Origin: Bacteroidota bacterium
Lineage (GTDB): Bacteria; Bacteroidota; Bacteroidia; Chitinophagales; Chitinophagaceae
Direction: 5' to 3'
NCBI GenBank assembly: GCA_018267585.1
Contig: JAFDYE010000780.1
Location: 1 to 42,011 of the forward strand
DNA length: 42,011 bases
Shown here: positions 1-42,011 of the stretch, piece after piece
Layout: each line of letters begins with the position of its first letter
Position numbering within the stretch: position 1 is the first letter of the stretch
The notes under the pieces: generated by a model
Seen by the model: only the letters and a program-made list of their open reading frames with translations
What the model was told of the DNA's origin: nothing
Databases searched by the model: none
Position numbers and translations under genes: made by a program

Positions 1-3000
1 ATGTCGCCGGTCATCGTGTAAAGGAAACAGATATCGGTATATCTGTCCTGCCGCCAGATCTGCCGGACGATGCCTTCCATTGTAGCATGGATCGATGCGG
101 GAGGAGTGAACTGATCATTTACGGCGAATTCGACAAAAACGAGGTCGGGTTTAAAAGCCAGTACCTGATGGCGCAGCCTAAAATTGGCCAGGTCGGAAGC
201 CGTGCCGCCAACTCCGGCATTGATGGCGGAGATATTGGAGCCGGGATAATATTTTTTCAGCCAGGCCAGCGATTGTTCGCGATAGCCCCCTCGTGCATTC
301 GTGATGCTGCCACCGAGGTAGGCGATGGTAACAGGGCGGCCGCTCTTCAACTTACCGAAAAAATTGGGTAATCCTTGGCGGGGCCGGCATTCGCGTGCTG
401 TGGAAAGCGTGTCCTGGATCAGGCCCATTTCGCTAAACGGGATCTCTTTGAAATCGGGCAACCGGGTATAGAGCGGAGCATTTTTTTTAAGGGCGAAATT
501 CCGGGCGCCAGTATCCACAAAACCTGGATCTTCCTTTGTGACCCAATTATTGTCCCGGACGGGTCCCCATTCTTTTTTTCCGTTGTTCACCAGTCCGACA
601 TTGACCAGCACATTGTTCTCTATGTCGTTGTGTTGTGGATCCTCCGGGTGATGATCGAAATAGGAGGCCAGGCCGGGATAGGCTGTCGAATAAGGAGGCA
701 GCCGGTAATTGACCTGTCTGAGGCGGAGATCGAATAGCCCGCCTGGCTGCAGGTTCTTCTTTTGCCAATTGGCCAGCCGGTTGTCCAGGTGAAAGCCCAT
801 TTTCGAATCGATAAGGACATTGTTATGGATATGGTTGAAGCTTCCTCCTCCGACCATGAAGGTCCTGTCGCCGGCCTTGTAAAAGACATTCCCATAGACG
901 TCTGTTCCGCAGGCTCCGTCGTCAAAATACACGGCCATGGTGGTTCCGAAATGGCCAATATCGTGAAAGTAATTGTAGCGGATCGTATTGCCGAATTCGG
1001 ACGGGTCCCGGCCGATATAGACGGCTCCCTGGTCATCGACAAAATTACAGGCTTCGCTGATCTCATTGTATTCGACCAGGTGGTTGTTCCCGTGAATATA
1101 GATCGCGGTAGCCGGGCAGGCGGTGAACAGGCAGTGCTGGATCTTATTGCCGACACCGTCGATATTGACCGGTGCTTTATAGGAGTAATCGATCCGTCCG
1201 CAATTGGTGAATTGGCAGTTGTAGACATAGTTGCCGGCAGGATCCAGGGTTTTACGGTCGCCTCCGCCCAGGCTGACGCCGCCGCAACCCAGGTTCTCCA
1301 GGTTGCAGTTGATGATGCCGTTGTCTTTTCCGCCTTCGCGGTTGAACGTCGTATTCTCATATAGCAGTTCGTGCAGGCTGCCCAGATGATCCGGTAATTT
1401 TTCATCCGGGCATACGCGTTGGAAGGGATCGGGCAGCCGGTAGGCCGATGCGGGCTGACTGCCTTTGCCGATGCAAACGCCTACTACGCCGAAGTCCCGG
1501 ATGGCACAATCCTCTATCCTGTCGGAGACGGTATTCTCCATATAAACGCCTATCCCGCGGCCGACTTCCAGGTCGATATGAGAAAAGGTGACGTGGCTGG
1601 CGCCTTTCAGGCAGATCAGCGCCGCGTCTGCAACGGAGACCAGGATGGTGTCGGTGGGTTTCAGTGCCTGCCGGGGATAAAAATACAGCTTGCCTTTCTC
1701 CTCGTCGATATAATACTCGCCAGGTTGGCTGATCTCTTCCAGCATGTTGAAAAAATAGTATTGATTCCATTCTTTTCCGCCGGTGATGCCGAAGTAATGT
1801 GCGTCCTGAAAGCTGACGACGCCTGTTGCCGGATTGATCTTCTTTACCCGTAATTGGTCGGTAGCCCAGGCCTTGCTGAAGTTGCCGGCGGCAATAATAT
1901 GCTTTGCGTGCCTCCAGGACGCGAGCCTGGATCTATCGACCCGGATCTTTCCGGGGTGCGGGGCGGGGTCGCCGGCGGTTGACGCCTGTCCGTTGTCCAC
2001 TATATCCGCGGTATCTAGGAGAAGCTGCTTTTTATCCGGATAACGGGCCAGCTGATAGGGTTGCCCGTTGATAAACAGCTCCATGGCAGCGTTGACGTAA
2101 GGACGGCGAAAGCCGGTGGGTTGGTGGACGCCGTAGTTGCGGATGCCCAGCGCCCGCAGATCGATCTCCCGGATATGCGTAACGGCTTCTTTGGCGAGTA
2201 TGCGCTGTGCGGCCGCCTCGTCCAATGGACGGACCTGGTCCGTGCGGATGGATCTGCCTCCGGTGAGAACAACCTTTTCCCCCGGGTAAGCGGAATAGAC
2301 GACCGGGGCGTCCGCTTCGCCGGAGTCCCGTGGGGTCAGGTCAAATCCGTCCGGCAGTTGATATAGCCCCGCCCGCAGGTAGACGGTGACTCCGCCGGGA
2401 GGTAAGAAGCCATTACCGGCGCTCTTCAGCCTGCGGATAGCTGCTCGCGCATCTTCCAGCGTGGCGAAGGGTTCGGCTTCCGATCCCTTATTGGCCGAAG
2501 ATCCATCGGGCGCTACATAGAAGAAGGCTGGCCCGCCCGCGAAAACAGCCAGCGGGTGATGGTAGGCGGATTGAGAGGACCGGTGAGACGGGGGCCGGTG
2601 AACCGTCGGCGGGAAGGGGATACGGAAAGGGCCTTTCAAGCGGATATCTTCGGAAGATGCGCCGGCCATTACGATAAAGGTGCCTGGCTCGACCGTCAAT
2701 TTCATCTCCTTATTCCAGATGGCCAGCTGGCTCCGGTGGATGACAAAAGACAGCTGTCTGGACTCCCCTGCTTGGAGATGCACCCGTTGGAAGCCGGCGA
2801 GGTTCTTTTCGTAGGTGGTGACATCCGTCACTTCTTCATGGGTATAGAGCTGGACTACTTCGTCGCCCTCCCGTCCCCCGCTGTTCTTGATGGTAAGACG
2901 GACGGATATATCATTTTCCGGAGACGTGCTGCCGGGGGTGATCTGCAGATCGCTGTAGTCGAAATGGGTATAGCTCAGGCCATATCCGAAAGGATAGAGT

Positions 3001-5048
3001 TTGCCTTTTAGCCGGGCATGTTCTCCTTCGTCTGTCTGAGCCGAGGGTTTGGACGGGAAGTTCATGGGCAGCTGGCCTACAGATCGTGGTATGGTTACCG
3101 TTAGTTTGCCGCCGGGATTGTAGTCGCCGAAAAGGACGTCGGCGATGGCCGTCCCGCCATACATGCCGGGGTACCAGGCCTCGATGATTCCCGGGATGAA
3201 TTTGTCCACCCAGTTGGCGGTGACCGGCTGGCTATTGATATACACTACGACGACCGGCTTGCCCGTCGCATAAACTTTACGGATCAGGGGCAACTGAAAG
3301 CCGGGGAGGTCCAGGCTCGTGCGGGATTTATCTTCTCCGGCCGTTAGTGTCGATCCTCCCATGACCATTACTACCACATCGGACGCGCGGGCTGCCTCTA
3401 CGGCGGAATCCATCATGGACTCGTCTTGCGCGGAAGGGGGCTGGGGCAGTACTTCGCTCTCGGGCCAGTCAGCGTCGACCAGGTCGCAGCCTTTGGCGTA
3501 TCTGACGGAAATGGGTCCGCACGCGCTGTCGACGGTCCATAGTCTTATCTTCTCGCGGATGGCCTGGAGCACGGAGACGCCTTCCACGCCGCGGGGGCCA
3601 TAGTGCTGGCGGTTATAGGACGCGTCGTCGGCGTTGGGTCCGATGACGGCGATGGAGTGGATGTTCTTTTGCAGGGGTAACACCTGCCGGTCGTTCTTCA
3701 GCAGCACGATACATTCATGGGAGGCTTTCAATGCGATGGCTTTATGCCCGGGATCATGGAGCGTTCTTTCGGAGGCGGCGGCATCCGACACATAGGGATG
3801 ATCGAATTCGCCGGTAAGGAATTTCACGCGCAGGACGTCCCTTACTCTGTCGTCCAAAGTAGCCATCGGGATCCTGCCATTCCGTACGGCCTTTCGCAAA
3901 GGAAGGATCATGGTGCCGGGATCGGAGAAATTGGTCCGCACGTTGAGGCCGGCGTTGACGGTTTGCGTTACCGCGTCTTCCCGGTCTTTGGCAGTATGGT
4001 GTTTGCCGAACAAATATTCGAGCGCATCGCTGTCCGACACGACATAGCCTTTGAAACCAAAATCCTTCCGCAAACGCCGGGTCAGCCAATAACTGCTGGC
4101 GATGACCGGCACGCCGTCGTAGTCGTTATAAGAGGCCATGATCCCCAGTATCCCGGCTTCCCGGATCGCGGACTCGAAGGGGGGCAGCAGGAGTGTTTCG
4201 ACTTCGCGGGGAGGCATTTGCGGGTCGGTCCTTGCCATTCCTTCCCGGGCGCCAAAGTTAGCGCTGTACATTGCGAAATGTTTGGCCGTGGAGGCTACCT
4301 GGTGATTTTTCTGTAACCCTTTGGCCAGGGCGACCCCCAATCGTCCGACGAGGTAAGGGTCTTCTCCATAGCTTTCTTCCAGTCTTCCCCACCGCTGATC
4401 GCGGGCTACATCGAGCACGGGAGCATAAATATTGGTGTACCCCATGGCGCGGGCCTCTGCACCAGTGATCCGGCCGATATTTTCGGCCAGCTGTTGATCC
4501 CAGGTGGCGCCTATAGCCAGAGGAGTGGGAAAGGAGGTGGCGCCATAGGCCTCGACTCCCCTGATGCCCTCATTCGTGAAGTCGGCGGGAATGCCCAGGC
4601 GTGTATCCTCGATAAAAAACTCCTGTGTGAGGTTCATCGCCCGGACGTGCTCTGTCACTTCTTTGACGATGGCGAGGTTTGGGACCGGTTGATCCCAGCC
4701 CGTGAAACCGTTGAGGTGTTCGTCGATGTTGGCGATGCCATCCTTCCAGATCGCATTTTTCCAGGCAGGCGTAGGCAGCGAGTCTTTCAGCACCCGGAGA
4801 TATCCATATAGGGTGGCCATCTGGCAGGTCTTTTCCTCCACCGTCATCTGCTTCAGGAGGTTTTCGATGCGGTTGTCGACGGGTTGCTGCGGATCTTCAT
4901 AAATATCCTTGCGGCCGTTCTTATTGAGGTCGATCCAGCCTTCATGATAGATACCTGTCATTCGCGGGGTAAAGGACTGGGCGTGGGCCGGCAGGTTGGC
5001 GACGAGGAATGAGGACGCCAGAACGAGCTGAAAAAAAAGTTTTTCCAT
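1..5048 (-). CDS. Giant secreted GH3 glycosidase / beta-helix / SGNH esterase fusion (C-terminus beyond left edge)
   Basis: The frame from the ATG at 5048 was read codon by codon to the window edge and has no stop, giving at least 1,682 residues. Residues 1-23 form a signal peptide ending AHA. Residues about 35-800 are a full GH3 enzyme: an N-terminal barrel with KH at 256-257 and the nucleophile motif GYVVSDSDAL (Asp339), an alpha/beta sandwich domain, and an Fn3-like domain near 715-785. A proline/serine/histidine-rich linker (about 808-838) leads to a right-handed beta-helix module (about 842-1540) that begins FYVAPDG and PFATLEDAR, as in GH141-like and related beta-helix glycosidases. From about 1550 an SGNH hydrolase follows, with GGSIT (Ser1581), NAGVGG (Gly1612) and VND (Asn1644). 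Its His block lies outside the window. It is the last gene of a sigma-FecR-SusC-SusD operon, 37 bases after susD. Domain identities are secure; specificity, and membership of GH141, are inferred. Confidence 0.93.
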   Translation of the reverse strand, partial: MEKLFFQLVLASSFLVANLPAHAQSFTPRMTGIYHEGWIDLNKNGRKDIYEDPQQPVDNRIENLLKQMTVEEKTCQMATLYGYLRVLKDSLPTPAWKNAIWKDGIANIDEHLNGFTGWDQPVPNLAIVKEVTEHVRAMNLTQEFFIEDTRLGIPADFTNEGIRGVEAYGATSFPTPLAIGATWDQQLAENIGRITGAEARAMGYTNIYAPVLDVARDQRWGRLEESYGEDPYLVGRLGVALAKGLQKNHQVASTAKHFAMYSANFGAREGMARTDPQMPPREVETLLLPPFESAIREAGILGIMASYNDYDGVPVIASSYWLTRRLRKDFGFKGYVVSDSDALEYLFGKHHTAKDREDAVTQTVNAGLNVRTNFSDPGTMILPLRKAVRNGRIPMATLDDRVRDVLRVKFLTGEFDHPYVSDAAASERTLHDPGHKAIALKASHECIVLLKNDRQVLPLQKNIHSIAVIGPNADDASYNRQHYGPRGVEGVSVLQAIREKIRLWTVDSACGPISVRYAKGCDLVDADWPESEVLPQPPSAQDESMMDSAVEAARASDVVVMVMGGSTLTAGEDKSRTSLDLPGFQLPLIRKVYATGKPVVVVYINSQPVTANWVDKFIPGIIEAWYPGMYGGTAIADVLFGDYNPGGKLTVTIPRSVGQLPMNFPSKPSAQTDEGEHARLKGKLYPFGYGLSYTHFDYSDLQITPGSTSPENDISVRLTIKNSGGREGDEVVQLYTHEEVTDVTTYEKNLAGFQRVHLQAGESRQLSFVIHRSQLAIWNKEMKLTVEPGTFIVMAGASSEDIRLKGPFRIPFPPTVHRPPSHRSSQSAYHHPLAVFAGGPAFFYVAPDGSSANKGSEAEPFATLEDARAAIRRLKSAGNGFLPPGGVTVYLRAGLYQLPDGFDLTPRDSGEADAPVVYSAYPGEKVVLTGGRSIRTDQVRPLDEAAAQRILAKEAVTHIREIDLRALGIRNYGVHQPTGFRRPYVNAAMELFINGQPYQLARYPDKKQLLLDTADIVDNGQASTAGDPAPHPGKIRVDRSRLASWRHAKHIIAAGNFSKAWATDQLRVKKINPATGVVSFQDAHYFGITGGKEWNQYYFFNMLEEISQPGEYYIDEEKGKLYFYPRQALKPTDTILVSVADAALICLKGASHVTFSHIDLEVGRGIGVYMENTVSDRIEDCAIRDFGVVGVCIGKGSQPASAYRLPDPFQRVCPDEKLPDHLGSLHELLYENTTFNREGGKDNGIINCNLENLGCGGVSLGGGDRKTLDPAGNYVYNCQFTNCGRIDYSYKAPVNIDGVGNKIQHCLFTACPATAIYIHGNNHLVEYNEISEACNFVDDQGAVYIGRDPSEFGNTIRYNYFHDIGHFGTTMAVYFDDGACGTDVYGNVFYKAGDRTFMVGGGSFNHIHNNVLIDSKMGFHLDNRLANWQKKNLQPGGLFDLRLRQVNYRLPPYSTAYPGLASYFDHHPEDPQHNDIENNVLVNVGLVNNGKKEWGPVRDNNWVTKEDPGFVDTGARNFALKKNAPLYTRLPDFKEIPFSEMGLIQDTLSTARECRPRQGLPNFFGKLKSGRPVTIAYLGGSITNARGGYREQSLAWLKKYYPGSNISAINAGVGGTASDLANFRLRHQVLAFKPDLVFVEFAVNDQFTPPASIHATMEGIVRQIWRQDRYTDICFLYTMTGD

Positions 5049-5085
5049 TTTGTGACTGATGAAAGTGATAACAGGTATAAGGACT

Positions 5086-6681
5086 TTAGTAGCCCGGATT
5101 TTGATCTACCTTATTTGTGGACCGATCGATCTCCTGTTGAGGGAAGGGTCTCAATACATGATAGGGTTGAATGGCGGATGCGTCCGGGTTGTATTGCTTC
5201 ACCCTGGTGACGAGCGTACCGGTGCGTTTGAGGTCGAACCAGCGCTGCTGTTCGCCATAAAGCTCGCGGGCGCGCTCATCCAGAATAAAATCAATATCCA
5301 GGGCTGGGGGGGTGGAGGCCGTCAGGTCATAGCCCGGCATGGACCGTTTTGCGCGCAGGATATTGATCGAATTGACGGCGTCGGACTGCTTGTTCTCCAT
5401 CATCTGGGCTTCGGCCAGGTTCAGATAAACTTCGCCGATGCGGAAGACCAGGAAATTTTTGGATCCGGCAGTAATGGCCGGCGACGAGCGCAGCGGATCA
5501 AGGAATTTCACAGGACAAAAGAATTTGGTCCGGTCGACCGTGTTGGTGATGTCGAGGGAATCCCAGATCTGGTAGATGTGTTTGGCCTTTTCCGCCGGTG
5601 GAACATAGGCGGACGTCACCAGGATGGCGGTATCGCCCAATTTCATGCCGCCTGGCGCGGTTGCTGCATTGTTACAATAAAAGACCTGCTTAAGACCCTG
5701 CTGGTAGCGTTTGTCTGCCTGTCTGTCGAAAAGGGAGTTGCCGTAAGGCGTAAACTTAAACCGGTTGTACGGCCTTCCGTTGGCCACATCGCGTAACATA
5801 CCGGGCATGACGTCGTACACGGGGACGAAATACAGGTGGCCTGAATTTCCGTCGCCGTCCAGCAATACGCTGGGTGTGAATTGAACAGACCAGATGACTT
5901 CGCTGTTCCGTTGGTTGTTGATATCGAAAATACTGCTGTAGGAGTCCAGCAGGGAAAAGTTGTAGTCCCTGATCAGGCTTTTGGACAGGGTTTCGACTTC
6001 TGCCCAGTTGTGGAGGACGAGGTCCACCCGGCTCAGGAGTGCTTTTGCGGCGGGTTGAGTGGCGCGGCCATAGTCCGTCTGGGTTATGGGCAGGTTGGCG
6101 ATGGCGTACTGCAGGTCGGGGAGAATGACGACATTATAAATGGAATCGACGCTGCTGCGGATAGTAACCGTATTGACCGTTCTTATTTCGTGGATGGTCA
6201 GGGGCAGGTCGCCAAAGGTCTGCACCAGTGTAAAATAATACAGCGCCCGTAAGAACCGGGCTTCCGCCACCCGGGTATGTTTGAGGGTAGAGTCCAGCCC
6301 CGGGATCGCGTCGGCCCTGTCAACTACGGCATTACAGGTGTTGATGCCGGAATAATAGCTGGCGTAAAGAGATGTGGTATAGGTCGCGCCGGGGGTCATT
6401 CCGGAGGTATATTCATTCCAGTATTTGAAGCTGCCGTCACGGCCTTCCGTATAAGTATCCACGCCGTATTCGGTAAGGGAGAAACCCAATTCCTGCCCAT
6501 AAAAGGTACGCAGTGGGGCGTACGCCGCATTCACGCCTCCAGTAAGGCCGGCGGCGTCCTTGTAATAACTGTCGGCGGTGATGCCGCTGACTATGGTTTC
6601 GTCCAGTTGTCTGGAACAGGAGATGGCTGTCGTCAGCAGGACCAGCAGCAGGCAGGTGATATATGCGTTAATCTTTTTCAT
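5086..6681 (-). CDS. SusD/RagB-family glycan-binding outer-membrane lipoprotein
   Basis: This 531-residue protein starts with a lipoprotein signal peptide (lipobox around Cys22, TTAISC), so it should be anchored in the outer membrane and face outward. It has the SusD layout: an alpha-helical TPR-like region with RVAEARFLRALYYF in the N-terminal third, and the C-terminal SusD signature with EVYLNLAEAQ, ILDERARELYGE and RWFDLKRTG. The protein ends with a typical short tail (NPGY). SusD proteins cap the SusC barrel and deliver oligosaccharide to it. The gene lies 10 bases downstream of the susC partner and 37 bases upstream of the giant glycosidase, so all three should be co-transcribed. The ATG at 6681 is the only start that keeps the whole signal peptide. 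Confidence 0.95.
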   Translation of the reverse strand: MKKINAYITCLLLVLLTTAISCSRQLDETIVSGITADSYYKDAAGLTGGVNAAYAPLRTFYGQELGFSLTEYGVDTYTEGRDGSFKYWNEYTSGMTPGATYTTSLYASYYSGINTCNAVVDRADAIPGLDSTLKHTRVAEARFLRALYYFTLVQTFGDLPLTIHEIRTVNTVTIRSSVDSIYNVVILPDLQYAIANLPITQTDYGRATQPAAKALLSRVDLVLHNWAEVETLSKSLIRDYNFSLLDSYSSIFDINNQRNSEVIWSVQFTPSVLLDGDGNSGHLYFVPVYDVMPGMLRDVANGRPYNRFKFTPYGNSLFDRQADKRYQQGLKQVFYCNNAATAPGGMKLGDTAILVTSAYVPPAEKAKHIYQIWDSLDITNTVDRTKFFCPVKFLDPLRSSPAITAGSKNFLVFRIGEVYLNLAEAQMMENKQSDAVNSINILRAKRSMPGYDLTASTPPALDIDFILDERARELYGEQQRWFDLKRTGTLVTRVKQYNPDASAIQPYHVLRPFPQQEIDRSTNKVDQNPGY

Positions 6682-6691
6682 GTTGTATTAT

Positions 6692-9600
6692 TTAGAAGGC
6701 TGCATTGATGCCCATGGATATGATATCGTTGGCGATGGCGTTGCTCAGGTTGAGGTAACCTGTCAGTTTGCCACCCTGCGGGGCTATCTCGGGGTTGATC
6801 CTTTTCAGCCCGGGTATGGGATGATTCATCCGGGAGAACAGGTTTTGCCCCGTCATATACACTCTCAGGCTGGAGAAGGCCTTACCGAGCGCTGAGCCGG
6901 GAAGCGTATATCCCAGGGTCAGGTTCTGCAGCCTGACGTAGGAGCCGTCATAATAATAAAGTGAGCCCAGGTTGGTGACCCCTCCGGTAGAGCCTCTCGG
7001 CCCGGCATTGCTGCCGTTGGTTGGCGTCCAATAAGGGATGTTCAGGTTGTTGTAAGCATTGGTGAAGAAACTGACGGTCTTACTGGCGTTGCTGTAGATC
7101 ATCTGTCCCTGGCGGAAGAATATGAAAAAGGAAAGATCGAAGCCTTTATAGGAAAAGCGGTTGGTAAGGCCGCCGGTGATCCGGGGTCTCGGATTGCCTA
7201 AGATCATTCTGTCATTGGCGTCTGTCTTGCCGTTCTTGTTGAGGTCGGCGAATTTTATGTCCCCGGGTACGGCGCCATAGCCGGCCGCTGCGGTCGCTTC
7301 CGAAGTCTGCCAGATGCCGATCTTCCTGTAGTCGTAGAAGACATTGATCGGCTGTCCTACGAACCATCCGTTGCCGATATCGCTGGTCTGGCTGCTGGTC
7401 AGCGAGACGATGGCTTCCTTGTCCGAATAAAAATTCGTCTCGATGTTCCACTGGAATCCGCTGCGGGATGAAATGGGAATAGCGGAAAGGGTCACTTCAT
7501 ATCCTTTATTACGGGTCTTGCCGATATTCTGCAGTACGCTGGAAAAGCCGGTATAGGAAGGGATGGCCCTTGACAACAACAGATCGTAGGTATGTTGGTA
7601 GTATAGTTCGACTGTGCCGGAGAGGCGGTTTTTGAGAATGGCAAAATCGATGCCCAGGTTGGTCGATGCGGTGGATTCCCATTTTAGATCCGAATTGGCG
7701 AGAGCGCTGGGGGCGTATCCATAGGCCGCAGTTGTGGAATACCAATTGTACAGGGTCTGGGACAAGGAGCCCTGTGTCGCATAGGGACTGATGCCGGTAT
7801 TACCGGTGACGCCGTAACTGGCCCGTACCTTGAAATCGGAGAACAGGTTTTGTTTCTTCATAAAGTCTTCTTCTACGACGCGCCAGGCGAGTGCGGCCGA
7901 TGGGAAATACCCCCATTTTTTTCCGGGAGCGAGTCTGGACGATCCGTCCGCGCGCATGGTCAGGGTTGCCAGATACTTCCCTTTGTAACCATAGTTCAGT
8001 CGTCCCATATAAGACAGGATGGACCAGGATGAATACCTGCTGCCGTATCCGGTGGCCGTGCCGCTGCCCAGGTTGTAAAACAACTGTGAATCGTAAGGGA
8101 CTCCGGTGACCGACAGGTTCGACGAAGTGGTGGCGTCGTGCTGCAGACTGTACAGGCCGGTCAGATCCAGGCTGTGGCGGCCGAAGGTCCTGTTGTATCT
8201 CAAAATGTTCTCTACCGTATAATTCACATCATATGAGCTGTTCTGGCCTGCGGTAGCCAGACCATTGTTATTGCTCAGGCTGCTGTTGTATGAGCCGTTG
8301 TTGAGGTTATTGTTGTCCATACCCAGGTTGAGCCGGTATTTAAGACCTTTCCAAATTTCGTACTCGCCATAGAGGGTTCCGAAAAAGCGGTAGGTCTTCC
8401 GCAGGTCGGTAGTTGCGCTGCGGATGTCGGCCAGCGGGTTGTGATTTTTACCGTCCGGCATCGGGTTGACGGTGCCGTCGGCATTATACGGTTTTGCCCA
8501 GGGAAACATTTGGAGTGCGGTAGCGAGGTAGGCATCGACGCTGATGATGCCGTAATCCTGCTGGCCATAGGTGTAAAAGGAATTGGTCCCGACGGTTATA
8601 TGGTCGTTGACCTTCTGGGATAAGTTGATGCGAAGGGAATACCTCGAAAAATCGCCTTTTTGTACGATGCCTTTCTCGTTGTAATATCCGGCGGAGATGG
8701 AATATTTTGTATTATCCGTGCCGCCTCTTACGGCTACGGAGTGGTTGTGTGCATACCCCTGTCTGAAAATATAGTCCTGGTAATTGGTGGAGGGATTGTT
8801 CAGGATCGAAAGGCTATCGGCGGGGGCAAGGGCATGAAAAGAGCTTTCGAAGGCGCCGTATTGCCTGGCGTTCATCATATCGATGGTACCGATGCGGTTG
8901 GTCACGCCATAATAGCCGTCGTAAGACAGTACCGGTTTGCCTGATCTGCCCGTCTTGGTCGTCACCAGGATCACGCCGTTGGCGCCGCGAGAGCCGTAGA
9001 TGGCGGTAGCGGAGGCGTCTTTCAGCACCTGTATGCTTTCGATATCGCCCGGATTGAGGCCGTTGATATCTCCGGCCATCGGAATGCCATCTACGACATA
9101 TAAAGGATCGTTGCCGGCGGTTATCGACCGGTTGCCCCTGATGCGGATAGTGGTGCCATCCCCGGGCCTGCCCGAATTATTGACGATATCCATTCCGGCC
9201 ACGCGTCCCTGCAGGGCCTGGGCGGCGCTGACTACGGGGCTCTCGGCGATGACCTTGCTATTCACGGAAACTACCGAGCCGGTGACGTCCGTCTTTCGCT
9301 GGGAGCCATACCCTACGATGATGAAATCGTCCATCGACTTTTTGGCGTTCTTCAGGTGTATGACCAGGTCGTGCCGGCTGCCGACGGGGGTTTCTTCGGG
9401 AATATAACCTACATAACTGGCGACGAGGACGGCGTCGTCATCGACGTTCCGCAAATGGAAATTCCCTTTCGGATCGGTGATGGTTCCCCGGGTAACGCCC
9501 TTTATGGTGACGCTGACGCCCGCAAGCGGCTGGTTGTCTTCCGTCAAGACCCGGCCGGAGAGAGAATGCGCGGTATCGGGTGCCGCAGGTAGCGGGGATG

Positions 9601-9982
9601 GGGTCGTGGGGGTGGGAGCCGTTGTCCGCGTAATGACGACAATGTGGTATCGGAGGTGGTAGATCAGTCCCTGGTTCTTTAGGCAGAGATCGAGTACCTG
9701 CGTAAGGGGAACGTCTTTTACTTCGAGGGTAACCGGACGGGTGGTGCGGACTATCTTTTCGTCGTAGACAAAAGCATAGCCCGTCTGTTGTTCTATGTTG
9801 CTGAACACCTGCAGGAGGGTGAGATTCCTGCCGGAGATAGAGACCGTTTGCGAGAATACCTTTGCATTTACATGGAGAGCGGCAAACAGGATCAGAGCGG
9901 AGGTCAATTTCATAACCAAAAGGGTTTTGGCTGGCCATCTCTTCCGTAACCGGAAGGATTTGCCATGTGCAAGCAATACCAT
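6692..9982 (-). CDS. SusC/RagA TonB-dependent receptor with STN domain
   Basis: This is a 1,096-residue outer-membrane importer. A basic N-terminal stretch (RLRKRW...KTLLVMKL) precedes the signal peptide core, an arrangement common in Chitinophagaceae SusC proteins, so the ATG at 9982 is kept over the internal ATG at 9913. After the signal come an STN domain (about 45-110), a CarboxypepD_reg beta-sandwich (about 140-210, GRVLTEDNQPLAGVSV), a TonB box near FIIVGYGSQ and a plug with LYVVDGIPM, IESIQVLKDASATAIYG and SRGANGVILV. The 22-strand barrel follows, to a C-terminus ending in Phe. The STN domain is the part that normally contacts FecR in the periplasm, matching the fecR gene upstream. Together with SusD it forms the uptake complex for the glycan processed by the fusion enzyme. 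Confidence 0.95.
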   Translation of the reverse strand: MVLLAHGKSFRLRKRWPAKTLLVMKLTSALILFAALHVNAKVFSQTVSISGRNLTLLQVFSNIEQQTGYAFVYDEKIVRTTRPVTLEVKDVPLTQVLDLCLKNQGLIYHLRYHIVVITRTTAPTPTTPSPLPAAPDTAHSLSGRVLTEDNQPLAGVSVTIKGVTRGTITDPKGNFHLRNVDDDAVLVASYVGYIPEETPVGSRHDLVIHLKNAKKSMDDFIIVGYGSQRKTDVTGSVVSVNSKVIAESPVVSAAQALQGRVAGMDIVNNSGRPGDGTTIRIRGNRSITAGNDPLYVVDGIPMAGDINGLNPGDIESIQVLKDASATAIYGSRGANGVILVTTKTGRSGKPVLSYDGYYGVTNRIGTIDMMNARQYGAFESSFHALAPADSLSILNNPSTNYQDYIFRQGYAHNHSVAVRGGTDNTKYSISAGYYNEKGIVQKGDFSRYSLRINLSQKVNDHITVGTNSFYTYGQQDYGIISVDAYLATALQMFPWAKPYNADGTVNPMPDGKNHNPLADIRSATTDLRKTYRFFGTLYGEYEIWKGLKYRLNLGMDNNNLNNGSYNSSLSNNNGLATAGQNSSYDVNYTVENILRYNRTFGRHSLDLTGLYSLQHDATTSSNLSVTGVPYDSQLFYNLGSGTATGYGSRYSSWSILSYMGRLNYGYKGKYLATLTMRADGSSRLAPGKKWGYFPSAALAWRVVEEDFMKKQNLFSDFKVRASYGVTGNTGISPYATQGSLSQTLYNWYSTTAAYGYAPSALANSDLKWESTASTNLGIDFAILKNRLSGTVELYYQHTYDLLLSRAIPSYTGFSSVLQNIGKTRNKGYEVTLSAIPISSRSGFQWNIETNFYSDKEAIVSLTSSQTSDIGNGWFVGQPINVFYDYRKIGIWQTSEATAAAGYGAVPGDIKFADLNKNGKTDANDRMILGNPRPRITGGLTNRFSYKGFDLSFFIFFRQGQMIYSNASKTVSFFTNAYNNLNIPYWTPTNGSNAGPRGSTGGVTNLGSLYYYDGSYVRLQNLTLGYTLPGSALGKAFSSLRVYMTGQNLFSRMNHPIPGLKRINPEIAPQGGKLTGYLNLSNAIANDIISMGINAAF

Positions 9983-10058
9983 AAGTTTGTACAGTGTTTG
10001 AGTTGGTTGTCAACAATCGTGTTTCAGCAATGCGGGTTTGCAGCACTCAAATCAGTGG

Positions 10059-10084
10059 CCAGGGACAGGTCGTAGCGTCCCTGG
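10059..10084. repeat. Inverted repeat between fecR and susC
   Basis: The 8-base arms CCAGGGAC and GTCCCTGG pair perfectly around a 10-base loop. They sit in the 172-base gap between the fecR stop (10155) and the susC start (9982). On the transcribed minus strand the hairpin is not followed by a T-run, so it is not a classical terminator. It may act as an RNA-processing or attenuation element that sets SusC levels apart from FecR. Function is inferred. Confidence 0.5.
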
Positions 10085-10154
10085 TTCTTTTTAAGCAGCC
10101 GCAGAGGGGCGGTGGTTTTGTTATGTCATTGGCGGTAGTTTTATTTGTTAGTTC

Positions 10155-11366
10155 TTATTTTGCGGCTGTTACGACAATGGTATTCCCATCGATAATGAAA
10201 TGCACTTTTCCGGCCTCCTGCAGTACTTCCAGTAATTCAGCCACATTCTCTTTCCGCGGGAAAATGCCGGTAAAGGCGACGTCCGGCAGCTGCCCCTGGT
10301 AGACAACATTCACGTCATACCATCGGGCGATCTGGCGCATCATAGGTTGTATTCCGCTGTTGGTAAACCGGAATTTTCCTTCCTTCCAGGCAAGGGTTTC
10401 GCTGAGAGAAGGTGAGGATAACGTGAATACGGGAGTCTGGCCGGAGAGGGAGGCCTGTTGTCCTGGTTTCAGGATACGGTGTGCTGCGCCGCTGCTCACT
10501 CTTATGCCGCCGCTTACCAGGGTGGTCTTTACCGTCTCTTCGTCGGAATAAGCCATCAGGTCGAATTCGGTGCCCAGCACCTGGACCGTCATATTGCGGG
10601 CTTCAACGAAGAAGGGAAGTCTGGCATTGGCCGCCACTTCAAAATAGGCTTCGCCAGTGATCTGCACCCTGCGGTCGGTTCCTGCGAACCTATTCGGATA
10701 ATGGATGGTAGAGGCGGAATTGAGCCATACCTTGGTGCCATCCGGCAACGTCAACTGGTATTGTCCTCCGCGCGGTGTTTCCATGGTATTGTAGACGACA
10801 GGGCCGGCGCCGTCGCTGGCAGCGTTGCCCGCAGGCCGATAGGAGAGCTGTCCATTGGCTAATTTGATCACGCTGACATTGCCCTGGGTAGCCAATGTCC
10901 CGTTGCTCATGGAGTCGAGTACCATCCGGGTGCCGTCACCCAGGGTAAGGATCGCCTTATTGCCTGGAATGGTGTGAGGTACGACCGTGGTCCGTACGAG
11001 CTGATGCCCGGGTTGTCGTCCCATGAAAAGCCACGCGCCGATCGCCAATAAGGCTACTGCCGCCGCTGCGACAGCGGGTTTCCACCAACGTATCGGTCTC
11101 ACCGGTTGCAGGGAAGGGCCGGAAGGCAAGTTGGCCATCATTTCTTCCCAGGTTGTCTGTTCCATTTCCCGGGTCCACAACGGAGTATCGGAGCGCTCAC
11201 CGGGGTCTTCTTCCCGGATCCGCCGGATATGCCGGACCATGTCTTCGCCGACGATGGCATCGAAGTCACCGGAATCCAGCGCCTGGAAGAATTCCGGCAG
11301 GCTTTCCGGCGGGAGCCGGTCGGATTTATACAATTCCAACAGGCAAGAAAACCGTTCGTACGTCAT
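10155..11366 (-). CDS. FecR-family anti-sigma factor
   Basis: This is a 403-residue inner-membrane anti-sigma regulator. The start was placed at the ATG at 11366 because AGGAGAG (11375-11381) sits 8 bases upstream and the protein then begins MTYERFSCLLELY. Further upstream in-frame starts would only add a low-complexity leader. The cytoplasmic N-terminal part (about 1-90) would bind the sigma factor. A single transmembrane helix lies near 96-114 (VAAAAVALLAIGAWLF). The periplasmic FecR domain follows, with TPRGGQYQLTLPDGTKVWLN, TGEAYFEV and VQVLGTEFDLMAY. The C-terminus is a DUF4974 domain (AELLEVLQEAGKVHF) that should touch the receptor STN domain. It lies 66 bases downstream of the sigma gene and precedes the susC it should regulate. 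Confidence 0.93.
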   Translation of the reverse strand: MTYERFSCLLELYKSDRLPPESLPEFFQALDSGDFDAIVGEDMVRHIRRIREEDPGERSDTPLWTREMEQTTWEEMMANLPSGPSLQPVRPIRWWKPAVAAAAVALLAIGAWLFMGRQPGHQLVRTTVVPHTIPGNKAILTLGDGTRMVLDSMSNGTLATQGNVSVIKLANGQLSYRPAGNAASDGAGPVVYNTMETPRGGQYQLTLPDGTKVWLNSASTIHYPNRFAGTDRRVQITGEAYFEVAANARLPFFVEARNMTVQVLGTEFDLMAYSDEETVKTTLVSGGIRVSSGAAHRILKPGQQASLSGQTPVFTLSSPSLSETLAWKEGKFRFTNSGIQPMMRQIARWYDVNVVYQGQLPDVAFTGIFPRKENVAELLEVLQEAGKVHFIIDGNTIVVTAAK

Positions 11367-11432
11367 AAATAGGGCTCTCCTATAGTAAAGACGACTGTGG
11401 GACGGGTGTGCCGTAATGGCGTTCAAAATAAA

Positions 11433-11987
11433 TCAGAAATGATCGAGCAGTTGGTTGCGGATGGCCCGTAAGGCGAGTTCCATGTGTTTTTTGACGGTGG
11501 CTCTCGAAAGCTGCATTTTGCCGGCGATCTCTTCGTAAGTAAGGTGTTGTTCCCGGGCAAGTGTATATACCTGCCGCTGTTGGGGGGGCAGGTTGGCTAC
11601 GGCACTCCTTAGCAGCCTGGTATATTCGCGGTCGAGTAAAAGATGGTCGCTGTCATTGACGAAGGAGGAGGGTGTGCGCTCCAGTTGAAGGCGTGACCTG
11701 CTCTCAAGGGCAGTTTTCTTCAGCTGGTCCAGCAGCGTGTTGCGAACCAGGATAAAAAGGTAGTTTTCGAAGTGGTCGATTGCCGGCAGCAGGGCTCTTT
11801 TTTCCCATAATTTGATAAAGATCACCTGGATAATATCCTTTGCCTTCTCTCTTTCTTTCAGGTAAGTGAAGGCCGTATGGAATATCACGGAACTATAACG
11901 ACGGTAAAGCATATTAAAGGCCTGTTGATCTCCTGCCGCAATTTTTTCCAGTAAATGCCGGTCGTTATGACTTTCCGTATGTCGCAA
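11433..11987 (-). CDS. ECF RNA polymerase sigma factor (cassette 1)
   Basis: This 184-residue sigma-70 factor of the ECF type has region 2 at about 22-90 (AFNMLYRRYSSVIFHTA, KDIIQVIFIKLWEKR) and region 4 at about 120-180 (LPPQQRQVYTLAR, LTYEEIAGKMQLSRATVKKH). It lacks other domains, as usual for FecR-controlled factors. The start appears to be TTG at 11987: an in-frame stop lies just upstream, and no in-frame ATG occurs before the conserved LLEKIAAGD segment. It is the first gene of the minus-strand operon and diverges from a second sigma gene at 12181. It probably directs transcription of the fecR-susC-susD-glycosidase operon once released by FecR. Confidence 0.92.
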   Translation of the reverse strand: MRHTESHNDRHLLEKIAAGDQQAFNMLYRRYSSVIFHTAFTYLKEREKAKDIIQVIFIKLWEKRALLPAIDHFENYLFILVRNTLLDQLKKTALESRSRLQLERTPSSFVNDSDHLLLDREYTRLLRSAVANLPPQQRQVYTLAREQHLTYEEIAGKMQLSRATVKKHMELALRAIRNQLLDHF

Positions 11988-12180
11988 AACAAGTTATGAG
12001 ATAGATCTGCTAAAGTAACAAAAATCTCCTAAAGAGGGAAGGAGGCGACAGCCGGCCGGCCGGAGGCCACCTCCTATGGTGGCGGGAAACGGGGGCGTCG
12101 GGGCCGGTTGACAAAACTTAAAAATTTCGTAAACTTGGTTTATAGGGGCGCGCCGCGCGGATGACGATCTTTGCGGGGTT
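11988..12180. promoter_or_regulatory. Divergent intergenic region between two sigma genes
   Basis: This 193-base stretch separates two oppositely oriented ECF sigma genes and must carry both promoters. It contains an AT-rich core around 12110-12142 and a GATCTTTG box (12166-12173), close to the Bacteroidota -7 consensus TAnnTTTG, immediately before the plus-strand gene. A GGCCGGCCGG palindromic run lies near 12051-12062. No exact -33/-7 pair could be assigned with confidence. Confidence 0.4.
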
Positions 12181-12750
12181 ATGTGCACCCAGGAAATGCT
12201 CTCCGACGACAGCCCCTTACTGCTGCGGCTCAAAGAAGGAGACCGAACTGCTTTTGATGAGATTTTCAACCGCTACGCGGGGCCTATCCTCACGTATATC
12301 CGGCGGCGATTGAGCGGGGCTGCTGAAGCAGACGATATTCTCCAGGAAGTATTCCTCCGGCTTTGGAAAAAGCGCGATTCCATCATTATCCAGCGCTCGT
12401 TCCGCAATTATATTTATACGACAGTCCAAAACTGTATCAGCGATCATCTTCGCGCTGTCCGGAAAGAGAAGTGCGCCCTGGTGGACGAATTTCAGGAGCG
12501 GGCGACCGAGAGACCGCAGCCCGACGAACAATACCAGCACAAACAGGTCTATCATATCTGGAAGGACGCCACGAGGAAGCTGCCCGGACAGATGCGCCGC
12601 ATCTACGTCATGAAGACGGAAGACCAGCTGACGGTGAAGGAGATCGCCTCACAGCTGCAGCTGAGTGAGCAGACTGTTAAGAATCAGTTGCATACGGCGG
12701 GACAGCGGATCGTCAAGATACTGCGGCAGGTTCAGTTATTCTTTTTGTAG
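12181..12750 (+). CDS. ECF RNA polymerase sigma factor (cassette 2)
   Basis: This 189-residue ECF sigma factor has region 2 (TAFDEIFNRYAGPILTYIRR, ADDILQEVFLRLWKKRD) and region 4 (LPGQMRRIYVMKTEDQLTVK, IASQLQLSEQTVKNQL). The ATG at 12181 was taken as start; an ATG at 12196 is also possible, and neither has a good Shine-Dalgarno. Its natural partner is the short FecR at 15414, but an ABC-type permease gene lies between them, which is unusual for this pairing. It is divergent from the cassette 1 sigma factor, which it resembles only at family level. Confidence 0.92.
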   Translation: MCTQEMLSDDSPLLLRLKEGDRTAFDEIFNRYAGPILTYIRRRLSGAAEADDILQEVFLRLWKKRDSIIIQRSFRNYIYTTVQNCISDHLRAVRKEKCALVDEFQERATERPQPDEQYQHKQVYHIWKDATRKLPGQMRRIYVMKTEDQLTVKEIASQLQLSEQTVKNQLHTAGQRIVKILRQVQLFFL

Positions 12751-12814
12751 GTCGCGGGTTCGAGCAAATTGTAGGTCGGGGTTCGCGCAAATTGGAAGTT
12801 GAGGTTCAAGCAAA
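12747..12814 (+). repeat. Three imperfect tandem repeats of about 23 bases
   Basis: Copies begin at 12747, 12771 and 12794. The shared pattern is GTAGGTCG, then GGTTCG, then GCAAATT; the third copy is more diverged. The stop codon of the sigma gene lies inside the first copy. No hairpin-plus-T-run is seen, so it does not look like a terminator. The remainder of the gap (to 12923) shows no gene. Confidence 0.6.
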
Positions 12815-12923
12815 GCGAGACAATCGCTGTATCGAAAACGCACAGTCGAGGGCTTAATGATGGTGATTGTTATTGTATATCAGTCGAATATATAGTCGGC
12901 ATTCTTATTGAGGCTTGTTTGCC

Positions 12924-15326
12924 ATGGTGAGAGATAACCTAAAGACTGCCTGGCAGAATTTACGCGGCAATAAGGTCTATGTCGCAATCAATACGGTGGG
13001 CCTGGCGGTGGGCATTGCTGCCTGTCTCCTTGTCTTCCTGCTGGTCCAATTCGAAACGGGTTTTGACGATTTTCATCCCAATAAAGAGCGCATATACCGG
13101 GTGGTGGCGGCGACCAGGACGACGGCCGGAATGAATTATTCAAAGGCGAGCGCCTATCCCGTCGCGGAGGCCCTGCGAATCGACTACCCGCAGCTGGAGC
13201 ACGTCGCGCGGATCTATGTCCGTGATAATAAGGAGCTGGCTTTGGTCAGCGATGACGCGGGGGCGGCACAAAAGAAGTTCAAGGAGAAGGTATTTTATGC
13301 CGAGCCTGAATTCTTCGACATCTTCAATTTCCCCTTCCTTGCGGGAGATGCGAAGACCGCTCTATCGGAACCCAATACGGTGGTCCTTACGCAGGAAACG
13401 GCTGAGAGATATTTTGGGGACTGGCGGTCGGCGGTCGGCCGTCTTATCCAATGTGATGCGGTCGGCGTCTGTAAGGTGACGGGCATTTTGAAGAATGTTC
13501 CCGCCAACACAAATTTTCCGCTGAATGTTGTGCTGTCGTTCGAGACTGCCAGGCATGAGGATCTGCCAACGGATTGGGGAGGCCAGGACGGATCGTTAAA
13601 TACCTTTTTGGTGCTTCCCCCGGCTATCGCGGCGTCGCAATTCGACAAGGACCTCGAGGTCTTTGTAAAAAAACATGCGCCTGAGCAATACTCGAACCAC
13701 GGCTATATCCTTCAGCCGCTGGCCGACATGCACTATAACAGCCGCTTTGGAACCTATAGCGGGGCTACGTTCAGCAAACCGCTGATCACCGCCCTCAGTC
13801 TGATCGGCTTTTTTCTCCTGCTGATCGCCTGTATCAATTTTATAAATCTCGCTACTGCGAGGGCTGTCCACCGGTCGAAGGAAGTGGGTGTCCGCAAGGT
13901 CCTTGGCAGCAGCAAGGGGCAGCTGATCGTCCAATTCCTGGGCGAAACCTTTCTGATCACGTTGTTCTCGGTCGCGGTGGCCGTCCTGTTTGCCACCCTC
14001 GCCTTGCCTTTGCTCAATGGTCTCCTGCAAATACCGCTGAAGATATATCCCGGTGTTTCGCTGGTCGCCTTCCTGGTCGTCGTTGTCATCGTCGTAACAT
14101 TCCTGTCGGGCTTTTATCCTGCCCTGGTCCTGTCGGGAATGAATCCCGCCATCGTCCTGAAGCGGAAACTGACGAGCCGCACCGCCGGGGGAATGTCCGT
14201 CAGGAGGGTGTTGGTCGTCTTCCAGTTCGCCATTGCGCAGGCTTTTATCCTGGGCACGCTGGTCGTAGCAAGCCAGATCAGCTATTTCGAGAATGCATCG
14301 ATGGGTTTTGATAAGGAGGCCGTCGTCACGGTGCCGCTTGCGAACGACACGTCACGCCAGTATAAGGCGGATGTGTTGAAAAGGCAGCTGCTGCAGCAGG
14401 CCGGGATAAAAGATGTAAGCCTGAGCATTTTTACTCCGATAGACAAAGCCAGCTGGGACGGCGATTTTACCTTCGACAATGCCGCAAAAAAGGCGGATTT
14501 CAACGCCGAGTTCAAATGGGCGGACGCCGACTATTTTAAGACCTATGATATCCCCTTCGTCGCGGGCGGGCCCTATAAACAGGCGGATTCGGTCACCGGA
14601 TTTGTGGTGAATGAGATGATGGCGAAGCGACTCGGTTTTACATCCCCCGAACAGATCATCGGCCGCAAACTGGCTTTTTGGGACGGTAAGATCAGCGCGC
14701 CGGTGGTCGGGGTGGTAAAGGATTTTAACAGCAAGACGCTTGCCGTCGGGATGAAGCCGGTCGTGCTGGGTTCTTACAGGCCCCTATACCGGCTGCTCAA
14801 TATAAAGATCGAGCCGCAGCAGGTGAAGCAGACGCTGGCGGCGATCGAAAGGCTCTGGACCGCTACCTATCCCGGCTATACTTACGAATATCAATTCCTT
14901 GACCAGAAGATCGCCGACCTGTACAGACAGGAGAGCCGGCTGTCGCAGCTGTATCAGCTGTTTGCCGTGATCGCCATTTTTATTTCGTGTCTGGGTCTGT
15001 ATGGCTTCGTATCATACATGGCCGTGCAGCGTACGCGGGAAGTCGGCATCCGGAAGGTGTTGGGCGCGTCGGGGATGAGTATCGTCTACCTGCTCTCGCG
15101 GGAGTTTACGGTGCTTATCGGTGTGGCCTTTTTGATCGCGAGTCCGCTGACCTATTATTTTATGCATCAGTGGCTGCAGAAGTTTGCCTACCGGATAGAT
15201 ATCGGTTTCGGTATATTCTTCTCTACTCTTCTTATTTCTCAAATCATCGCGTGGCTTACCGTCGGCTATCAGGCGGTAAAGGCGGCGCTTGCCAACCCGG
15301 TCAACAGTCTTAGGACGGAAGGGTGA
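12924..15326 (+). CDS. MacB/FtsX-type ABC transporter permease
   Basis: This is an 800-residue inner-membrane protein of the two-copy FtsX kind common in Bacteroidota. One helix near residues 18-42 is followed by a periplasmic MacB_PCD core domain (FDDFHPNKERIYRVV). A first FtsX block comes at about 287-410 (INFINLATARAVHRSKEVGV, RKVLGSSKG), then a second anchor helix near 425-455 and second periplasmic domain, and a second FtsX block at about 680-795 (CLGLYGFVSYMAVQRTREVG, RKVLGASG). Such permeases pair with a separate MacB/LolD-type ATPase and act as mechanotransmitters for export of peptides, lipoproteins or antibiotics. No ATPase gene is present here. The ATG at 12924 was chosen over an upstream TTG at 12915. 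Its position between the sigma and fecR genes suggests co-transcription, but 172 and 87 bases separate it from them. Confidence 0.9.
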   Translation: MVRDNLKTAWQNLRGNKVYVAINTVGLAVGIAACLLVFLLVQFETGFDDFHPNKERIYRVVAATRTTAGMNYSKASAYPVAEALRIDYPQLEHVARIYVRDNKELALVSDDAGAAQKKFKEKVFYAEPEFFDIFNFPFLAGDAKTALSEPNTVVLTQETAERYFGDWRSAVGRLIQCDAVGVCKVTGILKNVPANTNFPLNVVLSFETARHEDLPTDWGGQDGSLNTFLVLPPAIAASQFDKDLEVFVKKHAPEQYSNHGYILQPLADMHYNSRFGTYSGATFSKPLITALSLIGFFLLLIACINFINLATARAVHRSKEVGVRKVLGSSKGQLIVQFLGETFLITLFSVAVAVLFATLALPLLNGLLQIPLKIYPGVSLVAFLVVVVIVVTFLSGFYPALVLSGMNPAIVLKRKLTSRTAGGMSVRRVLVVFQFAIAQAFILGTLVVASQISYFENASMGFDKEAVVTVPLANDTSRQYKADVLKRQLLQQAGIKDVSLSIFTPIDKASWDGDFTFDNAAKKADFNAEFKWADADYFKTYDIPFVAGGPYKQADSVTGFVVNEMMAKRLGFTSPEQIIGRKLAFWDGKISAPVVGVVKDFNSKTLAVGMKPVVLGSYRPLYRLLNIKIEPQQVKQTLAAIERLWTATYPGYTYEYQFLDQKIADLYRQESRLSQLYQLFAVIAIFISCLGLYGFVSYMAVQRTREVGIRKVLGASGMSIVYLLSREFTVLIGVAFLIASPLTYYFMHQWLQKFAYRIDIGFGIFFSTLLISQIIAWLTVGYQAVKAALANPVNSLRTEG

Positions 15327-15413
15327 GGCCTCCTAATATGACCAAATTGTTAAGTCGAAAATCGCTCTAGTACCAGGGTCTCCCGTCTTCCGTCTATTGG
15401 TCAAAGCGTTGAA

Positions 15414-16226
15414 ATGACCTATACCGACGATATGCATCCGGACGAAGACTGGAAAAAGGCCTGGGAGGATCCCGAGGAGATAGATCCTGCGAAGAAGAAG
15501 GTCCTGCTCGACCGCCTGCACCGGAAGATGGATGGAGGGGTGCGTCGTCTCCTACTGACGGCACTTTCTGCGGCGGCGGCTGTACTGGTCCTCTTTTTCG
15601 CGAGGACGCTCCTCAGCCCGGCGCCGGTCCCCGAAGCGCAGTGGCGGGAGATCGCCAGCAACACCGGCATGCTGCGGGTAGTCCTCGACGATAGCTCGAT
15701 ACTTTGCCTGGCGCCGCATTCATCGCTGCGGGTCTGTCCGGCATTCACCACACACCGAAATGTTGCGCTGACAAAGGGTTTCGCCTTTTTTGAGGTGGCG
15801 AAGGACGAGCGTCATGCCTTTACTGTAGCGGCCGGCAGGCAGAAGGTGACGGTGCTCGGGACTTCTTTCTCTGTGCGGCGACTGGACTCTGTGGATATAC
15901 ATCTGATGGTAAGGGACGGGAAAGTGGGGCTCGATGGCCGGGAGGTGCTGACGGCGGGGCAGGAGATCACTACGACTGCCGGCATTGGGGGCCGGATCGG
16001 GCAGGTAGACGCCGCGGCGACGGACTGGTGGCTGCAGCAGCAGGTGCGGTGGCACAATATCGCGCTGGGCGATCTGCTGCAGCGGCTGGAGAACTACTAT
16101 CAAATAAAACTGACCTACGGTACTATCGATAAGAAGATGAAAGTGACGCTCACCTGGGACATGGGCATATCATTGGAAGAGAACCTGGGCCTATTGAACA
16201 CCGTGACGGGCTACAATATCCACTAA
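15414..16226 (+). CDS. Short FecR-family anti-sigma factor
   Basis: This 270-residue FecR-like regulator has a brief acidic cytoplasmic segment (DDMHPDEDWKKAWEDPEE) and one transmembrane helix at about 44-63. The periplasmic FecR domain contains LRVVLDDSSILCLAPHSSLR, GFAFFEVAKDERHAF and VTVLGTSFSVRRL. A C-terminal DUF4974-like domain ends LNTVTGYNIH. The cytoplasmic part (about 43 residues) is much shorter than in the other two FecR proteins here, so its contact with the sigma factor may be minimal. The start may be the ATG at 15414 or the one at 15432; neither has a convincing Shine-Dalgarno. The stop is 64 bases before the susC-like gene it should control. Confidence 0.9.
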   Translation: MTYTDDMHPDEDWKKAWEDPEEIDPAKKKVLLDRLHRKMDGGVRRLLLTALSAAAAVLVLFFARTLLSPAPVPEAQWREIASNTGMLRVVLDDSSILCLAPHSSLRVCPAFTTHRNVALTKGFAFFEVAKDERHAFTVAAGRQKVTVLGTSFSVRRLDSVDIHLMVRDGKVGLDGREVLTAGQEITTTAGIGGRIGQVDAAATDWWLQQQVRWHNIALGDLLQRLENYYQIKLTYGTIDKKMKVTLTWDMGISLEENLGLLNTVTGYNIH

Positions 16227-16290
16227 ACATTCCGTATCGAACCAGGAATTTTTCGCGCCTGCCGGTGCGAGGTATAATCTATTGTCTATA

Positions 16291-19200
16291 ATGAAAAGGA
16301 ATATGTTACACAAAAGACTGAACCTAACGATCTTATTCACACTACTCCTCCTGCTCGCGGGTCCGGCTTTTGACGGGCTGCATGCGCAGAAAGGCACGCT
16401 GCGTTTCCGGCACGGGGCGGGGAGTCTGGCCATGGTGGCGGAGGAATTCGGGAAGCAGTTCAAGGTCCAGCTGGCCTATGCCGATGCGGAGCTTGGCGCT
16501 GTAAAGGTGGCCGCGGCGAGCTATGAGGCGGTTGGCGTCGGCGAGCTGCTGAACAAGGTGCTGGCTCCTGCCGGATTCAAGGCTACGGCGCGCGGCAATA
16601 GCTGGGTCATCAAGCGCGGCGAGGCGGGCGAGAAGAAGGGACTGCCCATGGTGATCACGGGTGTGATAAAAGAAGGAGCCATTGCGGTATCCGGCGCTAC
16701 CGTTATCATCAAGCAGGACGGGCAGCGGGCCGTGACGACCGTCGCCGACGAAAAGGGTGCGTTCGGCAAGATACTGACCGGTGTAGCGGAGGGGACGCTG
16801 GAGGTCTCTGCCGTCGGCTACCGGACTATGCGGAGGAAGTTCGACGCGCTCGAGAATGTCTACCTGCCTATCGAGCTGCAGAAGGATGACCGGCAGATGC
16901 AGGATGTTGTCGTGACTGCGCTCGGTATCAAGAGAGAGGAGCGATCGCTGGGTTATGCTACGACCACCATACAGGGCAAACAGCTGACGGACGCGCTGTC
17001 CGGCAACTGGACCGATGCATTGTCGGGCAAGGTGGCTGGTCTCACCCTGGTGCGCTCGAATGGCGGCCCGGTGGGGACCAACAAGATCATCCTCCGCGGC
17101 GAGAACAATCTTACTGGTGACAACGAGGCCCTGATCGTGGTGGACGGTGTCGTCATCAACCAGGGCAGCGGCCGGCGCAGCGCCATCAGCGGAGAAGTGC
17201 CTTATGGCACGAGCAGCGACAATATGCCCGCCGACTATGGCAGCAATACCAACGATCTCAATCCGGAAGACATAGAATCGGTCCAGATATTAAAAGGTCC
17301 CGGCGCCGCGGCCCTCTACGGGCAGCGGGGCGCCAACGGGGCGATCATCATCACTACCAAGTCGGGCAGCATAAGGAAGGGGGGGCTTGGCATTACTGTG
17401 GTGTCCAATGCCAGCGAAGAGGAGGTCAACCGCTGGCCGGCTATGCAGTGGGAATATGGCCAGGGTCTCGCGGGGGCTTCGTATTACTCCTATGGAGCCT
17501 CTGCGGACGGCGCCAGCACCAGCGGCACGAGCTCGGCCTACGGCCCGAAGTTCGACGGGCAGCTGTTTTATCAGTACGACCCGGTGACCCAGGCGCAGGG
17601 CAAGCAGCGGACCCTGTGGCGCCCGTATAAGAACAATGTCCGTGCGTTCTTCAGGCCGGGTCAGACGATAACCAACACCGTCAGCATCGACGGCGGATCG
17701 GACAAGACCACGGCCCGGTTCTCGGTGACCAATGTGGACAACAAATGGATCGTGCCGAATACCGGATACCGGCGCAATTCCGTCAGCCTTAGCGTCAACT
17801 CGAAGGTCAGCGACAAGCTGCAGATATCGTCCAAGATCGACTACAACAATATGTGGAGCGACAATCTTCCCGGCGCCGGCTATGGCAACCAGTCGATCAT
17901 GTACTGGTTCATCTTCTGGCAGCCCAGCGCGAGCCTGGACTGGCTGCGAAACTACTGGGTCAAGGGTCAGGAGGGGAGGCAGATCGAGTTCCCGTTCAGC
18001 TCCTATCCCGAGAACCCTTTTGCCGTCAGCTACGCCTTTATCAACAAGTCCAATCGCAATGAGCTGACGGGCAATGTAACGGCCACGTATCAGCTGACCA
18101 AAGAGTTGAGCCTGCAGATGCGGACCTCGCTGGACTTCTCTTACGAGACCAGGGCGCAGCAACGGCCCTATGACGCCGGCGCCAAGTACCCCAAGGGCAG
18201 CTATCGCACGCAGAACATCTTCTCCGAAGAGTCGGGCGCCGACTTTATGCTGCGCTATGTGAAGAATATCGCCCGGGACTTCCGCATTACGGCTACCGGC
18301 GGCGGCAGCATCCTCCGCAATAACTACAACTACAACGAGGTCCGCGCCGACTCGCTGACCTATCCGGGTATCTATACGCTGTCGAATAATGCGGGTCCGC
18401 TGGTGACGTTGCCGGCGAGGAGCCAGTATGGGATCAATAGTTTTTACGGGCTGTTGTCGGGTTCGTATAAGGACTATCTTTTCCTCGACCTGACGGCGCG
18501 CCAGGACTGGAACAGCGTGCTGGCGACACCGGAGCGCACGGCCAATGCCGGGTTCTTCTATCCTTCCGCGAATCTTAGCTATGTGGTGTCCGACGCCTTT
18601 CATCTGCCGGCCTGGATCAGCTTTGCCAAGCTGCGTCTGTCCGCCTCGGGGGTGGGCAGCGGCGGTACCCAGCCTTATCTGACGGCCTACAACTATTCCT
18701 CTGCCGGCAGTCTTTATAACGGCGGTCTCCAGAACCCTTCGCTGCTGGCCAATCCCAATCTGCGGCCGCTGCGTACGATCACCTATGAGGTGGGCACCGA
18801 TATCCGTCTCTTCCAAAGCCGGCTCGGTCTGGACGTCGCGGTATACAACGGCAATACGAAAGACCAGATACTCAAACGGGTCGTTGACCGGTCTTCCGGC
18901 TATAGCCAGGCGCTGATCAATGCCGGAAAGGTCAATAACAGGGGTATCGAGGTGGCGCTCAACGGCTCGCCGGTGAAGACAAAGAATTTTTCGTGGACGG
19001 TCAACGTCGTCTTCGACGCCAATACCAATAAGATCAAGCAGCTGGCGGACAGCAGCGTCGTGATCTACAACGGTCCTGTCGGCGGCGGCCAGATCGTCGC
19101 CAAGGTCGGCGGCAGCATGGGCGATCTTTACGGTCAGGGCTATCTGCGGGCGCCGGACGGGCAGGTGGTATACGACAACAAGACGGGTTTTGCGCTGCTC

Positions 19201-19770
19201 AATCCCAACGTGAGATATCTCGGGAACACCATCCCAAAGTGGAAGATGGGTTTTACCAACGACTTCTCCTACAAGCAATGGCATCTGCATCTGCTCTTCG
19301 ACGCCCAGTATGGCGCCGTCGCGCACTCGTTGACGCACTATAAGATGGCTGAGCAGGGCAAGACGCCGAATACGCTGCCGGGCAGGTACAATGGTATCAT
19401 CGGTAACGGCGTGACCATGGATGCCAACGGCCACTATGTAAAGAATACCGTCATCGCCACGGATATCGACAACTACTACCGCAGTCATTTCGGACAGGAC
19501 AACGCCGAGGGCAGCACTTTCCGGACCGACTTCATCAAGTTCCGTGAGGCGCGGCTGGACTATAGTCTGAGCGCCTCGCTGGTACACCGGCTGCACCTCA
19601 CGCGCGCCACGGTGGGCGTATACGGACGTAACCTGTATATCTGGTCGAAATGGCCGGACTTCGATCCGGAGTTCGGGACGCTGAACGGCACGGATATCGT
19701 CCGTGGTTTTGAGATCGGTCAGTTCCCGTCCACGCGGTCATTCGGGGCGAATCTCGTACTTGGATTTTAA
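16291..19770 (+). CDS. SusC/RagA TonB-dependent receptor with STN domain (cassette 2)
   Basis: This outer-membrane receptor has 1,159 residues. The signal peptide ends around GLHAQ. An STN domain follows (about 35-105, LAMVAEEFGKQFKVQLAYAD), then a CarboxypepD_reg domain (about 120-200), and a plug starting QDVVVTALGIKREERSLGYA with ALIVVDGVVIN, IESVQILKGPGAAALYGQRG and NGAIIITTKSG. The rest is barrel, ending LVLGF. The TALGIKR form of the plug is typical of SusC proteins that pair with the second SusD class, which is what follows. The ATG at 16291 was preferred to a TTG at 16282; an ATG at 16303 is possible. The STN domain ties it to the FecR just upstream. Confidence 0.94.
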   Translation: MKRNMLHKRLNLTILFTLLLLLAGPAFDGLHAQKGTLRFRHGAGSLAMVAEEFGKQFKVQLAYADAELGAVKVAAASYEAVGVGELLNKVLAPAGFKATARGNSWVIKRGEAGEKKGLPMVITGVIKEGAIAVSGATVIIKQDGQRAVTTVADEKGAFGKILTGVAEGTLEVSAVGYRTMRRKFDALENVYLPIELQKDDRQMQDVVVTALGIKREERSLGYATTTIQGKQLTDALSGNWTDALSGKVAGLTLVRSNGGPVGTNKIILRGENNLTGDNEALIVVDGVVINQGSGRRSAISGEVPYGTSSDNMPADYGSNTNDLNPEDIESVQILKGPGAAALYGQRGANGAIIITTKSGSIRKGGLGITVVSNASEEEVNRWPAMQWEYGQGLAGASYYSYGASADGASTSGTSSAYGPKFDGQLFYQYDPVTQAQGKQRTLWRPYKNNVRAFFRPGQTITNTVSIDGGSDKTTARFSVTNVDNKWIVPNTGYRRNSVSLSVNSKVSDKLQISSKIDYNNMWSDNLPGAGYGNQSIMYWFIFWQPSASLDWLRNYWVKGQEGRQIEFPFSSYPENPFAVSYAFINKSNRNELTGNVTATYQLTKELSLQMRTSLDFSYETRAQQRPYDAGAKYPKGSYRTQNIFSEESGADFMLRYVKNIARDFRITATGGGSILRNNYNYNEVRADSLTYPGIYTLSNNAGPLVTLPARSQYGINSFYGLLSGSYKDYLFLDLTARQDWNSVLATPERTANAGFFYPSANLSYVVSDAFHLPAWISFAKLRLSASGVGSGGTQPYLTAYNYSSAGSLYNGGLQNPSLLANPNLRPLRTITYEVGTDIRLFQSRLGLDVAVYNGNTKDQILKRVVDRSSGYSQALINAGKVNNRGIEVALNGSPVKTKNFSWTVNVVFDANTNKIKQLADSSVVIYNGPVGGGQIVAKVGGSMGDLYGQGYLRAPDGQVVYDNKTGFALLNPNVRYLGNTIPKWKMGFTNDFSYKQWHLHLLFDAQYGAVAHSLTHYKMAEQGKTPNTLPGRYNGIIGNGVTMDANGHYVKNTVIATDIDNYYRSHFGQDNAEGSTFRTDFIKFREARLDYSLSASLVHRLHLTRATVGVYGRNLYIWSKWPDFDPEFGTLNGTDIVRGFEIGQFPSTRSFGANLVLGF

Positions 19771-19800
19771 TCGGAACGGATCCGGTCGCCGGATCATAAT

Positions 19801-21309
19801 ATGAACAAAATGAAGAAACTTACAACTGTCGTATTGCTGCTGAGTCTGGTCGCGGCCTCCTGTACAAAGGACTTCCAGGCGATGAATACCGACCCGAACA
19901 ATACTCCCGACGCGTTGCCGCAGCAGTTGCTGGCACCCGCGCTGGTGAATACCCTCACGTATAATATGATCCGGAACCGCAGTTTCAACAACGAGCTGAT
20001 GCAGGTGACGGTGAACCTCAGCGACGCCGAGGGGCAGCCCTTCCGCTATGATATCCCCAACAGCTATTCCGACTACCTGTACAACGGGTGGTATTCGCAG
20101 TTGACCAATTTCAAGGATATCTATAAGATCGCGAGCGGCGAGCTCAACTACAACAAGTCCTATATGGGCATTTCGCTGATCTGCCAGTCGTGGATCTATT
20201 CGATGCTGACCGACACCTATGGCAATGTGCCCTATTTCCATTCGAACCAGGCGAAGGACTCTTTGAACTTTCAGCCGGCCTTTGACGCGCAAAAGGACAT
20301 CTATTTCGATATCTTCCGGCAGCTGGAGGCCGCCAATACGCTGCTGTCTGCGAATACGGCGATCGTCGCGGCCAGCGACCCCGTGTATTACGGCAATATA
20401 TCCCGTTGGAGGAAGTTCGGCAATTCGCTGTATCTGCGGCTGCTGCTGCGTATCTCCGGGAAGGCGGAGGTGGCGGATACCTGCGTGAAAAAATTTCAGT
20501 ATATCGTGGCTAACCAGAGCAGCTATCCGCTGATCGACAGCGTGGGGGAATCGGCGATCCTGCGGTGGACCGGTATCGCGCCCTTCAACTCCCCTTATCT
20601 TTCCATCCGTGAGCAGGACTTCCGGACGCCGGCGATCTGCAGCTGGTTCATCGACCATCTCTCCAACTGGAGCGATCCCCGGATCGATATTCCGACCTGG
20701 GGCGCCAACAACATTAACCGCTGGGACATAGCGCCCTATTCGGGGCAGTATGTCGGTGTGCCGAGCGGCTATTCCCCCGGGACCGGGCAGCCGAAGAAAT
20801 GCTATTTCTATTCCACCTCCTCTGCAAGCACACTGATGACCGAGCCTCTGACGGGTATGATGCTCAACTACGGCGAAGTGGAGTGCATGCTGGCGGAGGC
20901 CGCGGTCAAAGGCTGGATACCGGGGCCGGCGGAGGCCTACTACGACAGTGCGGTATCGGGAAGCATCCACCAGTGGCTGCCCAACTACAATATACCCATA
21001 ACGACCTATCTGGCCAATGCGGACATGCAGTGGGACGAGAGCGCGTCGGTGGACGACAAGATGGAGAAGATACATCTGCAGAAGTACTATATACTTTTTC
21101 TGGAGGATATGCAGCAGTGGTTCGAGTACCGCCGTACGGGGCACCCGGCGCTGCCGAAGGGGCCGGGGCTTAAGAATGGCGGCGTGATGCCCGCGCGGCT
21201 GGCCTACCCGGTGTATGTGCAGTCGACGAATCCGACGAACTATAAATCAGCCGTGGCGGAACAGGGACCGGATCTTATTTCAACACAAGTATGGTGGCAG
21301 AAACCGTAA
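19801..21309 (+). CDS. SusD/RagB-like nutrient-binding lipoprotein (PF12771-type)
   Basis: This 502-residue lipoprotein has its lipobox Cys at position 21 (SLVAASC). The opening FQAMNTDPNNTPDALPQQLL is the hallmark of the SusD-like_2 group rather than classical SusD. Later motifs include YMGISLICQSWIYSMLTDTY, GNVPYFHSNQ, and YGEVECMLAEAAVKGW. It should sit on the extracellular face of the SusC barrel encoded 30 bases upstream. The ligand is unknown; this class is found in both glycan and non-glycan systems. An internal ATG at 19810 could be the start instead without changing the mature protein. Confidence 0.94.
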   Translation: MNKMKKLTTVVLLLSLVAASCTKDFQAMNTDPNNTPDALPQQLLAPALVNTLTYNMIRNRSFNNELMQVTVNLSDAEGQPFRYDIPNSYSDYLYNGWYSQLTNFKDIYKIASGELNYNKSYMGISLICQSWIYSMLTDTYGNVPYFHSNQAKDSLNFQPAFDAQKDIYFDIFRQLEAANTLLSANTAIVAASDPVYYGNISRWRKFGNSLYLRLLLRISGKAEVADTCVKKFQYIVANQSSYPLIDSVGESAILRWTGIAPFNSPYLSIREQDFRTPAICSWFIDHLSNWSDPRIDIPTWGANNINRWDIAPYSGQYVGVPSGYSPGTGQPKKCYFYSTSSASTLMTEPLTGMMLNYGEVECMLAEAAVKGWIPGPAEAYYDSAVSGSIHQWLPNYNIPITTYLANADMQWDESASVDDKMEKIHLQKYYILFLEDMQQWFEYRRTGHPALPKGPGLKNGGVMPARLAYPVYVQSTNPTNYKSAVAEQGPDLISTQVWWQKP

Positions 21310-21317
21310 ACACAACC

Positions 21318-22835
21318 ATGATGAAACACGTAATCGTATATTCTTTGCTGATCGGCCTGCTGACAGGGTGTAAGAAAGACAACTACCCGGGATCTACGAT
21401 CAGTCCATATGTTGCCATCTTCGACATCCGCCAGCTCTATAAGGGGTCCGATGTCCGGCTGACGAAGGAGAACATGGGCGGGTCGACGACGCTGACGGCG
21501 ATGGTCGTCTCGGATCATTCCGGTGGCAATCTGCCTGCCGGGCTGCTGATCGTACAGGAGGCGCGGAGGCTCTCGGCGCTGCGCGGGATCTCGATACCTA
21601 TCGGTGATGACGCGGCGAAGTATGTCCCCGGCGACTCGGTGACGATAAAGGTCGAGGGCGGGGTGTTAAAGCGTGTGGGTGGGATCCTGGAGATCACGGG
21701 GATACCGGCTTCTTCGGTTGTCAGGGTCTCTTCCGGCAATAGCATCCCTGTCAACCGCGTGCCGTCCAGCTCGATCCTGAACAGTCCCGGTGATTACGAG
21801 AGCGTGTTGTCGGTGGTGGTGAAGGGGAGCTTTGATCCGTTGCCGCAGCCGGCGGATGTGCTGTCGGGGGACAAGGTGCTGAACGACGGTTTTGGCAATT
21901 TGAACCTGCACGTAGAGGCGTCTTCGGGCCTGGCGGGTGTTACCGCGCCTGTGAGCGCCAATTATTACGGGATCGTCCTTAATACTGCCGACGGGAAGGG
22001 GGCGCTGACGCCGCAGTTCAGGCCGCGGGTGGCCGGTGATGTGGTGGTGTTGAGTTCGACGGTGACTATCGCCTCGGCTATTATTACGGGGTTTGCGAGC
22101 GATGTCAAGGGGGCAGACCAGCCCTATGAATATGTACAGCTGATGGCGACGCGGGATATCGATTTTTCGGTCACGCCTTTTTCCGTGGTTATCCTGAATA
22201 ACGCCAATGCGTCTACGCCGGCGGGCTATCCTTCGAAGGGGTGGGCGACGGGGGATATGCGGTCTTTCAAGCTCAACCTATTCTCGGGTTTTGCGGCGAA
22301 GGGTAGCTTTTTTTATGTCGGCGGCAGCGGGAAGATGATCAACGGCTCGGGTTCGACGAGCATGGCGGGCAGCAACTGGATAAGGGCGTTCGACTATTCG
22401 AAACAGGGCGGGGATGGATTTGGCCGTGCGACGACGGGGTTGATGGCCAATAGCGGGAATGCGTTCGGGATAGCGGTATTTCATGATTCGGCGGTGGATG
22501 TCAACTCGGTTCCCGACGACTGTATCTTCATCTCCGGCGGGGGCAGTCTTTACACGGCGGGTCCGCCCGAGCAGGGGTATAAGATCAATAATACGGACTT
22601 TTATGATATTGTAAATCCGATAACGCTGCAGCGGCAGGCGTACTATAAGGCGGGGTCGAATACGCTTTGTTTTGCGTACAACACTGCGGATGTGGGTTAT
22701 TTTAATATGCTGGGGGGAGTGTATAGTCCGGCGCTGGGGAAATGGATGACGGCGAGGGCGCAGAATAATGTGCTGATGAGCAAGACGTCGCCGGTGAGCC
22801 TGATCGAGGGGGATGGGTCGACGCAGTTGAAATAG
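21318..22835 (+). CDS. DUF5689-like surface lipoprotein
   Basis: This 505-residue protein begins with a lipoprotein signal (MMKHVIVYSLLIGLLTGC, Cys18). The upstream ATG at 21291 would overlap susD and bury the signal peptide, so 21318 was chosen. The N-terminal third resembles DUF5689 (VAIFDIRQLYKGSDVRLT, GLLIVQEARRL, LPAGLL), an OB-like domain seen in lipoproteins encoded after SusCD pairs. The remainder is beta-rich with many Gly/Ser/Asn residues, including a long region with NTDFYDIVNPITLQRQAYYK. It lies 8 bases after the susD stop, so it is probably a surface accessory binding protein of the same uptake complex. The domain name is recalled from family patterns, not searched. Confidence 0.8.
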   Translation: MMKHVIVYSLLIGLLTGCKKDNYPGSTISPYVAIFDIRQLYKGSDVRLTKENMGGSTTLTAMVVSDHSGGNLPAGLLIVQEARRLSALRGISIPIGDDAAKYVPGDSVTIKVEGGVLKRVGGILEITGIPASSVVRVSSGNSIPVNRVPSSSILNSPGDYESVLSVVVKGSFDPLPQPADVLSGDKVLNDGFGNLNLHVEASSGLAGVTAPVSANYYGIVLNTADGKGALTPQFRPRVAGDVVVLSSTVTIASAIITGFASDVKGADQPYEYVQLMATRDIDFSVTPFSVVILNNANASTPAGYPSKGWATGDMRSFKLNLFSGFAAKGSFFYVGGSGKMINGSGSTSMAGSNWIRAFDYSKQGGDGFGRATTGLMANSGNAFGIAVFHDSAVDVNSVPDDCIFISGGGSLYTAGPPEQGYKINNTDFYDIVNPITLQRQAYYKAGSNTLCFAYNTADVGYFNMLGGVYSPALGKWMTARAQNNVLMSKTSPVSLIEGDGSTQLK

Positions 22836-22844
22836 GGGGAGGGG

Positions 22845-22997
22845 ATGGCCAGGGCCCGAAAGGTCTATGAGTGGACGACCAGGCCGTCGGGTGGCGGGAC
22901 GGGGCTGTATGATGCCAGGACGATCGTGGAGAGTCATGGTGGAAGTGTCGGGTTGACGAGTGAGGGGGCGTTGGCTGTGGTGGTGTTGCCGTGTTAG
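22845..22997 (+). pseudogene. Remnant of a histidine kinase C-terminus (HATPase_c G2 region)
   Basis: A 50-codon reading frame, in a different frame from the upstream lipoprotein, contains YEWTTRPSGGGTGLYDAR followed by TIVESHGGSVGLTSEGA and a terminal VVLPC. This matches the end of a sensor histidine kinase ATPase domain (normally FTTRPSGGGTGLGLYIAR, then IVESHGG and a closing LP). Two residues of the glycine box appear lost, and no N-box, F-box or dimerisation domain lies upstream. It therefore looks like a leftover 3' end rather than a working gene. It starts 9 bases after the DUF5689 gene, suggesting that the cassette replaced or interrupted a kinase gene. Confidence 0.65.
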
Positions 22998-23002
22998 GCC
23001 GC

Positions 23003-23094
23003 GGGGTGCGGGGTGGAGGGGAAGGTTGGGGGATGAGGTGTGTTGGGTTGTTGGGTGAACGATGCGGGGTGGAGGGGAAGATTGGGGTGGGGGG
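23003..23094 (+). repeat. Two G-quadruplex-type motifs in a 56-base-spaced direct repeat
   Basis: At 23003-23032 four runs of at least four G are separated by loops TGC, TGGA and AAGGTT. At 23066-23094 four such runs are separated by TGGA, AAGATT and T. The 25-base cores at 23007-23031 and 23063-23087 differ at one base. Both lie on the plus strand in the gap before the gene at 23122. Each meets the usual intramolecular G-quadruplex pattern; folding is inferred. Confidence 0.7.
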
Positions 23095-23121
23095 CTTTTT
23101 TATTCAGTAGTGAGGTGGGGG

Positions 23122-23847
23122 ATGCAAAAAAGAGGTAATTTCCCCGTTGGTTTGAATAAGCTGTTATTATTCATAGTATTGGTTCTGGCCGGCCGGCATG
23201 TCAGGGGGCAGGTGGAGGTGAGCGGAACGGTGTATGACCGGTCGCAGCTGTTTTACATGCCCCGGGTGAGTGTCATGACCACATCGGGGAGGGGAACGAT
23301 GACCGACTCGGCGGGTCATTATGTGCTTCGTCTCAAAGGCAGCGACTCGGTATATTTCTCGTACCTGGGTAAGGAGACCCAAAAGTTCCCGGTAAAAGGC
23401 GACCAGCCCTACTATCCCCTCAATATCAGTCTCGCGGTCACCATTGACAGTCTGCCGCTGGTGGTGGTCCGGCCGACGTTGTACCGCTATGACTCGCTCG
23501 CTAACAGGGACGAGTACAGGAAGGTGTTCGAGTACTCTCCGGAGTATATGACGAGCAGCGGGGGCTTTAACCTGGACATGCTTTTCAACGGCAGGAAGAA
23601 CCGGCAGATGCTGGCGCTGCAGTCGAGGCTGATCTGGGAGGAGCAGGAAAAATATGTCGACCATCGATTTAATAAGACTTTGGTGAAGAAGATAACGGGG
23701 TTGCAGGGTGAGGCGCTGATGCTTTTTATGCGGATGTACCGGCCTTCGTATGAGTATATCCTGAATTGTGAGAATGACTATGAGTTCCTGAAGTATATCA
23801 AGGACATGGGGGCGAGGTTCAAGCAGGAGTGGGGGAGGGAGAGGTGA
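23122..23847 (+). CDS. Secreted CarboxypepD_reg-like domain protein
   Basis: This 241-residue protein has an N-terminal hydrophobic signal (LLLFIVLVLAGRHVRGQ). A carboxypeptidase regulatory-like beta-sandwich follows at about 30-110 (VEVSGTVYDRSQLFYMPRVS, GTMTDSAGHYVLRL, VYFSYLGKETQKF). The C-terminal half is helical and charged (NGRKNRQMLALQSRLIWEEQ, MRMYRPSYEYILNCENDYEF) and is the conserved tail of a recurrent Bacteroidota family of unknown role. The start at 23122 has GAGGTGGGG directly upstream; a longer frame back to 23062 is low-complexity and was dropped. It is monocistronic, preceded by the G-rich repeats and followed by a terminator hairpin. Confidence 0.85.
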   Translation: MQKRGNFPVGLNKLLLFIVLVLAGRHVRGQVEVSGTVYDRSQLFYMPRVSVMTTSGRGTMTDSAGHYVLRLKGSDSVYFSYLGKETQKFPVKGDQPYYPLNISLAVTIDSLPLVVVRPTLYRYDSLANRDEYRKVFEYSPEYMTSSGGFNLDMLFNGRKNRQMLALQSRLIWEEQEKYVDHRFNKTLVKKITGLQGEALMLFMRMYRPSYEYILNCENDYEFLKYIKDMGARFKQEWGRER

Positions 23848-23971
23848 GCGGTGTGGTCGTCCGGGGAAAAAGAAAATTTAAGCGGGGATACAGCGTTTTC
23901 GCCGGTGGGGTTGTCTAATTGTGATTCGTAGTAAGAATATTCAAAACCATAGCAACATAGGTCACACGCGC

Positions 23972-23995
23972 AAGGCCCCAATCATTTGGGGCTTT
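23972..23995 (+). terminator. Rho-independent-type terminator hairpin
   Basis: A 10-base-pair stem (AAGGCCCCAA with TTGGGGCTTT, one G-U pair) closes a TCAT loop and runs into TTTGTTGTTGTT on the plus strand. It lies about 125 bases after the CarboxypepD_reg gene and overlaps the stop codon of the HD-domain remnant on the other strand. Confidence 0.7.
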
Positions 23996-24113
23996 GTTGT
24001 TGTTGGGCGACGCTCTCCTGTCTGCCGCTGGATAAGTAGCTGTGACGCAGCTCGAATTTCAGTCGCTCGGCGAGGCGGAGGACCTTTAGGATGGAGGATA
24101 TTTCGGCTTTCAT
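23982..24113 (-). pseudogene. Truncated HD-domain hydrolase (N-terminal 43 codons only)
   Basis: The frame from the ATG at 24113 reads MKAEISSILKVLRLAERLKF, then ELRHSYLSSGRQESVA, then QQQQSPK and stop. The segment LRLAERLKFELRHS..SSGRQESVA is the conserved opening of HD-superfamily (YfbR/HDDC2-like) nucleotidases, where the next residues should be EHTWR and carry the first metal-binding His. Here the match ends exactly before that His, and low-complexity Gln codons run into the terminator hairpin. The whole catalytic domain is missing, so the product cannot be an enzyme. A TATCTTTA box at its 5' side (24118-24125) resembles a -7 element, so it might still be transcribed. Confidence 0.65.
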
Positions 24114-24129
24114 GATTAAAGATACGCAA

Positions 24130-24155
24130 AAGCCGGCTCCCGACGGAGCCGGCTT
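24130..24155 (-). terminator. Rho-independent terminator of the Spy-like gene
   Basis: An 11-base-pair perfect stem (AAGCCGGCTCC with GGAGCCGGCTT) has a CGAC loop. On the minus strand it lies 25 bases after the stop of the Spy-like gene and is followed by TTTTGCG. Confidence 0.8.
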
Positions 24156-24180
24156 GTTTATCGGTAATTGACGCGTGAAT

Positions 24181-24942
24181 CTATACGTGATAACGTCCGG
24201 ATCTTCCGCCCCTGTGCTGTGACATCTTTTCGTACTGGCTGTATTGTTCGGGTGTAAGTACGGCTTTGAAGGTGTCGTTGCGTTTGGCCATCAGCGATTT
24301 TATCTGCTCCATTTTCTCCTGCGGCAGGAGGTTGTCGTTGTCGTGGATGGCTTTGGCCCGGGCGCGAAGGTCGGCCTGTCCGGATTTGAGTTTTGCTACC
24401 TGGTCGTCGCTGAGATCAAGGCGGAGTTTAAGCCGCTCCATATGCGCGGCGGCCATTACCTGGCGGTTCTCGCCGATACGCTTGCGGCGCGCGGCGATCG
24501 CCTCCTTTTGTCCGGGTGTCAGAAGGGCTTCTATCTTTTCCTTCTTTTCTTTTTGCAGTGCGAGGAGGCTGGTCTTGTATTCTTTCAACGTTATGTTATC
24601 CTTTTTGTAGAGGTCCGAAGCCTTTTCACGGTAGTCTTTGTTGATAGCGGTTAGCTGTTGACGTTGTTCAGGGGTGAAGTGCATGGAGCCGCGGTTGTGA
24701 TCGGACCGACCGGTGTGATCGGACCAGGCGTTGTGATCGGACTGGCCGTTGTGTCCGGCCCAGCCGTTGTGATCGGCCCAGCCGTTGTGATCGCCCCGGT
24801 GGGGGTGTATGGTCTGAGGGTGAGTGGTATCGGAAGGAGTGGTGGGGTTTGTGCCCGTCTGGGCTTCGGCGGCCCAGCCGAGCGAGAGTGCTCCCAGGAG
24901 AAATATCGTTCTTCTCAGGAGAGAGGAGTGTTTTTTGTCCAT
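24181..24942 (-). CDS. Periplasmic Spy/CpxP-like protein with His-rich hexapeptide repeats
   Basis: This 253-residue secreted protein has a signal peptide near residues 10-27 (FLLGALSLGWAAEAQ). Residues 51-86 are six hexapeptide repeats of the form DHNGWA or a variant, giving a regular His every six residues. From about 88 on the protein is a charged helical domain with FTPEQRQQLTAINKDYREKA, LLTPGQKEAIAARRKRI, LRLDLSDDQVAKLKSGQADL and LTPEQYSQYEKM. The repeated LTPEQ/LSDDQ phrases are those of the LTXXQ family to which the chaperones Spy and CpxP belong. A periplasmic chaperone or metal-responsive role is plausible; the repeats could bind metal. It is a single-gene unit with its own terminator. 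Confidence 0.85.
   Translation of the reverse strand: MDKKHSSLLRRTIFLLGALSLGWAAEAQTGTNPTTPSDTTHPQTIHPHRGDHNGWADHNGWAGHNGQSDHNAWSDHTGRSDHNRGSMHFTPEQRQQLTAINKDYREKASDLYKKDNITLKEYKTSLLALQKEKKEKIEALLTPGQKEAIAARRKRIGENRQVMAAAHMERLKLRLDLSDDQVAKLKSGQADLRARAKAIHDNDNLLPQEKMEQIKSLMAKRNDTFKAVLTPEQYSQYEKMSQHRGGRSGRYHV
24685..24792 (-). repeat. Six 18-base tandem repeats inside the Spy-like gene
   Basis: The in-frame units encode DHNGWA, DHNGWA, GHNGQS, DHNAWS, DHTGRS and DHNRGS. The first two are nearly identical at DNA level; the others have drifted mainly at positions 1, 4, 5 and 6, while His at position 2 is kept in all six. A repeat of this size can change copy number by slippage without shifting the frame. 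Confidence 0.8.
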
Positions 24943-25201
24943 AGTTTCAATTTATGCTCTTTGGACGCGGTGCGGGGCCGGATGTTTAATCGCGAATGCG
25001 GCTAATCGGCGGTTAAAATGGGGAATTCACCGAAAAGGATGTTATTGTGAGGTATGCCGGATGTGCGCGGAAGGGTGGAGGATGGTGCGGTCCTACGAGT
25101 ATCCGGAGGGGGAGATCTTAGAAGATGAAGGTCTGTGGCTCGAGGGGGAAGCGGACAGGAGACCCGGGGGACCCGGAAGCGGGTTGGGATTTTTGGGGGA
25201 G

Positions 25202-25810
25202 TTAGCCTTTGAGAAAGATCAACAGGAGGAGCAGGTCTTTCCTGGATATTTTCATGATCTCCTTCAGCGCATCGAGGGCCCTGTAGAGCAGCTTGTAGGT
25301 CCCCTTCACCGAGATGTTCATTATCGCAGCGATCTCTTCATAGGAGAGTTCTTCGAAATAGCGCAGGTAGATGATCTCCTTTTGTTTTGCCGTCAGTCCG
25401 TCGAGGGCCTCCCGAAGGCGTTGGGCTTGTTCGCCGTGCTCTTCTTTTCGCAGGAGGTTGGTGTCGGGGGGGGAGTGTTCGGCGCCGGGGGGGAAGTGCA
25501 TGATGAAATCGCCGGCTTCTTCGATGCTGGCGACCCGCGACCGGGCGGGCGCTTTGGCGACATTGATGAGCTGGTTCTTGAGGGCGTGCAGGAGGTAGTA
25601 CTTGATATTGTCGGTGGGTTTTATCCTTACCCGGTTGGTCCATAGCCGCACGAAGATGTCCTGGATGCTGTCTTTCACGAGGTCGCGGTCGTCAACGCGG
25701 CGCATCCCGTACTCGTACAGGTTCTGATAATATAGATGATATATGGCTTCGAAAGAAGTCCTGCTGCCGTTCAGAAAAGAGAGCCATAATGTAGTGTCGT
25801 CAATTCTCAA
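25202..25810 (-). CDS. ECF RNA polymerase sigma factor (cassette 3)
   Basis: This 202-residue ECF sigma factor has region 2 at about 18-85 (TSFEAIYHLYYQNLYEYGMR, VKDSIQDIFVRLWTNR) and region 4 at about 130-185 (LTAKQKEIIYLRYFEELSYE, IAAIMNISVKGTYKLL). It is diverged from the other two in the window. The best start is TTG at 25810, since no in-frame ATG precedes the conserved region. It is divergent from fecR at 25927 with a 116-base AT-rich gap, rather than co-directional as in cassette 1. The 259 bases downstream, to the Spy-like gene, contain no recognisable gene or terminator. Confidence 0.9.
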   Translation of the reverse strand: MRIDDTTLWLSFLNGSRTSFEAIYHLYYQNLYEYGMRRVDDRDLVKDSIQDIFVRLWTNRVRIKPTDNIKYYLLHALKNQLINVAKAPARSRVASIEEAGDFIMHFPPGAEHSPPDTNLLRKEEHGEQAQRLREALDGLTAKQKEIIYLRYFEELSYEEIAAIMNISVKGTYKLLYRALDALKEIMKISRKDLLLLLIFLKG

Positions 25811-25926
25811 GGAGAGTTGGTTAATAACCGGGCAGAGTCCGGTGCCGGCGGCCTAAAATTACAAAAATTAAAAAAAACTTCATGTTTCGTGGGGTAATAT
25901 CGCGCGGACCACTTGTTTTGTGAACA

Positions 25927-26928
25927 GTGGACCAGTACAATACTTATTCGGCCAGCGACTTCCTGGAAGACGAGGCGTTCATCCGGTATATCAAATATGG
26001 CCGTCCGGCAGATGTTGCTGTGTGGGATGACTGGCTGGCGTCGGGCCCGGCGTCGGCCGAAGCATTTCATGCGGCATCGGAGGTGCTTGGGATCGTCCTG
26101 AGCGCCCGGCGGATCGAGCCGGAGCAGGACGACGAGCGATTGTCCTGGGAGGTCATCGAACGACGTACGGGTGAATGGGATCAACGCAGACGTTCATGGG
26201 GCCGCATTCGTTGGGTCGCTGCTGCAGCAGTGATCGCCGTTGCGCTGGCCTCGGGTGCGTTCTGGTATCTGGGCTCGAGGGTTACCGTTGAAACTGGCTA
26301 CGGAGAGCAGAAGGAGGTGGTTTTACCCGACAGGAGCATTGTCCGGTTGAATGCCAATTCGACGCTGACCTGGTACCGGGCGTGGCGCTGGCGGAAAGGT
26401 CGCGAAGTCTGGTTGAAGGGAGAGGGATTGTTTGACGTGGGGCATGGAACCGGCCAGTTCACGGCCTATGCCGGGGACGTCGCGGTTAGCGTGCTGGGGA
26501 CGCGGTTCGACGTCAAGCAGCGGCGCAGCGTCGTAGTCGTCTCCCTGCTTGAAGGAAAGTTAGGGATAAGAGACGCCCGGCGATCCGGTGGTCAGCTGAT
26601 CCTGCGGGCCGGAGAGACGGCAAGGTTTGAGGACAGCTCTGCAACGGTACGGGTGGGCCCCATCCGGACGATGACCAGCCAGCCACAGGCCTGGGCCGAC
26701 CACAAGATCATGGCTAACGGGATGACGGTGCGGGATATCATCGAGAACTATGAGGACAGCTATGGGTATCATATCGTGCTCGGCGACACCTCCCAGGCGT
26801 CCAAAACGATCGATGGGACCCTTTCCCTGCAGACCGAAGATGGAGTGCTCTATATGCTTGCCAATATTTTAAACGCCAATATCCACCGCGAGGGGAGAAC
26901 CATTTATCTACAACCAAAACACAACTGA
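25927..26928 (+). CDS. FecR-family anti-sigma factor (cassette 3)
   Basis: This 333-residue FecR protein is read from a GTG at 25927. An upstream ATG in the same frame is closed by a stop, and the resulting N-terminus (YSASDFLEDEAFIRYIKYG) is the normal FecR opening. The cytoplasmic anti-sigma segment is about 1-95 and the transmembrane helix about 98-120. The periplasmic FecR domain contains YGEQKEVVLPDRSIVRLNAN, WLKGEGLFDV and VSVLGTRFDVKQ. A DUF4974 domain closes the protein (MTVRDIIENYEDSYGYHIVL). Its stop lies 9 bases before the susC-like gene, so it leads the operon and is divergent from its sigma partner. Confidence 0.92.
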   Translation: MDQYNTYSASDFLEDEAFIRYIKYGRPADVAVWDDWLASGPASAEAFHAASEVLGIVLSARRIEPEQDDERLSWEVIERRTGEWDQRRRSWGRIRWVAAAAVIAVALASGAFWYLGSRVTVETGYGEQKEVVLPDRSIVRLNANSTLTWYRAWRWRKGREVWLKGEGLFDVGHGTGQFTAYAGDVAVSVLGTRFDVKQRRSVVVVSLLEGKLGIRDARRSGGQLILRAGETARFEDSSATVRVGPIRTMTSQPQAWADHKIMANGMTVRDIIENYEDSYGYHIVLGDTSQASKTIDGTLSLQTEDGVLYMLANILNANIHREGRTIYLQPKHN

Positions 26929-26937
26929 TCAATTAAG

Positions 26938-29900
26938 ATGAAAATATTTCTGTTAAGGCTCTGTCTGGGGCTGCTGGTCCTTCAATTGGCCGGCCCCGGG
27001 GATACCGTCGCGCAAAACGCCCCCGCAAGCCGGGAATCAAAGATCCCGCTGCGGGTGGCCATCGAAAAGGTCGAGAAAAGATTTCACACCAAATTCGCCT
27101 ACGAGCACGGGCTGCTGAACGGCAAGACTACTACGGAGAAGGCCCTCGAAGGGGGCAGTGTGGAAGAGGTGTTGAAGAACGTCCTGTATCCCAACAACCT
27201 GCTGTTCCTGTACGTCAGCGACAACGAGTATTCGATCGTGGCGAGGGATGCGCGGTTTTTCCATGGTAACGAGCTGCCTGCGACCGGCGTGGCTTCGGCG
27301 CAGCAGGCAGTGCCGGAAACGGCGCGTACGCTGCATGGGTCTGTCATCGACGAGAGGGGCGCGGGCCTGCCCTTTGTCAGCATCTGGGTGAAGGGCACGC
27401 GGAAGGGTACCCAGACCGGTGACAGGGGTGAGTTCACGCTGTCCGGCTTAATGCCTGCCGACTCGCTGGTATTTACGTTCGTGGGCTATCGAAGCGAGAC
27501 GGTTGCGGTGGGAGGGTTGACGTCGATGATCGTACAGTTGTACGCCACCAACAAGGGGACGCTGGACGAAGTGACGGTCGTGAGCAACGGCCTGCAGCAG
27601 TTGCCGAAGGAGAGGGCAACGGGGGCTTTCACCACCATCAGCGGCAAGGCGCTGGAGAAGATACCTTCTCCCAACGTGATACAGCGGCTGGAAGGACAGA
27701 TACCGGGGGTGAAGGTCAATATCATCTCGGGTGACAGGAGCTTTATTTATACCGCTGGTAACCAGCAGGCCATCAACTCGGGCACGCATACCAACGCCCG
27801 CAACGATTATGGCATCACCATCCGCGGCACGGGCACGCTGACCGCCGAGTCTTATCCGCTGCTGGTCGTAGACGGGGCTATCAGTGACCTCGATATCTCG
27901 GCCATCAACCCGGACGACATCGAGAATATGACCTTTTTGAAGGATGCCGCCGCTGCCTCGATCTGGGGGGTAAGGGCCGCCAACGGGGTCATCGTTATAA
28001 CGACAAAAAGAGGGCATAGCAGTCAGGCGCCTTCCATCAGCGTCTCGGCCAACGCGACGGTATCGGAGCGACCCGACCTGGGCTATCTGCGGAGGATGAG
28101 CTCTGCGCAGGAGCTGGGATATGAGAAAGAGCTCGTCGACCGGGGTTTTCTCAATGCGAACAATCTTGGCGCGGACGTCTACTCTGCCGCCTACTATCCT
28201 GCTCCCGGAACTGTGCTGGCCCTCAATCTTAAGTCGGGCGCCATCACCCAGGCCCAGTACCAGGCCTCGGCCGACTCTTTGAAGGCCATCGACAATACCA
28301 GCCAGATACAGCGCTATGTCCTTCGCCCCGCTACCAACCAGGAGTACAATCTCTCCGTCAGCGGCGGCAGCAATACTTCGACCTATTATTATTCGGCAAG
28401 CTACAGCAAGGAAGACGCCTTTGAAAGAAGGACGCAGGGGCAGCGGCTGACGTTAACAATGAACAACAGCTGGAAGTTATTTAAAGTAGCGACGCTTTCG
28501 ACAAATCTGCGCGGGTCTTTTTTCAATTATGTTAACGACGGCCTCGGTGTCAACAGTCTTTTCCCGATGAACAGCCCCTATGTGCTGATGCCCTATATGA
28601 ACCTCGCCGACAAAAGCGGGAACGGCGTCTCCTATGACCGGTGGAATCCCGCCTTTACGAAGACGCTGCCCAGCGCTTTTGTCAACTGGCAGTACAACTA
28701 CCTCGACGAGCTGGCCAACAGCGACAATGTGCAAAAGGATAACAACTATACTGCGAGTATCAATCTGAACGTACCGATTTGGAAGGGCATATCGGGATCT
28801 GTCCAGTACACCAACGAACAGTCTTTCAGCAATCACCGGGTCTATTATGATCCCCAGACCTTCTATTACCGGAACATGGTGAATACCTATACGGACCCTT
28901 CAACGACAACGGGCCATAACGGTCTCGGCATCTACAACAACGGCGGGATCCTGTCGCTGGTGAATACCACCAATAACAACTATGCGCTCCGGGGTCAGCT
29001 GGCTTATGACCGGAACATCGGCCTGATACACCAGATCAACGCCATCGCCGGTGCGGAGATCAGGCAGACACAGGTGGGACAGGGGAGCTCATCGCTGTAC
29101 GGCTATAATACCAGCACGGGGCTTTCGATCCCCGTGAGCTATCTTTCCTCGGCGTACCCCAGCATCTATGGCTATAGCATGAGCATTGGCGGCTCGCCGA
29201 CCCAAGCCGACCAGCGGAGGCGCTTCCTGTCCTATTTCGGAAACTTCGCCTATACGCTGATGGGGAAGTATACCCTCTCCGGCAGCGGGCGTTATGACGA
29301 CTATAACAATTTTGGTCTTGACAGGAAGTACCGCGCAACGCCGTTGTGGTCGGGTGGGCTGAAATGGGTGCTCTCCAGGGAGAATTTCCTGAAGGGTGTC
29401 AGCTGGATAGATAATCTGGACCTGCGGGCGACCTACGGGGTCAACGGGAATATCGGTATGAATATCTATCCCTTTACCGCGATCGCCCTCACGACCGACA
29501 ATACGACGGGGCTCCCGGCGGCCTCCATCAACTCCCTGGCCAATCCGGAGTTGCGCTGGGAGAAGACCTATGTCACGAATATTGCCACGGACTTCTCGTT
29601 GTTCAACAGCCGTCTCAGCGGGTCGGTCGACGTATATCGGAAGAAGGGCAACGACCTTTTATATAGCTTTCCGATCAACGCGGCTTATGCAGGTATGGTC
29701 AACAATGCCACGCTGACCAGGAATGCCGCGTCTATGAACGGAAAAGGCTTCGATGCCGGTCTGAATTTCGTGCTTCTCAACGACAATCGGTTTAGCTGGA
29801 ATATGGGGATCAGTCTTTCGTACAACGTGAACAAGATCACGGAGAACAGGTTTGACACCAGCAGCATCACGTCGTACTATACTTCTTATATGCCCGGTCT

Positions 29901-30576
29901 GATCAGCTATGTCAAGGGTTACCCGATGGACAAGCTGCTGGTCTTCCGCAATGCCGGGCTCAACGCGGATGGTCTGACCAGGGTATTCAACCGAAATGGG
30001 GATACGGTCCCGGTCGCCTCGCCGATGTATTTTGCGGACCTGAAGAATGCGGGTCACACCATTGCGCCCTATTTCGGCAGTTGGAATACCACGCTGCGCT
30101 GGAAGGGCTTCTCGCTGTATGCGCTGGTGACGTACCAGTTCGGTGGTGTCTTTCTCAAGCCGAGCGTGAGCAATTATATCACGAATTACTACCAGGCGAA
30201 TTACAGTGTCAGCGGCGATATTGCGCAGCGCTGGCAGCAGAAGGGGGACGAGGCGAGGACGGCGGTCCCGGGTCTGAACGGGACGGGCACGCAGGTGACA
30301 TATAGCCTTTACCGGTACCAATATTCCGATATCAACGTACTCTCTTCCGACTATCTGCGGCTGAGGGAGGTCGCGATCAGCTATGAATTGCCGTTGGCGC
30401 TGATCAGCAAATGGCAGGTGAAGGCGGCGAGCGTGGGCTTTGCCTTGCGGAATGCGGGTCTTCTGTGGAAGGCGAACAAGCAGGGCTATGATCCCGACTT
30501 CACGAGCTATCCCAACGGCGCCTATAGCCTGCCGGCGTCCCGGTCCTATAATATGTCTGTAAAACTCAACTTCTAA
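26938..30576 (+). CDS. SusC/RagA TonB-dependent receptor with STN domain (cassette 3)
   Basis: This 1,212-residue receptor begins with a signal peptide (LCLGLLVLQLAGPGDTVAQ). An STN domain (about 35-105, LRVAIEKVEKRFHTKFAYE) and a CarboxypepD_reg domain (about 130-205, LHGSVIDERGAGLPFVSIWV) precede the plug, which contains EVTVVSNGLQQLPKERATGA, YPLLVVDGAISDLDISAINP and MTFLKDAAAASIWGVRAANG. The barrel ends SVKLNF. The plug variant with QLPKERATGAF differs from those of the two other receptors, so this is a separate subfamily and not a recent duplicate. It is followed after 5 bases by susD and then by the thioredoxin-hydrolase fusion. Confidence 0.94.
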   Translation: MKIFLLRLCLGLLVLQLAGPGDTVAQNAPASRESKIPLRVAIEKVEKRFHTKFAYEHGLLNGKTTTEKALEGGSVEEVLKNVLYPNNLLFLYVSDNEYSIVARDARFFHGNELPATGVASAQQAVPETARTLHGSVIDERGAGLPFVSIWVKGTRKGTQTGDRGEFTLSGLMPADSLVFTFVGYRSETVAVGGLTSMIVQLYATNKGTLDEVTVVSNGLQQLPKERATGAFTTISGKALEKIPSPNVIQRLEGQIPGVKVNIISGDRSFIYTAGNQQAINSGTHTNARNDYGITIRGTGTLTAESYPLLVVDGAISDLDISAINPDDIENMTFLKDAAAASIWGVRAANGVIVITTKRGHSSQAPSISVSANATVSERPDLGYLRRMSSAQELGYEKELVDRGFLNANNLGADVYSAAYYPAPGTVLALNLKSGAITQAQYQASADSLKAIDNTSQIQRYVLRPATNQEYNLSVSGGSNTSTYYYSASYSKEDAFERRTQGQRLTLTMNNSWKLFKVATLSTNLRGSFFNYVNDGLGVNSLFPMNSPYVLMPYMNLADKSGNGVSYDRWNPAFTKTLPSAFVNWQYNYLDELANSDNVQKDNNYTASINLNVPIWKGISGSVQYTNEQSFSNHRVYYDPQTFYYRNMVNTYTDPSTTTGHNGLGIYNNGGILSLVNTTNNNYALRGQLAYDRNIGLIHQINAIAGAEIRQTQVGQGSSSLYGYNTSTGLSIPVSYLSSAYPSIYGYSMSIGGSPTQADQRRRFLSYFGNFAYTLMGKYTLSGSGRYDDYNNFGLDRKYRATPLWSGGLKWVLSRENFLKGVSWIDNLDLRATYGVNGNIGMNIYPFTAIALTTDNTTGLPAASINSLANPELRWEKTYVTNIATDFSLFNSRLSGSVDVYRKKGNDLLYSFPINAAYAGMVNNATLTRNAASMNGKGFDAGLNFVLLNDNRFSWNMGISLSYNVNKITENRFDTSSITSYYTSYMPGLISYVKGYPMDKLLVFRNAGLNADGLTRVFNRNGDTVPVASPMYFADLKNAGHTIAPYFGSWNTTLRWKGFSLYALVTYQFGGVFLKPSVSNYITNYYQANYSVSGDIAQRWQQKGDEARTAVPGLNGTGTQVTYSLYRYQYSDINVLSSDYLRLREVAISYELPLALISKWQVKAASVGFALRNAGLLWKANKQGYDPDFTSYPNGAYSLPASRSYNMSVKLNF

Positions 30577-30581
30577 TTTTT

Positions 30582-31988
30582 ATGCAGTATAGATATTATT
30601 TATTGTTAATTCTGCTGTTCTCGATGGGTTGCAGGAAGTATGTCGATATCAAGACCCAGGGTACGTTGGTTCCCGGCCAGTTGCAGAACTATCGTCTGCT
30701 GCTGGACAACAGCAGCAATTTTGAAGCCAGCGCCGGTGTGACCGACTATGCTTCTGACGACGTACAGTACGTGGATGGCAGCGCGCAGTGGCAGGGTATG
30801 CTGGCCAGCGACTATTATGGCTGGCTGCCCAGGACCTACACCTGGCAGTCCGTCATCTATCCATTGACGGGTTTTTACTACCAGGACCCCAACTGGAGCT
30901 TTCTGTACAACACGGTCACGAACGCGAATGTGATCATAACGGAGGTGCCGGGAGTTCAAGATGGCATGGCTGACCAGAAGAGCGAGATGATCGCCGAGGC
31001 CCTGGTGCACCGGGCCGACGCCTATCTCGGGCTGGTCAATACGTATGCGAAGCCTTTTAACAGCGCTACTGCGGCTACTGATCCGGGTGTTCCGCTAGTA
31101 TTGAAAGAGACGACGACCCAGTCGCTGGTGCGCAATCCCGTGGCGGAGGTGTATCAGCAGGTGCTTTCGGACCTTCGGACGGCGCTGCCTGCGCTGCCGG
31201 TTGTGCAGGCCTATAATATGTATCCCACGAAGGCCTCGGCCTATGGCGTCATGGCGCGCTGTTTCCTGTATATGAACCGGTATGACAGCGCCAGCCGATA
31301 TGCGGACAGCGCGTTGTCTTATCGGAGCGCGTTGAATGATCTCGGCGCGCTCGGCACGATCACTTATGCCAACTATCCGCTGCGGAAGAGCGATCCGGAG
31401 ATCCTGCTGTCCAAGATCGTGTCGTCTTATGGCGTCTCGGCCTATGCGCCGACCGCGATGCGGCTCAGCGATACGCTGCTGTCGGTGTTGCAGCCGAATG
31501 ACCAACGCTATATATTGTTCACAACGGGGGCATCGACGATATCGTCGCAGTATGTTGCTGCGGGGGGGAGGTTCTTCTCCAAGGACCGGTCGCTGGGTGA
31601 GGCCCGCAATACGGGGGTGAGCGTACCCGAGATGATGCTTATCAAGGCGGAGTATTATGCCCGGACGGGGGATGCGGCGATGGCGATGGAGTGGGTCAAT
31701 AAGCTGCGTGTGAAACGATATACTGCTGCGAACTATGTGGCTTTGAGCGCCTCTGATGCCGATGATGCGCTGGTGAAGGTGATACAGGAGAGGCAGCGCG
31801 AGTTCTTCTGTCGTATGCTGCGGTGGTGGGATATGCGGAGGTTGAAGTCGGAGAGCAGGTTTCAGCGGACGGTCACGCGTGTCTTTGGAGGCGTGACCTA
31901 TACGCTCGATCCTTCCGGCAACCGGTATGTCCTGCCGATCTCCCCTTATAATCTCAAGCTGAATCCTGAAATTCAGCCAAATCCATAA
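30582..31988 (+). CDS. SusD/RagB-family outer-membrane lipoprotein (cassette 3)
   Basis: This 468-residue lipoprotein has the lipobox SMGC with Cys17. The N-terminal segment RKYVDIKTQGTLVPGQLQNY, the helical HRADAYLGLVNTYAKPFN region and the C-terminal MLIKAEYYARTGDAAMAMEW and VIQERQREFFCRMLRWWDMR blocks identify the SusD/RagB family. It forms the lid of the receptor encoded 5 bases upstream and is itself only 3 bases from the start of the thioredoxin-hydrolase gene. The ligand is unknown. Confidence 0.93.
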   Translation: MQYRYYLLLILLFSMGCRKYVDIKTQGTLVPGQLQNYRLLLDNSSNFEASAGVTDYASDDVQYVDGSAQWQGMLASDYYGWLPRTYTWQSVIYPLTGFYYQDPNWSFLYNTVTNANVIITEVPGVQDGMADQKSEMIAEALVHRADAYLGLVNTYAKPFNSATAATDPGVPLVLKETTTQSLVRNPVAEVYQQVLSDLRTALPALPVVQAYNMYPTKASAYGVMARCFLYMNRYDSASRYADSALSYRSALNDLGALGTITYANYPLRKSDPEILLSKIVSSYGVSAYAPTAMRLSDTLLSVLQPNDQRYILFTTGASTISSQYVAAGGRFFSKDRSLGEARNTGVSVPEMMLIKAEYYARTGDAAMAMEWVNKLRVKRYTAANYVALSASDADDALVKVIQERQREFFCRMLRWWDMRRLKSESRFQRTVTRVFGGVTYTLDPSGNRYVLPISPYNLKLNPEIQPNP

Positions 31989-31991
31989 AGT

Positions 31992-34943
31992 ATGAAAAAA
32001 GTTGTATTCCTGTTCCTGGTGGTGGTCGCTGCGGCCGCCGCCAGGGCACAGCATTCTGCGCGGTATCCGATGAGGGTTGTTGGCGGAGATGTGTTGAATA
32101 TCAGCTGGCGGTCTGATACTGCGGTCGCGGGCGGCGTTAGCGTGGTGGTCTATGCGTTTGATACGTTGTATTCGTGGCATGTTTATGAATATGCCCTTCG
32201 GTTCACAGGCGACACGGCATGGACGGGCAGCTTTGCTTTGCCCCCGGCGGCGGGGTTTCTCGCTTATAAGTTTGTGGCGGGGAGCGTTTGCGACAATAAT
32301 AATGACACGGGGTATTTCACGATGGTCTATCGTCGTGATGGCCGCTATATGCCGGGGGCGGAAGCGGGGTATGGACTATTGCGCAGTCCCCGGTATGGTT
32401 ATGGTGTGCCGGGTTATTTCAGGTCGTTCACCATCAGTGATACGGCGACCTATATGTGGCTCAGCAATGAGATATTGCGTGAACACGGCGCGCGGTTTCC
32501 GCTGGTGCTGCCTTATTTGCGGGCCGCGACGAACTTTGAGCCGCCGAAGGGTGCGCGTGAGTCGACGCGCGCCGTCCGGTATCTGCTGGGGTTGGGGAGC
32601 GAGGAGGCGATGGTGAATGCTTTTTTGATCTGCAGGGAGTTGCTGCGGGACAGTCTTCGGGCGGACTCTATTCATCGTGTTTCGCTTGCGGCCTGGCCTA
32701 CGGGCGCCTTGGCGCGGATGGATGCCTATCGGCGGGCTCTTCGTGCGAAGACGATGGAGACGCGGCTTTCTTTGGGGCGTGCATTTCTCGACAGCTTCCC
32801 TTATCGGGAATCGGAGGAGAGGATCAACCGGGTCCTGGATATTCAGTACGAGCTGGTATACCGCAATGTTTTTGCGATAGCGATCGCACAGAAGAAGACG
32901 GGAGTTGTATTGGAGTTGCGTTCGACGATACCGATGCTGAATCTGCCCGAGGTCTATTACAAGGCCGTCGAGATACCGTATGATGACTGGAGGACGATGG
33001 ATGCGGCGACGGCCTATCCTTTGTCGGACGCGCTATACCAGCGGATGCTTTATTTCTGTGGCCACCAGCCTGCCGGCCTGTGGTATTACTCTCCCTCTGA
33101 ATGGAAGGGCTATTGTGAGAAGGCCTTTGGCAGCTATTTCCGGCTGCACGCCCGCATCCTGATGGAACTGGGCCGGGATAAGGAGGCGCTTGCGCTGGCG
33201 CGGCGGGCGCAGGCGCACTATGGTGGGGGCTCTTCGGACCTCGATCAGACGGAGGCGGTGCTGCTGGAGAGGACGAAAGATCATAAGGCGCTGGATTCGC
33301 TCTTGCGGGTAGCGGTGCGTCTCAATCAGATGACGCCCGTGATGATCGACATGTTGCGGCGGCGTTATGTGATGAGTCATGGGCGAGACGCCGGCTTTGA
33401 CGCGTGGATGGAGTCGCTGAAGGATGCGCGGACGAAGCAGCTGGTGCGTGAAGAGGTCCTTCGGAGCCGCCAGAATTTTGCGGCGCCTGATTTTGCTCTG
33501 GTTGATGGTGCGGGGCGAAGGGTGTCTTTGAAGAGCCTGCGCGGAAAGGTAGTGGTGCTGGATTTCTGGGCGACCTGGTGTGCGCCGTGCAAGGCTGCGA
33601 TGGCGGGGATGAATATGGCTGTCTCGCGGTATGCGCGGGATACGGGGGTCGTATTTCTTTTTATCGATACGCAGGAGCGGGATCCGGATTACAAGGCGAA
33701 GGGGAAGGCTTTTTTGAAGGACAAGGGTTATCCTTTTACCGTGTTGTTCGACGAAGGGCCCGGCATGGAGGATGCGTATAAGGCGTATGCGGGGGCGCTG
33801 CACAGTTCGGGTATCCCGATGAAGGCGGTGATCGACGGGAATGGGGTGTTGCGGTTTCCGAGCATTGGGTATAAGGGCAGTCCCAGCGGGCTGGCGGATG
33901 AGATAGAGATGATGGTCGAGCTTTCGCGGTCGCGTGCGGATAGTGTAGTGTTTGATGGTTTGAATGACTCGATCCATATCGGGGCGACGGTGGGCTATCC
34001 GGTGGGCGGAGCCAGGACGGCGGTGGTGATCCTTTCGGGGACGGGTAAGCAGGACAGGGATGGGACGATGGGTGGACATAAAGTTTTTGCGTTGCTGGCA
34101 GACAGTCTTGTCCGGAGGGGGTTTGTGGTGTTGCGGAGTGATGATCGCGGCGTGGGTAAAAGTACGGGGGACTATAGCGCTGCTACGACTGCCGATTTTG
34201 CCTCAGATGCGCTGGCGGCGGTCAATTATTTATGTAGTCGCAGGGACCTGGGCATCCGGCGGATCGGGTTGCTGGGGCATAGCGAGGGCGGGATGGCTGC
34301 GGCGATAGCGGCGGGGCGGGATGAAAGGATAGGGTTTGTCGTTAGTCTCAGCTCGCCGGGTGTGACGGGATTGGAGGCGTTGCTGGCGCAGAACCGGAAT
34401 ATGGTGGCCCGGTCGCCTATTCCTGCGGTCAACAAGATGCGCTATGACTCGATCAATAATTTATTATTCCATTTGGTGTATGACCATGCCGGGGATCCCG
34501 GTATGGATGCGTTGATCCGTAGGGCCTATGCGCGGTGGAAGATTTGGGACGACTCGGTTGTTGCGGCTAACCGGCTGGTCGATGGAGGTCATTTCTTCTT
34601 TCCGCTGGAGAGCTATATCCGCCAGGCTACGGGTCGCTGGTACCAGGGTTTCCTGCGGTATGATCCTTCGCGGGTCCTGCCGCTGGTGCATTGTCCGGTG
34701 CTTGCGCTTAATGGTGACAGGGATATCATCTCCGATGGGGTCGTCAACCTGAAGGGTATCGCGGAGGGCCTGGCGAAAGGGGGCAACCGCCGGGTGACTA
34801 CCTGGCTGGTTCCCGGGGTCAATCACCTCTACCAGCATTGTGTCAGCTGTCAGACGGATGAGTATGCAAGGCTGCCGGAGACTATGGCTCCTGAGGTTGT
34901 CGGTAGGATCGGGGATTGGCTTCAGAACCTTCCGGCCTTGTAG
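31992..34943 (+). CDS. Periplasmic TlpA-thioredoxin / alpha-beta hydrolase fusion
   Basis: This 983-residue exported protein has a signal peptide of about 19 residues (AAAAARAQ). Residues about 25-110 look like a beta-sandwich, and about 110-490 is an uncharacterised mostly helical region with TPR-like charge pattern. A TlpA/AhpC-like thioredoxin domain occupies about 495-640 with the redox motif WCAPC (Cys530, Cys533) preceded by VVLDFWAT. It is followed at about 665-983 by an alpha/beta hydrolase with GHSEGG (Ser764), NGDRD (acid probably Asp911) and PGVNHLYQ (His945). All catalytic residues of both domains are present, so both should be active. The gene is 3 bases after susD, and its 3' end overlaps the convergent pirin by 22 bases. 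The substrate is not readable; a thiol- or disulfide-containing ester or peptide ligand is a guess. Confidence 0.9.
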   Translation: MKKVVFLFLVVVAAAAARAQHSARYPMRVVGGDVLNISWRSDTAVAGGVSVVVYAFDTLYSWHVYEYALRFTGDTAWTGSFALPPAAGFLAYKFVAGSVCDNNNDTGYFTMVYRRDGRYMPGAEAGYGLLRSPRYGYGVPGYFRSFTISDTATYMWLSNEILREHGARFPLVLPYLRAATNFEPPKGARESTRAVRYLLGLGSEEAMVNAFLICRELLRDSLRADSIHRVSLAAWPTGALARMDAYRRALRAKTMETRLSLGRAFLDSFPYRESEERINRVLDIQYELVYRNVFAIAIAQKKTGVVLELRSTIPMLNLPEVYYKAVEIPYDDWRTMDAATAYPLSDALYQRMLYFCGHQPAGLWYYSPSEWKGYCEKAFGSYFRLHARILMELGRDKEALALARRAQAHYGGGSSDLDQTEAVLLERTKDHKALDSLLRVAVRLNQMTPVMIDMLRRRYVMSHGRDAGFDAWMESLKDARTKQLVREEVLRSRQNFAAPDFALVDGAGRRVSLKSLRGKVVVLDFWATWCAPCKAAMAGMNMAVSRYARDTGVVFLFIDTQERDPDYKAKGKAFLKDKGYPFTVLFDEGPGMEDAYKAYAGALHSSGIPMKAVIDGNGVLRFPSIGYKGSPSGLADEIEMMVELSRSRADSVVFDGLNDSIHIGATVGYPVGGARTAVVILSGTGKQDRDGTMGGHKVFALLADSLVRRGFVVLRSDDRGVGKSTGDYSAATTADFASDALAAVNYLCSRRDLGIRRIGLLGHSEGGMAAAIAAGRDERIGFVVSLSSPGVTGLEALLAQNRNMVARSPIPAVNKMRYDSINNLLFHLVYDHAGDPGMDALIRRAYARWKIWDDSVVAANRLVDGGHFFFPLESYIRQATGRWYQGFLRYDPSRVLPLVHCPVLALNGDRDIISDGVVNLKGIAEGLAKGGNRRVTTWLVPGVNHLYQHCVSCQTDEYARLPETMAPEVVGRIGDWLQNLPAL

Positions 34944-35761
34944 TCGGCGATCGCTTCTTCTATCTCCTGTTGGGTATTCATTACAAAATTATCTTTTGCT
35001 GCGACGGGTTCGTCGATCGGTTGGGCGGACAGGAAGAGGAGCTGGGTATCTTCTGTCGCTGTGACGATCAGCTCGTCGTTGTCCTTTTCAAAGACGATAA
35101 GATGGTGTTCGTTGACGGTCTCCGAGTTGACGCAGATGGAGCCTTTGATGATGTACAGGAGGGTCCAGTAGCCGGGTATGGCTGTCAGCTGGACGCGGCG
35201 GGCTTTGCGAATATCGCCAGTGATCATGATGACGGGGGTGAAGCTTTTCAGCGGGCCGGTGGCGTCTTCGTAGTGGCCGCTGGCGAGGCGCAGGTGGACG
35301 CCGTCCTGTTGGAGCACCGGGGGCTGCAGGTCTTTTGGGGCGAACTGGTAGAAGGGTTCGTCCAGTCGGTGCGCGGCGGGGGCGTTGATCCAGAGCTGGA
35401 TCAGCTCTTGCACGCCGCCTTTTTCGAGGAGCCGGGGGGTGGGGCCTTCGCTGTGGAGGATGCCTTTTCCGGCGAACATCCACTGTACGTCGCCGGCGCC
35501 GATGGTGTGTTCGTTGCCGGCGTTGTCGAGGTGGAAGCCTTCGCCCTGCAGCTGGATGGTGACGGGTGAGAAGCCGCGGTGGGGGTGCATGGGCAGGCGG
35601 ATCGCGGAGCCGGGTTTTATGGTGTTGGGCGGCATGTGGTGGAGGACGATGAATGGGTTTGCAAAGCGGAACTCTGCGTGGGGCAGGGGTTGGAGGACGA
35701 TCTGGCCGGGAGCGATCTCTTTCTCCCGGCCTTTTAGTATATGGGTTATTTTCTTTTGCAT
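34922..35761 (-). CDS. Pirin-family bicupin protein (second of pair)
   Basis: This 279-residue cytoplasmic protein has the pirin double-cupin fold. The N-terminal cupin holds the metal-site motif MHPHRGF and later GDVQWMFAGKGILHSE, as in iron-binding pirins; the C-terminal cupin starts near SFTPVIMITGDI. The closing NFVMNTQQEIEEAIADYKAG is the conserved pirin tail. Pirins act as iron-dependent redox sensors or quercetin-2,3-dioxygenase-like enzymes; the role here is not determined. It lies 51 bases after a related pirin gene, so the two are probably co-transcribed. Its 3' end overlaps that of the thioredoxin-hydrolase fusion. Confidence 0.92.
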   Translation of the reverse strand: MQKKITHILKGREKEIAPGQIVLQPLPHAEFRFANPFIVLHHMPPNTIKPGSAIRLPMHPHRGFSPVTIQLQGEGFHLDNAGNEHTIGAGDVQWMFAGKGILHSEGPTPRLLEKGGVQELIQLWINAPAAHRLDEPFYQFAPKDLQPPVLQQDGVHLRLASGHYEDATGPLKSFTPVIMITGDIRKARRVQLTAIPGYWTLLYIIKGSICVNSETVNEHHLIVFEKDNDELIVTATEDTQLLFLSAQPIDEPVAAKDNFVMNTQQEIEEAIADYKAGRF

Positions 35762-35812
35762 GGCATTATGTTGAGTGCACGGTATTGTGTTGAGGGGATG
35801 TGGGGCCCCCGG

Positions 35813-36700
35813 CTATTCCAGTTCGCCAAATTTTCCGGCCTGTACTTCGCGGATGGAATCGATGATCTCCTGTGCTGTGTTCATCACGAAGGGGCCGTAG
35901 GCGACGATGGGTTCGTCGATGGGCTCGCCGCTGAGCAGGAGGATGGTGGCGCCGTCGGTGGTGCGGATGTCGATGTCTTCGCCTTCGTTGGCGAACAGTA
36001 CAAAGCTGTGTTCGGGGGCGGTCTGGCCGTTGATGGCTGCGGTGCCGTTGACGAGCAGCAGGGCCGTGTTGTGGTTTTGGGGGATGCTGGTGGTGAGTTT
36101 TGCTCCTTTATTTAGTCTCAGGTCGAAGAGGTTGACCGGGGTGAAGGTTTGGGCCGGGCCCTGTGTGCCGTTGAAGGTACCCGCGATGACGTTGACCTGT
36201 CCCTGGCCGTCAGGGAGGATGTGCCTGCCCATTTTGTCGGCGGTGAGGGACTGATAGTTTGGCGGGGTAAGTTTGTGGCGTTTGGGGAGGTTGACCCAAA
36301 GCTGGACCATTTCGAAGGGGCCGCCTTTTTTCGAGAACTCTTCTTCATGAAATTCTTTGTGGAGGATGCCGGCGCCGGCGGTCATCCACTGGACGTCGCC
36401 GGGGTTGATGGTGCCGCTGTTGCCGGCGCTGTCGGCGTGGGCGACGGAGCCTTTATAGGCTACGGTTATCGTTTCGAAGCCTTTATGGGGGTGGACGCCG
36501 ACGCCGCGGACCCGGGCCGAGGGGCCGAAGTCGATCTCGGCGTTGAAGTCGAGCATCAGGAAGGGGCTGATGCGCTCCCGGGGTATCTCGCTGCCCGGTA
36601 GTCCTCCTCCACCCGGTATATAGTTATAGACCCTGAATCCGTCGCCGACCATTCCGGGGGCGGCGGGCTGTGATATGATCTGTTCGATGATCCTTTTCAA
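35813..36700 (-). CDS. Pirin-family bicupin protein (first of pair)
   Basis: This 295-residue pirin is started at TTG 36700, because AAGGAG (36709-36714) stands 8 bases upstream and an extended TTG start at 36724 would leave it inside the coding region. Motifs are VGVHPHKGFETITV, GDVQWMTAGAGILHKEFHEE and FVMNTAQEIIDSIREVQAG, covering both cupins and the conserved tail. The His-x-His metal site is intact. It is clearly homologous to the following pirin but well diverged, so the duplication is old. A -7 box (36722-36729) gives it a short leader, divergent from rlmN. Confidence 0.92.
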   Translation of the reverse strand: MKRIIEQIISQPAAPGMVGDGFRVYNYIPGGGGLPGSEIPRERISPFLMLDFNAEIDFGPSARVRGVGVHPHKGFETITVAYKGSVAHADSAGNSGTINPGDVQWMTAGAGILHKEFHEEEFSKKGGPFEMVQLWVNLPKRHKLTPPNYQSLTADKMGRHILPDGQGQVNVIAGTFNGTQGPAQTFTPVNLFDLRLNKGAKLTTSIPQNHNTALLLVNGTAAINGQTAPEHSFVLFANEGEDIDIRTTDGATILLLSGEPIDEPIVAYGPFVMNTAQEIIDSIREVQAGKFGELE

Positions 36701-36708
36701 AGTTGTAT

Positions 36709-36714
36709 CTCCTT
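36709..36714 (-). promoter_or_regulatory. Strong Shine-Dalgarno that sets a TTG start for pirin
   Basis: AAGGAG on the minus strand lies 8 bases before TTG at 36700. No ATG is found in frame nearby, so this site decides the start of the first pirin. Confidence 0.75.
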
Positions 36715-36721
36715 GTGGATG

Positions 36722-36729
36722 CAAAGTTA
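36722..36729 (-). promoter_or_regulatory. Bacteroidota -7 promoter box for the pirin pair
   Basis: The minus-strand sequence TAACTTTG fits the Bacteroidota -7 consensus TAnnTTTG exactly. It lies 21 bases from the TTG start and just before the Shine-Dalgarno. A clear -33 element was not found. Confidence 0.6.
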
Positions 36730-36807
36730 AGACGGGGGGAAGGGGGGAGGAATAATCTAGGTTAAGAGTGGGATCTGCCGGGGCGACCCCATCTTGATAA
36801 ATTAGCG

Positions 36808-36815
36808 TAACTTTG
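36808..36815 (+). promoter_or_regulatory. Bacteroidota -7 promoter box for rlmN
   Basis: TAACTTTG fits TAnnTTTG exactly and lies 25 bases before the rlmN ATG. It is followed by AAGGAGGAG (36827-36835), an unusually strong ribosome site for this lineage. The identical box on the opposite strand serves the pirin genes 80 bases away. Confidence 0.65.
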
Positions 36816-36840
36816 CAGGCCCCAAAAGGAGGAGAACGAT

Positions 36841-37893
36841 ATGAAGACGGAGAAGCGCAATATAAGACATCTCACTCTCAGTGAGTTAGAGGATTTCCTG
36901 GTTGGTCAGCTCGGCGAGAAGAAGTTTCGCGTCAAGCAGGTCAATGAATGGCTTTGGCTGAAACATGCCCACAGCTTTGAGGACATGACCAACCTCTCCA
37001 GGGAGCTCCGTCAGAAACTGGCCGACAGCTTTACGCTGCCGGCGCTGACCGTCGATGCGACGCAATATTCTGCGGACGGGACGATCAAAAACCGTTTTCG
37101 CACGGCCGATAACCATCTCGTTGAAGGCGTTCTTATCCCGACCGATGAACGGAAGACGGCCTGTGTCTCTTCGCAGATCGGCTGTTCGCTTAGCTGTAAG
37201 TTTTGCGCTACGGGCTATATGAAACGGCAGCGGAACCTGGATGCCGACGAGATCTATGACGAGGTTGTGCTTTTGAACCAGCAGTCGGAAAGGGTGTACG
37301 AGAAAAAACTATCGAATATCGTGTTTATGGGAATGGGGGAGCCATTGCTCAACTACAAGAACGTCATGGGCGCGATCGAGCGGATCACGAGTCCCACCGA
37401 GGGCCTCGGCATGAGTCCCCGCCGCATCACCGTCAGCACTGCCGGCGTCGCCAAGATGATCCGTCAGCTGGGTGACGACAAGGTCAAATTCAAGCTAGCG
37501 CTCTCGTTGCATGCTGCCAACGACCAGAAGCGCAACGAGATAATGCCGATCAACGAGCGCAACAACATCAAGGCGCTCGTCGACGCGCTCAATCACTTCT
37601 ATAAACAGACCGGCAACGAGATCACATTCGAATACATCCTCTTCAAGGACTTCAACGACAGCATTAAGGACGCCGACGAGCTTGTCAGGCTCTACCGCCA
37701 GGTGCCGGCCGATCTCGTGAATATCATCGAATACAACCCTATCGACCAGGCCCTCTTCTCGAAGCCGGAGGAGGAGGCCATTGCGGCTTTCATGTCCCAT
37801 CTGGAAAAGAACAAGGTCAATGCGAGGTTGCGTCGCAGCAGGGGTAAGGATATCGATGCCGCCTGCGGGCAGCTGGCGAATAAAGAGGGATAG
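36841..37893 (+). CDS. rlmN: 23S rRNA (adenine-C2)-methyltransferase RlmN
   Basis: This 350-residue radical-SAM enzyme methylates C2 of A2503 in 23S rRNA and of A37 in some tRNAs. The [4Fe-4S] motif CxxxCxxC is seen as GCSLSCKFC (Cys115, Cys119, Cys122). FMGMGEPLLNY is the SAM-binding GE motif, and STAGVAKMIR and LALSLHAAND follow as in the family. The C-terminal RRSRGKDIDAACGQL contains the methyl-carrying Cys typical of RlmN. The length matches the family norm. It has its own promoter and a strong Shine-Dalgarno, and is followed after 20 bases by a Crp/Fnr-type regulator. Confidence 0.97.
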   Translation: MKTEKRNIRHLTLSELEDFLVGQLGEKKFRVKQVNEWLWLKHAHSFEDMTNLSRELRQKLADSFTLPALTVDATQYSADGTIKNRFRTADNHLVEGVLIPTDERKTACVSSQIGCSLSCKFCATGYMKRQRNLDADEIYDEVVLLNQQSERVYEKKLSNIVFMGMGEPLLNYKNVMGAIERITSPTEGLGMSPRRITVSTAGVAKMIRQLGDDKVKFKLALSLHAANDQKRNEIMPINERNNIKALVDALNHFYKQTGNEITFEYILFKDFNDSIKDADELVRLYRQVPADLVNIIEYNPIDQALFSKPEEEAIAAFMSHLEKNKVNARLRRSRGKDIDAACGQLANKEG

Positions 37894-37913
37894 TATTTCC
37901 TATATTTACGGCA

Positions 37914-38501
37914 ATGGATGCATCACTTATTCTGGAGCATATCTCCCGTCATGTTACCCTCACGGATGAGGAGAGGGAATATTTTGTCCGGCTCCTTCAG
38001 CACCGGGTTATCAGGAAGAAGCAATTCCTCAACCAGGAAGGCGAGGTCGTAAAGGGTCCTGCTTTTGTCACGGCGGGTCTGCTGCGCAGCTATTCGATCG
38101 ACAGCAACGGTTTTGAGCACGTGATACAGTTCGCACCGCCGGGGTGGTGGGTCGGAGATATCGGGAGCATGGTCTTCCAGCGCCCCAGCATACTTTCGGT
38201 GGACGCCCTCGAGGACAGCGAGGTGGTTTGGATGCGGGAGGCCGATGTGGACAGGTTGTTCGTGGATATCCCGAAGTTCGAGCGCTTTTTCCGGATACTC
38301 TCGCAGAATGCGCTGGCTGCGCATCAGGCCAGGCTGGTGAGCATACTCAGCCTGCCGGCGAAGCAGCGGTATGCGAATTTTTGCCAGCTGTATCCATCGC
38401 TCATCGGTGTGCTGCCGCAGAAGCAGGTGGCGTCCTATATCGGGGTGACGCCGGAGTTCCTTAGCAAGATGTTGAATTCGTCGAACAGGTCGAGTATGTA
38501 G
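37914..38501 (+). CDS. Crp/Fnr-family transcriptional regulator
   Basis: This 195-residue regulator has an N-terminal cyclic-nucleotide-binding-like barrel (about 20-120: FLNQEGEVVKGPAFVTAGLL, FAPPGWWVGDIGSM) and a C-terminal winged helix (about 150-190: LPQKQVASYIGVTPEFLSKM). It lacks the cysteine cluster of FNR and the canonical cAMP-binding RxS motif, so its ligand, if any, is unknown. It belongs to the large Bacteroidota Crp group of short proteins. It probably shares the rlmN transcript (20-base gap) and is convergent with the radical-SAM-like gene. Confidence 0.9.
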   Translation: MDASLILEHISRHVTLTDEEREYFVRLLQHRVIRKKQFLNQEGEVVKGPAFVTAGLLRSYSIDSNGFEHVIQFAPPGWWVGDIGSMVFQRPSILSVDALEDSEVVWMREADVDRLFVDIPKFERFFRILSQNALAAHQARLVSILSLPAKQRYANFCQLYPSLIGVLPQKQVASYIGVTPEFLSKMLNSSNRSSM

Positions 38502-38520
38502 TATTCGCCTGCGGACCGGG

Positions 38521-39513
38521 TTAAGTAATCGTTGTTGCCAGCCGGTGGCTTGCGTCCACGATCTGTTGTGTCCAATTGAACAGGTCGTCGCCGGACCCGA
38601 GGATCTCTCTGTACGTGTTGTTGTACAGCTGCATGAGATACCCGTGCTTTTCTTCCATGAATCGTTGGATCAGGGTGGCCAGTGACTCTTTTGCGTAGAT
38701 ATTCCCCATGCGGAAGAATTTCGAGCACCCGTGCGGAACGGGGAGGATATCGCCGTGTTCGTCGATGGTCAGCTCGTTGAAGGGCGTGGAGAACGCCTTG
38801 TCGATGAGGCTGTGCCGGTGGTGGAGGTCGATCCGGATGAGGAGCTCGGGTTCTGCGAATGTTTTTAGATAGTAGTGGGCGATGTAGATGCGGTAGAGGT
38901 CGACGTCTGTCCATCTCATTGCGCGCGAGTGCGCCGGCGTGTGGGTGGAAAGCTGGAGGCGGCTGGCTTTGTGGTGCATGGCAAAGTCGGTTAGCCAGGA
39001 GAGAATTTGCCAGCTGTCGGGGCGAAGGGTGTGTGTGAAGCCGAGGCTGTCGACGGAGTTGCTGATGATGGGGATGCCCCGGAGCATGCGTGCGAAGGCG
39101 CCGCGCCGGCGGAGGAGGCGGTCGTGGGTTTCGGGTTTGCCTCCGATGCTGAGGGTGACGTGATCGAGGTGCCGGAGGATGCGGGGAGTGAGGGGAGTAT
39201 CGGTTGTGGTGAGGGTATTCAGGTAGCCGAGGGTATGGGAGGTGGTGACAAGCTCTTCCAGCCGGTGGTCGGCGCCGGTGAGGTGGAGGGTATTGTAGCC
39301 GAGGGCGGCTGCCTGTTCGAGAATGTTGATAAGCGCGGGGGCAGGAGGGCACGCATGAATATGGATGACCCGCGAAACCCCGCATTGCTGCAGGGTTTCT
39401 TTCGGAAATGCCGGAGAGGGCGATGCCGTCCTGTCAAAGCGGCTATCGTCGTCCGGAGACACCGGCAAGGACACAGATGCCGGTGAGTGCGTTGAGGGAC
39501 TGGTGGTATCCAT
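38521..39513 (-). CDS. Radical-SAM-like protein lacking the iron-sulfur cysteines
   Basis: This 330-residue protein follows the order of a radical-SAM barrel: a first strand (RVIHIHACPPAP) where CxxxCxxC is expected, ALGYNTLHLTGADHRLEELV where GGEP is normal, then YLNTLTTTDTPLTPRILRHL, HVTLSIGGKPETHDRLLRRR and GAFARMLRGI. The C-terminal LTIDEHGDILPVPHGCSKFF and RMGNIYAKESLATLIQRFM parts recall the tail of SPASM-type proteins. Only one Cys occurs in the first loop, so the cluster cannot form in the usual way. It may be a pseudoenzyme. The ATG at 39513 was preferred to an upstream TTG at 39561; no Shine-Dalgarno is seen. The fold assignment is inferred from pattern only. Confidence 0.7.
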   Translation of the reverse strand: MDTTSPSTHSPASVSLPVSPDDDSRFDRTASPSPAFPKETLQQCGVSRVIHIHACPPAPALINILEQAAALGYNTLHLTGADHRLEELVTTSHTLGYLNTLTTTDTPLTPRILRHLDHVTLSIGGKPETHDRLLRRRGAFARMLRGIPIISNSVDSLGFTHTLRPDSWQILSWLTDFAMHHKASRLQLSTHTPAHSRAMRWTDVDLYRIYIAHYYLKTFAEPELLIRIDLHHRHSLIDKAFSTPFNELTIDEHGDILPVPHGCSKFFRMGNIYAKESLATLIQRFMEEKHGYLMQLYNNTYREILGSGDDLFNWTQQIVDASHRLATTIT

Positions 39514-39628
39514 GTTCTTAGGTGACGGTATAAAGTTACTGCGGGGTGTGGCGGCCGACAATACCCTATTGTGGTAAATTATTGGGGAAAAGGATGTTTT
39601 AGTATCTTGAAACCCTAATCTTAATTTT

Positions 39629-40177
39629 ATGAAGCTTTCGGTTCAATCTCCGACCCATCTGGAAAAGTACACGACATCGTATAGTGGCGGGGCGCGCCTT
39701 CTCGACCATGAGTGGCGCGGTCAGCTGCGGGATGGGAAGGGGGGCACGCAGTGGCGCATTAAATATTATGGCGGTTTGCTCAGGAAATCGCTGGTTGTAA
39801 GCGGGGATAACGGGCCGGCGGTGGTGGTCGCGGAGCATCCGGCCAGCGGCGAGCAGATCGTCCTGTTTGACGGGGACCGTCACGGATATAACGGCATGTT
39901 CGTAGACTGGAGGGAGGTGACAGGAGAGAGGATCCCGGTCAACACATATCGGGACAAGGACGGCGAGGAGTTGTTCTCCATCGTCATATCCGTATATAAC
40001 CCCAATTATGGCGAAGACGCCGAACTGGACCTCGACGATGACGGAATGGCGACTTTGAGGGACGGGACAAGAGTGGATGCGGAGACGGCGCGCCGGGACA
40101 GCTATGACTTTTTACAAATAATATTGACGAATGCTGCGGGGCATCAGACGACAATTGTTGAAGAGGAGCTGGCGTGA
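39629..40177 (+). CDS. Hypothetical protein, 182 residues
   Basis: No family was recognised. The product has no signal peptide or transmembrane helix. It looks beta-rich, with many short charged strands (HEWRGQLRDGKGGTQWRIKY, AVVVAEHPASGEQIVLFDGD) and an acidic stretch (GEDAELDLDDDGMATLRDG) near residue 130. The start ATG follows an A/T-rich leader without Shine-Dalgarno. A TTG, 18 bases, TATCTTG arrangement upstream (39581-39616) resembles a Bacteroidota promoter. It is divergent from the radical-SAM-like gene and 47 bases before the thiolase gene. A cytoplasmic role is likely; its function is unknown. Confidence 0.8.
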   Translation: MKLSVQSPTHLEKYTTSYSGGARLLDHEWRGQLRDGKGGTQWRIKYYGGLLRKSLVVSGDNGPAVVVAEHPASGEQIVLFDGDRHGYNGMFVDWREVTGERIPVNTYRDKDGEELFSIVISVYNPNYGEDAELDLDDDGMATLRDGTRVDAETARRDSYDFLQIILTNAAGHQTTIVEEELA

Positions 40178-40224
40178 GAGCGAGTTGATGAAATTCGTGT
40201 AACTTGCCGGCGCAAACAACGACT

Positions 40225-41421
40225 ATGAATGCTATCTATGTTATAGACTCGGTCCGCACGCCTATTGGAAAATATGGCGGCGCGCTGAGCACTATTCGCC
40301 CCGACGACCTGCTTGCGCATGTGATTCGAGCCTTGCTTCAGCGTAATCCGGGGATCGATGCCGAGGAGATCGAGGATGTTATTGCGGGTGACGCCAACCA
40401 GGCGGGAGAGGACAACCGCAATGTGGCCCGGATGGCTGCGCTGCTGGCGGGTCTGCCGGTGACCGTACCCGGCAATACGGTCAACCGTCTTTGTGCCTCG
40501 GGGTTGCAGGCGATCATGGATGCGGGCCGCGCCATCGCGTGCGGGGACGGCGATCTTTTTATTGCCGGGGGTGTGGAGAGCATGACGCGCGCGCCTTTCG
40601 TGATGAGCAAATCGAGCAGCGCCTTTAACCGGAATGCCGAGATATTCGACTCTACGATCGGCTGGCGTTTTGTCAATAAGAAGATGGCGGATCTATACCA
40701 TCCCTATTCGATGGGGGAGACGGCGGAGAATGTCGCCCGTCAGTGGAAGGTGTCGCGGGAGGCGCAGGATCAATTCGGGCTGCTGTCGCAGGAGAAATAT
40801 TTTGCTGCGCTCGAGGCGGGGAAGTGGGCGGCGGAGATCGCGCCCGTCGAGATACTGGGTGGCAAACAGGAGAAGATCTATTTTGAGAAGGACGAGCCTC
40901 CGCGCAGCACCTCTATGGAGAAGCTGGCGGCGCTGCGGCCTGCTTTTATAAAGGACGGGAGCGTGACGGCGGGTAATTCGGCGGGTATCAATGACGGCGC
41001 CGCGGCGATGTTGCTTGCCAGTGAAACGGCGGTAAAGAAATACGGACTGCGGCCGATGGCGCGGGTGGTGAGTATGGGGGTGGCGGGTGTCGACCCATCG
41101 ATCATGGGGGTCGGGCCGATACCGGCTACGCGGAAGGCGTTGCAGCGGGCCGGGCTGCAGGCGGGCGACCTGGACCTGGTCGAGCTGAATGAGGCGTTTG
41201 CGGTCCAGGCACTGGTATGCATGCAGGAGTTGGGGCTGGACCCGGCGCTGGTGAATGTCAACGGCGGCTCGATCGCGATCGGTCATCCGCTGGGGTGCAG
41301 CGGTGTGCGGATATCTACGACCCTGGTCCATGAGATGCAGCGGCGGTCGGTACGGTATGCGCTGGCGACGATGTGTGTGGGGGTGGGGCAGGGCGCTGCG
41401 GTGGTGTATGAGAAGCTGTGA
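40225..41421 (+). CDS. pcaF: Acetyl-CoA acyltransferase, 3-oxoadipyl-CoA thiolase type
   Basis: This 398-residue thiolase carries all catalytic residues: nucleophile Cys90 in NRLCASGLQA, His354 in GHPLGCSG and Cys384 in TMCVGVGQG. The segments NQAGEDNRNVARMAALLAGL, VPGNTVNRL and TIGWRFVNKKMADLY match PcaF/PaaJ, which cleave 3-oxoadipyl-CoA to succinyl-CoA and acetyl-CoA at the end of aromatic (phenylacetate or protocatechuate) breakdown. The ATG at 40225 was chosen over a TTG at 40204. No other aromatic-catabolic gene is nearby, so the assignment to PcaF rather than another acetyl-CoA C-acyltransferase is moderate. A TAACTTGC box upstream resembles a -7 element. Confidence 0.9.
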   Translation: MNAIYVIDSVRTPIGKYGGALSTIRPDDLLAHVIRALLQRNPGIDAEEIEDVIAGDANQAGEDNRNVARMAALLAGLPVTVPGNTVNRLCASGLQAIMDAGRAIACGDGDLFIAGGVESMTRAPFVMSKSSSAFNRNAEIFDSTIGWRFVNKKMADLYHPYSMGETAENVARQWKVSREAQDQFGLLSQEKYFAALEAGKWAAEIAPVEILGGKQEKIYFEKDEPPRSTSMEKLAALRPAFIKDGSVTAGNSAGINDGAAAMLLASETAVKKYGLRPMARVVSMGVAGVDPSIMGVGPIPATRKALQRAGLQAGDLDLVELNEAFAVQALVCMQELGLDPALVNVNGGSIAIGHPLGCSGVRISTTLVHEMQRRSVRYALATMCVGVGQGAAVVYEKL

Positions 41422-41482
41422 CGGGCGACGGGGTTGCGCGCCCGGGGTGGGAGGATTCAGCAAATTTCTTTATTTTGGGTGC

Positions 41483-42011
41483 ATGGAATTTCGCACCAAA
41501 CTGGTTATATCCCGGCGCAATAAGCGCGCGTACATCGCGTATGGCGGTCTTTTTATTGCGGCCTCTTCGCTGCTGCTGGTCTTTATCCCCAATATGAACG
41601 ACTATATCCCTTATGTTTTTGGCGCGGGTATCGGAGTGGTGGTGATCGGCGCTTTTATCGCCCGGGGTGATGTGCGGAACTATGGGTTGTCGCCTGAGGA
41701 TTTGAAGGTCAGTATAGAGGGCGTCACCATCGGGGCTGTCCACTATCCTCTCCGGATGATCAGTAACCTGGACTTTAATGTGGAGGCGTATAGCGGCATG
41801 TATGTCAATGACGGCGCGATGGTGTCGGGCAGCAACTCGGACGGCATGACCAATGAGCTCAGTTTTGACAGTGGGGGGCAGCATGTCAGGTGTGGTTTTT
41901 TTCTGGAGAGCAAGCAGCATGTGCTGCAGCTGGGTATGTTGTTCGATGAGTTATATCAGCGTCATATTCCTTTTGTGGAGCACAACCGGAATACAAGAAC
42001 GTATATGTTGA
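41483..42011 (+). CDS. Two-helix membrane protein, cut by right edge
   Basis: The reading frame starts at ATG 41483 and is open to the window end (176 codons). The first part has two transmembrane helices, about 16-37 and 42-63. They are followed by a soluble region (SPEDLKVSIEGVTIGAVHYP, RMISNLDFNVEAYSG, NELSFDSGGQHVRCGFFLE) that resembles a small PH-like or band-7-less cytoplasmic domain but was not identified. The C-terminus lies beyond the window. Its function is unknown. Confidence 0.75.
   Translation, partial: MEFRTKLVISRRNKRAYIAYGGLFIAASSLLLVFIPNMNDYIPYVFGAGIGVVVIGAFIARGDVRNYGLSPEDLKVSIEGVTIGAVHYPLRMISNLDFNVEAYSGMYVNDGAMVSGSNSDGMTNELSFDSGGQHVRCGFFLESKQHVLQLGMLFDELYQRHIPFVEHNRNTRTYML

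Follow-up and report, generated by a model that had tools for sequence, protein, structure and literature searches.

Organization of the locus

The window analyzed here, 42,011 nucleotides long, is the whole of contig C755 from its first base, in a Bacteroidota draft genome of 7.0 Mb, 929 contigs, and 3.07% contamination. At its left end, on the minus strand, lies a long gene for a secreted protein with three hydrolase modules, directly behind genes of the sigma/FecR/SusC/SusD type. The frame continues into a second contig of the same assembly, C593 (coordinates prefixed L003). The features are as follows.

3..5048, minus strand: fused ORF, residues 1 to 1682 of 2,015; the rest lies in C593 (L003), with the stop at L003:13572
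4977..5048, minus strand: signal peptide, residues 1 to 24, with an A-x-A-type ending (by inspection)
2619..4976, minus strand: GH3 module including C-terminal and Fn3-like domains, residues 25 to 810; putative D339 and E572
2526..2618, minus strand: linker 1, residues 811 to 841; GC 0.71
414..2525, minus strand: GH141-like right-handed beta-helix, residues 842 to 1545; D1339 and D1376
3..413, minus strand: N-terminal part of the SGNH (CE17-like) module, residues 1546 to 1682; S1581 and N1644
L003:13575-14571: remainder of SGNH (D1744, H1747), repeat linker, and C-terminal beta-sandwich (residues 1849 to 2015)
5086..6681, minus strand: SusD-like protein (by inspection), 37 bases upstream of the fused ORF
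6692..9982, minus strand: SusC-like TonB-dependent transporter (by inspection)
10155..11426, minus strand: FecR-type anti-sigma factor (PF04773, PF16344)
11433..11987, minus strand: ECF sigma factor (PF08281, PF04542)

In the protein, the signal peptide is followed by GH3, the beta-helix, SGNH (residues 1546 to 1770), a repeat linker, and the C-terminal beta-sandwich. The hydrophobic N terminus ends in AHA-Q, with no lipobox cysteine seen on inspection, and reads as a signal peptide. The linker after GH3 has 31 residues, and there is almost none before SGNH; the one that joins SGNH to the C-terminal domain is about 75 residues long and rich in P, A, S, and Q. A 39-base tandem repeat (L003:14161-14280, 3.1 copies) encodes part of the latter. 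The GC content of both linkers is near 70%, versus 54 to 57% in the modules. The original prediction of one chain with one signal peptide and three different hydrolase modules was borne out, and the linker positions it gave (2530-2640 and 380-500) agree with the measured boundaries at 2526-2618 and ∼414.

A Pfam scan covering 20 other ORFs of the window found no glycoside hydrolase family; the locus therefore looks like a minimal polysaccharide utilization locus (PUL) with one degradative gene. As the gene stands directly behind the sigma, FecR, SusC, and SusD genes, the fused protein is probably a periplasmic enzyme of this small PUL. In tblastn searches, the SusD-like protein was 26 to 27% identical to parts of loci L055 and L059, and the SusC-like protein was 28 to 36% identical to L055, L058, L059, L062, and L067. 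With SusC identities this low, orthology of the loci is not established, and the weak match of the SusC/SusD pair to L055, L058, and L059 was not used. The sigma/FecR region had no near-identical match among phage records. About 210 bases downstream of the fused gene, in C593, two short genes resemble a toxin-antitoxin pair by inspection. Elsewhere in the window, a 983-residue ORF (31992-34943) combining thioredoxin/AhpC-TSA and alpha/beta hydrolase domains lies directly behind a second SusC/SusD pair, and two neighboring pirin genes occupy 34922-36724.

Integrity of the reading frame

The frame begins with ATG at 5048 and runs through 1,682 codons to the window edge without a stop, as had been predicted. 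Among window bases 1 to 600, the only other match found in a search of the same assembly was to C593, whose last 52 bases are identical to the first 52 of the window. Extension leftward through this overlap, the check originally proposed, added 333 residues, for a total of 2,015 amino acids. The join between the contigs is our inference from the 52-base overlap together with homology: the SGNH region aligns to its relatives across the join without interruption, with 60% identity to L055 over 400 residues.

Because long spurious frames occur in this GC-rich window, including an antisense frame of 768 amino acids, length is no proof of a coding frame; the proof is the domain matches along the whole of it. 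Codon bias was examined in 99 windows of 40 codons each, and the fused frame ranked top of the six frames in 83 of these. Among the remaining 16, another forward frame was equal or higher in 6, which fall at residues 801 to 840 (linker 1) and within 1721 to 1860 (the SGNH end and linker 2). GC3 was 0.69 in GH3, 0.67 in the beta-helix, 0.60 in SGNH, and 0.56 in the C-terminal part.

Catalytic modules

The residues expected for catalysis were found in all three modules, as judged from sequence, those of GH3 and SGNH being putative assignments from family motifs. The GH3 module matched Pfam Glyco_hydro_3 (PF00933; residues 132 to 408, 207.6 bits) and Glyco_hydro_3_C (PF01915; residues 447 to 693, 190.4 bits), both over the curated cutoff, followed by an Fn3-like domain (residues 730 to 799, 80.1 bits). 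From GH3 motifs, D339 is the putative nucleophile and E572 the putative acid/base; D339 aligned with the SD motif of PDB entry 7zb3. The two best PDB matches of the module carry the names beta-xylosidase and xylosidase. Every NCBIfam equivalog model of a GH3 activity scored below cutoff, the best being beta-xylosidase at 511.5 against 1,350 bits, with BglX at 464.7 against 666. The similarity evidence thus leans to beta-xylosidase, with all activity models below cutoff.

The original prediction had called the second module GH141-like. The fold and two catalytic aspartates support this call, and the Pfam model of the GH141_M insertion domain does not, scoring 21.0 of the required 27 bits. Pfam Beta_helix matched residues 1244 to 1411 with 45.8 bits (cutoff, 25.9). 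An AlphaFold model of the module had a pLDDT of 94, and the nearest PDB fold to this predicted model was 5MQP (BT1002), with an E value of 4.8e-22, followed by XylC at 4.6e-14. By sequence profile, the best PDB match was 9rx2, a beta-helix protein of unstated function, ahead of 5MQP. D1339 and D1376 aligned with positions 528 and 569 of the BT1002 chain, as counted by hand on the printed profile alignment. These are spaced by 41 residues, as are Asp523 and Asp564 of the catalytic pair published for BT1002; the spacing of 37 between D1339 and D1376 is that of the corresponding Asp540 and Asp577 in Xyn141E (PMC5593877). GH141 comprises an alpha-L-fucosidase and a xylanase (PMC5593877) and also endo-fucanases (PMC12786026), and with activities this diverse, family membership does not fix the activity. 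Both D1339 and D1376 are invariant in 36 aligned sequences, the fused protein included.

The third module matched Pfam Lipase_GDSL_2 at residues 1578 to 1667 (40.1 bits; cutoff, 32.9). The Ser, Gly, Asn, and Asp-x-x-His elements are present at S1581, G1614, N1644, D1744, and H1747, residues that we presume to represent the SGNH blocks. Among solved structures, the module's own sequence was nearest to 6HFZ (5.2e-14), over the first ∼118 SGNH residues only. For the L055 orthologue, a model (pLDDT 75, 6 sequences) matched 6HFZ/6HH9 over both domains with a best E value of 1.3e-21, the next other PDB entry being at 6.4e-8 and xylan esterases (Axe2) coming second. In this orthologue model, SGNH and clamp are arranged as in 6HFZ (TM 0.67 to 0.76 over both domains). 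Pfam CE2_N remained below its curated cutoff at the C-terminal domain (18.9 of 27.9 bits). Structure 6HFZ is RiCE17, an SGNH esterase that bears a CBM35 and releases the 2-O-acetyl groups of mannans (PMC9487903, PMC13276840). Of the earlier SGNH esterase assignment, the SGNH part stands, but the esterase does not appear generic: together with the C-terminal domain, which lies outside the window, the model suggests that it resembles the CE17 acetylmannan esterase RiCE17. According to PMC13276840, CE17 had been described only from Bacillota; if the assignment holds, CE17-like esterases would be brought to Bacteroidota.

Stand-alone relatives and origin by fusion

For every module, relatives encode a complete free-standing protein to which it aligns; on homology, this identifies the gene as three entire secreted enzymes fused in frame. 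That relatives encode the modules separately had been foreseen. The GH3 module was 58% identical to an 810-residue GH3 of another genome (L164) and 54% identical to an own-genome paralogue (L167), with alignments ending 1 to 2 residues from their C termini. The beta-helix match starts just past the leader of L058 (722 residues) and reaches its last residue; L058 and L056 (733 residues) end at fused residues 1545 and 1547, where SGNH starts. The SGNH match in L058 likewise starts just past a leader, at fused residue 1550. This boundary was taken from L058, since the alignment to L043 ran into the L043 leader by chance similarity. As the module ends coincide with the ends of the stand-alone proteins, the fusion would have kept one signal peptide and lost two.

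Beta-helix relatives were taken as the best 80 loci listed from a scan of species genomes, of which more exist. Best-segment identities were 63% for L055, 61% for L056 and L057, 54% for L058 and L059, 45% for L060, 42% for L061, and at most 40% for the remainder of these 80. In the five nearest loci (L055 to L059), the gene immediately behind the beta-helix gene encodes GH3 or GH3-SGNH, and this GH3 belongs to a different subfamily, 29% identical to the fused one. The row in Dysgonomonas capnocytophagoides (L058) reads SusC, SusD (both assigned by inspection), beta-helix, GH3 (593 residues), SGNH (424), GH29, and GH97, with the beta-helix, GH3, and SGNH genes adjacent but separate. The genes beside stand-alone relatives of the fused GH3 vary (GH20, GH28, GH36, GH88-like, GH2, UxaC, UxuA), so that no single substrate is indicated.

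At E 1e-15, 7 of 33 genomes of the genus, the own one included, had any match. One of them, Chitinophagales bacterium isolate bin_264 (L055, whose contig is also G983:C79 of the genus), carries, behind SusC/SusD-like genes, a GH31-beta-helix fusion (∼1,440 residues) and a GH3-SGNH fusion (∼1,040 residues) side by side at L055:4826-12286. This locus is like the fused gene in its beta-helix (64%), its SGNH and C-terminal region (60%), and its adjoining SusC/SusD-like genes; it differs in that the parts are distributed over two other fusions and that the GH3 is of a different subfamily. The small GH3 of L055 lacks a close counterpart in the own genome (best match, 30%). In L183, the beta-helix lies behind its own leader, with the 3' side cut by a contig end; in L184 it also follows its own leader, is 37% identical, and is closer to an own-genome paralogue on C25. 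A further genus-mate beta-helix (L181:9173-11372) is interrupted, with its two pieces in different frames and the larger one 67% identical, which reflects either a draft error or gene decay. Another locus of the genus, L182 (8572-17152), encodes a 1,584-residue ORF with two C-terminal SGNH stretches after ∼950 residues without a Pfam match, and a 1,315-residue ORF in which a sodium:solute symporter domain precedes ∼900 such residues. At L047:8810-11185, an SGNH-CT protein of ∼790 residues has an N-terminal half that looks like GH43 on inspection.

Distribution of the architecture

The combination GH3-beta-helix-SGNH was sought in five overlapping genome samples (294, 396, 395, 395, and 33 of the genus), most genomes of which were without any match, and no second case was found, judged by frame length and, for fetched loci, by module search as well. 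The module search covered 90 loci (the best 80 beta-helix loci, 9 more, and L034), and among these L055 alone combined two module types in a single frame (GH3 plus SGNH). Several relatives (e.g., L037, L038, L135, and L183) are cut by contig ends, so an absent partner could be missed there. Long beta-helix ORFs (L066, 1,190 residues; L118, 2,090; several Paenibacillus loci, >1,200) contained no GH3 or SGNH in frame. Among 172 plasmid records with a match, none covered 80% of the query, the best reaching 50% through the GH3 part only. The own genome has 12 GH3 matches and 15 SGNH matches, with the fused protein counted in both sets, and no other matching frame is nearly as long, the longest having 1,044 (GH3) and 847 (SGNH) residues.

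In line with the original prediction, no described enzyme with the order GH3, GH141-like, SGNH was found among the open-licence PMC papers listed, those on multicatalytic or three-catalytic-domain enzymes included, nor was a fusion of GH141 with SGNH or of CE17 with GH3 in Bacteroidota. In two of the papers found, GH141 appears either together with CBM6 and a dockerin or in a tabulation of family numbers.

Proposed function and alternatives

Our preferred reading, to which we assign a probability of about 0.55, is that of a genuine three-enzyme fusion acting as a tri-catalytic PUL protein. It builds on the single frame, its modules, their conserved catalytic residues, the homology to intact stand-alone enzymes, and the locus context; periplasmic location, substrate, order of action, and any gain from linkage are what we infer. 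The exported, probably periplasmic protein would be the only carbohydrate-degrading enzyme recognized in the sigma/FecR/SusC/SusD locus. Oligosaccharides would be imported by SusC/SusD and deacetylated by the CE17-like SGNH module, for which the C-terminal beta-sandwich may clamp the sugar. With the acetyl groups gone, the GH141-like beta-helix would be able to cleave an internal or side-chain linkage, alpha-L-fucosyl most likely and beta-xylosyl less so, and GH3 would then remove the exposed nonreducing beta-linked sugar, xylose or glucose. The best guess for the substrate is an acetylated fucose- or xylose-containing glycan, proposed because of the fucosidases in the nearest loci and the leaning of GH3 to beta-xylosidase. 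Among the best 80 loci, a GH29 or GH95 match was present in 5 of the 7 nearest versus 7 of the 73 others, a count biased by the origin of the queries in L056, L057, and L058 and by differing flank lengths. The nearest loci also carry GH97, GH31, GH28, GH16, and esterase genes. The gene order in the five nearest loci points to a functional link between the parts. Against the preferred reading weigh the different GH3 subfamily in those loci, the below-cutoff GH3 activity models, the low SusC identities, the varied neighbors of stand-alone GH3 relatives, the lower GC3 of the SGNH and C-terminal parts, and the lack of a comparably long GH3 or SGNH frame elsewhere in the own genome.

The best-surviving rival, although unlikely, is that the fusion is real but functionally neutral, neighboring PUL genes having lost their stops and signal peptides while the modules work separately from one another and may have different glycans as targets. 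The end-to-end matches to stand-alone enzymes fit this explanation, as does the different fusion of similar parts in the genus mate L055, by which the combination is not fixed, and published multicatalytic enzymes are sometimes without intramolecular synergy (PMC8417218). The retention of the catalytic residues argues against neutrality, and different beta-helix and SGNH fusions within the same genus suggest that linking is tolerated or has been kept repeatedly.

Quite improbable is a xylan-specific version, with a GH3 beta-xylosidase, a xylanase-like GH141 beta-helix, and an acetyl-xylan esterase acting on acetylated glucuronoxylan. The names of the top GH3 structure matches and of the best, below-cutoff NCBIfam model are consistent with it, as are the aspartate spacing shared with the GH141 xylanase Xyn141E, the uronate genes adjoining some GH3 relatives, and an AXE1-type esterase gene in L056. 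However, fucosidases, GH97, GH31, GH28, and GH16 but no xylanase family were seen among those genes of the nearest beta-helix loci that were scanned, and the nearest match of the esterase is one acting on mannan, esterases acting on xylan coming second. Least probable is a chimeric contig, for which the fragmentation and contamination of the draft, the location of the second half of SGNH on a different contig linked solely through the 52-base overlap, and the lower GC3 of SGNH and the C-terminal part would speak, but both module boundaries lie within one contig, in frame, and at domain ends, GC3 is alike (0.67 to 0.69) in GH3, beta-helix, SusD, and SusC, and codon bias and the unbroken homology disfavor both a chimera and a frameshift.

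Returning to the tri-catalytic reading, a broader idea, which we offer tentatively as a possibility, is that a lineage of this genus compacts PULs into few polypeptides via repeated and varied fusions of adjacent enzyme genes, one tri-catalytic protein here being the whole degradative arm. The combinations behind it are GH3-GH141-like-CE17-like in this genome and GH31-GH141-like plus GH3-CE17-like in the genus mate; the lack of another fusion of such size in the own genome speaks against it. The close relatives with separate or differently fused parts offer a natural comparison for asking whether linkage of esterase and glycosidase aids glycan breakdown, a benefit left unsettled by the published two-module cases (PMC8417218), and the locus context makes the GH141-like group (54 to 67% identity) assayable.

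Comparison with known systems

The beta-helix module has its fold and both catalytic aspartates in common with the alpha-L-fucosidase BT1002 (5MQP), Xyn141E, and the Wf141 endo-fucanases, while identity to BT1002 is about 17% over the Foldseek alignment. Xyn141E carries CBM6 and a dockerin rather than GH3 or an esterase (PMC5593877). RiCE17 from Roseburia combines an SGNH domain with a CBM-like clamp domain, both matched by the L055 orthologue model, but identity is about 20%, and here the enzyme is fused and has the ∼75-residue linker between SGNH and C-terminal domain. Likened by description only, FjoAcXE of Flavobacterium johnsoniae is likewise an SGNH acetyl esterase that is encoded in a PUL and carries a CBM-like domain (PMC5863359); unlike the fused protein, it has that domain before SGNH and is not fused to glycosidases.

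Multicatalytic PUL enzymes as such are already known, and the three-catalyst variant was found undescribed in open-licence PMC papers. According to PMC8417218 and PMC7110780, two-module enzymes are established with BeCE15A-Rex8A and BoCE6-CE1, which, as here, hold several catalytic modules in one PUL protein. BeCE15A-Rex8A also shares the pairing of an esterase with a glycosidase; both have two catalytic modules of other families, whereas the present protein has three: GH3, GH141-like, and CE17-like.
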